DNA of 64,000 nt from an uncultured Synergistales bacterium (GTDB lineage Bacteria; Synergistota; Synergistia; Synergistales; Aminobacteriaceae): positions 62,001 to 126,000 of the forward strand of contig CAJOCL010000004.1 in assembly GCA_905233565.1 (NCBI GenBank), given 5' to 3'. Positions within the stretch are counted from its first letter, which is position 1, and each line of letters starts with the position of its first letter. This document shows positions 1 through 64,000 of this stretch, one piece after another. The notes under the pieces are model-generated. The model saw only the letters and a program-made list of their open reading frames with translations, made no database searches and was not told where the DNA came from. The position numbers were made by a program, and so were the translations under genes.

Positions 1-380
1 ACAATAGTACTCATTCCGAGATTAGGGGTACTGACGTCAAAATCGAGAGTCTGTGACCTCATGGCCATATCAAATTCTCCCTGTCCTTCGGACAAAAGAA
101 GGAATAATGTCTGAAGGTTTCTGTCGCTGACGGTGTTTTCTGAATTTCCGCTGATAACGTTCAGAACTGCATCGCCCGTCGACAAAAGGTCAGCAGAGAT
201 TCTTATTGCCTCGCTGTGAGACGCGCCGAAAGTTTCAGCAGCATCGTTAATGACCACCCATTGGGTACTTACACCGCTGGGCCCCTGAAGGTCATCAACC
301 TTGTAGTCAGCATAGCAAAAACCTGCTGAAAGTAACATAACCGCAACAGCTACAGCGGTTTTCCTGAAATAATGAAACAA
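1..380 (-). CDS. Secreted protein of unknown function, partial (C-terminus outside the window)
   Basis: Reverse strand TTG start at 380-378 after a GGGAGG RBS; reads M-FHYFRKTAVAVAVMLLSAGFCYADYKVDDLQGPSG..., a typical signal peptide; open to the window edge. Confidence 0.6.
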   Translation of the reverse strand, partial: MFHYFRKTAVAVAVMLLSAGFCYADYKVDDLQGPSGVSTQWVVINDAAETFGASHSEAIRISADLLSTGDAVLNVISGNSENTVSDRNLQTLFLLLSEGQGEFDMAMRSQTLDFDVSTPNLGMSTI

Positions 381-416
381 TTTAATACCTCCCAATAAAA
401 TAAAAATACATATATA

Positions 417-2696
417 TCATTTCTCACGTGATGAAGCTCTGTGAGTTCTTGCACCCCGTCTTGCTGCCCTGTCAGCCCTTGCCGCTGTTCCCGAACTTTC
501 GCCGCGTTCGGAACGTGCAGAACGTCTTGAGGCTCTTGCTGATTTTCTGTCCTCTCCGCCGTCTTCTTTTGATTCCTCATTAACGGCAGCTTCCGGCTCT
601 TCCATGTTAAGTTCCTCATCAGTAGGCACGTGCTTGGGTTCAGGTTCAGGCTTTTTCTTCGGCTTGAACTGTTTCCAGAGTAAATCGGCCGTAATCATGC
701 TCAGGCACCTCAAAGGATTTTCACGGGCATAATTCGAGAAGCACCCTATAATTTTACGCGCATAATCGGAATATTTCCTGTCTTCAATTATAAAAGCAAG
801 TTCATTCAGCGCAACGGCAGCAAGCGCATTCAGTGAAGGGAATGAATTTATATCCTCGCATGATTTCATTCTTGCGTAAAGATTATTATCTTCACCGGCC
901 GTTTGGAAAAATCCGCCGTCTTTTTCGTCGCTGAACTTTTCTATCAATATGTCTGCAAGCGTCTGAGCCGTCTTTATCCAGTCGCTTAACTGTTTTTCGC
1001 CCGCGTTGAAATGCTTTGCGGCCTTGTATATTTCAATTATTCCCCAAAGAAAATAGGCGTAATCTTCGGCCATTGCGTCAATTTCTGCCTTTCCGTCAAT
1101 CCACTTCCTCCGCCATTTTCCGTCTTTGCCGGGAAAATTTTTCTGAATGAACAGCGCGGAACGTTCGGCAATCTCTCGCCATTCGGGCTGCTCAAACGAC
1201 ACTGAGGCACGGGCAAGCGCACCTATCATTAAGCCGTTCCAGTTCATGAGGATTTTATTATCGCTCATTAACGGATAGCGTTTATCTCTGGCATCAAGCA
1301 ATAATTTACGGCACTCGTATAATCTCTGTCCGACTTCTGAGCCTTTAATCCCGTAACGCCTTGAAAGTTCGGTAACTGTTGAAGCCTCATAAAGAATATT
1401 CCAACTCATTTGAGAGCCTGCAAGTTCAGAGCCGAAATTACCGCTCGGAAGTACGGCATAAGCAGCGCAGAATAAACCCGCGTCACGTTCGGGGAGAATG
1501 CTTTTTATCTCGTTTTCGTTCCATAGATAATAACGCCCTTCGCCTTCTGGGGTGTCGCCGTCAATAGCAGATCTGAATCCCTGAGAATATGATGTGTTGT
1601 CGGTGAAGTCTTTAGTTACGCAGAAAATTATATCTTCAGCAAAAAGCCTGTGAAATGAATTTTGGACAAGTTCCTGAGCCATTGAGACAACCAATAACAA
1701 CATGGCCTGATCACAGAGCAGCTTTTCAAAATGGGGAACAAGCCACTGTTCATCGACCGAATAACGGGAGAATCCTCCGCCTAAATGGTCGTGAATACCT
1801 CCACGCCACATTCGGCGGAGCGTAATATCAACCATAGTGAGAGCGTCTGACCTGTCGCGTTTTGATGCGCCTGAGTCTTCCCCTGCCTGTTCGAGCAAAA
1901 ATAATAATTTGTCGTGTTCAGGGAATTTAGGAGACGGCCCGAAACCTCCCCAGCGGACATCAAATATTTTTCTTATGTCATTGAGTGCCTCATAAGCCGT
2001 GAATTTGCCTATGCGTCCGCCGGTTCTGTTTTTGTGTCCTGAAAGGACTTCGAGGCGTTCACGTATCATTGATGACAATTCATTGGCTGAACGTTCGACA
2101 TCATCCCTCTGCATTAACCAGAGCCATTTAACACGCGGAAAAATATCAGTAATTCCCGGCATCTGCCCGGTTGTTCTCTTCGGGAGCCATGTGGTACAGA
2201 AAAACGGCCTTCCTTCGGGTGTCATGAAAATGTTCAGCGGCCACCCTGCACTTCCGTTCTGAAGCCTGCAGATTTCCATGAAAAGATTATCAATGTCGGG
2301 TCTTTCCTCCCTGTCAACTTTTACGGGGATGCAGGTATCATTCATTAAGCCGGCAACTTCAACATCGCTGAAGCATTCGCGTTCCATTACGTGGCACCAG
2401 TGATCCGACGAATAGCCGATCGATAAAAATATCGGTTTGTCCTCGTTCCTTGCTGCATTGAAAGCGTCATCACCCCAAGCGTACCAGCCTACGGGGTTTT
2501 TTGCATGCTGCAAAAGATACGGGCTTGATTCTCCGCCCAAATGATTTACGGGGACGGTTAATTTTTTTGAACTTTGCCCCTGAGCCTGAAATTTAGGCGT
2601 AACAACTACATCTTCGGAATATTCGCCGTAAGCAGAAAGAGGGCCGGCAATGTTCGCGTTATTCGTAAAAATATCAGCTGGACGCATCCTGTTCAA
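417..2696 (-). CDS. DUF255 / YyaL-type thioredoxin-domain protein (SSP411-like)
   Basis: 759 aa; family motifs NHLGGESSPYLLQHAKNPVGWYAWG, KPIFLSIGYSSDHWCHVMERE, WPLNIFMTPEGRPFF, SVDEQWLVPHFEKLLCDQA. Confidence 0.88.
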   Translation of the reverse strand: MNRMRPADIFTNNANIAGPLSAYGEYSEDVVVTPKFQAQGQSSKKLTVPVNHLGGESSPYLLQHAKNPVGWYAWGDDAFNAARNEDKPIFLSIGYSSDHWCHVMERECFSDVEVAGLMNDTCIPVKVDREERPDIDNLFMEICRLQNGSAGWPLNIFMTPEGRPFFCTTWLPKRTTGQMPGITDIFPRVKWLWLMQRDDVERSANELSSMIRERLEVLSGHKNRTGGRIGKFTAYEALNDIRKIFDVRWGGFGPSPKFPEHDKLLFLLEQAGEDSGASKRDRSDALTMVDITLRRMWRGGIHDHLGGGFSRYSVDEQWLVPHFEKLLCDQAMLLLVVSMAQELVQNSFHRLFAEDIIFCVTKDFTDNTSYSQGFRSAIDGDTPEGEGRYYLWNENEIKSILPERDAGLFCAAYAVLPSGNFGSELAGSQMSWNILYEASTVTELSRRYGIKGSEVGQRLYECRKLLLDARDKRYPLMSDNKILMNWNGLMIGALARASVSFEQPEWREIAERSALFIQKNFPGKDGKWRRKWIDGKAEIDAMAEDYAYFLWGIIEIYKAAKHFNAGEKQLSDWIKTAQTLADILIEKFSDEKDGGFFQTAGEDNNLYARMKSCEDINSFPSLNALAAVALNELAFIIEDRKYSDYARKIIGCFSNYARENPLRCLSMITADLLWKQFKPKKKPEPEPKHVPTDEELNMEEPEAAVNEESKEDGGEDRKSARASRRSARSERGESSGTAARADRAARRGARTHRASSREK

Positions 2697-3324
2697 CTAT
2701 GCCTATGAGTTCCGAAAGTTCATCTATGGTTTTCCATGCTCCAAGACATGAAAAGTCTTCACGAGTGAAATTGCCCTTAGTTATCCCGATTCCCCTGACG
2801 TGTGCGCCGATAGCCGTTATTATGTCCAAGTCAGCATCTCCGACGTAGACAGTCTCAGTTGAATTAACGTTCATGTGCTTCATTAACTCGTTAAGCATGG
2901 CCGGATTCGGTTTATAAGGCAAATGCCCGTAAGGTTCCATAGCCCCGACAATCTCATCGAAATATTTTGCAAGCCCCGTATTTTCAAGTACGGTACTGGG
3001 GTGTTCACGGTTAGATAATACTGCGAGTTTAAGCCCCATATCATGAAGACTCGTCAAAGTCGATACAGTGTCATCAAAAGGACGTATTAACTTACGTTCA
3101 TATTCGGCAATATGAGAACGGTATAACTTTACCCATTCAGGGCGGTATTCGCCGAGAAGCCCTTCGCAGAATGTCGGTATCGGAGCGGCAATGTATTTCA
3201 TTGTCAGTTCATGAGAGACACGCGGGAGGCCCTCATGTTCGGCAACGTAATTAAATCCGGCCATGATAGCATAGCTTGAGTCTACTATAGTCATATCATG
3301 GTCAAAAACCATAAGTTTAATCAC
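2674..3324 (-). CDS. HAD-family hydrolase (phosphoglycolate phosphatase-like)
   Basis: DHDMTIVDS nucleophile motif, LAVLSNREHPS, VYVGDADLDIITAIGAHVRGIGIT. Confidence 0.85.
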   Translation of the reverse strand: MIKLMVFDHDMTIVDSSYAIMAGFNYVAEHEGLPRVSHELTMKYIAAPIPTFCEGLLGEYRPEWVKLYRSHIAEYERKLIRPFDDTVSTLTSLHDMGLKLAVLSNREHPSTVLENTGLAKYFDEIVGAMEPYGHLPYKPNPAMLNELMKHMNVNSTETVYVGDADLDIITAIGAHVRGIGITKGNFTREDFSCLGAWKTIDELSELIGIVEQDASS

Positions 3325-3383
3325 CTCGAATTAATCTCTCCTTTCAATATCAATATTATCAATATTTCAATATCTCAGTATCT

Positions 3384-3797
3384 TTAACGTCTGAGGTTAT
3401 TGCCCATATTCCTGAGTACCTCATTTCTGTTCATTGTGCTGTGAGTAGTTTCAAAAGCCGGATTGGACCAGTAAGTTTTTGCGCGTGTTGCAATGGCACT
3501 GACCCAGTTAATTCCGAGCATCTCAAATATTATAGTAGCACCCAAGAACAGCCATACAAGAACGGCGAGGACAGCAATAATCCTGAAACTTGCCGATATG
3601 CTCCTGTCCGCACTCTGTTCAAGTTCTTTAACTTCGCGTTCTGCACGTGCCTTTTCTTCACTGGTTAAATCTTTTTCCTGCTGTCTTATGCTGAATATTC
3701 TCCATAAACTGGCACCGCCCTGCGCCCATTGATAAAGGCCGATAATAAATATAGTTGCAGCTACAAATGCAAGAATTGCGACCATTAATCTTTTCAC
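3384..3797 (-). CDS. Hypothetical membrane protein (two predicted TM segments)
   Basis: 137 aa; hydrophobic N-terminal segment, charged linker, second hydrophobic segment. Confidence 0.6.
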   Translation of the reverse strand: MKRLMVAILAFVAATIFIIGLYQWAQGGASLWRIFSIRQQEKDLTSEEKARAEREVKELEQSADRSISASFRIIAVLAVLVWLFLGATIIFEMLGINWVSAIATRAKTYWSNPAFETTHSTMNRNEVLRNMGNNLRR

Positions 3798-3851
3798 CCC
3801 TCTAAAAATAATGCAATCTTTATATGATTATCGTATGATATTATAACTTGC

Positions 3852-4565
3852 ATGAGAATTTTTAAGCATAATAGACAGAAATTAATAATTGCCGGATTAG
3901 GGCCGGGAAGTCCTGAGCTTGTTACTCTTGATGTTCTTGAACGTGCCGCAAATTCTCAGGTTATATTAATTCCCCATTCACATGAAAATGAAAAGGGATT
4001 GGCCGAAACAATAATGGCTCATCACATGCCCGACAGAATTTTAACGCCTCTATTATTTCCCATGATTAGGGATTCTGAAAAACGGGACAAAATTATTTTT
4101 TCACAGCTTAAAGATTTAATGCCTGAGATTGAAAACGCTGAAAATATATTCTTTCCCGTAATCGGCGATTCAATGCTTTATTCAACAGGTGCTTATCTCA
4201 TTGAAGCAATGAAAAAATTAATTCCTGATATTGATTTTGAATTTATTCCCGGAATTTCTGCACATTCGCTCGCCTCTGCCTGCGCAAAAAGATTCATGGT
4301 CATGTCAGACGAAATATTCAGCGTTATACCCGGCACGGCAGACACTGAAAAAATCTCGGCAGTATTAAAAATTTCGGACACGGCAGCAATCTACAAGCCT
4401 ACAGCAATAAATGACATTCAAAAAATAATAACTGAAACAGGCCCTTACACTAAGATTATACGTGTTGACTTTGCAGGAGTTAAAGACAAAGAAAAAATTT
4501 TCGAGGGCAAAGAGGCTATTAATGACATCAAAGAATATTTATCAATTATACTTTTATGGCATTAG
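3852..4565 (+). CDS. Tetrapyrrole methylase family, precorrin-2 C20-methyltransferase-like
   Basis: GLGPGSPELVTLDVLERAANSQVILIPHS and FIPGISAHSLASACA motifs. Confidence 0.75.
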   Translation: MRIFKHNRQKLIIAGLGPGSPELVTLDVLERAANSQVILIPHSHENEKGLAETIMAHHMPDRILTPLLFPMIRDSEKRDKIIFSQLKDLMPEIENAENIFFPVIGDSMLYSTGAYLIEAMKKLIPDIDFEFIPGISAHSLASACAKRFMVMSDEIFSVIPGTADTEKISAVLKISDTAAIYKPTAINDIQKIITETGPYTKIIRVDFAGVKDKEKIFEGKEAINDIKEYLSIILLWH

Positions 4566-4571
4566 CTGAAA

Positions 4572-5465
4572 ATGAACGGTCTCTTAAAAGGTGAAATAAC
4601 TCTCACAGTTGATATAATTCTCGGCCTTATTCTCGGCGAAATAATAATCAGCCTGAAACTCCCTGATATTCTCCTGAAGCGTTTAATTCCCTTTCTTGAA
4701 CGAATGAATATACCTTCAGTTACAGGTCTTGCAATAGCGTTGAGTACAGCCTCATCACGTGCAGGGGCAGCAGTAATATCCTCAGCCCTTGAAAACGGCA
4801 AAATCACTGAGCGTTCTGCAATATGGTCAGTGTTAATGCTTCCTTTCCCGTCATATTTAAGGCGCTGGCCGTCAACATTCCTGCTTTCTTTGAGCATGGC
4901 CGGAAATGCCGGAATATTTTTCGCTTTATCACTTATTTTCAGGAGTACTGCGAGATTTTTCATTGCATTATTTTTTCTGAGGCGTGAAAATCATGAACTT
5001 TCAACAAATGAACATCATGAAATTAATTTCCCTAGATATTCATTTAAGATTGCCTCAAAAATATTTAAGACTCTGCCCGTTGCATGGGTATTTTTTGCGC
5101 TGTCTTATTCGCTTGTTCCGGTATTAAACGATTTCTTTAAGAATTTTTTCAGCGGTCATGATACTTTCATTCCATTGTCAGGCTGGGCAGTTTCGGCGGG
5201 GTCAATATCCCACGTTTCGGCAGCCCTTGCACTTGCAGGAGGCTCGATGTCATCAGGCGAACTGAACACGGCGCAGGCTGTATTTGCGTTAATTCTAGGC
5301 TCAGGACTTGGAACGGCAACGAGAATATTACGGCAGAATGCAGGTTATTATTTCGGCCTTTTCCCTTCAGGGACAGCGTGTAAAATGATGATTATGAATT
5401 TTGCTACTATAATTCCGTTAATCATGTTGAATTTGATTTTTGCGGGATTAGCTTTATTATTATAA
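4572..5465 (+). CDS. Nucleoside-recognition (Gate) domain membrane protein
   Basis: Polytopic protein; IPSVTGLAIALSTASSRAGAAVISSALENGKITERSAIWSVLMLPFPSYLRRWPST resembles Gate-family proteins. Confidence 0.6.
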   Translation: MNGLLKGEITLTVDIILGLILGEIIISLKLPDILLKRLIPFLERMNIPSVTGLAIALSTASSRAGAAVISSALENGKITERSAIWSVLMLPFPSYLRRWPSTFLLSLSMAGNAGIFFALSLIFRSTARFFIALFFLRRENHELSTNEHHEINFPRYSFKIASKIFKTLPVAWVFFALSYSLVPVLNDFFKNFFSGHDTFIPLSGWAVSAGSISHVSAALALAGGSMSSGELNTAQAVFALILGSGLGTATRILRQNAGYYFGLFPSGTACKMMIMNFATIIPLIMLNLIFAGLALLL

Positions 5466-5467
5466 TT

Positions 5468-6967
5468 ATGAATACGAACCTTATGAACCTTATAAACATA
5501 TACATAACAGGAAAGAATCTTGCTGACATAATGAACGCAATAACGCCGCCTGCCGGATTGGCGTACAGTATAAACGTGCTTGAGGCCGGAACACGCATAA
5601 ACCCTCACGCAATGAATATATTTATCCTGAAAAAGATACCGTCAAAAACTCTTGATAACGCAAAATATATACTTTGTTCAAAAAATTATACGGATATTGA
5701 CCGCGAAACACTCAGCATGATTTATGATCTATGGCCTGAGCCGCTTACACCTTCACTCGTAAAATTCTATTTCAAAAAACTTCTTGACCGTATAAGCCGT
5801 GAACTTGAGAACACGTCAGAAGAGATTGAACACCGAAAAAGAATTATAGAAATGGCGCGTCAGGATTATCTGACAGGGCTTGCAACACGCTGGTACCTTC
5901 AGGAATATATCATGAAAAATGAGAATGCACAGAACGTAACATGTATATATTTTGATCTCGATAACTTCAAGAAAGTAAACGACACATACGGACATCAGGC
6001 AGGGGACAGGGCTTTGGCGGCTACGGCTGAAATGATGCAGAGAGAATTTACTGACGGATTCTGCGCACGTATGGGCGGAGATGAATTTATGATAGTTCTG
6101 CTTGGAGTTCATGAGCCTGACGACGTTATGCAAAAAGTAAATTCATTCATGGCCGGACTTCTTGAATATTACGCAGGGACTAAAACAATGAAAGCATTGT
6201 CAGTCAGTGCCGGAATTGCCCAGAAAAAACACGGCGCGGATAAATCAATTGACAGGCTTATACATGAGAGCGATATTGCGCTTTATGAAGCGAAGAAGTC
6301 AGGGCGTTCATGCTGCAAAATATATATTCCCTCAATGGAAGAACACAGGGAGGAATTGCAAAGGGTGAACGTTACGGACAGCGAAAGAAATTATTATCTT
6401 GTTGACTATGAAAACGTAAAATCCGAAGGTTTGAACGGCATACACAGGCTTGATGCTGATAACACCGTCTGTATTTTCTACAGCCGCAATGCCGACAGAA
6501 TATCATGTGATATGAATCTGAATTTCAGGGAGTCTAAAGCCGAAATAACATATCATCATGTCGAAGTAGGAGTGAAAAACGCGTTAGACTTTCAGCTATC
6601 TTCATACTTGGGAAAAATAGTCGGCGAGAATATAAACAGCGGTAAGAACTGCAAATACTTCATAGTTTCAAAGGATAACGGTTTCGCCTGCCTGATACCG
6701 TTCTGGCATGACAATAACATTGATATATCAATGACTACGGATATAGCCGGAACCGTAATATATTCAGCAGAAAGCGAACTTACTCATAAAGTTTCAGCAC
6801 TTACAGGCGAGATTCTTACAGCCCCTTTAATCGCTGAGATAATCACGAACTCAGCAACAAAAACGGAAGTAAACAACTCACTTCAGAAACTTTTCAGGGG
6901 AAATAAAAAATCAGGAGAAGTTTACAGAGCCATAAAATTCCTGATTGAAGATAAAGACGGCTCATAA
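5468..6967 (+). CDS. GGDEF diguanylate cyclase fused to a C-terminal PIN-like domain
   Basis: IYFDLDNFKKVNDTYGHQAGD...CARMGGDEFMIVLL (GGDEF), then YYLVDYENVKSEGLNGI...IFYSRNADRI...VGVKNALDFQLSSYLG...YFIVSKDNGF (PIN-like with acidic residues retained). Confidence 0.85.
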   Translation: MNTNLMNLINIYITGKNLADIMNAITPPAGLAYSINVLEAGTRINPHAMNIFILKKIPSKTLDNAKYILCSKNYTDIDRETLSMIYDLWPEPLTPSLVKFYFKKLLDRISRELENTSEEIEHRKRIIEMARQDYLTGLATRWYLQEYIMKNENAQNVTCIYFDLDNFKKVNDTYGHQAGDRALAATAEMMQREFTDGFCARMGGDEFMIVLLGVHEPDDVMQKVNSFMAGLLEYYAGTKTMKALSVSAGIAQKKHGADKSIDRLIHESDIALYEAKKSGRSCCKIYIPSMEEHREELQRVNVTDSERNYYLVDYENVKSEGLNGIHRLDADNTVCIFYSRNADRISCDMNLNFRESKAEITYHHVEVGVKNALDFQLSSYLGKIVGENINSGKNCKYFIVSKDNGFACLIPFWHDNNIDISMTTDIAGTVIYSAESELTHKVSALTGEILTAPLIAEIITNSATKTEVNNSLQKLFRGNKKSGEVYRAIKFLIEDKDGS

Positions 6968-7063
6968 GGCTCATAAAATGTTAATAGTGCTATAATTCCG
7001 TATTTGTAATTTATTATAAAAATATAAATAAAAGAATATGGAAAGAGGCATAAATTTTTAATA

Positions 7064-8353
7064 ATGTCATTACTTCTCAGAACAGCTTTTGCACTATTCG
7101 CGGGTTTAATTATGACAAGGGCATTCAAATATACTGTCGGACGGAAGGGAATAATGTTCCCTGATGTTACGGCGTTTTTAATTGCCGGAGTACTTGTAGG
7201 GCCTTACGCGCTCGGACAATTAGGGCTGGGCTTCAGGACACCTTCAGAACTTGCCGGAGTCGGCATACTTTCAAATATTGCTTTAGGTTTTATAGCGTTT
7301 GACATTGGCAGCGAGTTCAGAGCGTCAAGCCTTAAAGAAATGGGAAAATCAGCATTATTTATCGGTATATTTCAGGCACTTGCGGCTACTGTACTTGTTG
7401 ATATTGCGCTTATATTGCTGAGTATGAAACTCGGCCCGGAAATTTTGCCTTTACCGGCTGCAATAACTCTTGGTGCGATTGCTTCCGCTACTGCTCCTGC
7501 TGCAACGTTAATGGTTGTCCGTCAGTTCAAGGCTAAAGGCCCCGTAACAGATTTACTTCTGCCGATAGTTGCGCTTGACGATGCTGCCGGACTTATAATA
7601 TTTGCCGTCTCAATCGGAATATCACAGGCCATGATAGGCGGGGCAATAAATCTTATTTCAGTTATAATAAATCCTGTAATTGAGATTTTATGCTCGGTTT
7701 TGCTCGGCTCGTTAATGGGATATATATTAACTGCGCTTGAAAAATTATTCTTTTCAAACTCGAACAGGCTTTCAATGACTATAGCATTTGTCATGATGAC
7801 AATATCTCTTTCATCTCATGAAATATATATCGGTCAATTTCGTATAGCCTTCTCATCTCTGCTTGTCTGTATGACGCTTGGTACTGTTTTCTGCAACATG
7901 TGTGAATACAGCGCGGATATTATGCACAGATCCGAAAGATGGTCCGCGCCGCTTTATGCCGTATTCTTTGTGCTTTCCGGCGCAAGGCTCGAACTTTCAG
8001 TAATGCGCGATTTTTCCGTAATGTTAATCGGACTTGTCTATATTCTCGTTAGATGTGCAGGAAAATATTTCGGCGCGTCATTAAGTTCAACAGTTATGAA
8101 TTGCAGCGAAAACGTTAAAAAATATCTCGGCATTACGTTATTCCCGCAGGCCGGCGTTGCTTTGGGTATGGTGGTGAGCGCACAGGCCTTAGGCGCGGAA
8201 ATAGGAGCCTTGATACGCAACATAATATTATTCAGTGTCTTAGTTTATGAGCTTGTCGGACCCATTATGACAAGAATGGCACTTACCGCAGCAGGTGAAA
8301 TTGAACAGAAACAGCCCGAACATGTGAACCGTGCGAGGTTTCAAAAATCATAA
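7064..8353 (+). CDS. Cation:proton antiporter (CPA2/Na+-H+ exchanger family)
   Basis: About 12 TM; GVLVGPYALGQLGLG, SATAPAATLMVVRQFKAKGPVTDLLLPIVALDDAAGLIIFA. Confidence 0.85.
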   Translation: MSLLLRTAFALFAGLIMTRAFKYTVGRKGIMFPDVTAFLIAGVLVGPYALGQLGLGFRTPSELAGVGILSNIALGFIAFDIGSEFRASSLKEMGKSALFIGIFQALAATVLVDIALILLSMKLGPEILPLPAAITLGAIASATAPAATLMVVRQFKAKGPVTDLLLPIVALDDAAGLIIFAVSIGISQAMIGGAINLISVIINPVIEILCSVLLGSLMGYILTALEKLFFSNSNRLSMTIAFVMMTISLSSHEIYIGQFRIAFSSLLVCMTLGTVFCNMCEYSADIMHRSERWSAPLYAVFFVLSGARLELSVMRDFSVMLIGLVYILVRCAGKYFGASLSSTVMNCSENVKKYLGITLFPQAGVALGMVVSAQALGAEIGALIRNIILFSVLVYELVGPIMTRMALTAAGEIEQKQPEHVNRARFQKS

Positions 8354-8426
8354 AGTCTATATAAACTGTTATTAAGCCTTCTTATTTGGTAAAATAAACG
8401 AAATCTTTTTTTAGGAGCGATTTATT

Positions 8427-10589
8427 TTGCGGAGGGTAATTCTCAGATTTGGTTTATTATGTCTCGTTTTAATCTTGACATTTAATATTTTTTGCGGAAG
8501 TTCTTACGCTTCAACAACTGGCAATACAGGATTGACGGGACTGTGGGAATACCCGACTGCTGAAATGCCTGAAGACGGCATTGGTCATTTCGGTTACACA
8601 AAAGCATCTCCTTATGCTTTTTATTTTATAGATATTGCGTGGCTTCCGTGGCTTGAAATTAACACGCGCCTTTCAGCATTCACAAGTGTTGAAACGAGCG
8701 TACACAGGCGTTATCTTGACAAAGCAATGGACGTTAAGGCCATATTATGGCACAGCAAATCACCGAAAAACTGGATCATGCCGTCAATAGCATTCGGTGT
8801 TGTCGATGCAATGGGTACGGAGCTTATGAAAGCATGGTACGGCGCGGCAACATGGCGTGTCGGGAAATTCGCGGCAACAATAGGTTACGGTACTGACAGG
8901 TTAAACGGAATATACGGCGGTATTGAATGGGATATAGCAAACTGGCTCACCTTCAAAGCTGAATACAGCCCCCTTGATTACGCAAATGACAAGGCAGGCA
9001 GGCAAAGAATACTCACTGACGACAAATTACCGTCAAGCAAATACAACGCCGGTATAGTCTTAAAAACACCTTGGGGAATGAACGGTTCAGTAAGTTATCA
9101 GCGCGGTAATGAGTGGGTATTCTCAATCTCACAGAGAATAAATCTTAAAGGGCCGTTCTTTGGCAGTGCCAGAAAGAATTACAAGACACTGGGCGATTTC
9201 AGGTGTCCCGACTGGGAAAATGTAGATTCACAGGACTTAATAGCACGAATAAAATCAGGAATTGAAAAATATATACGTGTCAGGGATGTTGACATAAAAC
9301 TTGAAGAGTCCGATTCTGACGAAGGCGGACGCAGAGTTCTTTTATCATATGAAAATTACGGCTACTCATCACACGCTGAGGCCATGACCAGAGTACTCGT
9401 TGTACTTTCTTCCGTAATGCCTGAAACAGATGAACTTATCTTAATTCACAAAAATTCAGGAACACCCGTAGTTAAAGCCGTTTTTCCGGGCTTATTGCTT
9501 TTTGACATAAGAAGCAGGACTTTACGCGGTGAGGATTTAATACACAGTGCGGTCTTTACTTGGGCAAGCAGGGATATTGAAGAACCTGACGAATCGGCAC
9601 TGCGTAACAAGGCAGTACACGAGTTCAAGGCCATGCTCGTTTATGAACCGAGAATAGACCAGACCATACGCGAACCCTACATGGACAGGCTGAATATTGA
9701 CGCAATATATAACGGGCGTTACTATAACGGCTGGGGTTCGGTCATTGATGTACGTTTCCCCGTCTATACTCACGCAGATACTACGGATAATACAGGCTTA
9801 TGGTGGGAAAAAGATTTCAACGATAAAATCCGCTTGCAGCAGGCAGCTTTGACATATGCAAACAAGTTAAACGAAAAAAGCAGAATGTGGGTTTTCGGCG
9901 AAGGCGGTTACCTCGATGAGGAATGGGCAGGCGGAAATTTATGGGGCAGATATTACGGCCATGACGGACGCTGGTGGATAGGCGCAAGATTCACGGCCAT
10001 GCACGACAGAGACCCTTACTCGTTCGCAGGATTGACAAGCGGGCTTCTGACCTACAGAAACGGCGGTGTTTATGATATTGATGACGGTGAACAATGGAGG
10101 CACGGCGAATGGTTCCAGGCAGGTTATCACATTACTGATTTAGACCTTGATCTTCAGGCTGATTACGGACGCTTTATCGACGGTGATAACGGCTTGAAAG
10201 TAATGGCTACAAGACATTGGGACGATACAGCTATCGGCTTCTGGTATATGGACACCGACAGGCACGCGCCGGGCAGGAACATGACAAAAACAGGCGTTCA
10301 TATGGAGCTGCCGGCTGATAAATGGTTCGGTTCATGGTTCGGAAATTCAAGCTCTCATATCTGGGAACAAAATACCATGTTAATTTCAACATGGAGAGTT
10401 CACTCGGGACGTGAGGGCGGAATCGTAAGAACTCCCGAAAGACTTATGAGCCAGCTGCGTCCGCTCGCAATGAAAAGAAACGTTGAGAGCCTTCTCCGTG
10501 ATTATTGCTCTTATGACGGAGAGACTTCGGACTCGGAAGGGGATAGAGAAGTAACCAGCATTTTTGAATACATTTTCCGTAAAAAATAA
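8427..10589 (+). CDS. YjbH-domain exopolysaccharide-associated outer membrane protein
   Basis: TTG start with RBS, signal peptide, GNTGLTGLWEYPTAEMPEDGIGHFGYT, beta-rich C-terminal half. Confidence 0.75.
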   Translation: MRRVILRFGLLCLVLILTFNIFCGSSYASTTGNTGLTGLWEYPTAEMPEDGIGHFGYTKASPYAFYFIDIAWLPWLEINTRLSAFTSVETSVHRRYLDKAMDVKAILWHSKSPKNWIMPSIAFGVVDAMGTELMKAWYGAATWRVGKFAATIGYGTDRLNGIYGGIEWDIANWLTFKAEYSPLDYANDKAGRQRILTDDKLPSSKYNAGIVLKTPWGMNGSVSYQRGNEWVFSISQRINLKGPFFGSARKNYKTLGDFRCPDWENVDSQDLIARIKSGIEKYIRVRDVDIKLEESDSDEGGRRVLLSYENYGYSSHAEAMTRVLVVLSSVMPETDELILIHKNSGTPVVKAVFPGLLLFDIRSRTLRGEDLIHSAVFTWASRDIEEPDESALRNKAVHEFKAMLVYEPRIDQTIREPYMDRLNIDAIYNGRYYNGWGSVIDVRFPVYTHADTTDNTGLWWEKDFNDKIRLQQAALTYANKLNEKSRMWVFGEGGYLDEEWAGGNLWGRYYGHDGRWWIGARFTAMHDRDPYSFAGLTSGLLTYRNGGVYDIDDGEQWRHGEWFQAGYHITDLDLDLQADYGRFIDGDNGLKVMATRHWDDTAIGFWYMDTDRHAPGRNMTKTGVHMELPADKWFGSWFGNSSSHIWEQNTMLISTWRVHSGREGGIVRTPERLMSQLRPLAMKRNVESLLRDYCSYDGETSDSEGDREVTSIFEYIFRKK

Positions 10590-10631
10590 ATAAAAAACAG
10601 CAGCATAATAAAATTTTTGAGGTGATTAATA

Positions 10632-12977
10632 TTGAAATCTTTTGCGTTCGTTAAAAAATTAGTGCTGTCGAAATTATTGGCAGCGGTTTTCTTTTTGCTT
10701 TCCGTCTGTATTGTCTGCACTCCTGTTTACTCAGCAGACGTTGCAGGCCCCGCAGTCCTTGCGGCTCCGTCTCCTCTTGGAACTCAGATGCCGGAAATTC
10801 AGGCTGCACCGTCTACCCCCGTTATGCCGTCAGTCCCAACAGTTCCGCAAAGAGGTCTTGACCTTTCAGGGCTTGACCCGACACAGCCTCAGACACACAC
10901 GGAAAACGTAGACACTACGGATCCGTCAGCACAGCAGACCCCTACAGATCCAACCGCAGTTGATCCGACTACGGGCGAGAATGCCCCGACACTTGAGGCC
11001 GGTGAAATCACGGAAGATCAGATAAATGAGTATTTCGATGAGCTTCTTTCGCTTAGAACAAGGCGAGGCAGAGGCAATCCGATGAGCGACTTATTCAGAA
11101 GGCTCCCGAGATATGGAATGTCATTTTTCCGCAGGCCTCCTTCAACTTATGCGCCTATGGAAGCAGTCCCGGTTACTCAGGGTTACAGAATAGGCGTAGG
11201 CGATGAGATGACTTTGACAATCTGGGGCATTCCTGAAGAGGGAAATTTCAGATTCAGCGTGAACAGGGACGGAATGGCCGCAGTTCCACACATAGGGACG
11301 GTAAGGCTTGCAGGTTACACGCTTGCTGAGGCCGAAAGGGTACTCAGCGCGAGACTGAGCCAGTATTACACGGGCTTCCAGATGAATTTGTCAATGGGAA
11401 GATTAAGCTCAATTCAGGTCTACGTTACGGGAAATGCAGCAAGGCCGGGCGCGTACACAATTTCATCATTTTCAACCCTCGTTAATGCCCTCATAGCTTC
11501 AGGCGGTCCGACTTATAACGGAACACTCAGAAGGATTGAGCTTAAAAGGGGCGGAAGGACTGTTTCAGTTTTCGACATGTATGCAATGCTGCTTCAGGGC
11601 GACAAGACACAGGATGTAAGGCTTCAGGCAGGAGACGTTATATATATTCCGACCGTAGGGCCTCTTGTTGGGCTTGCCGGTGAAGTTCATGTTCCCGGAG
11701 TATATGAGCTTAACGGAGCTACGAGGGTTCAGGATCTTTTATACATTGCGGGAGGACTTAACGCAAGGACTTTCAAGGGAAGAATACAGTTTTACAGGAT
11801 ACAGAACAGCACATACGCAAGCGCATCTGAAGGAACCCTCGCAGATTTTGAGAACATGGAACTTCATGACGGCGATATTCTCAGGCTTTACCCGATATTC
11901 AACACGTCTTCAACCGTATTTATTACAGGTTCTGTATTATCGCCTGGAAATTACGCCATTACGCCGGGACAGACGAGAATTTCTGACCTCATAGTACGTG
12001 CAGGAGGATTAACCCCCTTAGCGTCAGACGTAATCGAAGTAACGAGAGTAACCCCCTCGCTTGAAGGCCCCGTAAACCAGCGTTTCAAAATAAACGCAGT
12101 TCAGGCAATGCAGGGCGACCCGGTACACAATATCGCGCTTGAAAATCAGGATCGCATTACTGTAATAATGATTCCTGACTGGAAGACTACAATAATGGTA
12201 AACATAGTCGGAGAAGTCAGACGGCCCGGACAGTATGCAATGTTTCATGGTGAAAAACTTTCAGACTTAATCGAACGTGCTGGAGGATTTACGCCCAAAG
12301 CATTTTTGAGGGGAGCAATTTTCACACGTATGAGTGTCGCCCGTGATCAGCGTATAGCCCTAAACCAGATGGCTGACCGAATGGAGCGTGAAATGCTCGA
12401 GGCATCTCAGAATTTGTCAGTATCAGCTACGACAACAGGTGCTACACAGGGCATTAACCAGGAATTTCAGAGACGCAGACAGTTAATATACAATCTCAGG
12501 AACATGGACATAATGGGAAGGGTAATAACAAAAGTTGACACCCCTAAAAACATAATCGGAACTCCCTGGGATTATGAGCTTGAGAACGGCGATACTTTGA
12601 GCATACCTTCAACGCCTCTCATTGTAAACGTAATGGGCGCGGTTTACACGTCAACAAGCCATGTCTACCGTCCTGGTATGGGCATAAACGCCTATATAAA
12701 TGCAGCGGGCGGAGCTTTGAAGAGCGCACATAAGAGAATGGTTTACTTGATCAAGAGCGACGGCACTACGTTGAGACTTACAAGAAATACATCTCTTCTT
12801 TCAAGCAAGCAGTGGACACCTCCGCGCGGATATTCGGCAGTCGTTGAGCCCGGCGATACTATTGTCGTCCCCGTAAAATACATGGACAGGCAGGGTATTG
12901 AGTCATTGAGGGATACTATAGACGTAATATATAAAGTTGCCGTTGCTACGGGCGTTATAATCAGGGCAGTAGACTAA
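10632..12977 (+). CDS. Polysaccharide export protein (Wza-like, poly_export plus multiple SLBB domains)
   Basis: YRIGVGDEMTLTIWGIPEEGNFRFSVNRDGMAAVPHIGTVRLAGYTLAEAE; repeated V.GEV..PG.Y SLBB motifs; signal peptide and Pro-rich linker. Confidence 0.88.
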   Translation: MKSFAFVKKLVLSKLLAAVFFLLSVCIVCTPVYSADVAGPAVLAAPSPLGTQMPEIQAAPSTPVMPSVPTVPQRGLDLSGLDPTQPQTHTENVDTTDPSAQQTPTDPTAVDPTTGENAPTLEAGEITEDQINEYFDELLSLRTRRGRGNPMSDLFRRLPRYGMSFFRRPPSTYAPMEAVPVTQGYRIGVGDEMTLTIWGIPEEGNFRFSVNRDGMAAVPHIGTVRLAGYTLAEAERVLSARLSQYYTGFQMNLSMGRLSSIQVYVTGNAARPGAYTISSFSTLVNALIASGGPTYNGTLRRIELKRGGRTVSVFDMYAMLLQGDKTQDVRLQAGDVIYIPTVGPLVGLAGEVHVPGVYELNGATRVQDLLYIAGGLNARTFKGRIQFYRIQNSTYASASEGTLADFENMELHDGDILRLYPIFNTSSTVFITGSVLSPGNYAITPGQTRISDLIVRAGGLTPLASDVIEVTRVTPSLEGPVNQRFKINAVQAMQGDPVHNIALENQDRITVIMIPDWKTTIMVNIVGEVRRPGQYAMFHGEKLSDLIERAGGFTPKAFLRGAIFTRMSVARDQRIALNQMADRMEREMLEASQNLSVSATTTGATQGINQEFQRRRQLIYNLRNMDIMGRVITKVDTPKNIIGTPWDYELENGDTLSIPSTPLIVNVMGAVYTSTSHVYRPGMGINAYINAAGGALKSAHKRMVYLIKSDGTTLRLTRNTSLLSSKQWTPPRGYSAVVEPGDTIVVPVKYMDRQGIESLRDTIDVIYKVAVATGVIIRAVD

Positions 12978-12986
12978 ACGGGAGGA

Positions 12987-13268
12987 GTGTTGAGCATGAA
13001 GAAATTCATACTTGCATTAATCATGGTGCTTTCATTTTCAGCGTCTTCATTTTCTGCTGAAAAGGTGAAGTATGAATACAAAGTCGTACCGTTAGGCTCC
13101 CTGACATCGTTACAAAAGAGCAAAGAATCAGCCTCGAAAACTAAACAGGTTGAAGCATTGCTTAATGAACACGGCGGTGAAGGCTGGGAAATAGCCGAAA
13201 TTTTCGCGGTCAGAACGACTTTTGATCCTAATGTTTTCTTTGTGATTATGAAGCGTCCTATTGATTAG
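12987..13268 (+). CDS. Small exported DUF4177-like protein
   Basis: Signal peptide then YEYKVVPLG...LLNEHGGEGWEIAEIF...FVIMKRP. Confidence 0.6.
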   Translation: MLSMKKFILALIMVLSFSASSFSAEKVKYEYKVVPLGSLTSLQKSKESASKTKQVEALLNEHGGEGWEIAEIFAVRTTFDPNVFFVIMKRPID

Positions 13269-13309
13269 CTTGACGGATTTTGATTTTGCTGTAAAATAGT
13301 TACCCGTTA

Positions 13310-13387
13310 CGGGACGTAGCGCAGTCTGGCTAGCGCATCTGCATGGGGTGCAGGGGGTCGGAGGTTCGAATCCTCTCGTCCCGACCA
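13310..13387 (+). tRNA. tRNA-Pro(GGG), CCA encoded
   Basis: CGGGACG/CGTCCCG acceptor, TCTGC-ATGGGGT-GCAGG anticodon arm (GGG), GGAGG-TTCGAAT-CCTCT T arm, ACCA end. Confidence 0.95.
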
Positions 13388-13421
13388 TAATTACAAGATT
13401 TTAAGATAAGAAAAAAACAGA

Positions 13422-13454
13422 GACTCTCACGGTTAAGCTGTGAGGGTCTTTTTT
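13422..13454 (+). terminator. Rho-independent terminator
   Basis: GACTCTCAC-ggttaagct-GTGAGGGTC-TTTTTT. Confidence 0.85.
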
Positions 13455-13545
13455 ATGCTATAATCATAGCTGTTAATGCCCTGCCTTTCGTGAAAATCGC
13501 ACAGACGGAAGGCCGAATAAGTCCAAAGGGAGGAGGTGCAGGAAA

Positions 13546-13827
13546 GTGCGAAAGTATGAGATGCTTGTCATTCTTGACGCAGGGAACGAATCCCAGAGCG
13601 AGGAAGTCTCCAAAATTGAGGAAGTCATAAAGAATCTGGGGGGTACTGTGTCAAAGTCAGATACATGGGGAAAACGTACCTTAGCTTATCCGATACGCAA
13701 GAAAACTGAAGGTTATTATGTTCTTTTCAACTTTGAGCTTGAGCCTTCACAGACATTTGAACTCAGACGTATACTCGGTCTGCGTGCCAATGTTTACCGT
13801 CATTTAACGATAGTTCTTGACGATTAG
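13546..13827 (+). CDS. rpsF: 30S ribosomal protein S6
   Basis: MRKYEMLVILDAG...GGTVSKSDTWGKRTLAYPIRKKTEGYYVLFNF; classic rpsF-ssb-rpsR order. Confidence 0.97.
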   Translation: MRKYEMLVILDAGNESQSEEVSKIEEVIKNLGGTVSKSDTWGKRTLAYPIRKKTEGYYVLFNFELEPSQTFELRRILGLRANVYRHLTIVLDD

Positions 13828-13842
13828 GGAGGACGTTTTGAA

Positions 13843-14361
13843 ATGAGAGGATTTAACCGCGCTATTATTGCCGGAAATTTAACCCGCGACCCTGAATTGA
13901 GATACACGGTCAACAAAAAGGCTTACGCAAGATTCGGCGTTGCAGTGAACAGCCGCTGGAAAAACGCAAACGGAGAAATTCAGGAAAGTACGGAATATAT
14001 TAATATCGTTGTATGGGGGCCGATGGCCGAAAACTGCGGAAAGTATCTTAAAAAAGGAAGCCCCATTCTCGTTGAGGGCAGTATACGGACAAGCAGTTAT
14101 GACGCAAAAGACGGCTCAGGGAAGAGATACACGACAGAGATTAACGCCGATAATATCGTGTTTCTGGGGTCAGGACAGGGAAATACAGGCGGCGGAAGTT
14201 ATTCAGCACCGGGTCAGTCTGTTTCAGGTTCAGCCCCGTACATGCCAAGCGATGAGGATTTCGGCAGAAGCATAGGGGAGAGCGGATTCAGCACATCGGG
14301 ATTCGCTGACGGCAATAACGGAATTTTAGGGAACATGAACGAGAGCGATATACCGTTCTAG
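13843..14361 (+). CDS. ssb: Single-stranded DNA-binding protein
   Basis: FNRAIIAGNLTRDPELRYT...; C-terminal acidic DIPF tail. Confidence 0.97.
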   Translation: MRGFNRAIIAGNLTRDPELRYTVNKKAYARFGVAVNSRWKNANGEIQESTEYINIVVWGPMAENCGKYLKKGSPILVEGSIRTSSYDAKDGSGKRYTTEINADNIVFLGSGQGNTGGGSYSAPGQSVSGSAPYMPSDEDFGRSIGESGFSTSGFADGNNGILGNMNESDIPF

Positions 14362-14392
14362 ATTTACGGATAAGGAGGATAATTAGCAAGAA

Positions 14393-14695
14393 ATGAACGA
14401 ACGCGAAAATACAGAGCGCGAAAACAGACCCGCAGCACCGGCAAAAAACGGCGCTAACGGCGGAGGTATTCGCAGAGGAGCATCAAGACGCAGGCCGAAA
14501 TTCTGCTATTACTGCGTTGAAAAACAGGAGCATGTTGACTACAAAGACGTTGAAAAGCTCCGCAAGTATATCAGTGAGAGAGGGAAAATTATTCCCAGAC
14601 GCGTAACAGGAAACTGTGCAAAACATCAGAGGCTTCTCACTGAGGCTATCAAGCGTGCAAGGTACATGGCCTTGCTGCCTTACTCACTCGATTAA
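14393..14695 (+). CDS. rpsR: 30S ribosomal protein S18
   Basis: [60 protein letters not shown]. Confidence 0.97.
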
Positions 14696-14702
14696 TCAAG
14701 AA

Positions 14703-15635
14703 ATGAAGAGAATAATTCCCTGCGTAATCATCACTTTAGCCCTGATACTCGCAGGGAGTTTTTTACCTGTCTTGGGAGTTGTCGGCCTAATGTTATGCCC
14801 GCTGCCTTTGTGCGTTCTGGGCTGTCTTGAAGGTCAGAAAAATATGAGCGTTGCCGAGCTTATGATAGAAGTTACGCTCTTTCTTGTCGTCTCGCCGTCA
14901 ATGGCCGCTTATTTCCTTTTAGGCTGCGCGCCTCTTTCAGCGTCAATATTTTCAGTCTCACGCGAAGATATAAAGAACGTAAAGAAATTCACGGGTCCCG
15001 AAAGTTTATTGATATGTACGGCAGCGTCAATAATATTCAAGCTCATACTTGTTGCGTCATTCTGGTTCTTCACGGGCAGAAATATATTCATGCCTGACGT
15101 TCGGCAGATGAATTTAATCATGTACCAGTTATACGGAAATCAGCCCGAACTTTTAGCGGCCGTCGGAAGAGTTTTCGCAATTTTGCCGTATATGATGCCG
15201 TCAATGTTAGTTATTTATGCTGCTGCTGAAACTTACATGAATTATTCGATATGCCGTTCGATTATCAATAAATTTTTTCCAAAAGTTAAGAATTTCCCGC
15301 CCGAACTTCCCGAGTTCAAGCTATGGAGATTTCCGATTTCATTATTATTTGCGTCAGTATTCGGCTTTATTCTGGGCTGGTTCATTGATATTGACACATG
15401 GTTCAGCGGTGCAATGTTCATAATGAATTTGCAGATTGCCGCTAATGTCTTCATGTTCGTTGAGGGCTTGTCAATGGCTTTCTGGATTATGGCAGGTTTC
15501 AAATTCAAAAAGGGCGCGAAAATTGCAGCCTGTATATTGCTTTCAATACCGTTTTTCTGGCCCTGGCTTATAGTCATAGGCATGTGTGACATGGCCTTAA
15601 ATCTCAGGGAAAGAATAAAATTCAAACAGCGTTGA
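14703..15635 (+). CDS. DUF2232/YybS-type multi-TM membrane protein
   Basis: Start trimmed from the ORF track to ATG 14703 (MKRIIPCVIITLALIL); polytopic; position after rpsR is typical of this family. Confidence 0.65.
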   Translation: MKRIIPCVIITLALILAGSFLPVLGVVGLMLCPLPLCVLGCLEGQKNMSVAELMIEVTLFLVVSPSMAAYFLLGCAPLSASIFSVSREDIKNVKKFTGPESLLICTAASIIFKLILVASFWFFTGRNIFMPDVRQMNLIMYQLYGNQPELLAAVGRVFAILPYMMPSMLVIYAAAETYMNYSICRSIINKFFPKVKNFPPELPEFKLWRFPISLLFASVFGFILGWFIDIDTWFSGAMFIMNLQIAANVFMFVEGLSMAFWIMAGFKFKKGAKIAACILLSIPFFWPWLIVIGMCDMALNLRERIKFKQR

Positions 15636-15739
15636 ATCCCGCAGTAAAATAAATATCGCTAGATTAACTCTATTTCTGAAATTATATAAAGTCTATAATT
15701 CTCATAATTAATCAAAATTTTTTATGAGGTGATATTTTC

Positions 15740-16678
15740 ATGAAGAGATTTATTCTTTCACTACTCGTTGTTGTCATGGCGGCATCATGCGCCTTTGCGT
15801 GGACACCGTCAAAGAATGTTACCGTTATTGTTGCCTATAAAGCAGGCTCAGGAACGGACAACACAGCCCGTGTACTCTCAAAGTTCGCGGCTGACAAAAT
15901 CGGAAAAACGATCGTTATTCAGAATCTCGAAGGCGGATCTGGCTCAATCGGCTGGACAGCGTTATCACACGCAAGGCCCGACGGTTACACTCTCGGATTC
16001 GTCAACCTTCCGACCCTCTGCTCAAACATCGTTGAACAGCTCGGCGATTACAAGATTGATGATTTTGTTCCCATCTGCAACCACGTCAACGAAACATCAA
16101 TGGTAATGGTCAGCAAAAACAGCCCCTTCAACACTCTTCAGGAGTTAATCGCTTACGCAAAAGAAAATCCCGGAAAGCTCAAGGCTTCAACAAACGGCAT
16201 GAAAGCAAGCAATCATATCGGCGCGGAGCTTTTAGCTAAATCAGCAGGATTCAAGTACATGGCCATACCTTACGGCGGAACTGCTGACCAGTTACTTGCA
16301 TTGAGACAGGGCGAAGTTGATTTCAGCGTTGCAAAAGAGGCCGACATCGCGTCAATGGCGGGCGAAGTTAAAGTACTCGGAGTTTTCGCAGAAAAGAGAA
16401 TGCCTTCATTCCCTGATGCTCCGACACTCGGAGAACTCGGACTCTATAACAAATGGTACGGCAGCGCAAGGGCTATCGTTGCTCCCAAAGGAACGCCGGC
16501 AGATGTCATAGCGTTTTACGAGGAAGCATTCAAAAAGGCTATGGAAGATCCCGAATACATAGCAGCAGCAAAGAAAGCAGGAGTTACGACGCTTTACATG
16601 AACGCTGAAGATACTGCGAAACTCATTAAGCAGCAGTACGAATTTTGCACAGATGAAGTCGCTAAACTCTGGGAATAA
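15740..16678 (+). CDS. Tripartite tricarboxylate transporter substrate-binding protein (TctC family)
   Basis: Signal peptide; VTVIVAYKAGSGTDNTARVLSKFA...NLEGGSGSIGW...ARPDGYTLGF. Confidence 0.93.
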   Translation: MKRFILSLLVVVMAASCAFAWTPSKNVTVIVAYKAGSGTDNTARVLSKFAADKIGKTIVIQNLEGGSGSIGWTALSHARPDGYTLGFVNLPTLCSNIVEQLGDYKIDDFVPICNHVNETSMVMVSKNSPFNTLQELIAYAKENPGKLKASTNGMKASNHIGAELLAKSAGFKYMAIPYGGTADQLLALRQGEVDFSVAKEADIASMAGEVKVLGVFAEKRMPSFPDAPTLGELGLYNKWYGSARAIVAPKGTPADVIAFYEEAFKKAMEDPEYIAAAKKAGVTTLYMNAEDTAKLIKQQYEFCTDEVAKLWE

Positions 16679-16699
16679 GCGTATAAGACAAAAACAACA

Positions 16700-17146
16700 A
16701 TGAAAAAATCTGATATTTGCGTATGCCTCGTCATGTACGGGGTATGCGCGTTCTTTTTGTTCATGACGCTGGAACTTCCTGAAGCGGCGCAGATTTACCC
16801 GCTGTGTGTAATATCGCTGCTTGCAGGATTAACAACACTTCACGTCTTCAACATGATACGGGGTGCAATACGTGAAGGGGTTACGGGCGGCCTAGAAGGT
16901 TTCAAAGATTTTGTGCCATCTCAGTTTTTTGCAATTTTCGCAATGATTGTAATTTATCTCGTGTCAATGCCGTATATCGGTTTTTACGCGTCAAGCATAT
17001 TATTCATGACCGCAAGCCTTTTATTCCTGCGCGTTAAATTATGGCAGATTATACTTGCTGAAATTGCAATTTTTGTACTCGTCTACTGTGCTTTTACTCT
17101 GTTCCTTGAAGTAAGGCTCCCTTCAGGGTCATTATGGGAGGTTTAA
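16700..17146 (+). CDS. Tripartite tricarboxylate transporter small TM subunit (TctB family)
   Basis: 148 aa, 4 TM, between TctC- and TctA-like genes. Confidence 0.88.
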   Translation: MKKSDICVCLVMYGVCAFFLFMTLELPEAAQIYPLCVISLLAGLTTLHVFNMIRGAIREGVTGGLEGFKDFVPSQFFAIFAMIVIYLVSMPYIGFYASSILFMTASLLFLRVKLWQIILAEIAIFVLVYCAFTLFLEVRLPSGSLWEV

Positions 17147-17148
17147 CA

Positions 17149-18648
17149 ATGGCTGAGACATTATCGTTAATGGGAATGGGATTTGTTGACGCTCTTTATC
17201 CCGTGAACATTCTGGCCATGATTGCAGGGGTAACAATCGGAATAGTAATCGGCTGTCTTCCGGGACTTTCAGCGGCTATGGGGGTTGCTCTTCTGCTGCC
17301 GATGACTTTTTCAATGGACGCTTCAACAGGCATGATTATGCTGGGTGCTATATACTGCGGAGCGATATTCGGCGGTTCAATTTCAGCGATTCTGATTCAC
17401 ACACCCGGAACTCCTGCGAGTGCCGCAACAGCTATCGAAGGCTATCAGATGACACTGAAAGGGCAGGCAGGAAAGGCACTCGGAACAGCGTGTATCGCGT
17501 CATTTTTCGGAGGTCTGCTGTCGTGCATATCGCTTTATTTCTTTGCGCCGATACTCGGTCAGCTTGCAATGAAATTCGGTTCGCCCGAATATTTCTGGCT
17601 GTCGATATTCGGACTGACGATAATTGCGGGCGTTTCATCAAAATCTATGGTCAAAGGCCTTATGAGCGGTGCTTTGGGTCTGCTTCTCTCAACAATCGGA
17701 ATGGATCCCATGCAGGGCGTTAAACGCTTCATGTTCGGGCAGTCTTCACTGTATGAGGGGATTAACGTAACATGCGCTTTAATCGGTCTTTTCTCGATGA
17801 GTCAGGCGTTAGTTTTAGCTGAGGCAAAAATAAAGCAGAGGGCTCAGGCTGCAAAGTTCAGCGACAGAATGCTCCTTACAAAAGAAGAGATGAAGGAGAT
17901 TGCCCCGACGATCGGGCGTTCCTGGATAATCGGAAATCTTATCGGCATTCTGCCCGGTGCAGGAGCGTCGATAGCTTGTTTCATGGGCTATAACACGGCG
18001 CGTCAGTTTTCAAAACATAAAGAGTTATTCGGTCATGGAAGTTATGAGGGTGTTGCAGGTAGCGAGGCCGCAAACAATGCAGTTACGGGCGGTTCATTAA
18101 TACCTATGCTGACACTTGGAATACCCGGAGAGAGCGTTACAGCCGTTTTAATGGGAGGCTTAATCATTCAGGGATTAACGCCCGGCCCTAATCTTTTTGT
18201 CGGGGAGACGGCGAAAATGACTTATACATTTTTTGCCGGTTTCGTTCTGATACAGTTCTTTATGCTTGGTATAGGGCTGTTAGGGTGCAGGGGATTCGCA
18301 CATATTGCGAGGCTTTCGGACGCAATATTAATACCGTCAGTAACGATTCTTTGCGTTGTCGGATCGTTCGCAATACATCAGAATTATGTTGATGTTGTCA
18401 TTATGCTGATTTTCGGCGTAATAGGCTGGCTTGCGCGCAAGTTCGGACTTAACAACGCCGCAATAGTCCTCGCTCTGATCTTAGGGCCGATAGGTGAAAA
18501 GGGATTGAGGCGTTCTCTGCTTCTTTCAGGAGGAGACCCGAGAATATTATTCTCAACTCCCGTGTGCTGGGTGCTGATTGTTCTTTGCATTCTCGGTATT
18601 TTATCGCCCATTCTGATGGACAGAATGACAGGAAAAGCTGAAGAGTAG
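17149..18648 (+). CDS. Tripartite tricarboxylate transporter large permease (TctA family)
   Basis: IGIVIGCLPGLSAAMGVALLLPMTF, GAIYCGAIFGGSISAILIHTPGTPASAATAIEGYQM; start trimmed to ATG 17149 after GGGAGG. Confidence 0.95.
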   Translation: MAETLSLMGMGFVDALYPVNILAMIAGVTIGIVIGCLPGLSAAMGVALLLPMTFSMDASTGMIMLGAIYCGAIFGGSISAILIHTPGTPASAATAIEGYQMTLKGQAGKALGTACIASFFGGLLSCISLYFFAPILGQLAMKFGSPEYFWLSIFGLTIIAGVSSKSMVKGLMSGALGLLLSTIGMDPMQGVKRFMFGQSSLYEGINVTCALIGLFSMSQALVLAEAKIKQRAQAAKFSDRMLLTKEEMKEIAPTIGRSWIIGNLIGILPGAGASIACFMGYNTARQFSKHKELFGHGSYEGVAGSEAANNAVTGGSLIPMLTLGIPGESVTAVLMGGLIIQGLTPGPNLFVGETAKMTYTFFAGFVLIQFFMLGIGLLGCRGFAHIARLSDAILIPSVTILCVVGSFAIHQNYVDVVIMLIFGVIGWLARKFGLNNAAIVLALILGPIGEKGLRRSLLLSGGDPRILFSTPVCWVLIVLCILGILSPILMDRMTGKAEE

Positions 18649-18658
18649 GTGATGTTAA

Positions 18659-18889
18659 ATGTCTGTAAGGGAAAGTGTATATAACATTCTTGATTCGCTG
18701 CCTGACGAAAAAATGCGTGATGTTCTCAATATGCTTGTTAAATACGCAGGAAAGACGGCAGATCCGTTTTACGGCGATTCTAATATGTCGGTTCTTCGTC
18801 AGTCCATCCGTGAGGCTGAAGCAGGGAAATTAACTCATCACGAGCTTATTGAAGAGCAATATACTATCCCTTCACATTACAATAACTGA
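18659..18889 (+). CDS. Putative RelB/YefM-like type II antitoxin, no adjacent toxin
   Basis: 76 aa; C-terminal DPFYGDSNMSVLRQSIREAEAGKLTHHELIEE resembles the (N/D)PFYSESNxxxLxxSIxxxxxGKxxxHELIE tail of such antitoxins. Confidence 0.6.
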   Translation: MSVRESVYNILDSLPDEKMRDVLNMLVKYAGKTADPFYGDSNMSVLRQSIREAEAGKLTHHELIEEQYTIPSHYNN

Positions 18890-18895
18890 AATTTT

Positions 18896-18925
18896 GCCCT
18901 CTGGTCTTATACCGGAGGGTCTTTC
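18896..18925 (+). terminator. Rho-independent terminator
   Basis: CCCTCTGGTcttatACCGGAGGG-TCTTT. Confidence 0.7.
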
Positions 18926-18953
18926 TTCACTTTTAACTTTAACATCTTTGACA

Positions 18954-19850
18954 TCACTCTTCATAGCCTGAACGCGTCATCTTCATTTTTTCAAGCTCAC
19001 AGATAAACAATGCTGACGAAAGTACAACAGCACTCCCGTTAGGTGCGGATCCTCTTGAACGCAAATGTTTATCCATCTCAAAAACTGCATGAAGTCCGAG
19101 CGGCGTAATCATTCCCCCTTCAGAAAGAACCTTTTTAGCCTCGTCCTGAACTTTCATAAGTTCACCGATTCCGCCGTTAGCTGCCAAGATTGTGTCCTGA
19201 TTTTCAGCTATTATCGTAATCAGCGTATGAGCCAGTCTTTCGCGAAGGTTTAACTGTCCCTGAGTTGCCTCAAGTTTCCGCATTACCTCAATGGCTTTCA
19301 TTGTCTGAATAAATCCGTGTTCAGCTTCCCCCCTGCACCCCTCAAGCCCGTACGTAACGTAAGCCCTTTCGCTTGACGTTAAAATTTTGCCTTCAGCGTT
19401 CTCGGTTAAAGGCCAAAGCTCGCGTCTTATCATTCCCCTTACGAATGATGAGGCAGTCAATGACAGCGCACTCTGAGTTAAGATTCTTTTCTGTGCCGTC
19501 AATCTTCCCGCCGCCGCGCATAATAAACCTAGACAAAGTATATGACCCTTCATTGCGAGTCTTCCTCTTGTTGCGTATAAGACATCATTAATTCCGATTT
19601 TTCCGGGAGATCTGAGAATTGTAAACGCGTCTTCAGGGGCTATGCTTTCCGTGTCGGCTCCGGCTGAAGCGCAGTTCACAAAAGATTGAAACAGGGACAT
19701 TGCACCATCAAGAAAACACGGGAAGTCAGCGGCATTCAGTGCGTTGCAGTCAATCGGCGTAACAAGTCCGGGCTTCGGATAAACTGACGCTACACTGATT
19801 ATTGATTTGACGGCCAATTTTGCAATGTTGAATATATATATCTCGTTCAA
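18954..19850 (-). CDS. Triphosphoribosyl-dephospho-CoA synthase family protein (CitG-like)
   Basis: SVYPKPGLVTPIDCNALNAADFPCFLDGAMSL, RGRLAMKGHILCLGLLCAAAGRL, YGLEGCRGEAEHGF. Confidence 0.82.
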   Translation of the reverse strand: MNEIYIFNIAKLAVKSIISVASVYPKPGLVTPIDCNALNAADFPCFLDGAMSLFQSFVNCASAGADTESIAPEDAFTILRSPGKIGINDVLYATRGRLAMKGHILCLGLLCAAAGRLTAQKRILTQSALSLTASSFVRGMIRRELWPLTENAEGKILTSSERAYVTYGLEGCRGEAEHGFIQTMKAIEVMRKLEATQGQLNLRERLAHTLITIIAENQDTILAANGGIGELMKVQDEAKKVLSEGGMITPLGLHAVFEMDKHLRSRGSAPNGSAVVLSSALFICELEKMKMTRSGYEE

Positions 19851-19958
19851 ATTTTTTCGTTTAACCTCTCATTTTGTTTTTTAACGGGATTTATTTTACA
19901 TTACAACTTTATGATAAAGTTATAAAAAATAATATTCACAAAGTGAGGTAAAAGAATC

Positions 19959-21086
19959 ATGAAAAAAATATTAATGTTATTAATCGTTTTGTCGACTGCA
20001 CTGTCAGCAAGCGCAGATTTACGCACTGAAAGCCCAGAAAGCATTCTGCATTCAATGACACTGCGTGAAAAAGTCGGCCAGTTGTTCGTCATACTTCCGG
20101 ATCACTTAGATCCTGCATTATCTCTCGACAAGATTAACGATACAAGAGCTGAAGGTGTTAAATCCCTGTCCCCTTCAATGATTGAAACTCTCAGGGATTA
20201 CCCGGCAGGAGGCTTTATCTTTCTTGCCAAGAACATGGCCTCGCCCTCTCAGTTAGTCAAATACACTTCAGACCTGAAATCTGCAAGCGGAATTTATCCC
20301 GTTATGGCAGTCGATGAGGAAGGCGGAAGGGTCGCACGCATAGCAAATAAAAACGTCTTCAACGTCCGCAAATACCCAAGCACGGAGGCAATCGCTAAAT
20401 CCGGCAAAGTCCGTCAGGCATCTTCTTATATTGCATCTTACATAAAGCGTTACGGATTTAATTTAGATTTCGCCCCCGTTGCCGACATAAATACTAATCC
20501 TGAAAACATCGTAATCGGCAGCAGGGCTTTCGGTTCAGACCCTCATTACGTTTCAAAAATGGTCAGTGAATATCTTGACGGCCTGCACTCTCAGGGAATC
20601 GCAGGAAGTATAAAGCATTTTCCCGGTCACGGCGACACAAAAGGCGATACACACGAAGATTATGTAGCTGTCTATAAGACATGGGATGAGCTTTTACGGG
20701 CTGAAATAATACCGTTCCGCGACAATCTCAAAAAAGCCGATACTGTCATGTCCGCTCACATAACAATGAAAAATGTAACTCATGACAATCTGCCCGCCTC
20801 TTTATCTCGTGAAATAATAACGGGAAAGCTGCGTAATGAATTAGGCTATGACGGTGTAATAATCACTGACGCAATAAACATGGGCGCAATCTCAAAAAAT
20901 TATGCGTCATCAGAAGCCGCAATACTCGCCATTGAGGCCGGAAATGATATTGTCTTAATGCCTTGGGACTATAAAGAAGCCTTTGACGGCGTTGTTAATG
21001 CAGTGAAAAACGGGCGTATATCCGAAAACAGAATAAATGAAAGCGTCCTGAGAATTTTGAAACTTAAAGCTGAAATGCTGAAATAA
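19959..21086 (+). CDS. Glycoside hydrolase family 3 / beta-N-acetylhexosaminidase-like
   Basis: MAVDEEGGRVARI, FAPVADINTNPENIVIGSRAFG, IAGSIKHFPGHGDTKGDTHEDY, GVIITDAINMGAI. Confidence 0.93.
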   Translation: MKKILMLLIVLSTALSASADLRTESPESILHSMTLREKVGQLFVILPDHLDPALSLDKINDTRAEGVKSLSPSMIETLRDYPAGGFIFLAKNMASPSQLVKYTSDLKSASGIYPVMAVDEEGGRVARIANKNVFNVRKYPSTEAIAKSGKVRQASSYIASYIKRYGFNLDFAPVADINTNPENIVIGSRAFGSDPHYVSKMVSEYLDGLHSQGIAGSIKHFPGHGDTKGDTHEDYVAVYKTWDELLRAEIIPFRDNLKKADTVMSAHITMKNVTHDNLPASLSREIITGKLRNELGYDGVIITDAINMGAISKNYASSEAAILAIEAGNDIVLMPWDYKEAFDGVVNAVKNGRISENRINESVLRILKLKAEMLK

Positions 21087-21090
21087 AAAA

Positions 21091-21252
21091 TGGCGGGTGA
21101 TAGAAGATATAAACCAATAAACCGAGCTTCTGAGTGTTCAAGATGACAAGACAAAACGGCGGGTGATACGAAGATATAAATCAATAAACCGAACTTCTGA
21201 ACCGTTCAAGATAGCAAGATAAAAAAGGGAGGGTGATACGAAGATAAAAAAA
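21091..21252 (-). repeat. Degenerate tandem repeats resembling the tRNA-Val 3' end
   Basis: GGGTGATA(C)GAAGAT... at 21095, 21161 and 21231, and the tRNA's own GGGTGATAGAAGAATCGAACTTCTGA at 21257; the first two copies also carry AAACCGA(G/A)CTTCTGA. Confidence 0.75.
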
Positions 21253-21327
21253 TGGTGGGTGATAGAAGAATCGAACTTCTGACCTCTTCCGTGTCAAGGA
21301 AGCGTTCTACCTCTGAACTAACCACCC
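21253..21327 (-). tRNA. tRNA-Val(GAC), CCA encoded
   Basis: Reverse complement GGGTGGTTAGTTCAGAGGTAGAACGCTTCCTTGACACGGAAGAGGTCAGAAGTTCGATTCTTCTATCACCCACCA. Confidence 0.95.
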
Positions 21328-21387
21328 ACATATTTACTTAAAAGCAAAACGGTAAGAATGATACCAGAAAAAATTATAAAGTCAAAT

Positions 21388-21414
21388 TAAAGTCTCCGTA
21401 TCTCAGACCGATAA
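21388..21414 (+). promoter_or_regulatory. Sigma-28 (FliA)-type promoter upstream of flagellin
   Basis: TAAA-N15-ACCGATAA against consensus TAAA-N15-GCCGATAA. Confidence 0.82.
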
Positions 21415-21546
21415 CTAACACGTGAGGGCAGGGAAGCCGGAACACTGCAAGGGAATGCAGCACAAAACCTAAAATCTGAAACTAAAATTTTGAGAGACGG
21501 GTAATTAAATTAAAAATACATTCCCGTTTGCAGGAGGCTAAATATT

Positions 21547-24432
21547 ATGAGGATATATCACAACATACCGGCACTTACAGCTTACAATTCGCTCAACGGA
21601 ACGAATAAAGCAATGGAAAAGACAATACAGAAGCTCTCAACCGGACTTCGTATAAATTCAGCAGCAGATGACGCAGCAGGTTTCGCAATTTCTGAAAAAA
21701 TGCGTTCACAGATAGCAGGACTTGAAGTCGCTATCAGAAATACTCAGGACGCTACTTCAATGTTACAGGTTGCAGAAGGCGCACTCGGCGAAACTAACTC
21801 AATGTTACAGAGAATGCGTGAGCTTTCTGTTCAGGCCAGCAATGATACTCTCACCGCTCAGGACAGAAGCTATATACAGCTCGAAATTGATCAGCTTGAA
21901 GACCAGATCGACAGAATCGCAAAGACAACGCAGTTCAACAAGAAAAGGCTGCTTGACGGCTCATCAGCAGGCATAACATCATCAAGCAATCTCAGCGTCA
22001 AGGCTTATGTCAGAGGCTCACTCAGAGAGATTGACCAGTTCGGACAGAAAAAATCATTTGAGGGCAACTATAAAATTCAGGTAAAAGTCGATCCCAGCCA
22101 GACAGGTACGGGACAGGTTCAGAAGTCATCAGTCATGACGATTAAGCACCCCAACGTAATTACTGATATTGCTGTTGACAACGGCATTCAGAAAGTAGCG
22201 GTCGACAACGTTCCCGCAGCGGATTACTCGATTACAAGGGCGGTAACTCCTGCCGCTAACTGGACGGAATCTGCTTACACCAGTGCTCTGACCGATGAAA
22301 GTGCTATTGCTGCCGAGAAATCCGCATTTATGGATGCTGTTTCATTAGCGTTTGATACTACTGATCTTGATGCCTTGAATGAAAGATTAGACGCGAAACA
22401 TTCGCAGACCATGTACTCGACATTAGCCTTCAAGGTTACAGCGGTTGATACTACTACAGCCGGTTCCGAAAATGTAACGTTAGAAATAACGGCGACATAC
22501 CCCGATGGCACTAGTGGAGGACCAAAAAGCGTAACACTTAACGCTAGTGCTGCAACTACAGATATAGATCTTGCTGCAGATCTCGGCATGAGCGATACCG
22601 CTGGTGACTTCAAACTTACTTTCGACAAAGATAAAGTCGCAGCCCTTGCGAAAGCTACTGTGGCAGATTCAGTATTTACCTACACCGTAGCCGATCAGGC
22701 AACCTCAAAGCTGACGGGTTTTTACAACGCAGGTTCAGCCGATGACGCAGACGTAATCAAAACGATGAAAATCGGCGGTGATAACAGCCAGACGGCGAAC
22801 GCAAGCATACTTTTCGAGATTACGGGCATTGATGATACTAACAAAACGGTAACACTGCGTGCAACATCAAACGTACTCGGCACAGACGGGAATGTCTCGA
22901 ATTACCTTGAGGACTCAATAATCGTAACAGGAACAGCAAAGGGCATAGGCAAATCTCTCGGACTCGGAACGGATGATGCTTGCCAACTCTATCTTGATCT
23001 TACGAATGGAGATATAGCTAATCTCGAAGTAGGCACAAAATTTGCCTATAACTACACGGCATCAGGAAGGGCACTTGATATAACAGCAACTCAGGATCAA
23101 TACTGGCCCGACAAATGGGGAACTTGGGATGATACTCAAACTCCTCCTGTAACAAGCGATGTTACCTGCAACAGCACCGGAGATTATACGAGCGGGGGTA
23201 CTAATGCCGTAACGTTCGCCCTTGATGAGAAAGCAAATGACCTCAACAGCAAGGATATACATTTCCGCAATTTCTACATCAACGGCGAAAACGGCAACGT
23301 ATACGAGGGTGATATTATCCTGACGACTAAGGACACTTACAGCAAGGATGTTTTAGAGGCTAAAAACACAGATAAACTGGCTTCTTTCACGGCTGCTTAC
23401 ATCGGAAAAACCGCAACGCTCGATACAAAGCTCCGCGACCTCAATACGTTCTGGAACACTTCAGGCGTTTTCATGCTTGACTCGCCCCAGACGCTCACGA
23501 TCAATCAGGGAGACGGAAAGAGCGCAACAATAACGATTTACGGAACTGATACAGTACGCGAGCTTCAGCAGAAGTTCAACGATGCAATCGGCAAGGATCT
23601 CGGACAGGCTAAGTACGTACAGGGTGACGGCGCAAGCAAATTCTGCACTTTCGTTGAAAAAGGCAGCCAGAGTACTCAGGGTCTTGAGACAGTTCCCGGA
23701 ACGTTCATTTTCAGGTCAATACTTCCCGGAGCTATGGGCGATCTGACATTCAGCGGTGACGAAGATTTAATCAACACATTCGCGCTCAACGTTGTACAGG
23801 AAAGTTCAACGGCAGCTTTCAGGGCTTCAATATATGACGCTCACACGGGAATCGCAGTGAACGGCGCAACAAATATCAAAGTTTCAGACAATAAACTCGT
23901 CGGCGTACTTCACCCGAATGTAGACATCGAGTTTGACGCAACTGCAAACATCAAGGCTACATGGAGCGATGCGGAGAAGAATTTCATTCTTGAGCCTGAA
24001 ACTGAGTCATACGAGGCAATAATTCACATCGTCGACAGTTCTACGGTCTTCCAGATCGGCGCAAATGAGGGCGAGGATATCGCAATCGACATCGGCAACA
24101 TGTCAGCGGCTTCACTCGGCGTAACGAACATAAACGTATCGACAAGGGAATCAGCCTCGAAATCAATCGGCCTCATTGACGCGGCAATCAACAAAGTATC
24201 CTCGCAGCGTGCAAAGATCGGCGCATACCAGAACGCCCTTGAGTACACAAGCGAGAACCTGACAACGACAATGACAAACCTGACGGCGGCAGAGTCCAGA
24301 ATAAGGGACGCAGACATGGCACAGACGATGATGGAGTTCGTAAAGCTCCAGATCCTCAACCAGAGCGGTACTTCAATGCTTGCTCAGGCCAACCAGCTGC
24401 CTCAGTCAGTATTAAGCCTCCTCAACGGCTAA
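21547..24432 (+). CDS. Flagellin with a large central variable region (961 aa)
   Basis: N-terminal NGTNKAMEKTIQKLSTGLRINSAADDAAGFAISEKMRSQI and C-terminal LTAAESRIRDADMAQTMMEFVKLQILNQSGTSMLAQANQLPQSVLSLL flagellin domains. Confidence 0.97.
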   Translation: MRIYHNIPALTAYNSLNGTNKAMEKTIQKLSTGLRINSAADDAAGFAISEKMRSQIAGLEVAIRNTQDATSMLQVAEGALGETNSMLQRMRELSVQASNDTLTAQDRSYIQLEIDQLEDQIDRIAKTTQFNKKRLLDGSSAGITSSSNLSVKAYVRGSLREIDQFGQKKSFEGNYKIQVKVDPSQTGTGQVQKSSVMTIKHPNVITDIAVDNGIQKVAVDNVPAADYSITRAVTPAANWTESAYTSALTDESAIAAEKSAFMDAVSLAFDTTDLDALNERLDAKHSQTMYSTLAFKVTAVDTTTAGSENVTLEITATYPDGTSGGPKSVTLNASAATTDIDLAADLGMSDTAGDFKLTFDKDKVAALAKATVADSVFTYTVADQATSKLTGFYNAGSADDADVIKTMKIGGDNSQTANASILFEITGIDDTNKTVTLRATSNVLGTDGNVSNYLEDSIIVTGTAKGIGKSLGLGTDDACQLYLDLTNGDIANLEVGTKFAYNYTASGRALDITATQDQYWPDKWGTWDDTQTPPVTSDVTCNSTGDYTSGGTNAVTFALDEKANDLNSKDIHFRNFYINGENGNVYEGDIILTTKDTYSKDVLEAKNTDKLASFTAAYIGKTATLDTKLRDLNTFWNTSGVFMLDSPQTLTINQGDGKSATITIYGTDTVRELQQKFNDAIGKDLGQAKYVQGDGASKFCTFVEKGSQSTQGLETVPGTFIFRSILPGAMGDLTFSGDEDLINTFALNVVQESSTAAFRASIYDAHTGIAVNGATNIKVSDNKLVGVLHPNVDIEFDATANIKATWSDAEKNFILEPETESYEAIIHIVDSSTVFQIGANEGEDIAIDIGNMSAASLGVTNINVSTRESASKSIGLIDAAINKVSSQRAKIGAYQNALEYTSENLTTTMTNLTAAESRIRDADMAQTMMEFVKLQILNQSGTSMLAQANQLPQSVLSLLNG

Positions 24433-24484
24433 TTACAATTTCAAAGTTTCAGGAAGTTATTTCAGATTCAAAATTCAAATTCAA

Positions 24485-24514
24485 CACCCGGAGAGAAAAT
24501 CTCCGGGTTTTTTG
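24485..24514 (+). terminator. Rho-independent terminator after flagellin
   Basis: ACCCGGAGAgaaaaTCTCCGGGT-TTTTTTG. Confidence 0.9.
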
Positions 24515-24574
24515 TTGTATTAAATTCTTTTACTTGTTTTATACTAATATATATGATAGCATTATAATAATTCT

Positions 24575-24782
24575 AAGGAATAAGACATCGATTTTCGATG
24601 AGTCAATTTTGGGGAAGCACTTTCCTCTGTCCGCAGCGTAGCATTTAGAGACTGGATGGTCTCTGGACTAGATGAACTATGACGGGCCAACAGAAAAGGT
24701 GCAGAAGTAACAAGTAGTCAGGAATGCTTGATAGAGGTGTGTAGTACGCCAGCAGTTTATACTGTAAAATTCGGAGCATTGA
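24575..24782 (+). ncRNA. Putative structured non-coding RNA, class not identified
   Basis: ORF-free 330-bp gap; TATAAT at 24563; helices GGGGAA/TTCCTC (24611/24622), GCGTA/TACGC (24636/24745), GCATT/AATGC (24641/24723), AGAGAC/GTCTCT (24647/24659), GACTA/TAGTC (24666/24715). Confidence 0.45.
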
Positions 24783-24847
24783 TATTTTTATATGTTTCGG
24801 GTAACTATAATAAAGTCATTCGTGATTTATAGGAGGAATTAATTATT

Positions 24848-25861
24848 ATGGCTGTAAGAGTTGCAATTAACGGCTTCGGACGTATCGGGAGACTTGCTTT
24901 CCGTCAGATGTTCGACGCAGAAGGATATGAAGTAGTAGCAATAAATGACCTTGTTGCTCCCAAGATGCTTGCTCATCTTCTCAAGTTCGACACGACACAC
25001 GGACGTTACGGGAAAAAAGTAGATTATGACGATGAGAAAGGCACAATCACCGTAGACGGAAAAGTCATAACGATTTATGCAAAGCCCAAAGCTGAGGAGC
25101 TTCCTTGGGGCGAGCTTAAAGTCGATGTAGTTCTTGAATGCTCAGGATTCTACGCGTCAAAGGCAAAGGCTGAAGCACACATCAAGGCAGGCGCCCGCAA
25201 GGTCGTAATTTCAGCACCGGCAGGAAATGACCTTCCGACAATCGTTTTCAACGTAAACCATAAGACGCTCAAAGCCAGCGACACGATCATTTCGGCGGCA
25301 TCATGCACGACTAACTGCCTTGCGCCTATGGCCAAAGCACTTAACGACCTCGCGCCGATTCAGTCAGGCTTCATGACGACAGTACACGCTTACACCGGCG
25401 ATCAGATGATTCTTGACGGCCCCCACCGCAAGGGCGATTTACGCAGGGCAAGGGCAGCAGCATGCAACATCGTACCGAACTCAACGGGCGCAGCAAAGGC
25501 AATCGGCCTCGTAATCCCTGAACTTGCCGGCAAACTTGACGGCGCAGCTCAGAGAGTACCGACACCGACAGGCTCAACGACCATTCTTGACGCAGTTGTC
25601 AAAGGCACGGTAACAAAAGAGCAGGTCAATGCACAGATGAAGGCTGAAGAGACCGAGTCATTCGAGTACAACACTGAAGAGATCGTCTCATCAGACATTA
25701 TCGACAGCACGGCCGGTTCAATCTTTGACGCGACGCAGACAAAATGCAAGCCAGTAGGCAATGATATGACGCTCGTACAGGTAGTTTCATGGTATGACAA
25801 TGAGAACAGCTATACCACTCAGATGGTAAGGACGATTAAGTACTTCTCAGAACTCAAGTAG
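24848..25861 (+). CDS. gap: Glyceraldehyde-3-phosphate dehydrogenase, type I
   Basis: [37 protein letters not shown]-like [11 protein letters not shown]. Confidence 0.98.
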
Positions 25862-25909
25862 CCTGTTTTCAACAAACATATATTAAACAAAATATTTTTT
25901 CAAGGATAC

Positions 25910-25963
25910 AATCCTGCCCACCTCCTTAATGTTGAACTTAAAAACTAAAGGGCAGGATTTTTA
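25910..25963 (+). terminator. Rho-independent terminator with long loop
   Basis: AATCCTGCCC ... GGGCAGGATT-TTT. Confidence 0.75.
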
Positions 25964-26086
25964 ATGCGTTTTTTCTGTTATAATTTCAGGGCTGAAAAAT
26001 TAAGTATATTTTGATTGTGAACTGCTTAAATCTGTTATAAAATTTGACAAATCGTTTTCAGATTCATTTTAAGGAGGCAAAAATTT

Positions 26087-26425
26087 ATGAGTGATTGCAT
26101 TTTCTGCAAAATAGCTAACGGCGAAATACCGTCAGATTTTGTATATGAAGATGAAAATATAGCGGCGTTCCGTGACGTGAACCCGCAGGCACCGGCTCAT
26201 ATTCTTGTCATTCCAAAGAAGCATTACGCCTCAGCAGCTGAAGTCACTGACGCTTCAGTATGGAGCAGTTTAATGAGCAGTGCCGTAAAAATTGCCCGTA
26301 AACTAGGCCTTGAAGAAAACGGCTACCGAATGGTCATCAATACAGGCGAACAGGGCGGGCAGACAGTCCCTCACCTTCACCTGCACATGCTGGCAGGACG
26401 TAATCTCGGCTGGCCTCCGGGCTAA
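26087..26425 (+). CDS. HIT-family protein (histidine triad nucleotide-binding)
   Basis: [20 protein letters not shown]...[17 protein letters not shown]. Confidence 0.96.
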
Positions 26426-26469
26426 GTGAGTTCAAGGCTGTACAGAGAACCCGAAGGGAGGGAATAATT

Positions 26470-26667
26470 ATGACTACTGTAGTACGTAAGGACGGCGAAC
26501 AGATCGAGGATACCCTCAAGCGTTTCAGGCGTGAAGTAGCGAGAGTAGGAACACTCAGAGAAGCCCGCAGACGTGAACATTACGAGAAGCCCAGCGATGC
26601 CAAGAAAATAAAGCGCGCAGAAGCAGCCCGTAAAAGAAAATCATTGCGGCATAGAAATCCAGGCTAG
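26470..26667 (+). CDS. rpsU: 30S ribosomal protein S21
   Basis: [42 protein letters not shown]. Confidence 0.95.
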
Positions 26668-26691
26668 TAGGATTTATTTTTTGTATACTTT

Positions 26692-26720
26692 CGGGGGCTG
26701 AAATAAGCTCCCGTTTTTTT
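26692..26720 (+). terminator. Rho-independent terminator
   Basis: CGGGGGCTgaaataAGCTCCCG-TTTTTTT. Confidence 0.85.
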
Positions 26721-26744
26721 AATTTTTAAGGAGGAATTTTAATC

Positions 26745-27194
26745 ATGTTGGTACAGGAAATAACGCACGATTTGACGCAGGCCATGAAAGAACGTGAAGA
26801 GCCTAAACTCTCAACGCTGAGAATGCTGAAAGCCGAACTTCAGAAACTGCAGGCCGACAAGGGCAAGGGCGTTGAAATTTCTGACGATGAAGTCTACGCA
26901 GTTATACGCAAATTAATCAAGCAGAGGAAAGACGCTGCCGAACAGTACAGGGCCGGAGGTGCTGAGGACAGGGCGGAAAGCGAACTTTCCGAAATCAGGG
27001 TACTTGAACCGTATCTCCCTAAACAGCTGAGCGATGATGAGCTTGATTCGATCATTTCAGAATCGGCAAAAGAAATTAACGCTGGTTCCCCGAAAGACAT
27101 GGGCAGGTTAATGAAGGCCGTTATGTCGAAAGCTAAGGGGCTTGCTGACGGATCACACGTAAAAGAAAGAGTTAATTTGTTCCTGAATAAGTGA
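26745..27194 (+). CDS. GatB/YqeY domain protein
   Basis: LTQAMKEREEPKLSTLRMLKAELQK, DDEVYAVIRKLIKQRKDAAEQY, YLPKQLSDDEL. Confidence 0.95.
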   Translation: MLVQEITHDLTQAMKEREEPKLSTLRMLKAELQKLQADKGKGVEISDDEVYAVIRKLIKQRKDAAEQYRAGGAEDRAESELSEIRVLEPYLPKQLSDDELDSIISESAKEINAGSPKDMGRLMKAVMSKAKGLADGSHVKERVNLFLNK

Positions 27195-27222
27195 ACTTAA
27201 TTAACGCTGTGGAAGGGTTTCA

Positions 27223-27250
27223 AGCCGGCGGATTGCGATTTCCGCCGGCT
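27223..27250 (+). terminator. Strong GC hairpin, probable terminator (weak T tract)
   Basis: AGCCGGCGGA-ttgcgatt-TCCGCCGGCT. Confidence 0.55.
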
Positions 27251-27458
27251 GTTGTATTCCTGAAAGGTAATTCCGAAAAGATATTGTTTACATTCGCAAT
27301 ATGTGTCTGAATTGATTTGAGCCGGAATTTTACACCGCTTATTTTATTCTGTCAAATCTTACCTTAAAAATTCCTTATATCTACCTTGCAAAAACCCCTG
27401 TAATTATGCTAGATATTAAGCGATACACAAATTTTTGCTTCGGAGGTTAGCAATTTTT

Positions 27459-28292
27459 ATGGAAACATTGACGCTGAATAACGGCCTCAAAATTCCTGCT
27501 ATAGGTTTCGGAAGTTATAAGGCTGAACTTGAAAGCATTGTTAAGGCAATTCGTGAAGGATATATATATTTCGACACGGCATCGTATTACGGCACAGAAA
27601 GATACATTGCCGATGCCCTAGTATGTTCGGGCGTTGAGCGCGAAAAAATCCTCATTGCGTCGAAAATTTGGAAATCCGACATGGGCTACGAAAATACCCT
27701 GATGTCATTTCAAAGGACGCTCGAAAATCTCAGGACTGATTATGTTGATGTGATGATGATACACTGGCCGCGTCCAAATCTTGAGCTGAAGGAATGGGAA
27801 GAGTTAAATCTTGAAACTTGGAGGGCAATGGAATATTTATACTCGCTTGGGAAAATCCGGGCATTAGGATTGAGCAATTTCCTTCCCTATCATGCAGATA
27901 ATATAATCAAGAACTGCAAAATCATGCCGTCAGTTTCGCAGCTTGAATTTCACGCAGGACATACGCAGGCTTTTGCGCTTGAATATTACCGAAAGAAAAA
28001 TATTCAAATTCAGGCTTGGAGCCCTCTCGGAAGGGGAAGGGTTCTCGATGACGTTCTTATACGCGGTCTTGCCGAAAAATATCACGTTACGCCGGCTCAG
28101 ATTTGTTTACGTTTCTGCATTCAAGAGGGAGTTATGCCCCTGCCTAAAGCCTCAAGCGTTGAACGTCTGCGCGAAAATCTCGGTTGCTTGGATTTCAGGA
28201 TTGATGACGATGATATTTCGCGCATTGAGAACATGCCGCCTTTGGGCTGGAGCGGTGAACACCCTGACCGTGAGCGCGTGAAGGTTGTATAA
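27459..28292 (+). CDS. Aldo/keto reductase
   Basis: LNNGLKIPAIGFGSYKAE, FDTASYYGTERYIADAL, YVDVMMIHWPRP, IRALGLSNFLPYH; start trimmed to ATG 27459. Confidence 0.95.
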   Translation: METLTLNNGLKIPAIGFGSYKAELESIVKAIREGYIYFDTASYYGTERYIADALVCSGVEREKILIASKIWKSDMGYENTLMSFQRTLENLRTDYVDVMMIHWPRPNLELKEWEELNLETWRAMEYLYSLGKIRALGLSNFLPYHADNIIKNCKIMPSVSQLEFHAGHTQAFALEYYRKKNIQIQAWSPLGRGRVLDDVLIRGLAEKYHVTPAQICLRFCIQEGVMPLPKASSVERLRENLGCLDFRIDDDDISRIENMPPLGWSGEHPDRERVKVV

Positions 28293-28339
28293 TTTATACA
28301 TTCCAGAAAAATTTTACGGGCGGGGAGGATTTCTATACA

Positions 28340-28660
28340 ATGAACGACGAATTTGTAAGAAAAGATGTTTTTGAAGCAGAAGTGCGGCGGCTTGATGAGC
28401 ATTTTGATTCGGCAGTATCCAGAATGGAAGCGAAAATTGATGCAGGAATTTCTGAAATAAAGGCTCAGAATGCGACATTCCGTGAACACGTTACTAATGA
28501 GCTTTCTGGCATGAACGAGAAAATATTGGCTATGGACGGCAAAATATCAGCACTTCAAGCAAAAGTCGATAATATAAGCGGTAATGTTGTGTTAATCATG
28601 ACGATAGCAGGGATTGTGATTTCGGGGTTAACGCTTTTTATACAGATATACATGAGGTAA
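28340..28660 (+). CDS. Small coiled-coil protein with C-terminal TM anchor
   Basis: Heptad-like coiled coil then VVLIMTIAGIVISGLTLFIQIYMR. Confidence 0.6.
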   Translation: MNDEFVRKDVFEAEVRRLDEHFDSAVSRMEAKIDAGISEIKAQNATFREHVTNELSGMNEKILAMDGKISALQAKVDNISGNVVLIMTIAGIVISGLTLFIQIYMR

Positions 28661-28666
28661 GAAAGC

Positions 28667-30136
28667 ATGAACGAAAAATTATTACTTTTACCGATATTAA
28701 TCCCCGCAATTTCCGCAATGCTCATAGCAACGCTGAAATTCAAGGACAGAAAACAGCGCAATATCTTCATTGAGTGCTGTGTACTCTTGAATACGGCAAT
28801 AATCTTAATGCTTGTTATTTATCCGCCGTCAAACACTTTGAGCCTTTTCAGATTTTCAGAACGTGCAGGATTCGCGCTAAGGCTTGACGGTCTGGGATCA
28901 GTCTTTGCCGTACTCATTTCGGTTTTATGGCCTCTCACGACTCTTTATGCTTTCGAGTATATGAGCCATGAACACAGGGAAACTTCATTTTTCGGCTGGT
29001 TCGTTCTGACATACGGAGTTGTCGCCGGTATTGCTTTATCGTCTGACCTTTTAACTCTCTATCTTTTCTATGAGGTCATGACTTTGACGACACTTCCGCT
29101 CGTAATGCACGAAATGGACGGCCGGGCGAGATATGCAGGACGGAAATATCTGACATATTCTGTTGCTGGTGCTGCCTGTGCTTTCATTGCTCTGACTTAT
29201 GCAATGTCCAACGGAGGCGGTGAAACTTTCAGGCTTGGCGGAACGCTTGGAGTATGGCCGAATGAACCGGGCAATATGCTTCTTTGGGCGTGGTTCTTGG
29301 GATTCTTGGGATTCGGGGTAAAAGCCGCCGTTTTCCCGTTTCACGGCTGGCTTCCGAGTGCTTCGGTTGCCCCGACACCTGTTACGGCACTGCTTCACGC
29401 CGTCGCTGTCGTAAAAGCCGGAGTTTTCGCCGTAATCAGATTAACTTGGTACGTTTTTGAACCTGAAACTCTTTCAGGAACTTGGGCGCAGTATGCAGCT
29501 TTCACAATGGTGTGCATAACCATAATTTACGGCTCTTCAATGGCTCTTGCAACCCAGCACTTGAAGCGCAGATTCGCATATTCAACGATAAGCCAGCTTT
29601 CATATATACTGCTTGGGGTCTTGCTGCTTACTCCTGAAGGTCTTGTCGGGGCATTAACGCACATGGGAGGCCATGCAATAATGAAGATTAATTTATTTTT
29701 CTGTGCCGGTGCCGTACTGTGTCAGACTGAACGCGAGTATTTATTCGACATGCGTGGTCTTGGTCTAGGAATGCCGAAGACTTCGCTTGCTTTGCTGATT
29801 TCCGGCCTCGCTTTATGCGGTCTTCCTCCTTCAGCAGGTTTCATGGGAAAATGGGAACTGGGTATCGCTTCGGCAGCCGTGAATATCGGCCATGCAGGTA
29901 TCTTGATGTTAATGATTTCGGCTGTCCTGACGGTGCTTTATGTCTTCTCGATTTTCAGCATATTCATAATGCCGGGTAAAAATTTCGATTTCAAGACGGC
30001 TAATGCAGGTGTCAAAGATCCGGGCTATGAAATGTTATTCCCGCTTGGAATATTGGCTGCCGGTGCGTTCGTTTACGGGTTATATTCAGAACCCATGATA
30101 AAATATTTCAGCCGGATAGCTCAGGGAGTGTTATAA
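28667..30136 (+). CDS. Proton-conducting membrane transporter (NuoL/M/N - MrpA/D - hydrogenase antiporter-like subunit)
   Basis: FGWFVLTYGVVAGIALSSDLLTLYLFYEVMTLTTLPLVMHE, GVKAAVFPFHGWLPSASVAPTPVTALLHAVAVVKAGVFAVIR, YSTISQLSYILLG. Confidence 0.92.
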   Translation: MNEKLLLLPILIPAISAMLIATLKFKDRKQRNIFIECCVLLNTAIILMLVIYPPSNTLSLFRFSERAGFALRLDGLGSVFAVLISVLWPLTTLYAFEYMSHEHRETSFFGWFVLTYGVVAGIALSSDLLTLYLFYEVMTLTTLPLVMHEMDGRARYAGRKYLTYSVAGAACAFIALTYAMSNGGGETFRLGGTLGVWPNEPGNMLLWAWFLGFLGFGVKAAVFPFHGWLPSASVAPTPVTALLHAVAVVKAGVFAVIRLTWYVFEPETLSGTWAQYAAFTMVCITIIYGSSMALATQHLKRRFAYSTISQLSYILLGVLLLTPEGLVGALTHMGGHAIMKINLFFCAGAVLCQTEREYLFDMRGLGLGMPKTSLALLISGLALCGLPPSAGFMGKWELGIASAAVNIGHAGILMLMISAVLTVLYVFSIFSIFIMPGKNFDFKTANAGVKDPGYEMLFPLGILAAGAFVYGLYSEPMIKYFSRIAQGVL

Positions 30137-30147
30137 TTGCTCCCGTT

Positions 30148-30223
30148 GCGCCTGTAGCTCAGCGGATAGAGCGTCGGCCTCCGGAGCCGAAGGTCAGGAG
30201 TTCGAATCTCCTCAGGCGCGCCA
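30148..30223 (+). tRNA. tRNA-Arg(CCG), CCA encoded
   Basis: GCGCCTGTAGCTCAGCGGATAGAGCGTCGGCCTCCGGAGCCGAAGGTCAGGAGTTCGAATCTCCTCAGGCGCGCCA. Confidence 0.96.
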
Positions 30224-30308
30224 TTTAATTTATTATGATAAAATACATTCCAATAAATAATTTTCACAAGTTCCAAAAATTTTTTATCTCTCAGGAGGAT
30301 TTGCATCA

Positions 30309-31310
30309 ATGAAAAAGTTTGCGTTTGCTCTTGTTATGGTCATGCTGTTTGCAGGAATGGCTTCTTCTGCTGAGGTCGTCAAGGCCTATACAACAATGGA
30401 AGAACCGCTTGCAAAGGCTCTCTTTGATGCTTTCGAGGCAGATACGGGCATCAAAGTTGAATGGGTAAGGCTCTCAGGCGGCGAAGCGATCGCACGTCTT
30501 GAGGCTGAACGTGCCAACCCGCAGGCCAGTATCTGGGTCGGCGGAGTGGGAACACAGCACATTGAGGCAAAATTACGCGGCCTTTCAGCTCCTTACCGTT
30601 CGAGAATGGCGGGAAGTATACCGGCAAAATACAGAGACCCCGAAAATTATTGGACGGGGCTTTATGTCGGGCCTATAGCTTTCTGCATGAACACCGAACG
30701 CGCTAAAGAACTCGGCCTCGATATGCCGAAGAGCTGGGCAGATTTAATTAAGCCCGAATACGCAAAGAAAATACGCGTTGCACACCCCAGCACATCGGGA
30801 ACAGCGTACAACATGATTACGACAGTAATACGTATTTTCGGCGGTGATGAGGACAAAGCCTTTGCGTATTTCAAGGAACTGGCAAAATCAGTCGAACAGT
30901 TCACACGTTCAGGCTCTGCACCCGGGAAATCCTGCGCACTCGGCGAAATCCCGATAGCGATCGGCTACCTTCATGACCAGATAAAATTACAGCGTGAAGG
31001 CGCAAAAATTGAGATCGCCATTCCGTCAGACGGTACGGGCTTTGAGACTGCCTCAATGTCAATATTAAAAGGCGGCCCCGATGCCCTCAACGCAAAGAAG
31101 CTCTATGACTGGGTACTTGGCCAGAAAGCTATGGATATTATTGCAAAATGGTACGTTATCCCGTTGTCTGACAAGGCAACTCCGACCGATACGGGATTTT
31201 CGCTTGCAAGCATGAATCTTGTTAATCAGGACGACCAGTGGGACGCAGCTAACAAAGAACGTCTGCTCGAACGCTGGAACAGGGAAATTTCAACCGCTCC
31301 TGAAAAGTAA
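30309..31310 (+). CDS. ABC transporter substrate-binding protein (Fe3+/AfuA-FbpA-like family)
   Basis: Signal peptide; KAYTTMEEPLAKALFDAFEADTGIKVEWVRLSGGEAIARLEAERANPQASIWVGG. Confidence 0.9.
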   Translation: MKKFAFALVMVMLFAGMASSAEVVKAYTTMEEPLAKALFDAFEADTGIKVEWVRLSGGEAIARLEAERANPQASIWVGGVGTQHIEAKLRGLSAPYRSRMAGSIPAKYRDPENYWTGLYVGPIAFCMNTERAKELGLDMPKSWADLIKPEYAKKIRVAHPSTSGTAYNMITTVIRIFGGDEDKAFAYFKELAKSVEQFTRSGSAPGKSCALGEIPIAIGYLHDQIKLQREGAKIEIAIPSDGTGFETASMSILKGGPDALNAKKLYDWVLGQKAMDIIAKWYVIPLSDKATPTDTGFSLASMNLVNQDDQWDAANKERLLERWNREISTAPEK

Positions 31311-31319
31311 GAAAATAAA

Positions 31320-31362
31320 CAGCCCCCCTCCCCTTTTTTTTGCAGTATTCAGGCAGAGGGGG
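31320..31362 (+). terminator. Intra-operon hairpin between SBP and permease genes
   Basis: AGCCCCCCTC ... GAGGGGGCT-TTG. Confidence 0.55.
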
Positions 31363-31405
31363 CTTTGTCTATCTTTGTTTATCAATGAAAAGGAGGTCAG
31401 AACTT

Positions 31406-33610
31406 GTGAACAAGAGAATAATTAACTTTCTTCTTACGTTAATATTCGTAATTCTCGTCGGTTACTGGATATATTCAAGCGTCAGCGATGAATTTATGAA
31501 GCAGACAGCGGCATCTCAGCGCAGGACAGTCGAAACGGTCGCAGCCGGTTACCCTTCAGGTAATGACGAAGTAATCGCGTGGCTTAAACGTCTTGCGGAA
31601 GATTCAAGCGTCTACAAGGTCGCATTCGTCCCTGAAATTCCCATGCCGGGCGAAAAATTAGCGTCAGAACCAAAAGGAGATTCGGAACTTTCGGCCTTAA
31701 CATCGAAATCTGCATCAGACCCTGAATTTTCTAAAGGCTTCGACAACGCAGCATATGAGGAAATTTACAAGAGCGCGAAAAATTGGACTGTCGGCACGCA
31801 TGAAGAGCAGGCTTTATTCTTTGCTCCGGCCATTGACATAAAGACTCATGAGGTTGAAGGGGTTTTAGTCTTTGCTTTCAGCACTGACGGCGAACAGGGG
31901 TTCATGAGAATGCTGAATACGCTGTTTTTATGCGCTTTCATTCTTTTTGCGGTCGTCATATGGCAGCTGATGATGAGCAGGGATCCCATTGTCGGTTTTG
32001 CGCTCGCCGGGCTGTTCCTGATGACGCTGATTTTCGTTGCTTATCCGCTTTTTGAGGCTCTGAGATTGTCATTCCTTGAGAACGGCAAATTTTCACTCTC
32101 AACATGGAAGACGATTTTGCAGTCAGAAGGTTACATGTCGGCATTATGGGGAAGTCTGAAATTAGGCTGCTGGACGGCGACATTCTCAACAATCGTGGGA
32201 TTTTTGTTTGCCTTTGTCGTTTCGAGGACTAATGCGCCGTTCAAAAAATTAATTTCAACAATGGGAGTTCTCCCCGTAATATCTCCGCCATTTTCGCTTA
32301 CCCTGTCAATAATACTGCTGTTCGGAAATAACGGGCTTATTACGCGCTGGCTCAGGGTTATAGGGCTTGACTTCTCGATTTACGGACTTCCCGGCCTCGT
32401 ACTGGTTCAGACAATGGGAATGTTCCCGATTGCATTTTTAACTTTGAGCGGAGTACTTCAGGCCATAGATTCGACATTTGAAGAGGCATCGTTAAATCTT
32501 TCGGCAGGAAGATTCCAGACTTTCAGCAAAATTACATTCCCCCTTGCAGTTCCCGGACTTTTAAGCGCGTGGCTTTTAGTGTTCACGACCTCACTTGCTG
32601 ACTTTGCTAACCCGTTATTACTCGCAGGAGATCTGAAAGTTTTATCTCTTGAAAGCTATATCGAAGTTACGGGAATGAACAGGCTCGGTTACGGCGCGGC
32701 GCTGTCAATATTACTGCTTCTGCCGACATTAACGGCTTTTCTTGCTCAAAGATTCTGGGTTGCCAAACGCTCATACGTTACCGTAACGGGCAAGCCGTCA
32801 GGAAGGATTACGGAACTTACAACGCCTTTGGTACGCAGGATATTAACTGGAATAATACTCTTGATAATAATATTCCTGATTATGCTTTACGGCACAATAT
32901 TCGCAGGGTGCTTTGTCAAAAACTGGGGAATTGATTACACGTTCAGCCTTGAAAACATAACGGAGGCGATAACGCGTTCAACAGATGCACTTTTCGATAC
33001 CGTAACGCTCGCAGCAATAGCAACGCCCATAGCAGGAATAATCGCAATGATAGCGGCTCTCTTGATCGTCAGGCGGAAATTTCACGGCAAAAAACTTCTT
33101 GAAATGTTACTGATGACACCTTTTGCGCTTCCCGGAACTTTATTGGGCATAAGCTATATATTAGCGTTCAACCATGCGCCTATAATTCTTGTCGGAACGG
33201 CAGCAATTATCATCATCAACTATGTAATACGTGAACTGCCTGTCGGAATTGAGGGAGGTATTGCGTCATTAAGGCAGATAGATCCGTCAATTGAAGAGGC
33301 TGCAACTGACTTGGGGGCGGATCAGGCTACAGTATTCAGGACTATAGTATTGCCGTTAGTCAGGCCGGCTTTCCTTTCAAGCCTTTCATATACTTTTGTC
33401 CGTTCAATGACGGCGGTTAGCGCGGTTATATTCTTGATTTCGGCAAAATGGTATCACATCACGGTATTGATTTATAACTTCTCGGAAAATTTAAGATTCG
33501 GACTTGCGAGCGTGTTATCAACCGTGTTAATCATAATAGTATTCGGAGCGTTCGGGATAATGAGATTACTTGTCCGCGAGAATGCTAACCTGATGAAAAA
33601 CGTAACATGA
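31406..33610 (+). CDS. ABC transporter permease: two fused permease modules with an N-terminal extracytoplasmic domain
   Basis: GTG 31406 after AGGAGG; TM + ~150-aa soluble segment + TM, then two modules with EAA-type loops (FEEASLNLSAGRFQTFSKITFPLAVPGL and IEEAATDLGADQATVFRTIVLPLVRPA). Confidence 0.88.
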   Translation: MNKRIINFLLTLIFVILVGYWIYSSVSDEFMKQTAASQRRTVETVAAGYPSGNDEVIAWLKRLAEDSSVYKVAFVPEIPMPGEKLASEPKGDSELSALTSKSASDPEFSKGFDNAAYEEIYKSAKNWTVGTHEEQALFFAPAIDIKTHEVEGVLVFAFSTDGEQGFMRMLNTLFLCAFILFAVVIWQLMMSRDPIVGFALAGLFLMTLIFVAYPLFEALRLSFLENGKFSLSTWKTILQSEGYMSALWGSLKLGCWTATFSTIVGFLFAFVVSRTNAPFKKLISTMGVLPVISPPFSLTLSIILLFGNNGLITRWLRVIGLDFSIYGLPGLVLVQTMGMFPIAFLTLSGVLQAIDSTFEEASLNLSAGRFQTFSKITFPLAVPGLLSAWLLVFTTSLADFANPLLLAGDLKVLSLESYIEVTGMNRLGYGAALSILLLLPTLTAFLAQRFWVAKRSYVTVTGKPSGRITELTTPLVRRILTGIILLIIIFLIMLYGTIFAGCFVKNWGIDYTFSLENITEAITRSTDALFDTVTLAAIATPIAGIIAMIAALLIVRRKFHGKKLLEMLLMTPFALPGTLLGISYILAFNHAPIILVGTAAIIIINYVIRELPVGIEGGIASLRQIDPSIEEAATDLGADQATVFRTIVLPLVRPAFLSSLSYTFVRSMTAVSAVIFLISAKWYHITVLIYNFSENLRFGLASVLSTVLIIIVFGAFGIMRLLVRENANLMKNVT

Positions 33611-33635
33611 TAAACAGAAAGGAGTTATAAAGAAA

Positions 33636-34733
33636 TTGGCAAGTAAATCTGTAACCTTTGACAACATAAAAAAGATATTCAGAGATCCTCAGTCAGGGCA
33701 GGACGTTGCAGCAGTCGGCGGAGTTTCATTCAGGCTTGAACCGGGCGAACTGGTAACGCTTCTCGGCCCTTCAGGGTGCGGAAAGTCAACGATTTTGAGA
33801 ATGCTTTCAGGCTTTGAGCAGCCCACGTCAGGCAAAATAATGATCGGGGACAATGACGTAACAAATACGCCCCCGAACAAGCGCGATACAGCTATGGTCT
33901 TTCAGAGTTACGGCTTATTCCCTCACATGAACGTTGCTGAAAACGTGGGATACGGATTAAAACTCAGGAAAGTTGCACAGAAGGATATTGATGAAAAAGT
34001 GCAGAAATTTCTTGAGATGGTCGGGCTTGGACAAATGGGGAAGCGTCCGCCTTCCAGACTTTCGGGAGGTCAGCAGCAGAGAGTTGCATTAGCACGAAGC
34101 CTTATTGTTGAACCGTCAGTTCTTCTTCTTGATGAGCCTTTGAGCAATCTTGATGCCCTTCTGCGAGAACAAATGCGCGTTGAGATCCGCAGGCTTCAGA
34201 AATCTCTCGGAATAACGGCCATGTACGTAACTCATGACAGAGTTGAGGCAATGAGCCTTTCAGACCGGATAATCGTAATGAAACTCGGACACATTATACA
34301 GATCGGTACTCCGAGCGACATTTACAGGAATCCTGTTGATACGTTCGTGGCGGGTTTTGTCGGGAAAGTTGCGTTTTTCCCTTGCGTTGTTAAAGGGATT
34401 GACGATTCCTGCCATGTCGAAATAAAAGGCCAGAGCTTCAACGCCCCCAGATGGTCGGACAAATTAAAGGCAGGAGATAAAGCACTCGTCATGGCACGTC
34501 CCGAATCCCTTTCAGTCGGAGAACCGGGAGCAGGTGTTGAGGACGGCATAGTTACGGCAAATATTTATCTCGGCAACAGCGTTGAAACGTGGGTAAAAAC
34601 GGATCTTGGAAATGTCCTCGTTCAGATCGACAATCCCGATGTAAAGAAAATCTGGAATGAAGGCGAAAAAGTTTCATTGTCTTTTGACCCGTCATTAACA
34701 AAAGTTCTTGTTGACGATTTAGAACAGGCATAA
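33636..34733 (+). CDS. ABC transporter ATP-binding protein (FbpC/PotA-like)
   Basis: LLGPSGCGKSTILRMLSGFE, LSGGQQQRVALARSL, VLLLDEPLSNLDALLREQMR, C-terminal TOBE-like region. Confidence 0.95.
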   Translation: MASKSVTFDNIKKIFRDPQSGQDVAAVGGVSFRLEPGELVTLLGPSGCGKSTILRMLSGFEQPTSGKIMIGDNDVTNTPPNKRDTAMVFQSYGLFPHMNVAENVGYGLKLRKVAQKDIDEKVQKFLEMVGLGQMGKRPPSRLSGGQQQRVALARSLIVEPSVLLLDEPLSNLDALLREQMRVEIRRLQKSLGITAMYVTHDRVEAMSLSDRIIVMKLGHIIQIGTPSDIYRNPVDTFVAGFVGKVAFFPCVVKGIDDSCHVEIKGQSFNAPRWSDKLKAGDKALVMARPESLSVGEPGAGVEDGIVTANIYLGNSVETWVKTDLGNVLVQIDNPDVKKIWNEGEKVSLSFDPSLTKVLVDDLEQA

Positions 34734-34748
34734 AGAATTAAAAATATA

Positions 34749-34785
34749 AATCCTCTCTCCTGTTATTTCAGGGGGAGGATTTTTT
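34749..34785 (+). terminator. Rho-independent terminator
   Basis: AATCCTCTCTCC ... GGGGGAGGATT-TTTTA. Confidence 0.8.
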
Positions 34786-34917
34786 ATTTTCTGCGCAAAT
34801 GTCAAAATTCCTTCGTAAATGTCATTCTAAGCACCTGTATTTTTTCAGGCTCAAATGCAATAATTAATCTGTCTGTAAAATTGTCGCAAGATTAAACTGA
34901 AAGGCAGGCAGTATTGA

Positions 34918-36261
34918 ATGAATACTATTGTTGTCTCAAAGTTCAGCGGTTCAGCGATGTCTGAGGCTGTTTACATAAAGAAGGCAGCAGAAGTCATGAA
35001 GTCAAAACCTTCACGCCGTTTCGCTGTCGTATCGGCACCCGCAAAGGGGTCGGGCGATGATATAGGCGTTACGGACATGCTCTATATATGCCACGCAAGA
35101 TTTAACGGCAGGGAGAATTACGTTTCAATGCTTGAGAATATTCGCGGACATTACGACAGTATAATTCAAGATTTAGGAACGAATTACAGCATTGATAACG
35201 ATATAGATTTACTGAAAGAGGAATTGGCTTCAGGGAAAAGCGCGGATTACATGGCAAGCAGGGGCGAATACATAATGGCCGGGATTTTCGCGGATTATCT
35301 CGGCTGGGAAAGAATAGACGCTGCAGAATTGATTTTTTTCAATGCTGACGGCTCTATCGACGAGGAAAAAACTTTCAGCACTGCAAATGAAATACTCATG
35401 AACACAAACCGCGCTGTAATTCCCGGATTTTACGGGACAATGCCGGACGGAAATATAAAGACGTTCCCAAGAGGGGGCGGAGATTTCACGGGCGGTTTAA
35501 TTGCACGTTCCCTTAACGCAAAAATGTTTGAAAAATGGAATGCAACTACCGAGATTTTCCGCGCTGAGCCTTCAATCGTCGGCAATCCTGAAATAGCCAG
35601 AAATTTAACATATTCAGAAGCCATCGAACTAAATTACATCGGCATAAAAACCGTACTTGACGAAGTAATAAAGACTCTCAGGAAAGCAGCGGTGCCAATA
35701 ACTATTCACAGCCTTTCAAATTCTGAAGATTCAGGAACGCTGATAACTGAGGAAATTCCCGAAGGCATTAAAAGAAGTCCGGCTGTCTGCATAGCAGGGC
35801 GCAGAAGGTACAGCATAGTTCACATGGATAAATACGCGCTCAACAAAGAATCAGGTTTCGGCGGAAAACTCTTCGGCGTTTTCGCAAAGTATAAAATTGC
35901 CTGTGAACACTGTCTATCAGGAATACACAGGCTCTCAGTTGTCGTTAAATCACCTGTCTTTGACGTAAGGCGCATGGAAATAATGGAAGAGCTTAAATCC
36001 GTATTGAATCTCGATTCAATCTCAATTGAAAAAGACTTGTCGATAATTGCCATAATCGGCAAGGAAATGGGCAGAACAATAGGGACGTTTGAACAGGCTT
36101 TCGCGGTACTCGCAAAAGAAAAAATCAGGATTAGAATGATAGATCAGGGTTCGGACGAACTTAATCTCATTATCGGCGTTGATGACAAAGACTATAATAA
36201 TGCCGTGAAAGCTCTGTACAGTGCTATGATATTAGCCGCTAAACCGCTAAATATAAATTAG
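34918..36261 (+). CDS. Aspartate kinase-like protein (clostridial-type, two ACT-like regions)
   Basis: IVVSKFSGSAMSEA, RFAVVSAPAKGSGDDIGVTDMLY, NIKTFPRGGGDFTGGLIA, C-terminal ACT-like repeats. Confidence 0.82.
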   Translation: MNTIVVSKFSGSAMSEAVYIKKAAEVMKSKPSRRFAVVSAPAKGSGDDIGVTDMLYICHARFNGRENYVSMLENIRGHYDSIIQDLGTNYSIDNDIDLLKEELASGKSADYMASRGEYIMAGIFADYLGWERIDAAELIFFNADGSIDEEKTFSTANEILMNTNRAVIPGFYGTMPDGNIKTFPRGGGDFTGGLIARSLNAKMFEKWNATTEIFRAEPSIVGNPEIARNLTYSEAIELNYIGIKTVLDEVIKTLRKAAVPITIHSLSNSEDSGTLITEEIPEGIKRSPAVCIAGRRRYSIVHMDKYALNKESGFGGKLFGVFAKYKIACEHCLSGIHRLSVVVKSPVFDVRRMEIMEELKSVLNLDSISIEKDLSIIAIIGKEMGRTIGTFEQAFAVLAKEKIRIRMIDQGSDELNLIIGVDDKDYNNAVKALYSAMILAAKPLNIN

Positions 36262-36411
36262 TACCGTTCATTAGAATTGGTTAGTTCACAAAAAGCGCGA
36301 GAGAAACCCCAGATGCTTTAGCGCTGGGATGAAATTGTGTATGCTATAATAACATAATTCCTTCGGTACAGGGAGCAGTGATGTTGAAATTTTGTGAGGG
36401 GGAATAAATTT

Positions 36412-37617
36412 ATGAATATAGAAATTCAAAACGATATTATTACAATTTTTCTTGATGGACGCATAGATTCAAATAATGCAAATGAAATCGAAGCTCAAAT
36501 TATGAATGCGTTATCTAAGAATCCTAAGGTTTCTAAAATTCAAATCGATGTTGAAAAACTTGATTACATTTCTTCAGCAGGATTGCGAATACTTCTTAAA
36601 TTACGAAAGCAAATTAAAAACTCTTTGCCAGTTTTTAATGCTTCAAACGAAATTTATGAAATTTTTAACGTAACCGGTTTTACTGAATTACTTGATGTTC
36701 ATAAAAAAATGCGTGAAGTTTCGCTTGAAGGCTGTGAGTTAATCGGTGCCGGTGGTTTTGGAAGTGTTTATCGAATTGATACCGAAACTATTGTGAAAAT
36801 TTATAAACCAAAATTTAGCCTCGAATTTGTAGAACAAGAGCGTAACATATCCCATGAAGCCTTTTTAATGGGAGTTCCAACTGCTATATCATATGATGTT
36901 GTAAAGTGCGGTGATAGTTACGGTGTAGTCTATGAAATGCTGAATGCCAAAACCACAGCACAAATTATAAACGAAGATCCCGGCAAAATTCCTGAGATAT
37001 GCTCTAAGGTTGCCGAACTATTGAAAGAATTGCATAAAATTGTTCCTCACTCTGATGCCGGATTACCAAGTTTCAAACAGCAGTTATTAAATTGGGTTGA
37101 TTCAATTTCTGAATTTATCACAGAATCAGAAGCGGAAAAAATTAAGGCATTTATTTGCAGTATTCCTGACTGCAATACTTTTTTGCACAGGGATTATAAT
37201 TTAAAAAATATCATGCTGCAAAATGGCGAGCTTAGATTAATTGATTTAGGTTCAGCCTCCATCGGAAACCCGATATTTGATATAGCTTGGCTGATAGATT
37301 GTTACAAGCCTATTTTTGACGTTTGGCATGACGTTTGGCAACTAAGTATTGAGATGTATAGAGCCTATTTGGGTTTTGATTTGAAATACGGAGTTCAGGT
37401 GTTGTCTGAAATGTGCGGAACATATTTTGGATTGTCATCTCAGGAGGAAATAGAAAATGTTACACAAAAGCTCTTACCATACAGTTTTTTAATACTGTCG
37501 TATGAAGCTTTTTTTTCAGCCGGCACTGACCATGTCTTGATTCAATCAAGAATAGAGAGTGCTGTTCGTAAACTTCTTCTGCCAAGTATAGACCATGCAC
37601 AGCCTTTGAATTTTTGA
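36412..37617 (+). CDS. STAS-domain (anti-anti-sigma-like) protein fused to a kinase-fold phosphotransferase
   Basis: N-terminal STAS: ITIFLDGRIDSNNANEIEAQI...IQIDVEKLDYISSAGLRILLKLRKQI; C-terminal kinase fold: IGAGGFGSVYRIDTETIVKIYKP, FLHRDYNLKNIMLQNGELRLIDLGSASIGNPIFDIAW. Confidence 0.88.
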   Translation: MNIEIQNDIITIFLDGRIDSNNANEIEAQIMNALSKNPKVSKIQIDVEKLDYISSAGLRILLKLRKQIKNSLPVFNASNEIYEIFNVTGFTELLDVHKKMREVSLEGCELIGAGGFGSVYRIDTETIVKIYKPKFSLEFVEQERNISHEAFLMGVPTAISYDVVKCGDSYGVVYEMLNAKTTAQIINEDPGKIPEICSKVAELLKELHKIVPHSDAGLPSFKQQLLNWVDSISEFITESEAEKIKAFICSIPDCNTFLHRDYNLKNIMLQNGELRLIDLGSASIGNPIFDIAWLIDCYKPIFDVWHDVWQLSIEMYRAYLGFDLKYGVQVLSEMCGTYFGLSSQEEIENVTQKLLPYSFLILSYEAFFSAGTDHVLIQSRIESAVRKLLLPSIDHAQPLNF

Positions 37618-37652
37618 ACGCATAATAAATATATCAAGAGGGAAAATTTTTG

Positions 37653-39207
37653 ATGACACTTGACTCCGTAAGAACAGGAACTTTAATAGAGAATAAATAC
37701 CTTGAATATTTTTTCTCTGCACTTATAACAGGCGGAAGTTTTTCAATAGCTTACATAGTTGACAGAATAATGATAGGGAATCTATTAAGTACAAAAGCTC
37801 TTGCCGCAGCAACTTTAACGACACCTGTTATTTATGTAGTAAATATTATATTCGGTTTTTTCATTTATGGCGGTAACACAGTTGCTATGACATACAAAGG
37901 GAGGTGCGATGGAAAAACTGCGGATAAATGCTTCACAATATCAATAATTTTAGGCTCGTTAATAATGCTGTTGTTTGGAATTATCGGTTTTTTATATCGT
38001 GATTTTCTTACAGGGAGTGATGGGATATGGGATCATGAGTGCCGCATGGGCAACAAATATAGGATATTTTGCCGGACTGCTGCTCTTAATTCCTTATTTT
38101 TGCTCTGAAAATCGAAGTTTACATTTCACAGCGATTTCTTTACGGGATATAAAACTTATCCTTGAAGCATGTAGCAGAGGAATGGCTACAGCACTTTCAC
38201 ATATGACGGGTTTCATAAGAACAATAGCTATGAATACTATTATACTTGCAGCAGCCGGTACTGTAGGAATGCAAATTTTAGCGGTTTGTATGTCGGGATA
38301 TAATCTTGCATATATTTTCTACACAGGAACGAGCCAAACGATGCTTCCGATAGGCGGAGCTTTATATGGTGAGAAGGACTACAACGGACTTCGTACTCTC
38401 ATGATAACAAGAATAAAAATTGCTCTTGGAATTTGCAGTGTTATCTTTATTCTGTTTGAGATATTTCCCGAACAAATCGCAGGAATTTTTGGGCTTCATA
38501 ATCCTTCCGTTATGCCATTATTGAACATAGTGTTCAGGTTATTTGCCCTAAGTGTACCGGCAGGCGGTCTTGCTTATGTAGTGAGGGCATATTATCAGGC
38601 AACCGGTTATCAAAATACTGCGTCCGTTTTAGCTTTGCTTGAAGGCGTAATATTTTTTGTGCCGATTCTGTATCTCCTCGCAAAAATCAATTTCGGTGCT
38701 GTTTGGCTGTCTTTTGTTTTTGCTCCGATGCTTTCAGTGTGCGTAATTTTGATTTATATGCAGTACAAAGCTAAAAAAGAGGGCAAGAATAATTTTCTGA
38801 TGCTTGGACATGAAAAAGAAGCTAAGGTTATAGATTTTTCTGTGGAAAATAAGATAGAGAAAGCTATAGAAGCCTCAGAAAAAATTCGTAAAATTTGCAT
38901 ACAAAACAACATTTCAAGCCGTTCTGCAAATATATTATCACTTGCTACAGAGGAACTATGCACAAACACAGCTAAATTTGCTTACGGTAAAAAGTCCAAG
39001 TTTATTGACATCTTTCTTAAGGTTTATGCTGACGAGATAATTTTGAAAGTACGAGATAACGGTGCAGTATTTAATCCCACTGAATATATTAATGAGAGCG
39101 GTCAGGAAATTTCCGGGTTAAAGACTCTGAATAGCTTACCTGTAAAGATTATTTATAATCGTGTAATAGGTTTTAACACGACGATAATAATTTTACAATG
39201 TAAGTAA
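37653..39207 (+). pseudogene. MATE-family transporter fused to a C-terminal RsbW/SpoIIAB-like HATPase domain, split by an internal deletion/frameshift (ORFs 37650..38108 and 37975..39207)
   Basis: Frame 1 gives about TM1-3 (FSIAYIVDRIMIGNLLSTKALAAATLTTPV...DFLTGSD); another frame resumes GVMGYGIMSAAWATNIGYFAGLL...; C-terminus ANILSLATEELCTNTAKFAYG, LKVRDNGAVFNPTEY (N box and DxG box). Confidence 0.75.
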
Positions 39208-39338
39208 AAAATAAAAGAGCCTCTGAAAAACGGAGACCTTTTTGTTAATTTTTTATTTTACTCTTCGTGATATTCTACTGGTATAATTTTCATTTGAGTT
39301 AGAGAATTAACAAGAACATAAAGGAGCTTGATTTATTT

Positions 39339-39908
39339 ATGAAAAAAATATTTTGCGCGTTAATTCTTGTTTTGTGCGTTGTAACTCCTTCATTTCCCGC
39401 AAGCCGTCAGGAAATGAAGCGCATGAGTACATTCCTCAGCAACTTCACTGAGCTTGGAATGTATAACTTCAATGTCGACACCGTCCCTTCAGGCGAGCTT
39501 GTCAGGTTCGGGATATGGCACAACTACATAAACAACAACAAATCCAGAATCGAAGAATGCCCCAGAGGACGGAACTGTCAATACGGTTACAGCGTAATCA
39601 ACAAGAAATATGTTGCTGAATCGGTCAAAAAATATTTTGACATTGATCTTGAACATGAAAGCATTGAAAACGGCCATTATGACGGCAGATATTATCACTT
39701 CATGCCCGCAGACGGCGAAATACCGTATTATGCGGATGTTCAGGAAGTTTCAAGTAACAGCGGAATAATAACGATGCGCGGAGAACTGTACTCATCTGAA
39801 GACGAGGACGACAGGCCCGCAACATTTACGGCACGTGCAAAGCCATACAGATTTAACGGCAAAGACACGTGGTCAATACTTACACTTATAACAAAATGGA
39901 GGGAATAA
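39339..39908 (+). CDS. Exported hypothetical protein
   Basis: Signal peptide MKKIFCALILVLCVVTPSFPA, soluble remainder. Confidence 0.6.
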   Translation: MKKIFCALILVLCVVTPSFPASRQEMKRMSTFLSNFTELGMYNFNVDTVPSGELVRFGIWHNYINNNKSRIEECPRGRNCQYGYSVINKKYVAESVKKYFDIDLEHESIENGHYDGRYYHFMPADGEIPYYADVQEVSSNSGIITMRGELYSSEDEDDRPATFTARAKPYRFNGKDTWSILTLITKWRE

Positions 39909-39913
39909 AAATC

Positions 39914-40258
39914 ATGAAGCGTTTATTTGCAGCATTAACATTAATATTCATTCTAGCAGTTCCGGCATTTTCTCTCAGTGATGCTGAATATCTGAAAATG
40001 AAGAGGGGCAATGCTGATTTTGCGAGAGCCGACAGACAATTAACACGTGTCTGGAACCGTCTCAGGGACGAAATGCCCGGCCGTGCTTTCAGGATTTTGC
40101 GCGAGGAGCAGCGCGAATGGATTGACGGCTGGCGCGACGAAGATGCAAGAATGTACATGGAACGCGGTTATTCACGCGTTGAAGCCTACACTATGGCAAC
40201 ATATGACCGTGCGGATTATCTCCCGAAGAGGGCACGGGCAATCATGAGAGGCGAATAA
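39914..40258 (+). CDS. LprI-like (DUF1311-type) exported protein
   Basis: Signal peptide; DAEYLKMKRGNADFARADRQLTRVWNRLRDEMP...LREEQREWIDGWRDEDA; start trimmed to ATG 39914. Confidence 0.65.
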   Translation: MKRLFAALTLIFILAVPAFSLSDAEYLKMKRGNADFARADRQLTRVWNRLRDEMPGRAFRILREEQREWIDGWRDEDARMYMERGYSRVEAYTMATYDRADYLPKRARAIMRGE

Positions 40259-40281
40259 ATCACAAGCGGAGCGGGGATACA

Positions 40282-41034
40282 TTGAGGCTTAATATTGCTG
40301 TTGTCGAAGATGATTCGGCAGAAAGCATGAGGCTTATTGCGTTTATACGTAACTGGTTCGGCATTCATGATTCAAATGAACTGGGCACGCTTAAATCTTA
40401 CCCGAACGGAATTGAAACCGTAAAGGATTTCAGGCCGGGCAGTTTTCATATTGTCTTCATGGATATCATTATGGAAGGGCTGAACGGTATAGAGACGGCA
40501 AGGCTTCTGCGACAGTTGGATTCAAGGCTGCTGATTGTTTTCACGACAACTTCAAGGGATTACGCTTTCGATACTTTCCCCCTCCACCCTTTCGATTACC
40601 TTGTAAAACCCTATAACCAGAAAGATATTAACTCTCTTTTCGATGAGATTATACGTTTCCTTTCGGCTGATGAGGCTGTAATAACGTTAAAGGTAAGACA
40701 TTCAGAACAGAAGCTGAGATTAAGCAGTATAAGTTCAGTAGTTTCTGACGATCACAATGTAAATATTTTCACGGATGACGGCAAATGTATAACTGTTCCG
40801 ATGAAATTTTCCGATGCTGAAAAACTTTTCGCCTGCGATTCACGTTTCATACAGTGCAACAGGGGAATAATAATAAATATGTCCCGTGTTTCGGCCGTAA
40901 AGCTGGGGTCTTTTGTCATGAAAGAAGGCCATGTTTACCCCATGAGGGTACGCAGCCGGACGAAATTAGAAGAAATCTTCTCACAGTATCTCATATCTCA
41001 AATGAGGAACTTGGGGGGAGGGATTAAGTTTTGA
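40282..41034 (+). CDS. LytTR-family response regulator
   Basis: IAVVEDDSAESMRLIAFIRNW, HIVFMDIIMEGLNGIETARLLR, C-terminal LytTR (FIQCNRGIIINMSRV). Confidence 0.92.
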   Translation: MRLNIAVVEDDSAESMRLIAFIRNWFGIHDSNELGTLKSYPNGIETVKDFRPGSFHIVFMDIIMEGLNGIETARLLRQLDSRLLIVFTTTSRDYAFDTFPLHPFDYLVKPYNQKDINSLFDEIIRFLSADEAVITLKVRHSEQKLRLSSISSVVSDDHNVNIFTDDGKCITVPMKFSDAEKLFACDSRFIQCNRGIIINMSRVSAVKLGSFVMKEGHVYPMRVRSRTKLEEIFSQYLISQMRNLGGGIKF

Positions 41035-42398
41035 ATGTAAATATTCACATGGATGGCATTGACAACGCATATTTAACTCTGCGCTGTGTTCTTGATTTTG
41101 CAATACTGATACCCGGAGCAGTTTTTTCATTTCTTCCTTTTTGTACATATTTGAAAAATAAATCAAAGTTTTCATTATTTACGACTGCGATAACATTTTT
41201 ATTTCTTATAATTGCCGGAATATCAATCAGCAGAATATATTTTATTCTCCCAAGACTGATAATGATACCTTTGCTTTTAATTTTGTTCACGCTTTATATA
41301 TTTATTGTCGATGATTCGACAGGCCGCAAATTATTCTGTTTCTTTAATGCTTATATGCTCTGCGTTTTCTGCCGTTTGTATACGCTTTTCATTATGGCAC
41401 CTTACGAAACTGAGAATAAAATATGGCAGTCTTCAGGGCTTTTTACCGTTAAATCAGGCGTAGTCTGCTTAGCTCTCGCACTGATAACGGGATTTATATT
41501 TTTCAAAACTCTTTACGTTAAAATCCCGATGTTAATGAATCAGGAATATATTTCATCAGTCTGGGATTTCCTGTTTATTGCGCCGATGATGATGACGGTT
41601 CTAATGGGCTGGTCGATACCGATTCACCCGGATCTCGCAATGGCCGGGAGGCTTCGGCCTGCTGCGCTGATTTTCCTTGCGCTGATAATGCTTGTCATGC
41701 TGCTTCTTTATCATGTATTCTGGTGGACTGCCGACAAACTTACGGAAGGTGCGAAACTTCAGAATGAAAATATGCTCTTAATGATGGAGGGCAAAAGATA
41801 CCATGAACTGCGGGCATATATGGACGATACGCGGACGATAAGGCACGATTTCAGGCAGCATATTTTAGTAATAACTCAGCTTGCCGGTTCGGGACGTAAT
41901 GACGAACTCATGAAATATCTTGAACAGTTCACAGAAACATCATCAGGATATACGGGTTACTGCGCGAATGCTTATGTTGACGCGATTGCCTCATATTACA
42001 AGTCATTTGCTGAAGGCCAGAAGACGGAAATTGACTGGCATTTGAATCTTCCTTCAAAGCTGCCCATTAATGAAACTGAATACTGTGCGCTTCTTGGAAA
42101 TTTAGTTGAAAACGCATTGAACGCCGTCAAAAAAATTCCTGAAAGCCGCAGAAAGGTAAGAATAATATCGTCAATGATGTCTGACACTATGATCGGAATT
42201 TCAGCAGACAATCCGTTTGACGGGAAAAATTCAAAACTGAAATTCGGCAGGAACGGCCTTCCCGTTTCAATGAAAGAAAGACACGGAATAGGGCTTACAT
42301 CAATATACAGCACTGTAAAAAGATATAACGGATCAATGAAAATAAGAACTGAGAATAATATATTTTCTGTGGATATAATACTTCACTGCAATGATTAA
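41031..42398 (+). CDS. AgrC/GHKL-type sensor histidine kinase
   Basis: N-terminal multi-TM; YMDDTRTIRHDFRQHILVITQLA, LLGNLVENALNAV, RHGIGLTSIYSTVKRYNG; overlaps the response regulator by 4 nt. Confidence 0.92.
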   Translation: MNVNIHMDGIDNAYLTLRCVLDFAILIPGAVFSFLPFCTYLKNKSKFSLFTTAITFLFLIIAGISISRIYFILPRLIMIPLLLILFTLYIFIVDDSTGRKLFCFFNAYMLCVFCRLYTLFIMAPYETENKIWQSSGLFTVKSGVVCLALALITGFIFFKTLYVKIPMLMNQEYISSVWDFLFIAPMMMTVLMGWSIPIHPDLAMAGRLRPAALIFLALIMLVMLLLYHVFWWTADKLTEGAKLQNENMLLMMEGKRYHELRAYMDDTRTIRHDFRQHILVITQLAGSGRNDELMKYLEQFTETSSGYTGYCANAYVDAIASYYKSFAEGQKTEIDWHLNLPSKLPINETEYCALLGNLVENALNAVKKIPESRRKVRIISSMMSDTMIGISADNPFDGKNSKLKFGRNGLPVSMKERHGIGLTSIYSTVKRYNGSMKIRTENNIFSVDIILHCND

Positions 42399-42405
42399 AA
42401 AAAAA

Positions 42406-42483
42406 TGGTCGGGGCGAGAGGATTCGAACCTCCGGCCTCATGGACCCGAACCATGCGCGCTCGCCAGACTGCGCTACGCCCCG
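42406..42483 (-). tRNA. tRNA-Pro(CGG), CCA encoded
   Basis: Reverse complement CGGGGCGTAGCGCAGTCTGGCGAGCGCGCATGGTTCGGGTCCATGAGGCCGGAGGTTCGAATCCTCTCGCCCCGACCA. Confidence 0.95.
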
Positions 42484-42512
42484 TAAAACGTAAGCATTCT
42501 ACCACGCAAAAT

Positions 42513-45233
42513 TTAACCCGTCAAACGTGAACAGCCCGGACCCTTAATAATGCTTGTTCCCTCGCTTTTTCGTATGACATTAATCTGAGCCCTGATTCTG
42601 TCGCTTATGCCTGAAACGTGGGATATTATCCCTATCATTCGTCCTTCGCGCCTGACCTCGCCGAGTGCCTCAAGTGCCGAATTCAGTGCTTCATCGTCAA
42701 GAGTTCCGAATCCTTCATCAAGGAACAAAGAATCAACACGTGCTTTGCTGCCTGAAATCTGCGAAAGTCCGAGAGCAAGTGCAAGGCTGATTATGAATCT
42801 TTCACCGCCTGAAAGATTATCAGTCGGGCGGATTTCACCGGCCTGTTCGCTGTCTATTACGCTGAGATCCAGATTATCCCCGTCATTTGATGGCGCAATG
42901 AGCGTATATCTGTTATTCATTTTTTTGAGCTGATTATTCGCAAGCTCTATCATCATCCGAAGGGTTATGCGCTGTGCAAATTTCCTGTATTTGTTACCGT
43001 TTTTCTGTCCTAATCTTTTATCAAATTCAGACCATTTTGTATATATTTCCTGTTGAGTATTATATTTTTCGTTGAGTTCATCAATTTCTTTCTGAAGGCT
43101 CTTTCTGTCCTCAAGTGCCTTTTTGAGCAAGATTTCTTGTCTGTTCAGCTCTTTTAGTTTATCTTCGAGCGTCTTAAATTCCGGTTCAAGTTTATCGAGC
43201 GTTTCTGATGTTAACGATTTTTCTTTTTCGTCATTGAGGCGTTTTAAGCATTCAGATTTTACGGCCTGAAGTCTGTTCATTTCGTCATCATAGCTTTTAG
43301 CTTTTTTCTGAAGTTCCGAAAGCTCTTCAGGTTTGATTGAAGCTGCAATGAAATCATCTTCATTTCTGAAATTTTTTGCTTTCAGGGATTCCGCAAAGTT
43401 CCTTTCAGTTTCTTCAAGCTCTTTGCTTAGAATATTAAAGTTTGATTTTTCTTCAGCCAGATTTTTTTTATTTGTTCCTGTACTGCTTTCAAGCGATATT
43501 GTCAGATCTTTCATGTCTTTTATTTTTTGACTTATTGAGTCTGCATGTGAATGCCACATGTTTATACGCGCCGTGATTTCGTTGCAGCTCTTTGCATTAT
43601 ATATTCCCAGAAGTTCGATTATTTCAGTTACGGCTGATTTTGCTTCCAGTGTTTTTTCCGCGTTCTCCTCAAAATCCTTTATGCACTGTTCCCATTTCGC
43701 CATACACTTTACTTTATTATTCTGAGCCTGTGAAAAATTTTCTTTTGCCGTATTTGAATTTTTGAGTGCAGTTCTTTCGCGGTTCTGACATTTTTTAAGC
43801 TCGTCATCAAACCTGAAAATATTTTCTGCAGTACTGTTTTCTGTTTCTTTGTGAAAAAGTAACGGGTGTTCACGTGATCCGCATATCGGGCAGGGTTCAC
43901 CGGGTTTTAGTTTTCTTTTTTCCTCCTCAAGAATTGCTGAAACTCTTACATTCATAAGCTCGCTTAATTTTTTTCTTGCCTCTTCATATTCAGCACTGAA
44001 AATTTTATCTTTGTCTTCAGCTGATTTCAGAAAGGCTTCTGCTTCGTGATATTCTTTTTCTGCATTTAATTTTTCGGCTTCAAGTTTTGGCTTTTTCCCT
44101 GCAATCTCTTTGAATGCCTCAACTTTTGTCATTGCCTTGCTATATATGCTCTCAGGTGTCTCGCCTTTGGGCAGCTTATTGGTCATGCCTGCAAGTTCAG
44201 CTTCAAGCGCGGGCAGTTTTTCGTTCTTTATTAGTGTAAGTTCTGATATTTCCTTCAAAATGTCCTGTTCAAGTTTTTCAATCTTCTCTGAAAGTGATTT
44301 GTGCGTTTTCCTTTTTTCTTTCAAGGAAGCGTATACGGCCTCTATCTCGTTTGCTCTCTGCCCTGCCTCAAGCCTCTTGCGTTCTGCCGTGAAATTATCA
44401 ATTATTTTCTGATGATTATTAATATCATTGTTGCTGCTGTCCAGCTTTTCTTTGATTTCCTGAATATCCCTGAGCCATTTTACTGCTGCCTGTATTCTGT
44501 CGTGTTCGGCCGTAAGATGTGAAATTTCCGAAGAAGTTTCAGACTGCTTTTGAATTATTTCATCCTCGCTTCCGAATTTGTCACCGGGCTTTTTGTTTTC
44601 AAGCTGTATCTTGATTTTTTCAAGTTCAATGCGTTCACGCTCTTTGCGCTCATATATTGCCGTTGAAATTTTCCCGTATATCTCCGTTCCCGTCAGCAGT
44701 TCGAGAATGTAAGATCTTTCACCTGCATTTGCTTTCAGGAATGCGTCGAAATCTCCCTGTGCCAGAAGTACGGCCTGTTTGAACTGTCCGAAATTCAGCC
44801 CCGTAATCTTTTCTACTTCCCTCAGTGTTGTTGTATGATTTTCAGTTATTACTTCACCTTTATTTTGTCCGGGCATATAACGCTCTAAATGGTGTGAAGC
44901 GTCCTCAAGTTTTCCGCCCGATCTTCTGCCTTTTCTGTTCTGTTCCCATTTGCACATGAAAGTACCTTCTTCAGTGCTGAATGTTACATGAGCGAAACAC
45001 GTCCCCGTACCTTTGGACATAATTTCATTTTCGCTTGAGTTCACCTTTGAAAGTCTGGGGGTCTTGCCGTAAAGTGCAAGGCATACCGCGTCAAAAATTG
45101 TAGTCTTTCCCGCACCTGTAGGGCCTGTTATTGCAAATATTCCTTCTGATGTATAAATATCATGGGTTAAATCTATCTCCCATTCTCCGCGCAGTGAGTT
45201 AAGATTTTTTAATCGTATGTTCAATATTTTCAT
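42513..45233 (-). CDS. sbcC: Nuclease SbcCD subunit C
   Basis: LNSLRGEWEIDL, ITGPTGAGKTTIFDAVCLALYG, zinc hook GEPCPICGSREHP, LSGGERFIISLALALGLS...FLDEGFGTLD. Confidence 0.95.
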   Translation of the reverse strand: MKILNIRLKNLNSLRGEWEIDLTHDIYTSEGIFAITGPTGAGKTTIFDAVCLALYGKTPRLSKVNSSENEIMSKGTGTCFAHVTFSTEEGTFMCKWEQNRKGRRSGGKLEDASHHLERYMPGQNKGEVITENHTTTLREVEKITGLNFGQFKQAVLLAQGDFDAFLKANAGERSYILELLTGTEIYGKISTAIYERKERERIELEKIKIQLENKKPGDKFGSEDEIIQKQSETSSEISHLTAEHDRIQAAVKWLRDIQEIKEKLDSSNNDINNHQKIIDNFTAERKRLEAGQRANEIEAVYASLKEKRKTHKSLSEKIEKLEQDILKEISELTLIKNEKLPALEAELAGMTNKLPKGETPESIYSKAMTKVEAFKEIAGKKPKLEAEKLNAEKEYHEAEAFLKSAEDKDKIFSAEYEEARKKLSELMNVRVSAILEEEKRKLKPGEPCPICGSREHPLLFHKETENSTAENIFRFDDELKKCQNRERTALKNSNTAKENFSQAQNNKVKCMAKWEQCIKDFEENAEKTLEAKSAVTEIIELLGIYNAKSCNEITARINMWHSHADSISQKIKDMKDLTISLESSTGTNKKNLAEEKSNFNILSKELEETERNFAESLKAKNFRNEDDFIAASIKPEELSELQKKAKSYDDEMNRLQAVKSECLKRLNDEKEKSLTSETLDKLEPEFKTLEDKLKELNRQEILLKKALEDRKSLQKEIDELNEKYNTQQEIYTKWSEFDKRLGQKNGNKYRKFAQRITLRMMIELANNQLKKMNNRYTLIAPSNDGDNLDLSVIDSEQAGEIRPTDNLSGGERFIISLALALGLSQISGSKARVDSLFLDEGFGTLDDEALNSALEALGEVRREGRMIGIISHVSGISDRIRAQINVIRKSEGTSIIKGPGCSRLTG

Positions 45234-45236
45234 GTT

Positions 45237-46481
45237 TCAGTAATCCAGCTCCATTTCCCTGAGAATTTCTTTGTACAAAGGGGTAAAAATTTCCTGAGTT
45301 TCTTTCGGTATTTCATTTTCCTTAAAGAATAATTCAAGCATTTCAAGAGGTTTTATATTTTCCAGAGTTGCCGGCAGGTTTTTTTCGGTATCATGTGCTG
45401 TTATTTCGTGAGCTGTTTCATTTCTTATGCTGAGAATTTCAACATTCTCATAATCATTATTTTCATAATCCTTCAAAATTTCGTTCAGCCTTTCCTGAAT
45501 ATCCCCTGCTATTTCGCTGCCCGTGTAAGTAACCTCAACCCACACGGATTTTTTTAATTCTGCTAAATTCCTGATTTTTCTCTCAATTTCGGCCATGTCT
45601 CCCGAAATTCTTGTCATAATTTGATATACAGGGACAGGGATTTCTTTTACTTCCTTAAAATTTTTCCCTTCAAATTCAACAATGCTGACTGATTTTTGAA
45701 CGCCCAATTCCCCGAACGTAAGCGCGATGGGCGATCCGCTGTAACGCATGTTCACCCTTCCTACGCTCTGCGGCGAATGGAGATGCCCGAGTGCAGTATA
45801 TGCAATATTTTCAGGGAAAATATCACTTCCTACTTTTATTGCAGTCCCCAAATAAAGAGAATGTTCTCCTTCGTCAGTCCTTGTTATTCCGGCCTCTAAA
45901 AAAAGATGTCCCATTGAAACTACAGGAACGTCATTAGTTTTCTGAAGTTCCGCAGCTTCCCTGAAGACTTCCTCATAATGGCTGATTATTCCTGCTTTAA
46001 TCCTGCTGTCTCTGTCGGCCTGTGTATCATCTTTTTTTGCCGTTATCAAATCGCGCTCATAAAGATACGGAACAGCACACACTATTAACTCAGTCTGTCC
46101 GTTTGAATCTTTAAGTTCAATAACTTCTCTTGATTTATCATCAGAAGCCTTGCCGACCACATGAATTTTGCACATTTTCATGATTTCTGACGGCGCGTCA
46201 ATGAATGAAGCTGAGTCGTGATTTCCTGATGTTATGACTATGTGGCGGCAGTATGATGATTTTGATACTTTTGCTAAAAATGAGTAATATAATTCCTGAG
46301 CCTGTGATGACGGTGTAGAGTTGTCGAATATGTCGCCTGAAACTATGAGGGCATCAATTTTTTCTGAATTGATAATTTCACTGAGCCATTCAAAAAACTG
46401 TTGGAACTCTTCAGCCCTGTCTCTTTCTTTAAGTTTCCGCCCTATGTGCCAGTCTGATGTATGAAGTATACGCTTTATCAT
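45237..46481 (-). CDS. sbcD: Nuclease SbcCD subunit D
   Basis: MIKRILHTSDWHIGRKLKERDR, DALIVSGDIFDNSTPSSQAQELYYSFL, VITSGNHDSASF; adjacent to sbcC. Confidence 0.95.
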   Translation of the reverse strand: MIKRILHTSDWHIGRKLKERDRAEEFQQFFEWLSEIINSEKIDALIVSGDIFDNSTPSSQAQELYYSFLAKVSKSSYCRHIVITSGNHDSASFIDAPSEIMKMCKIHVVGKASDDKSREVIELKDSNGQTELIVCAVPYLYERDLITAKKDDTQADRDSRIKAGIISHYEEVFREAAELQKTNDVPVVSMGHLFLEAGITRTDEGEHSLYLGTAIKVGSDIFPENIAYTALGHLHSPQSVGRVNMRYSGSPIALTFGELGVQKSVSIVEFEGKNFKEVKEIPVPVYQIMTRISGDMAEIERKIRNLAELKKSVWVEVTYTGSEIAGDIQERLNEILKDYENNDYENVEILSIRNETAHEITAHDTEKNLPATLENIKPLEMLELFFKENEIPKETQEIFTPLYKEILREMELDY

Positions 46482-46706
46482 AAATAATCTTTTCACCCTT
46501 TTTATATATGCAGTTTATATCAATATAAAACATCAGTAATTTTAGTGAATTATTTTACTTGATTTATTTATTAATGAATGTATAATTTACTCATCATTTT
46601 ATAGAAATTTTACTGAATAAATTAACGGTAGAAAGTGCTATATTTTACCCCGTTCATAAGTAGTTTATAAAAAATACATAAAAGCGAAGGGAATTGCTGA
46701 AGGATC

Positions 46707-46883
46707 ATGAAAAGGAACAGCTACGATCACGACAAGTATATGAAAGATAAAATGCTTTCATATGTAGACACAAAGGCTTCATCTGAGTCAACTTTCACAA
46801 ACGCGATGAAAGTCTACAGGCTTTTTGCTTATGTTGCAGGCGCTGTATGCACTGCAGCTTATGTTATTTCGCAGATGTTCTAG
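46707..46883 (+). CDS. 58-aa small membrane protein (absent from the ORF track)
   Basis: MKRNSYDHDKYMKDKMLSYVDTKASSESTFTNAMKVYRLFAYVAGAVCTAAYVISQMF; GAAGG upstream; C-terminal TM. Confidence 0.55.
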   Translation: MKRNSYDHDKYMKDKMLSYVDTKASSESTFTNAMKVYRLFAYVAGAVCTAAYVISQMF

Positions 46884-47050
46884 TTCTTGTCCTCCAAGCT
46901 TAAAACTAAATATCATCGTTCATTACACATTCTCGGCTTTGATGTCGGGAATGTTTAGTTTGAAAAAATATTACTCCTTGTATTTTTAGCGGTATTATAT
47001 AATTAGCATATTACAATGCGACAAGTATACAAAGGAGGATTTAGCTTTAA

Positions 47051-48088
47051 TTGATTGAGCTTGAACACATAGTAAAAAATTTTCGTTCCGATAACGATAA
47101 ATTAATTCATGCGGTTAATGATGTCTCATTAAAAATCAATGACGGGGATATTTTCGGGATTATAGGCTTTTCAGGTGCCGGAAAATCTACACTTGTACGC
47201 TGTATTAATCTCCTTGAACGTCCCGATTCAGGAAGCGTTAAGATTGACGGCGTTGAAATGATGACATTGAAGCCCAGAGAACTTTATAAAGCACGTACAA
47301 AAATCGGAATGATCTTCCAGCAGTTCAACCTTATGCCCTCCCGAACTGTTTTGCAGAATGTCGCTTATCCTTTAAGAAACATGACAAAAGAACAGATTCG
47401 CAAAAAAGTCCGCGAACTCTTGGCACTTGTTGATATTCCTGACAAAGAAAACGCCTATCCTTCAGAATTATCGGGCGGACAGAAACAGAGAGTAGCAATC
47501 GCAAGGGCTTTGGCAAACGACCCTACAATTCTGCTCTGTGATGAAGCTACAAGTGCCTTAGACCCTCAGACTACGGGGGCAATACTTCAATTATTGAAGG
47601 ATCTCAACAAAAAACTCGGCCTCACAATCGTAGTCATCACCCATGAAATGGAAGTAGTAAAGCATATCTGCAGACGCGCCGCAGTTATGGACGCAGGGAA
47701 AATAATAGAGTCTGGCGATGTTTTCGAGATATTCTCATCACCCAAGCACCAGGTTACTCAAAATTTCGTGCGGACAACGTCAAATTTATCAAAAATTGAT
47801 ACTCTTATACGCGATAAATCGCCTATCGTAAAGCTAAAACCCGGCGAAGTTATGGCGAGGCTTGTATACGTTCATGCAGATGTTTCAGAGCCTCTTATTT
47901 CGTATGCGTCAAGGGCTTTTGACATTGAGATTAACATTATTCTTTCTGACGTTGAAATAGTTGCCGACTCAATGGTAGGCGGTACGGTCGTCATATTCAA
48001 CGGCGACAGTGAAAAAATTGAACGTACAATGCAGTATTACAGGGATAAAAATATACGTGTTGAGGTGATTCAGGATGCCAGAGCTTAA
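47051..48088 (+). CDS. metN: Methionine ABC transporter ATP-binding protein
   Basis: GFSGAGKSTLVRCINLLERPDSGSVKIDG, LSGGQKQRVAIARALANDP, C-terminal NIL-type domain; metN-metI-metQ order. Confidence 0.92.
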   Translation: MIELEHIVKNFRSDNDKLIHAVNDVSLKINDGDIFGIIGFSGAGKSTLVRCINLLERPDSGSVKIDGVEMMTLKPRELYKARTKIGMIFQQFNLMPSRTVLQNVAYPLRNMTKEQIRKKVRELLALVDIPDKENAYPSELSGGQKQRVAIARALANDPTILLCDEATSALDPQTTGAILQLLKDLNKKLGLTIVVITHEMEVVKHICRRAAVMDAGKIIESGDVFEIFSSPKHQVTQNFVRTTSNLSKIDTLIRDKSPIVKLKPGEVMARLVYVHADVSEPLISYASRAFDIEINIILSDVEIVADSMVGGTVVIFNGDSEKIERTMQYYRDKNIRVEVIQDARA

Positions 48089-48752
48089 AGTGCTGCTGCC
48101 TAATTTAATTAAGAGACTGCCGGAGTTCTGGAAAGCCTGCGGTGATACTCTTTTAATGGAAGTCTGGTCAGGTTCAATAATTTTCGTTTTAGGATTGATA
48201 TTCGGCATAATCCTGACTGTAACAAAACCGGGCGGAATTATGGAAAATAAGCCGGTTTATCAGATACTTGACAAGATAATAAATCTCTTCAGGTCAATAC
48301 CTTTCATAATATTGCTTACTGCTTTAATGCCTCTTTCACGCGCAATAATGGGAACGGCTATTTACGTCAGGGGCGTTATAGTGCCTTTAGTATTCGGTGC
48401 AACGCCGTTTTTTTCGCGTCAGGTTGAGAGCGCACTGGCACAGACTGACAAGGGACTTATTGAAGCCGCGCTTTCAATGGGCTCAAGTCCTTTTGAAGTC
48501 ATATTCAGGGTATATTTACGGGAGAGTTTAGCACCGATAATAAGAGCAGTAACTATAACGATAATAAGTTTACTGGGATTGACAGCAATGGCCGGAGCTG
48601 TAGGAGCAGGAGGACTGGGCGACTTTGCAATACGTTACGGCCATGACAGGAACATGATAGACATCACATGGGTAACAGTCATCGTTCTTGTTATAGGCGT
48701 AAGCGTTGTTCAGTGGCTCGGAGAATATTTAGCAAGGAGGAACACTCATTGA
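48075..48752 (+). CDS. metI: Methionine ABC transporter permease
   Basis: FWKACGDTLLMEVWSG, FRSIPFIILLTALMPLSRAIMGTAIY, LLGLTAMAGAVGAGGLGDFAIRYGH. Confidence 0.93.
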   Translation: MPELKVLLPNLIKRLPEFWKACGDTLLMEVWSGSIIFVLGLIFGIILTVTKPGGIMENKPVYQILDKIINLFRSIPFIILLTALMPLSRAIMGTAIYVRGVIVPLVFGATPFFSRQVESALAQTDKGLIEAALSMGSSPFEVIFRVYLRESLAPIIRAVTITIISLLGLTAMAGAVGAGGLGDFAIRYGHDRNMIDITWVTVIVLVIGVSVVQWLGEYLARRNTH

Positions 48753-48949
48753 TAAAGCGTAATATTTTATCAGGCGTTGAAGCAGGCGTGTTCAGGATTG
48801 GAATGATGACCTCATTTTCGTAGGACTTGAAATTATGACGGAAGGGAACAGAGGGGAAACTCCATAAGTTCACGCAGTTTAACAGGGGACATAACGGTAT
48901 AAAAAGCCGTGTGTTAATAAATAGTTTTAATGAAGGGAAGTATTCAGTT

Positions 48950-49777
48950 ATGACAAAGAAAGTTTTACTGTCGTTCGTTCTCGTGCTGGCTTTAATCGTC
49001 AGTGCTTCAGCAGATGTTACCGTAAGGCTCGGAGTTACGGGGAGCGTCTATGATGAGATGTGGCAGCCGGTCAAAGAAATGCTGGCAAAAGAAGGGATTA
49101 ATCTCGAAGTTATACAGTTCACGGACTATGTAACGCCTAACAGGGCATTAGCCGACGGAGATATTGACCTGAACGGATTCCAGCACAGAATTTATTTTGC
49201 TGACGAATTGCAGAGCAGGGGTTACAAGCTCACGAACATAGCAAACACGTTCGTAGTTCCGTTAAATCTCTATTCAATCAAGATTAAGACCCTTGACGAA
49301 ATCAAAGACGGCGATGTTATTGCAATCCCCAACGATCCGACTAACGGAGGCCGTGCAATAAAAGTCCTCGCAACTTCAGGGCTCATAACCCTCAAAGACG
49401 GCGCAGGATTCAACCCGACAAAAGAAGATATTGCGTCATACAACAAGAAGATAACGATTCAGGAACTTGCAGCGAACACGATACCTTCAGCACTTCCCGA
49501 TATTGCCGCAGGCGTTATCAACGACACATACGCGCTTGATTACGGACTGAAAGCAAGCGATGCAGTTTTCGCGGATCAGGCAAGAGAGAAGGAATACTGG
49601 AACTTAATCGCAGCGAGAACTTCAGACCTTGAAGACCCCGCAAAACTTGAAGTTTACAGCAAAGTTGTCAAAGCATATCAGAGCGATACAATGAAAGCTC
49701 ATTTGGCCGAACTTTACGGCGGATTTTTCAGGCCGGTCGGCTGGGATGAAGATCTGCTCGCACCGTTCAAGAAATAA
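48950..49777 (+). CDS. metQ: Methionine ABC transporter substrate-binding protein (NlpA family)
   Basis: Signal peptide; VIQFTDYVTPNRALADGDIDLNGFQHRIYF, VVPLNLYSIKIKTLDEIKDGDVIAIPNDPTNGGRA; start trimmed to ATG 48950. Confidence 0.93.
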   Translation: MTKKVLLSFVLVLALIVSASADVTVRLGVTGSVYDEMWQPVKEMLAKEGINLEVIQFTDYVTPNRALADGDIDLNGFQHRIYFADELQSRGYKLTNIANTFVVPLNLYSIKIKTLDEIKDGDVIAIPNDPTNGGRAIKVLATSGLITLKDGAGFNPTKEDIASYNKKITIQELAANTIPSALPDIAAGVINDTYALDYGLKASDAVFADQAREKEYWNLIAARTSDLEDPAKLEVYSKVVKAYQSDTMKAHLAELYGGFFRPVGWDEDLLAPFKK

Positions 49778-49788
49778 GAACGTTTAGC

Positions 49789-49822
49789 ACCCCTTAGCTT
49801 AACGGCTGAGGGGAATTTTTTT
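49789..49822 (+). terminator. Rho-independent terminator after metQ
   Basis: CCCCTTAGCttaacGGCTGAGGGG-AATTTTTTT. Confidence 0.85.
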
Positions 49823-49915
49823 ATACTTACGAATTTAATAAAAGTTGTTTTTAGCGCGTTAAGATGATATTCTACACGCAAAATTTTTATATCAAGCCAT
49901 AAAGAAGGTATTTTA

Positions 49916-51817
49916 TTGTTAAAGTTCAAGAATACAGACGAAAATAAATCCTGTGAAATCAACAGCGACAGCGCAGAACTTCATGAAGTCATAAAATCGC
50001 TGGGCTTAGACGGCAAAAAAGTAATAGCCGCTAAATTCAACGGTGAACTTTCCGATCTTTCAAGAAAAGTTAATACGGGCGGTGAAGTTTCGGCAGTTAC
50101 GGCAGATTCCCCCGAAGGCCTCGAAATCATCAGGCACAGCACGGCTCATTTAATGGCTCAGGCAGTTCTGAGGCTTTATCCCGGCTCTCATTTCGGTGTC
50201 GGCCCTGCAATTAAGGACGGTTTCTATTACGATATTGACGCGTCAGGTGCAATAACTGAAGACGACCTCCCGAAGATTGAAGCTGAAATGAGGAAGATTT
50301 CAGGAGCGGGCGAAAAAGTAACCCGTGAAGACATGGCCAAATCTGACGCGCTGAAATTTTTTGCTGACGATCCATACAAGACCGAGTTAATCACGGAAAT
50401 TGACGCGCCTACAGTCTCAGTTTACAAACAGGGCGAATACGCCGACTTATGCAGGGGGCCTCACGTTCCAGACGCGTCGAAACTTCACAACTTCAAATTA
50501 TTGTCAGTCGCAGGGGCTTACTGGCGCGGTGACGAACATAATAAAATGCTGACGAGAATTTACGGCACGGCTTTCGCATCTCCTGACGAACTGAAAACAT
50601 ATATTAAACGTCTTGAGGAGGCTAAATTAAGGGATCACAGGAAACTCGGCAAGGATTTAGACCTCTTCAGCCTACACGAAGAAGGGCCGGGATTCCCGTT
50701 TTTCCATCCAAAGGGCATGGCCATAATGAATACGCTGATTGATTTCTGGCGGCGCGAACACGTAAAGCGCGGTTACACGGAGATTAAAACACCGCAGATT
50801 TTAGACCGCGAATTATGGATACGTTCGGGACACTGGGATCACTACAGGGAAAATATGTACTTCACCGAGATTGACGAAAAGCCATACGCAATAAAGCCGA
50901 TGAACTGTCCGGGAAGTATTCTCGTCTACAAGACACAGTTACGCAGTTACAGGGACTTACCTATGAGACTTGCTGAATTGGGCTGCGTTCACAGGCACGA
51001 AAGAAGCGGAGTACTTCACGGCCTCATGAGGGTACGCTGTTTCACTCAGGACGATGCTCACACATATATCGAACAGTCCCAGATTAAAGACGAAGTAATG
51101 AGAATCATGGAGCTTGACAGGTACGTTTACAATGACGTATTCGGATTTAATTACACCGTTGAACTTTCAACAAGACCGAATGACTCAATGGGAACGGATG
51201 AGCAGTGGAACGAGGCGGAAAGTGCATTGCGTGATGCACTCGAAAGCACTAACACGCCGTACACGATTAATCCGGGTGACGGTGCTTTTTACGGCCCGAA
51301 GATTGATTTTCACCTTGAGGACTGTTTAGGCAGAACTTGGCAGTGCGGAACTATACAGCTTGATTTCCAGATGCCCGGAAGATTCGGCGTTACATACATC
51401 GGCGAGGACGGCGCGGAACATACGCCCGTTATGCTTCACAGGGTAGTATTCGGCAGCATTGAAAGATTCATGGGAATATTAATCGAACATTACGCCGGAG
51501 CATTCCCCTACTGGCTCGCACCCGTTCAGGTTAAAATTATCCCTATTTCAGATAACCACGCTGATTACGCCGCTGAACTTCATAAACTTTTCATGAGCTG
51601 GGGAGTACGCTCTGAAGTTGATTACAGGGGCGAAAAGTTAGGCCGCAAGATAAGGGATTCACAGCTTCAGAAAGTCCCTTACATGATTGTAATCGGCGAC
51701 AAGGAAAAAGATTCAAGATCCGTAGGAGTCCGTGAACGTTCAAAAGGCGACTTGGGAAGTATGAGCATTGACGCTTTCAAAGAACTGCTTGGAAAAGAAT
51801 TTAACCCGATAAAATAA
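49916..51817 (+). CDS. thrS: Threonyl-tRNA synthetase
   Basis: TGS N-terminus, HSTAHLMAQAV, MNCPGSILVYK, HRHERSGVLHGLMRVRCFTQDDAH, GRTWQCGTIQLDFQMP. Confidence 0.98.
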   Translation: MLKFKNTDENKSCEINSDSAELHEVIKSLGLDGKKVIAAKFNGELSDLSRKVNTGGEVSAVTADSPEGLEIIRHSTAHLMAQAVLRLYPGSHFGVGPAIKDGFYYDIDASGAITEDDLPKIEAEMRKISGAGEKVTREDMAKSDALKFFADDPYKTELITEIDAPTVSVYKQGEYADLCRGPHVPDASKLHNFKLLSVAGAYWRGDEHNKMLTRIYGTAFASPDELKTYIKRLEEAKLRDHRKLGKDLDLFSLHEEGPGFPFFHPKGMAIMNTLIDFWRREHVKRGYTEIKTPQILDRELWIRSGHWDHYRENMYFTEIDEKPYAIKPMNCPGSILVYKTQLRSYRDLPMRLAELGCVHRHERSGVLHGLMRVRCFTQDDAHTYIEQSQIKDEVMRIMELDRYVYNDVFGFNYTVELSTRPNDSMGTDEQWNEAESALRDALESTNTPYTINPGDGAFYGPKIDFHLEDCLGRTWQCGTIQLDFQMPGRFGVTYIGEDGAEHTPVMLHRVVFGSIERFMGILIEHYAGAFPYWLAPVQVKIIPISDNHADYAAELHKLFMSWGVRSEVDYRGEKLGRKIRDSQLQKVPYMIVIGDKEKDSRSVGVRERSKGDLGSMSIDAFKELLGKEFNPIK

Positions 51818-51822
51818 AATAA

Positions 51823-51864
51823 AAAATGTCCGTAGCGTTGTTATACTCAGCACTGCGGACATTT
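51823..51864. terminator. Bidirectional terminator between convergent genes
   Basis: AAATGTCCGTAG ... CTGCGGACATTT. Confidence 0.75.
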
Positions 51865-51869
51865 AGTTT

Positions 51870-52730
51870 TTATATTGCTAAAAGTTTTTCGACATTTTCA
51901 TGAAGTATCATGTTTTTTTCACGTTCATTTAATTCAAGGGACATAAAACTTTCAAGGCTTTCAATCTGAGATGCCCACGGCGAATCAGTTCCGAAAAGTA
52001 CACGTTCAGAGCCGAATTTTTTAATCATGCCTACAAAATCATCATTGTTAAGCATTCTGCAGTCTTCAATATTTGAGTAATAGCCGTCCCCGTTCGGCGA
52101 AAAATAACCGAGCGAAAATGCCGTGTCAAAAAAAACTCCTTCACGTCCTGAAAAAATTTCAGCGGCTTCATTCCAGCATTTCCAGCCGCCCATATGTGCA
52201 AGAATTACACGGACATTCCCCGAACTTTCCAAAGATTTCAATATCCTGAAAGGCAGCGCGTAATCATTGCCGGGAAATCCAATATCATAACCTGCATGTA
52301 TCATGATAGTTAAGCCAAGTTCACCCGAAATTCTGAGGATGTTTATGTAACGTTCGTCATCAATTTCAACTCCCTGATATACCGGGTGAATTTTAACGCC
52401 TTTAATTCCTGCCTTCGATATTCTCGTTAATTCTTTTTCATGGCCTTCAAAATCAGGATGTATTGCACCGAATGAATATATTCCCGCTGCTCTGCCTTCT
52501 GAATTAATCTTTATTGCAGAGTCATTGATTTTCATTACCTGTTCGGGTTTTGTTGCTACAGGCTGGATTATTGAACATGTTACTCCTGATTCAATCATTG
52601 ACGATTTAAGCGCGTTTATTGTCCCGTCAGTAAAAGGCTTTGTATGGCTCTTTTCGCTGAGGCTCTTTATTGCATGTCCCGAAATTTTTTCGGGGAACGT
52701 GTGCGTATGAACGTCAACAATTTTAATCAT
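51870..52730 (-). CDS. Amidohydrolase-family metal-dependent hydrolase
   Basis: VDVHTHTFPEKI, IKGVKIHPVYQGVEIDDERY, VILAHMGGWKCW, RVLFGTDSPWAS. Confidence 0.88.
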   Translation of the reverse strand: MIKIVDVHTHTFPEKISGHAIKSLSEKSHTKPFTDGTINALKSSMIESGVTCSIIQPVATKPEQVMKINDSAIKINSEGRAAGIYSFGAIHPDFEGHEKELTRISKAGIKGVKIHPVYQGVEIDDERYINILRISGELGLTIMIHAGYDIGFPGNDYALPFRILKSLESSGNVRVILAHMGGWKCWNEAAEIFSGREGVFFDTAFSLGYFSPNGDGYYSNIEDCRMLNNDDFVGMIKKFGSERVLFGTDSPWASQIESLESFMSLELNEREKNMILHENVEKLLAI

Positions 52731-52732
52731 CT

Positions 52733-54325
52733 TTAATCATCATCACCGAGTGCCCTCGATTGTCTAACCGTTACCGTTCTTGAGTAGCACGAGAAGGCAT
52801 CTTCAACAAATTCACGGTCAGGCTTGGGCGTAATAATGCTGACAACGGGGACGATTACAAATCCTGCAAGCATACAGAAAGCACCGGCATTAATCGGCGA
52901 GCGCAATAACTCTGGAAATTCAGGCCTAATAAAGATATTTGCTATCATGACTGCGCTTGAAAAAATGAAATTAACCCAGCATGAAATTTTTGTTACGCCC
53001 TTCCAGTAAAGGCTGTACATGAAAGGTGCTAAAAATGCTCCTGCCAATGCTCCCCATGAAACACCCATTAACTGGGCTATAAATGTTACGTTTGATTTAT
53101 ATTGTATTAGGGCAAGTATGACTGATATTGCTATGAATGTTACGATTAAGACACGCATTATGAAAATCTGTTTCTTTTCGTCCATTTCTTTTATTACATG
53201 TCCTTTTAACATGTCAAGCGTCAAAGTTGAACTGGAAGCAAGCACTAATGATGACAGTGTAGACATTGAGGCCGATAAAACCAGAATTACGACAACGCCG
53301 AGCAGTATATCAGGCAGATTTGAGAGCATTACGGGTATAACTGAGTCGTAACCTTCAGCAGGAACGCCCAAGCCTGAAGGGTCAAGCTGTGACGTGAATA
53401 ATCTTCCGAAACCTCCCAAGAAATAGCAGCCCCCGGCAACAACAAGAGCGAATAAGGTTGATATTACTGTCCCTTTTGAAATATCGCTTTCATTTTTTAT
53501 TGCGTAGAACTTCTGTACCATTTGAGGAAGCCCCCAAGTTCCCAAACTCGTTAAAATTACGACACCCAAGAGATTTATGGGATCAGGGCCGAAAAATGAG
53601 GCAAATATTCCCGGAGATTTAGCGAGGGGGGTTACTGCGTTAGGGTCTGAAATCTGAGCGATACCGGCAAGAGAGGCGAATAATCCGCCCTTGCTTTCGA
53701 GAACTGCAATGATTACGGCTATAATTCCGATTAACATTATTATTCCCTGTATAAAATCATTTATCGCCGTTGCCATGTAACCGCCCGCAACAACGTAAAT
53801 CCCCGTCAAAACGGCCATGAGTATTACGCATATTGAATAGTCAACGCTGAAAGCCATTCCGAATAACCTGCTGAGTCCGTTATAAAGCGATGCAGTATAA
53901 GGGATTAAGAAGACGAAACATATTACGGACGCGGCAATTTTCAAGGGAACGCTGAGGAATCTTTTTCCGAAAAAATCGGGCATTGTCGCACTTTCTAAAT
54001 ACTGGCTCATTATCCTTGTCCTTCGTCCGAGAACTGCCCAAGCCATTAATGAGCCTATAAATGCGTTTCCAAGACCTGCCCAAGTTGCAGCAATACCGTA
54101 ACGCCATCCGAACTGGCCGGCATACCCGACAAAGACGACGGCTGAGAAGTAACTTGTCCCGTAAGCAAACGCAGTCAGCCACGGACCGACAGAACGTCCG
54201 CCGAGAACAAAGCCGCTCACATCAGTTGAATGTTTACGGCAGTAAAAACCGATTCCGAGCATTACACCGAAAAATATTATTACTAGTGATATTTTTATGA
54301 GCATGTAATTTAATCTCACTTCCAA
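52733..54325 (-). CDS. Sodium:solute symporter family protein
   Basis: GFVLGGRSVGPWLTAFAYGTSYFSAVVFVGYAGQFGWRYG, about 13 TM. Confidence 0.92.
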   Translation of the reverse strand: MEVRLNYMLIKISLVIIFFGVMLGIGFYCRKHSTDVSGFVLGGRSVGPWLTAFAYGTSYFSAVVFVGYAGQFGWRYGIAATWAGLGNAFIGSLMAWAVLGRRTRIMSQYLESATMPDFFGKRFLSVPLKIAASVICFVFLIPYTASLYNGLSRLFGMAFSVDYSICVILMAVLTGIYVVAGGYMATAINDFIQGIIMLIGIIAVIIAVLESKGGLFASLAGIAQISDPNAVTPLAKSPGIFASFFGPDPINLLGVVILTSLGTWGLPQMVQKFYAIKNESDISKGTVISTLFALVVAGGCYFLGGFGRLFTSQLDPSGLGVPAEGYDSVIPVMLSNLPDILLGVVVILVLSASMSTLSSLVLASSSTLTLDMLKGHVIKEMDEKKQIFIMRVLIVTFIAISVILALIQYKSNVTFIAQLMGVSWGALAGAFLAPFMYSLYWKGVTKISCWVNFIFSSAVMIANIFIRPEFPELLRSPINAGAFCMLAGFVIVPVVSIITPKPDREFVEDAFSCYSRTVTVRQSRALGDDD

Positions 54326-54451
54326 AAAAATTTCAGTGTGAAAGATTACTCTTCAGACCCTTCAAAATCAACTCTCATAAATGAACACAAAAAAAGAACT
54401 CCTGATTTTTTATCAAGAGTTCTCCGTTATTTGCGTTAATCATAAAATTTT

Positions 54452-54527
54452 TGGCTCCGCCACCAGGACTCGAACCTGGAACCTAATGATTAACAGTCAT
54501 CCGCGCTGCCGATTGCGCTATGGCGGA
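54452..54527 (-). tRNA. tRNA-Asn(GTT), CCA encoded
   Basis: Reverse complement TCCGCCATAGCGCAATCGGCAGCGCGGATGACTGTTAATCATTAGGTTCCAGGTTCGAGTCCTGGTGGCGGAGCCA. Confidence 0.96.
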
Positions 54528-54619
54528 ACGACAACAAAAAGAATTTTACCCTCACTCCCCGTTTTTGTCAATATGTTATAATCCGTTCAACAAAAAAATT
54601 TCACGGAGGCTTCACGGAA

Positions 54620-55120
54620 ATGTTATACACATCAGCAGAGGCGGCCAAGTTATTACGCAAACTTAATGAAGATAAGACGGCAATTTTATCAAATGAAAGC
54701 CAATCTTCAACATTTCAGGCGGCAATAACCGAAGATATAGAAAACGCACGGCCTGAATACGATTATGTTTCAGCACAAAAAGAAATAGATGAAATTGATA
54801 AAAAAATACGTAAAGTGAAACATGCAATCAACACATTTAATCTGACGCATGAAGTACCGGGCTTTGATATGACAATAGATATGATGCTGGTATATATCCC
54901 TCAGCTTACGCAGAAAAAGAATAAACTGTCGGCAATGAAAGATAAGCTGCCGAAGACACGCGAAATTATAAGGGTTGCAGGGATTATCGAATACAGTTAT
55001 GCAAATTATGACGTTGAAAAAGCAAAGGAAGATTATGATAAAGTGTCTGATGAGTTATCACGCGCTCAGACTGCTTTAGACGTTCTGAATAACAGCGTTA
55101 AATTTGAGATTGAAATTTAA
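54620..55120 (+). CDS. Conserved helical hypothetical protein
   Basis: 166 aa, helix-rich (AEAAKLLRKLNEDKTAILSNESQ...ARPEYDYVSAQKEIDEIDKKIRKVKHAINTFN); RBS GGAGG. Confidence 0.65.
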   Translation: MLYTSAEAAKLLRKLNEDKTAILSNESQSSTFQAAITEDIENARPEYDYVSAQKEIDEIDKKIRKVKHAINTFNLTHEVPGFDMTIDMMLVYIPQLTQKKNKLSAMKDKLPKTREIIRVAGIIEYSYANYDVEKAKEDYDKVSDELSRAQTALDVLNNSVKFEIEI

Positions 55121-55131
55121 TTTTTTTCCTT

Positions 55132-55290
55132 CCGTGCCGGTGCTGAAATCTTTTCTTTTAACGGATTAAGGGGTTCGACTCCTCTTGTTTATGGTTAAAG
55201 TTATTGTGTTATTCAATTCTGTTATCCGTTATGACGGCGCATGTTATATGGTAAGTTCCGCCTTTTATATTTTTTGATGTATCGGCACGG
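55132..55290 (+). ncRNA. Putative structured RNA / riboswitch-like leader, class not identified
   Basis: 12-bp P1 CCGTGCCGGTGC (55132-55143)/GTATCGGCACGG (55279-55290) with two G-U pairs; P2 TAACGGAT (55159-55166)/ATCCGTTA (55224-55231); T-loop-like hairpin AAGGGG-ttcgact-CCTCTT (55168-55186); GGCG/CGCC (55236/55259). Confidence 0.6.
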
Positions 55291-55307
55291 TAAAAACTTG
55301 CAACATC

Positions 55308-55345
55308 GGAAAGCTGAAGTATAAGGTTTCAGGCTTCCTTTTTTT
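55308..55345 (+). terminator. Rho-independent terminator just upstream of the TIM44-like gene
   Basis: GGAAaGC-TGAA ... TTCAgGC-TTCC-TTTTTTT. Confidence 0.8.
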
Positions 55346-55387
55346 GCGTATAATTAAACACTGTAATCTCATTAGGAGGCTAATTAA

Positions 55388-56386
55388 ATGAAACGGAAAA
55401 TTTTAACCGGCATGATAATAATCACAGTATTAATATTTGCCGGAATGGCATATTCAGATTTTGGGAGTTTTTCAGGAAATTCAGACTATGACAGCTCCCG
55501 ATCGTCATCGTCAAGTTCATCAAGTTCGTCAAGTTCATCATCGTCTTACTCATCGTCATCATCAACATCATATTCAGGCTCATTAAGCGTTGAGACTGAC
55601 AGGGGGCGCAGACACTCATCACATGAATACGGCTTCAATGCAGGGATAAATTCCAACTTATCATATGACGGGGATTTTGATGAAACTTCGGGCGTTGCTT
55701 TCGTAATTGTTGTGTTCCTTATATTCTGGTTCATAATAAGGCGCAACAGCAAAAAGCGTCAGGCAATGCGTGAACGGAATATCATAAACGTTCAGGAAAA
55801 TGTGAGGACTTTACGCCCGATGAGTGAATATCTTGAACTCGATCCGCAATTTGACGAGGAACGGATAAAAACAATGATTTCAAACTTGTACGTACAAATG
55901 CAGAATACATGGCAGCAGAAAGACATATCAAGTTTAAGGCCGTACATGACGGACGCTTTCTTCAGCCAGATGGACAGGCAGCTTGAGGCGTTCAGACAGA
56001 CGGGAAGGACGGATCACACCGAGAGAATCGCAGTTCTTAATACAGGGCTTGTCGGCTGGAGACAGTCGGCAGGAATGGACTATATAACGGTGTCGCTGAA
56101 CTCGCGCATTGTTTCATATATTCTTGACGACAGGACGGGGAAATTATTATCCGGCGACATGAACCGCGAAAAATTCATGGAGTACGAGATCGAATTATGC
56201 CGCAAATCGGGTACTGTAACATCGCCTGAAACTGAAGGCACAAAATCGGCAACATGTCCTCATTGCGGTGCGCCCCTGAAACTCAACGCGTCGGCACAGT
56301 GCGAATACTGCGGAAGCGTAATAACGTCCGTAAATTCCGAGTGGGCCATATGCGGAATGAGGGGAATATCGCAGAGAACGGCTTAA
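55388..56386 (+). CDS. TIM44-like domain membrane protein with poly-Ser linker and C-terminal zinc ribbon
   Basis: Signal/TM N-terminus, long Ser run, TM VAFVIVVFLIFWFII, Tim44-like region (DPQFDEERIKTMISNLYVQMQNTWQQKDISSLRPYMTDAFFSQM), CPHCGAPLKLNASAQCEYCGS. Confidence 0.78.
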   Translation: MKRKILTGMIIITVLIFAGMAYSDFGSFSGNSDYDSSRSSSSSSSSSSSSSSSYSSSSSTSYSGSLSVETDRGRRHSSHEYGFNAGINSNLSYDGDFDETSGVAFVIVVFLIFWFIIRRNSKKRQAMRERNIINVQENVRTLRPMSEYLELDPQFDEERIKTMISNLYVQMQNTWQQKDISSLRPYMTDAFFSQMDRQLEAFRQTGRTDHTERIAVLNTGLVGWRQSAGMDYITVSLNSRIVSYILDDRTGKLLSGDMNREKFMEYEIELCRKSGTVTSPETEGTKSATCPHCGAPLKLNASAQCEYCGSVITSVNSEWAICGMRGISQRTA

Positions 56387-56423
56387 AATATCATTAAACA
56401 CTTAAGGAAGCGAAGATTGTATT

Positions 56424-56843
56424 ATGACAGACAGTGAAGGCAAAAATTTGAGCGTCTTTCCGATTGGAAAGCCTAACAACGCATATGCACAGTATTTTGA
56501 CGGTCAGAGCTATTTATCGCCGTTATCGACTGAACAGGTAGGAATTTTCACGGTAACTTTTGAACCGGGCTGCCGCAACCATTGGCACATACACCATTCA
56601 AAAAGCGGCGGCGGACAGATTTTAATCGTTACGGCCGGGCGGGGTTATTATCAGGAATGGGGAAAAGAAGCCCGTGAACTGAAGCCCGGTGATGTCGTTA
56701 ATATCCCAGCGAACGTAAAGCATTGGCACGGCGCAGCAAAAGATTCATGGTTCCAGCATCTTGCCGTTGAAGTTTCAGGCGAGGGAACGTCAAACGAATG
56801 GTGTGAAGCCGTTTCACCTGAAGAGTACGAAAAATTGAGCTGA
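56424..56843 (+). CDS. Cupin-domain protein
   Basis: VTFEPGCRNHWHIHHSKSGGGQILIVTAGRGYYQEWGKEARELKPGDVVNIPANVKHWHGA. Confidence 0.93.
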   Translation: MTDSEGKNLSVFPIGKPNNAYAQYFDGQSYLSPLSTEQVGIFTVTFEPGCRNHWHIHHSKSGGGQILIVTAGRGYYQEWGKEARELKPGDVVNIPANVKHWHGAAKDSWFQHLAVEVSGEGTSNEWCEAVSPEEYEKLS

Positions 56844-56890
56844 GATTTTTCAAAGCTGTATACTTTAATTTTGTAAAGGGAGTAATTTTA

Positions 56891-58147
56891 ATGGCAGCCA
56901 TAAACGCACCCAGAGGAACAAGGGATATATTGCCTTCCGAGTCTTGGAAATGGTCACACATAATTAAAACGGCATCGGAAACAATGATGGATTTCGGTTT
57001 CAGTGAAGTTCATCTGCCCATATTTGAACACACTGAGTTATTTTCACGCGGGGTCGGAGAGACTACTGATATTGTAGAAAAAGAAATGTACACCTTCAAC
57101 GACAGAGGCGGAAGGAGTATTACCCTGCGCCCCGAAGCTACGGCCGGTGTAATGAGGGCTGCAATCGAAAATAATTTATGCGTTCAGGGAGCAAGCGCGA
57201 AAATTTGGAACTGGGGGCCCATGTTCAGGCATGAAAGACCGCAGAAAGGACGTTACAGGCAGTTTTACCAGATTGATGCCGAATGCTTGGGAATTGCCTC
57301 CGCAATGGCTGATGTTGAAGTAATCGCGCTGAGTATTGAAATTTTCAGACGTTTAGGGCTGAAAAACCTTGAAGTTGTCATAAACTCCGTAGGCTGTGAA
57401 AAATGCAGGCCGGTTTACCGTCAGAAATTGATCGATTATTTTTCGTCCCATAAATCCGAACTCTGCGAAACATGTTTAACACGGCTCGAACGCAACCCCT
57501 TGCGTATTCTCGACTGCAAAAATGAATCCTGCGGGCGTGTTGCCGACAACGCACCTGATATTTTCGACTCATTATGCAGCGAATGCCGTGAACATTTCGC
57601 GGAAGTCAGGGCAGGCCTAGAACGCTTGGGATTTACTTACACGCTTAACAAACGCTTAGTAAGAGGGCTTGACTATTACACAAAGACGGCTTACGAAATA
57701 TTATCTGGCGATTTGGGATCACAAAACGCAGTTGCAGGGGGCGGAAGATATGATAATCTTGCGTCAGCAATAGGAGGCGGAAAAATTCCCGGTGTCGGTT
57801 TTGCCTGCGGACTTGACCGCGTTGCCCTAGTCATGGAGCAGCAGGGCTGTTCATTCGGGAAAATGCCTAATACTGATGTCTATGTTGCTTCATTGGGCGA
57901 TGATTCAAGGGGTGCAGTTCAAATTCTGACTTACGAGTTAAGGAAAAATAATATCCGTTCTGAATGCGACACTTCCGGAAAAAGTTTCAAGTCTCAAATG
58001 AAAATAGCTGGGACATGCAAATTTGCGTGTATCATCGGAGCTGATGAAATTGCAAATAATACAGTGTCAGTAAAGAATCTTTCTGACGGCTCACAGGTTA
58101 ATATACCCGTAAATGAGGCAGTAAATTATCTCAAAGAAAATCTGTAA
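56891..58147 (+). CDS. hisS: Histidyl-tRNA synthetase
   Basis: APRGTRDILPSES, LRPEATAGVMRA, FRHERPQKGRYRQFYQIDAECLG, LVRGLDYYTKTAYEI, VGFACGLDRV. Confidence 0.98.
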   Translation: MAAINAPRGTRDILPSESWKWSHIIKTASETMMDFGFSEVHLPIFEHTELFSRGVGETTDIVEKEMYTFNDRGGRSITLRPEATAGVMRAAIENNLCVQGASAKIWNWGPMFRHERPQKGRYRQFYQIDAECLGIASAMADVEVIALSIEIFRRLGLKNLEVVINSVGCEKCRPVYRQKLIDYFSSHKSELCETCLTRLERNPLRILDCKNESCGRVADNAPDIFDSLCSECREHFAEVRAGLERLGFTYTLNKRLVRGLDYYTKTAYEILSGDLGSQNAVAGGGRYDNLASAIGGGKIPGVGFACGLDRVALVMEQQGCSFGKMPNTDVYVASLGDDSRGAVQILTYELRKNNIRSECDTSGKSFKSQMKIAGTCKFACIIGADEIANNTVSVKNLSDGSQVNIPVNEAVNYLKENL

Positions 58148-58156
58148 CAAAAAAAA

Positions 58157-58200
58157 ATCCCCCCCTGCTTTCAAATGAAATAAAAGGGGGGGAATTATTT
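58157..58200. terminator. Bidirectional terminator hisS/speE
   Basis: ATCCCCCCC ... GGGGGGGAAT with A/T flanks. Confidence 0.75.
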
Positions 58201-59052
58201 TCAGTTTATCATTTCTTTCAGGAACGGCGGTAAAATAAAACTTGAGCGGTGAATTTCGTTCGTGTAATATTTCGTAGGCTTTACAGTCCTTACAGGTTCT
58301 GAAGGATCTTCACGCATTGAAGATATTCCGTAAGTCCACATTCCCGAAGGATATGTCGGAACAACTCCCCAATACATTTTTACAATCGGGAAGACTTTCC
58401 GCATTTCGTTTATTGCCTGACGCATTAAATCCTTATCAGTGAACGGCGATTCCGTAAGTTCCGAGAGCATGGCCGTATCATTCATTACGCGTTTAACGTC
58501 CTCATAAAATCCTGACTGGAATAAACCGGCCGCAAAATCTACGGGGTCAGTGCTGTCAACAATAACAACATCGTAACGCTCATCAGTCTCACGAATGAAT
58601 TTCATTGCGTCCATGCACTTCACGTCAGTTCTTGAATCGCTGAACGAACAGCCGGCAAAAGGCATAAATTCTTTTGAACAGGCTATAACTCTCTCATCAA
58701 TATCAATGAGGGTGCATTTTTTGACACATTCATGTTTCAGAACCTCGCGCATTATTGCCCCGTCCCCGCCGCCGATTATCAGGACATTTTCAGGGTTTTT
58801 GTGCGAACATAAAGGAACATGCGCCATCATCTCAGAATAAGTAAACTCGTCTTTTTCCGTGAGCTGTATTGCGCCGTCAAGCATTAACGTACGGCCGTAT
58901 TCGTAAGTGTCGGCAATGACAAGCTCCTGATATTCAGTTTTTTCTGAATGAACAGGATTTTTAACGCGCAGTGAAAGTTTCAGATTATCGGTGCTGTACT
59001 CGCTGAGCCATAATTCGTTAACGCGTTTCGGCCTCGTAACGTATTCACTCAT
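58201..59052 (-). CDS. speE: Spermidine synthase
   Basis: LMLDGAIQLTEKDEFTYSEMMAHVPL, VLIIGGGDGAIMREVLKH, DVVIVDSTDPV. Confidence 0.96.
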   Translation of the reverse strand: MSEYVTRPKRVNELWLSEYSTDNLKLSLRVKNPVHSEKTEYQELVIADTYEYGRTLMLDGAIQLTEKDEFTYSEMMAHVPLCSHKNPENVLIIGGGDGAIMREVLKHECVKKCTLIDIDERVIACSKEFMPFAGCSFSDSRTDVKCMDAMKFIRETDERYDVVIVDSTDPVDFAAGLFQSGFYEDVKRVMNDTAMLSELTESPFTDKDLMRQAINEMRKVFPIVKMYWGVVPTYPSGMWTYGISSMREDPSEPVRTVKPTKYYTNEIHRSSFILPPFLKEMIN

Positions 59053-60239
59053 GAAATTGCGTCACCGAGATTTCTGCCGAGTTCGCAAAGTTTTTCCAAA
59101 TCTTCAGTAGTCGGCGACGTGTAAACTTCAACTTCAGGGCCGATTACTTCGAGTTTGCTCTTCTCCGCGTAATCTTTAAGCGCGGTTAATGCTCCCTTGC
59201 TCCATGTGTAACTTCCGGCAAGCCCGATAAATTTATTTTTCGGCATACGGCTCAGAAGTTTTGAACACAGAGCCTCCATAGGCGGGAACAACTGTGTGTT
59301 ATAAGTACAGGCCATGAGAGCAAAAGCCCTGAACTTCCATATGTCACGCAGAATATACGAAGGGTCGGTGCGTGAGACATCATAGAGCCTTATATCTTTT
59401 ATTTTTGAACTTGAAAGACCTGAACATACGGCTTCAGCCATTTTTCTTGTATTTCCGTACATTGAGCCGTAAACGACAACAGCTCCTCTTTCGCCTTCGT
59501 ACCTGCTCCATTTGTCATAGAGTGAAATAACCTGTTTAATATCTTTCCTGAATAATGTTCCGTGTGAAGGGAATATATTTGTTATTGGCAGCGAACCGAG
59601 TTTCTTTAAGGCTGCCTGAACGATGTTTGAATACTTCGCCACTATGCAGGCGTAATACCTCAGCATCTCATCTTCCCAGCGCGAGTTGTTTTTTTCATCG
59701 TCAAATAATCCCCCTTCATGCGCCCCGAAACCGCCGAATGAATCATTTGAGAATAAAACTCCCGTTGTCGTATCGAAAGTTACCATACTTTCGGGCCAGT
59801 GAAGCATGGGGACGGTGAAAAATCTCAGGACGTGTCCGCCCAAGTCTAAAGTGTCGCCGTCTTTCACGGTTATAATGTCCTCAGTAATGCCGTGATAGCC
59901 TTTTAACATGGGAACTGTTTTTGCGTTGCCTATGAATTTTAAGGACGGCCAAATTGATTTTAACTGTGCCGTTAAACTTGCGTGGTCAGGCTCCATATGA
60001 TTTACGACAAGATAATTGAGTGTCCTGTGGCCTAATGCCTGAGTGAGCTTGTTTACATAGTCATCGAGATACGGGCCTTTAACCGTGTCGATTGCCGCCG
60101 TTGCCGTAGTTCCCAAAACTGCGTATGAGTTATAGGCTACTCCCTGCGGAAGCGGCCAGAGGGACTCGAACAAATCCGTCTCATAGTCATTAACGCCGAG
60201 CCACCATGTATCTTTATTCACCTGTAATGCTTTGTACAT
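59049..60239 (-). CDS. FprA-family A-type flavoprotein (flavodiiron)
   Basis: YLVVNHMEPDHASL, LRFFTVPMLHWPESMVTFD, C-terminal flavodoxin VVYGSMYGNTRKMAEAV. Confidence 0.95.
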   Translation of the reverse strand: MYKALQVNKDTWWLGVNDYETDLFESLWPLPQGVAYNSYAVLGTTATAAIDTVKGPYLDDYVNKLTQALGHRTLNYLVVNHMEPDHASLTAQLKSIWPSLKFIGNAKTVPMLKGYHGITEDIITVKDGDTLDLGGHVLRFFTVPMLHWPESMVTFDTTTGVLFSNDSFGGFGAHEGGLFDDEKNNSRWEDEMLRYYACIVAKYSNIVQAALKKLGSLPITNIFPSHGTLFRKDIKQVISLYDKWSRYEGERGAVVVYGSMYGNTRKMAEAVCSGLSSSKIKDIRLYDVSRTDPSYILRDIWKFRAFALMACTYNTQLFPPMEALCSKLLSRMPKNKFIGLAGSYTWSKGALTALKDYAEKSKLEVIGPEVEVYTSPTTEDLEKLCELGRNLGDAIS

Positions 60240-60370
60240 TTATGATAAGTGCCTCCTTTTTATGTACTTTACATGATTTTTTCATTAAATGTCATTGTAT
60301 CATGTATGAATGCTTAAATAAAAACTTGCGGAAAAATAGTTCATGCGATAAAATTTCCACGTTGAATTTT

Positions 60371-60445
60371 GCGGATGTAGTTCAACGGTAGAGCGTCAGC
60401 TTCCCAAGCTGAATGTTGCGGGTTCGAATCCCGTCATCCGCTCCA
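60371..60445 (+). tRNA. tRNA-Gly(CCC), CCA encoded
   Basis: GCGGATGTAGTTCAACGGTAGAGCGTCAGCTTCCCAAGCTGAATGTTGCGGGTTCGAATCCCGTCATCCGCTCCA. Confidence 0.96.
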
Positions 60446-60465
60446 TGAATAACGAACCTTTCTGA

Positions 60466-60496
60466 AACTCTGGGAAATTCCGCAGGGTTTTTTTTT
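60466..60496 (+). terminator. Rho-independent terminator after tRNA-Gly
   Basis: ACTCTG-GGAAATTCC-g-CAGGGT-TTTTTTTT. Confidence 0.75.
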
Positions 60497-60503
60497 ACGT
60501 AAA

Positions 60504-60530
60504 TACATTATAATAATATCAAGCCGATAT
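60504..60530 (+). promoter_or_regulatory. Putative sigma-28 promoter upstream of cheV
   Basis: TACA-N15-GCCGATAT, one mismatch per element to TAAA-N15-GCCGATAA. Confidence 0.55.
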
Positions 60531-60583
60531 AAATATAATAATATAGCTGTATAGAATATAGAGAGAGAAGGATTTTTGTACTT

Positions 60584-61495
60584 ATGGAAGAAAAGAGAAA
60601 TGTCGAGGCCGCTAGCAAAAAATGGGAGGTAGTTGTCTTTACTTTAGGAAAGGACGCTTTCGCAATAAACGTGAACAAGACACGCGAAATACTGCGCTGG
60701 ACCGGGTGCCGTCCGGTTCCGACAAAGACCCCTGCTTTTATAGGGATAACGACACTCAGGGACGCGCTTATACCATTGATTGACCTGCGTATATTCTTGG
60801 GCATAAAATCCACTGTCCCTATGGCAAATACAAAAGTAATGGTCGTTGAGTTTAATGATATAAAGCTCGGCTTTCTTGTTGACGGCGTGGAAAGAATAAG
60901 GCAGGTAAACGCCGAAGATCTGGACAGTTCAAAAATGCGCGGGGTTTCGCTGAAATGGGTGCTGTACATAATAAAGCGCGATGAACGCAACATACTTCTT
61001 CTTGATTATGAGGCGATAATTCAGGAGACTGCTCCGGCAGTGGCTGAACACATGTTCGACCAGTCAAAACTTGAAACTTACCACAGGCAGATCGGCCATG
61101 TTGAAGATTTTCATATACTTGTCGCCGATGATTCACCGCTTCTTAGGCAGCAGACATGTGATGTTCTGAAACAGTCGGGCTTCACGAGCATTTACCCTGT
61201 TAAAGACGGGGTTGAGGCGCGAAAATTACTTCTTGATCAGGGTGAGAATTTTGACCTTCTTGTGTCTGATATTGAAATGCCTCTGCTTGACGGTCTGAGC
61301 CTTGTTGAAACTTTGAGGCAGGATTCAAGGACTGAGAATATGCCCGTAATATTGTTCTCGTCAATAATGGTTAAAGAACTGCTTGACAGGGCGGAAAGAT
61401 TAAAGATTACGCATGTTCTGAAGCCTGATGTCTATAAACTTGTTGAAGCAGTAATGAAAATATATCATGACTGCAAAAAGAACAGGAATTATTAA
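60584..61495 (+). CDS. cheV: Chemotaxis protein CheV (CheW domain plus receiver)
   Basis: CheW-like VVFTLGKDAFAINVNKTREILRW...GFLVDGVERIRQV; receiver HILVADDSPLLRQQTCDVLKQSGF...LLVSDIEMPLLDG. Confidence 0.95.
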   Translation: MEEKRNVEAASKKWEVVVFTLGKDAFAINVNKTREILRWTGCRPVPTKTPAFIGITTLRDALIPLIDLRIFLGIKSTVPMANTKVMVVEFNDIKLGFLVDGVERIRQVNAEDLDSSKMRGVSLKWVLYIIKRDERNILLLDYEAIIQETAPAVAEHMFDQSKLETYHRQIGHVEDFHILVADDSPLLRQQTCDVLKQSGFTSIYPVKDGVEARKLLLDQGENFDLLVSDIEMPLLDGLSLVETLRQDSRTENMPVILFSSIMVKELLDRAERLKITHVLKPDVYKLVEAVMKIYHDCKKNRNY

Positions 61496-61504
61496 CCCCC
61501 TCTT

Positions 61505-61942
61505 TTAGTCTGAGGGGGCTATATTGAATGACATTGACCGCTCGCCTTTTTTAACTGTTAGCGTACGTGTATAAAAATTCCAGTCGAAGCTAACTACGTC
61601 CTGAAGATAAGCCAGCGTTTTAGTTGGTGCTTTTGTTGCTTCAAAATCATGATAAGGATATGTAATGGGTTCCCCTGCGTGAACATTGTGATTAATGTGA
61701 TGCAATATATTTCGGTTTTTTATAGTTACTGTGCCATTGTCACCGCCGAACACACCGCTAATTGTTTGATTGACAAGCCAGTTAGCATAATACATAAACT
61801 CATCTCTATGCCTGATATTAACAAGCGTCTGAGTCTGATTAGCGATAAAATTACATACTCCGATCATCATAGTGCCGAATATTGCCGTTGCAACAAGAAA
61901 TTCTACAAGCGTCTCAGCCCTCCGCTTTTTCATTTTCATCAC
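61505..61942 (-). CDS. Prepilin-type N-terminal cleavage/methylation protein (pseudopilin-like)
   Basis: KKRRAETLVEFLVATAIFGTMMIGVCNFIA class III signal-like N-terminus. Confidence 0.72.
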   Translation of the reverse strand: MMKMKKRRAETLVEFLVATAIFGTMMIGVCNFIANQTQTLVNIRHRDEFMYYANWLVNQTISGVFGGDNGTVTIKNRNILHHINHNVHAGEPITYPYHDFEATKAPTKTLAYLQDVVSFDWNFYTRTLTVKKGERSMSFNIAPSD

Positions 61943-61954
61943 TCCCCTTCAGGC

Positions 61955-62971
61955 TTATTTTGAATCTTTTCCTTCAGGTTTAATTTCAGGAAGCTCATTC
62001 GTAAGAACTTTCGTTAATTCTACGGCCATATGACCGTTAAGAGTTCCCGGACGAGCCTTGAAGCGTACCTGATTGCCGACCCTTACGTCAATATGTGAAT
62101 CTTTAAGCTCATCGAGTTTAATAACGTCCCCCGCCTGCAATGCGTAAACATCAGCAAGCGACAATACTGTATGTCCGAGTTCCATAGCCAGAGGCATATT
62201 AACCTGCATCATTGAATTGTTGAGCCAGCTCCTGACTTCATCATCACCCTTATGGCTCGTTGACGCGAACCACTGCTGTGATGATAATCTGTCCATTATT
62301 GGCTCTATCAGGAAATACGGGAAACATAAGCTGACCATTCCTTCAACATCTGAAACTCTTAATTTCATTATGACAACTAAGACCATATCGCTCGGCGAAC
62401 ATATCTGAACGAAAAACGGGTTACTTTCCATGCTCTCGAACCTGAAGCGGACATCAACAACCGTACTCCAGCTGTCTTCGAGAAGTTCAAGAATACGCAT
62501 TATTACGCGCTCAATAACGGTCTTTTCAATATCCGTTAATTCTCGTATATTTCCCGAAAATGTTCCGCGACCGCCGAGCATTCTGTCAATAATCGTAAAG
62601 ACAAGAGCCGGATTGATTTCAATCATCATTGCCCCTTCAAAAGGGTGCATTTCAATTAAGCCGATGACTGTCGGCTGAACCATGTAGTTTACAAATTCTT
62701 CATATGCGAGCTGTTCAACTGAGGCGATTTCAGCAGATACTATTGATCTTATTAAAGTTGAAAGTACCGTAGTCATCTGCCGTGCGAATGACTCGTGAAT
62801 CATCTGTATTGCGCGTAACTGATCCTTGCTGAACTTGTCGGGACGCTTGAAATCGTAAACTTTTAATTTTGCGTATTCGTCAGCCTTAGCGGCGATTTCG
62901 TCAATATTTGCGCCGCTTGAGATTGACTTCATTAACGCATCAATTGCATCTTGTGATAATACATCAGGCAT
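61955..62971 (-). CDS. fliM: Flagellar motor switch protein FliM
   Basis: VLSQDAIDALMKSI, KVYDFKRPDKFSKDQLRAIQMIHESFARQ, EMHPFEGAMMIEINPALVFTIIDRMLGGRG. Confidence 0.97.
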   Translation of the reverse strand: MPDVLSQDAIDALMKSISSGANIDEIAAKADEYAKLKVYDFKRPDKFSKDQLRAIQMIHESFARQMTTVLSTLIRSIVSAEIASVEQLAYEEFVNYMVQPTVIGLIEMHPFEGAMMIEINPALVFTIIDRMLGGRGTFSGNIRELTDIEKTVIERVIMRILELLEDSWSTVVDVRFRFESMESNPFFVQICSPSDMVLVVIMKLRVSDVEGMVSLCFPYFLIEPIMDRLSSQQWFASTSHKGDDEVRSWLNNSMMQVNMPLAMELGHTVLSLADVYALQAGDVIKLDELKDSHIDVRVGNQVRFKARPGTLNGHMAVELTKVLTNELPEIKPEGKDSK

Positions 62972-62988
62972 TTTTCAGACTTTGCCTC

Positions 62989-63444
62989 TCACTGCAGAAC
63001 AATGCTCTCAAAAAGAACGTTGACTATCGGAGCTTCACCGCCGACATCAGGCAGCATTCTGTTTAATGACCGCTTAATATCGCCTGCAAACTGCAATGTG
63101 CCTTCCGCGCTCGTCAGATCGTCATAAATCCTGTCTTTTACTAACATGAATACTTCATTGCGTATTCTCATGAGCCAACCCGGTGTCTGAATGAGAGCTG
63201 CTGCTCCTTCTTTTTCGACGAGTTCAAGAGACAGGGCAAAACTGATCACGTGCCTTCCTGAGCCTGCCAAATTGCTGGTAAATTCACCGATTGAGACGAC
63301 AGGGCCGGGATTTTGAATAACTTTGCCCGTTCCGAGTGCGTTCTCGTCCTTTGGTGCCATTGTCCGGCCGAGTATTAAGCCGCCGCCGAAACCTGCCCCG
63401 AACATTACCAGTCCTACTACTGCAAAAATGATTATGCGTTTCAT
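62989..63444 (-). CDS. fliL: Flagellar basal body-associated protein FliL
   Basis: MKRIIIFAVVGLVMFGAGFGGGLILG TM anchor; C-terminal FliL domain; upstream of fliM; start trimmed to 63444 after GGAGGAC. Confidence 0.85.
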   Translation of the reverse strand: MKRIIIFAVVGLVMFGAGFGGGLILGRTMAPKDENALGTGKVIQNPGPVVSIGEFTSNLAGSGRHVISFALSLELVEKEGAAALIQTPGWLMRIRNEVFMLVKDRIYDDLTSAEGTLQFAGDIKRSLNRMLPDVGGEAPIVNVLFESIVLQ

Positions 63445-63466
63445 GAAATTTATTTGTCCTCCGTGA

Positions 63467-63655
63467 TTAAATTCTAAAATATTGCCGGGACATGAGCGTC
63501 CTTGCAAACTTCATTAGCGGTAATATTTTATGACGTTTCACCGCAATAGCTCTGCCGTCTTCATGAGCATAAAAGCTGTGTCTTTTTCCCTCACGTTTCA
63601 GGAAAAAGCCGCACTGTTCCAAATGCCTTATAACGTCTCTGCGCTTAACTGACAT
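63467..63655 (-). CDS. hicA: HicA-family mRNA interferase toxin
   Basis: MSVKRRDVIRHLEQCGFFLKREGKRHSFYAHEDGRAIAVKRHKIL; partner HicB upstream, 11-nt overlap. Confidence 0.82.
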   Translation of the reverse strand: MSVKRRDVIRHLEQCGFFLKREGKRHSFYAHEDGRAIAVKRHKILPLMKFARTLMSRQYFRI

Positions 63656-63893
63656 GTACTAGCAGTGCCTCTTCTTCAACTTCAGCCGGTACAGATACAG
63701 ATTCAAGTATAAGTGGAATGTACGGAATTTTCCTTCCGTCATCCTTGTATAATTCCGCCATCTCGTTTGCTGCCTCTAAGAGTAATTCCCTGCAGTCATC
63801 AAGGTCATCGCCCTCAGTAATAACTCCCGGCCATTCAAGAAGTTTTCCCATATATCCGTGTTCTAATTTTCTGTAACACGCCGTGAATTTCAA
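63645..63893 (-). CDS. hicB: HicB-family antitoxin
   Basis: MKFTACYRKLEHGYMGKLLEWPGVITEGDDLDDCRELLLEAANEMAE, partial RNase H-like HicB fold. Confidence 0.82.
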   Translation of the reverse strand: MKFTACYRKLEHGYMGKLLEWPGVITEGDDLDDCRELLLEAANEMAELYKDDGRKIPYIPLILESVSVPAEVEEEALLVHVS

Positions 63894-63908
63894 CTTTAAC
63901 TCCCCCTT

Positions 63909-64000
63909 TTAACGTTTAGGATACTGCGACAGGAAAACGATTTCCACTCTCCTGTTCAATGCCCTGTGTTCACTTGAATCATTCGGGACAATGGGCTGAG
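63909..64000 (-). CDS. MotB / OmpA-like flagellar motor protein, C-terminal fragment
   Basis: Reverse frame QPIVPNDSSEHRALNRRVEIVFLSQYPKR*, the conserved OmpA/MotB C-terminal motif. Confidence 0.82.
   Translation of the reverse strand, partial: QPIVPNDSSEHRALNRRVEIVFLSQYPKR

Follow-up and report, generated by a model that had tools for sequence, protein, structure and literature searches.

The window, by which we mean the whole 64,000-nucleotide stretch of DNA that was analysed, carries two neighbouring genes on the same strand, the features of which are collected in Table 1. The upstream gene is intact and encodes a STAS domain and an APH kinase-fold domain in one chain (STAS-APH). The downstream gene, whose ATG lies 35 bp 3′ of STAS-APH, encodes a MATE-type transporter with a C-terminal RsbW/SpoIIAB-like ATPase domain (MATE-HATPase) and is broken. 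A promoter scan scored no better than shuffled sequence. Further downstream, at 40282-42398, lies a gene pair for a LytTR response regulator and a GHKL sensor that is unrelated as far as seen.

Table 1. Features of the STAS-APH and MATE-HATPase locus (positions in the window)
Feature	Position	Strand	Basis
Ribosome-binding-site-like GAGGGGG, 5′ of ATG 36412	36396..36402	+	Sequence reading
STAS-APH protein, 401 aa, intact (ATG 36412, stop at 37617)	36412..37617	+	ORF, translation, domain profiles
STAS domain, residues ~1-100, SpoIIAA/RsbV-like	36412..36711	+	Profile, structure matches, alignment
Codon of S55, aligned with phosphorylated Ser58 of SpoIIAA	36574..36576	+	
APH kinase-fold domain, residues 114-296, with glycine loop and invariant Lys	36751..37299	+	
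APH motif HRDYNLKN	37186-37209	+	
APH motif LIDLGS	37237-37254	+	
MATE N-terminal piece, TM1 to ~TM4 (ATG 37653)	37653..38043	+	54% identical to L217
MATE C-terminal piece and HATPase, different frame	38014..39207	+	48% identical to L217, 41% to L222
RsbW/SpoIIAB-like HATPase	38854..39204	+	Pfam, NCBIfam, family profile
HATPase N-box EELCTN	38950-38967	+	
HATPase G1 box RDNGAVF	39052-39072	+	
Terminator-like hairpin and T run, 3′ of the MATE gene	39221..39235	+	Consensus match only

Both halves of the STAS-APH protein were recognised by domain profiles. The STAS domain matched PF01740 (E=1.2e-13) and the NCBIfam anti-sigma antagonist model (E=3.6e-17), and the APH domain matched PF01636 (E=9.6e-15; 55.4 bits against a cut-off of 23.2), with the catalytic HxD....N and D motif kept. 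Among named families, the APH half comes closest to TIGR02172 (APH-like paralogues of Fibrobacter), a model that spans this half only and scored 115.2 bits, under its cut-off of 228.2. When the STAS domain alone was compared with solved structures, the SpoIIAA chain of 1th8 was the best match (E=9e-8), and RsbV of 6m36 was also found. An AlphaFold model of STAS-APH made from a two-sequence alignment had a pLDDT of 48 and was poor except for the STAS domain.

S55, which aligns with Ser58 of SpoIIAA, occupies the position at which a partner-switch STAS protein carries its phosphorylatable Ser. This residue was unchanged in all 81 STAS-APH proteins compared, as were the G-L-R one residue after it and the APH Lys. 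The catalytic Asp of the APH HxD motif was kept in 64 of the 81, and the window copy is intact. A subset of STAS-APH proteins may be pseudokinases, probably those (about 17 of 81) in which this Asp is replaced and the STAS Ser is kept. The host genome also holds a second STAS-APH fragment (C20:2069; L002:1500-2010), which is 71% identical, lacks both ends and abuts a CRISPR-like repeat array.

The MatE profile matched both pieces of the downstream gene (E=5e-7 for the N-terminal and E=1e-9 for the C-terminal piece). To describe the break, we used as reference L217, the closest relative, from Lachnospiraceae. Frame +2, from the ATG at 37653, aligned with L217 residues 28 to ~139 and then stopped, and the alignment picked up at residue 208 in frame +3 at position 38014. 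This gap and change of frame indicate that ~65-70 residues of the N-lobe are absent and that the frame is shifted near 38014-38043. Because the frames do not join, the window has no intact MATE-HATPase; the two frames and the absent residues rule out a single intact gene. Intact relatives have the two MatE repeats and 12 TM segments of a MATE transporter (Pfam and structure model), which the window copy does not. The copy is either a pseudogene or an error of the draft assembly, which consists of 34 contigs, and the transporter half of the locus looks dead or mis-assembled.

The ATPase domain at its C-terminus matched HATPase_c_2 (E=5.6e-6, slightly below the Pfam cut-off) and NCBIfam RsbW (E=5e-5); the corresponding domain of the intact L292 protein matched HATPase_c_2 with E=1e-13. 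For a family profile made from 18 such HATPase domains, that of the window included, the closest solved structures included RsbW of 6m36 (E=7e-5) and SpoIIAB of 1th8 (E=0.01). The structure 1th8 is the SpoIIAA-SpoIIAB complex and 6m36 the RsbV-RsbW complex. Since the best solved relatives of both window proteins are chains of these same complexes, the two proteins correspond to their two partners. The window domain has the E...N of the N-box and the D-x-G of the G1 box that are expected of a kinase, keeping the E, N, D, G and F columns. In many MATE-HATPase relatives the Asn of the N-box or the Gly of the G1 box has been lost, and some MATE-HATPases may therefore not be kinases. A confident model of the intact L222 protein (pLDDT 85.5, pTM 0.85) showed the whole MATE fold and, C-terminal to it, a domain of mixed helices and strands. 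Its fold matches included ClbM, known as the colibactin-pathway MATE exporter.

These results bear on a first-pass annotation made from the sequence. Its fusion of STAS to a phosphotransferase with intact motifs was borne out, as the profiles match and the quoted motifs are present, and the STAS, APH, MATE and RsbW-like HATPase domains were all supported by profiles. Its adjoining MATE gene with a HATPase C-terminus proved correct in strand, MatE and HATPase but not in having an intact reading frame. With the MATE gene broken, the idea that the module works in the window is unsupported.

MATE-HATPase genes are widespread across the host's genus. In the fetched neighbourhoods of the host's genus and family, they occurred in STAS-PP2C-MATE-HATPase runs (L154, L155 and L161), next to PP2C (L165), in a STAS-RsbW-MATE-HATPase run with PP2C (L153), and together with STAS, HATPase and PP2C genes (L141). 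Lone APH genes lay directly beside MATE-HATPase in six further loci (L142, L152, L158, L160, L163 and L166). No PP2C was found among the ORFs of the window cassette; one is present in its relatives L154, L155, L161, L153 and L184. We counted neighbours by a uniform rule (three genes on each side, same strand, gaps of at most 300 bp). STAS, PP2C or APH neighbours were found for 14 of 56 MATE-HATPases, compared with none of the 21 plain MATEs from that genus (Fisher p=0.008), a contrast that dropped to p=0.04 when 11 plain MATEs from loci fetched for other reasons were added. Because many contigs end nearby, the linked 25% is a lower bound, and the 42 of 56 MATE-HATPases of the host's family without such a neighbour are an upper bound. 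In the MATE-HATPase tree, these linkages are found on several deep branches. At one locus, the gene next to MATE-HATPase (L137:4635-6512) encodes a fusion of STAS with an AMP-binding enzyme (NRPS-like adenylation).

The host genome has four more MATE-HATPase genes, all intact, and one fusion of an EamA transporter to a HATPase. Its STAS domains number only four, and its intact PP2C genes of the SpoIIE type only two. A STAS gene and a PP2C gene share an operon with the EamA-HATPase and a free RsbW, another STAS and the other PP2C adjoin a MATE-HATPase, and a third STAS is that of the window. All but one of the four STAS domains, and both PP2Cs, are thus next to transporter-HATPase fusions. The EamA operon (C16; L018:2752-8260) encodes a free RsbW, a PP2C, the EamA (DMT)-HATPase, a 310-aa protein and a STAS protein. 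EamA is, judged from sequence, a second transporter family bearing a putative RsbW-like switch kinase. Elsewhere in the genome, C26:757-1092 is what is left of a degenerate PP2C gene of the SpoIIE type.

When GTDB species genomes were scanned with an alignment of the close clade as query, MATE-HATPase turned up in Lachnospiraceae, Oscillospiraceae, Monoglobaceae and others of the Bacillota, and also in Desulfocapsaceae, Fibrobacterota, Bacteroidota and two methanogens. At 29 of 45 loci of these other taxa, an NRPS gene lay in the immediate context; one NRPS that was checked closely had condensation, adenylation, carrier and reductase domains. Several of these MATE-HATPases were accompanied by STAS, PP2C or RsbW, including those of the archaeal clusters L184 and L219. 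We also observed an ABC-transporter ATPase with a C-terminal HATPase_c_2 domain (Pfam; L088:14675-15790), whose operon also has genes for PP2C, RsbW and substrate-binding proteins. L197:14008-15159 encodes a protein with a HATPase tail that resembles it in size and setting.

Genus copies of STAS-APH often adjoined genes for a tyrosine-type phosphatase (PF13350) or PP2C-RsbW genes. None of the 48 copies outside the window had a MATE-HATPase neighbour, which rules out the pair as a conserved unit within the genus. In Bacillota the pair recurred. L292 has exactly the layout of the window, STAS-APH followed after a 49-bp gap by MATE-HATPase. L222 has STAS-APH, a phosphatase and MATE-HATPase behind an NRPS-reductase end, and in L283 a MATE-HATPase is followed by two STAS-APH genes. 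The two genes thus adjoin or lie one gene apart in three genomes, and with L298, which has a partial MATE-HATPase, RsbW, STAS and STAS-APH and so the pair within three genes, the association is found in at least four Bacillota genomes. Among 299 Lachnospiraceae genomes, 34 had STAS-APH or APH relatives and 42 had MATE-HATPase; 20 had both, against 4.8 expected (hypergeometric p=3e-11, a value that ignores relatedness and genome size). The first-pass annotation had proposed a partner switch rewired onto a transporter, an idea open to refutation by failed domain profiles or by a lack of co-occurrence. The co-occurrence was confirmed in these four genomes and in the Lachnospiraceae excess, and neither point refutes the rewired switch.

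Five loci (L281, L293, L294, L297 and L304) encode STAS, APH and RsbW domains in a single chain of 517-536 aa, with HATPase_c_2 at E=7e-26 in the L293 protein. A PP2C gene lies beside those of L293, L294 and L304, and several also lie beside STAS genes; no PP2C was found within the fetched stretch near those of L281 and L297.

The two window genes differ in their nearest relatives. STAS-APH groups with relatives from the genus (62% identity to G082), and MATE-HATPase falls together with L217 and L222, both from Lachnospiraceae (support 100). Because the nearest relatives differ and none of the genus copies is so paired, the window pair joins two separately inherited genes. STAS-APH has the lowest GC content of the 44 window ORFs (34.6% against a mean of 43.5%), and MATE-HATPase, at ~36%, is also among the lowest. 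We infer that the cassette was gained by horizontal transfer and is now in decay.

Partner switches are best known for regulating sigma factors. As in SpoIIAA/SpoIIAB/SpoIIE and RsbV/RsbW/RsbU, a STAS protein with a phosphorylatable Ser, a HATPase_c_2 kinase domain and, in relatives, a PP2C are encoded in one operon. In contrast to those systems, the kinase here forms the C-terminal end of a MATE transporter, the STAS domain may be joined to an APH kinase fold, the cassettes examined contained no recognisable sigma-factor gene, and the proposed target is the transporter. By analogy, the HATPase tail of intact MATE exporters would act like RsbW or SpoIIAB, binding STAS and phosphorylating its conserved Ser, and the PP2C encoded next door in many relatives would take the phosphate off. 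The STAS-bound, STAS-free and phosphorylated states would then turn the exporter, often that of an NRPS cluster, on or off. In STAS-APH proteins the STAS part could dock the APH kinase fold onto the transporter or release it from there, and the APH domain may act on its substrate in a reversible step, as hinted by the frequent tyrosine-type phosphatase neighbour. We lean slightly towards reading the window locus as a two-gene cassette of such a module, with the transporter as output. Since its MATE gene has lost ~70 codons and its frame, this copy of the module is probably in decay, unless the draft assembly is in error at this point.

Several of the same observations could be read differently. 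The APH domain might phosphorylate a peptide-like metabolite and the tyrosine-type phosphatase reverse this step, with MATE exporting the product and the STAS and HATPase domains merely holding the enzymes together. The NRPS genes near 29 of the 45 MATE-HATPase loci of other taxa fit such a scheme, as do the six lone APH genes beside MATE-HATPase, the Y_phosphatase3 gene that is the usual STAS-APH neighbour in the window's clade, and the match to the colibactin exporter ClbM. We nevertheless consider it unlikely, because it leaves the invariant STAS Ser, the PP2C genes and the single-chain STAS-APH-RsbW proteins unexplained, an NRPS gene is missing from the surroundings of many Synergistota loci, and the catalytic Asp is absent from 17 of 81 APH domains.

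Chance could also have placed a decaying, recently acquired MATE-HATPase beside an unrelated STAS-APH. The same layout in L292 and its variants in L222, L283 and L298 argue against this, as does the STAS-APH partner in L222, which holds a sister of the window MATE-HATPase, and both window genes are unusually low in GC and only 35 bp apart. Mere coincidence therefore seems quite unlikely to us, even with a broken MATE gene, two halves of different nearest relatives and no such pairing among the 48 other STAS-APH copies of the genus. That the transporter is a sensor, its HATPase acting as a membrane-tethered anti-sigma factor that sequesters a sigma factor until transport state or STAS binding frees it, we regard as improbable. 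The HATPase is closest to the anti-sigma kinases RsbW and SpoIIAB, but a sigma-factor gene was recognised in none of the cassettes whose neighbours were examined, and the EamA and ABC-ATPase carriers of the domain are hard to fit with the sensing of one sigma factor.

Fusions of EamA and of an ABC ATPase to the HATPase, found in operons of a similar kind (L018, L088 and L197), suggest that transport is the common output of the partner-switching module. In several phyla, intact relatives have the same switch parts beside the same exporters, which suggests that a gene-expression switch has been re-used for transport control. A broader proposal, which we hold only tentatively, is that gut and rumen anaerobes of several phyla, together with archaea, have moved the switch kinase onto exporters (MATE and EamA) and ABC ATPases, and that phospho-STAS, sometimes with a kinase-fold domain of its own, gates transport directly; the cargo would often be nonribosomal peptides, and no sigma factor would take part.

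Parts of such an arrangement have precedents. SLC26 transporters carry a STAS tail. In these, as in MlaB-MlaF, STAS acts on a transporter, without an RsbW-like kinase domain on the transporter and without a PP2C. In MlaB-MlaF, the STAS protein is placed on an ABC transporter (PMC7367683). In Pseudomonas aeruginosa, as far as the consulted parts of the reports go, the output of the SiaABCD switch is an enzyme, the diguanylate cyclase SiaD, and HsbR/HsbA acts on RpoS; both share parts of the partner-switch type, and in neither is the kinase carried by a transporter (PMC7647112, PMC7278518, PMC6482189). In Methanobrevibacter ruminantium, NRPS genes are flanked by MatE, serine phosphatases and an anti-sigma factor antagonist (mru_0068-0071), for which sensing, regulation and export were proposed (Leahy et al., PMC2812497). 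In the portion of that report consulted, MatE is treated as a plain exporter, no C-terminal HATPase is mentioned and STAS-APH is not among the genes given. In the open-access literature, we found no description of MATE-HATPase, STAS-APH or a transporter-borne RsbW or partner switch, which is weak evidence of absence.

The MATE-HATPase exporter kinase is found in many rumen and gut genomes beside peptide-synthesis genes, the products of which may affect hosts and neighbouring organisms. Intact operons of STAS, PP2C and MATE-HATPase, or of the two genes STAS-APH and MATE-HATPase, are suited to testing the proposed mechanism. If the switch gates export, it would be a post-translational control point for the release of secondary metabolites.
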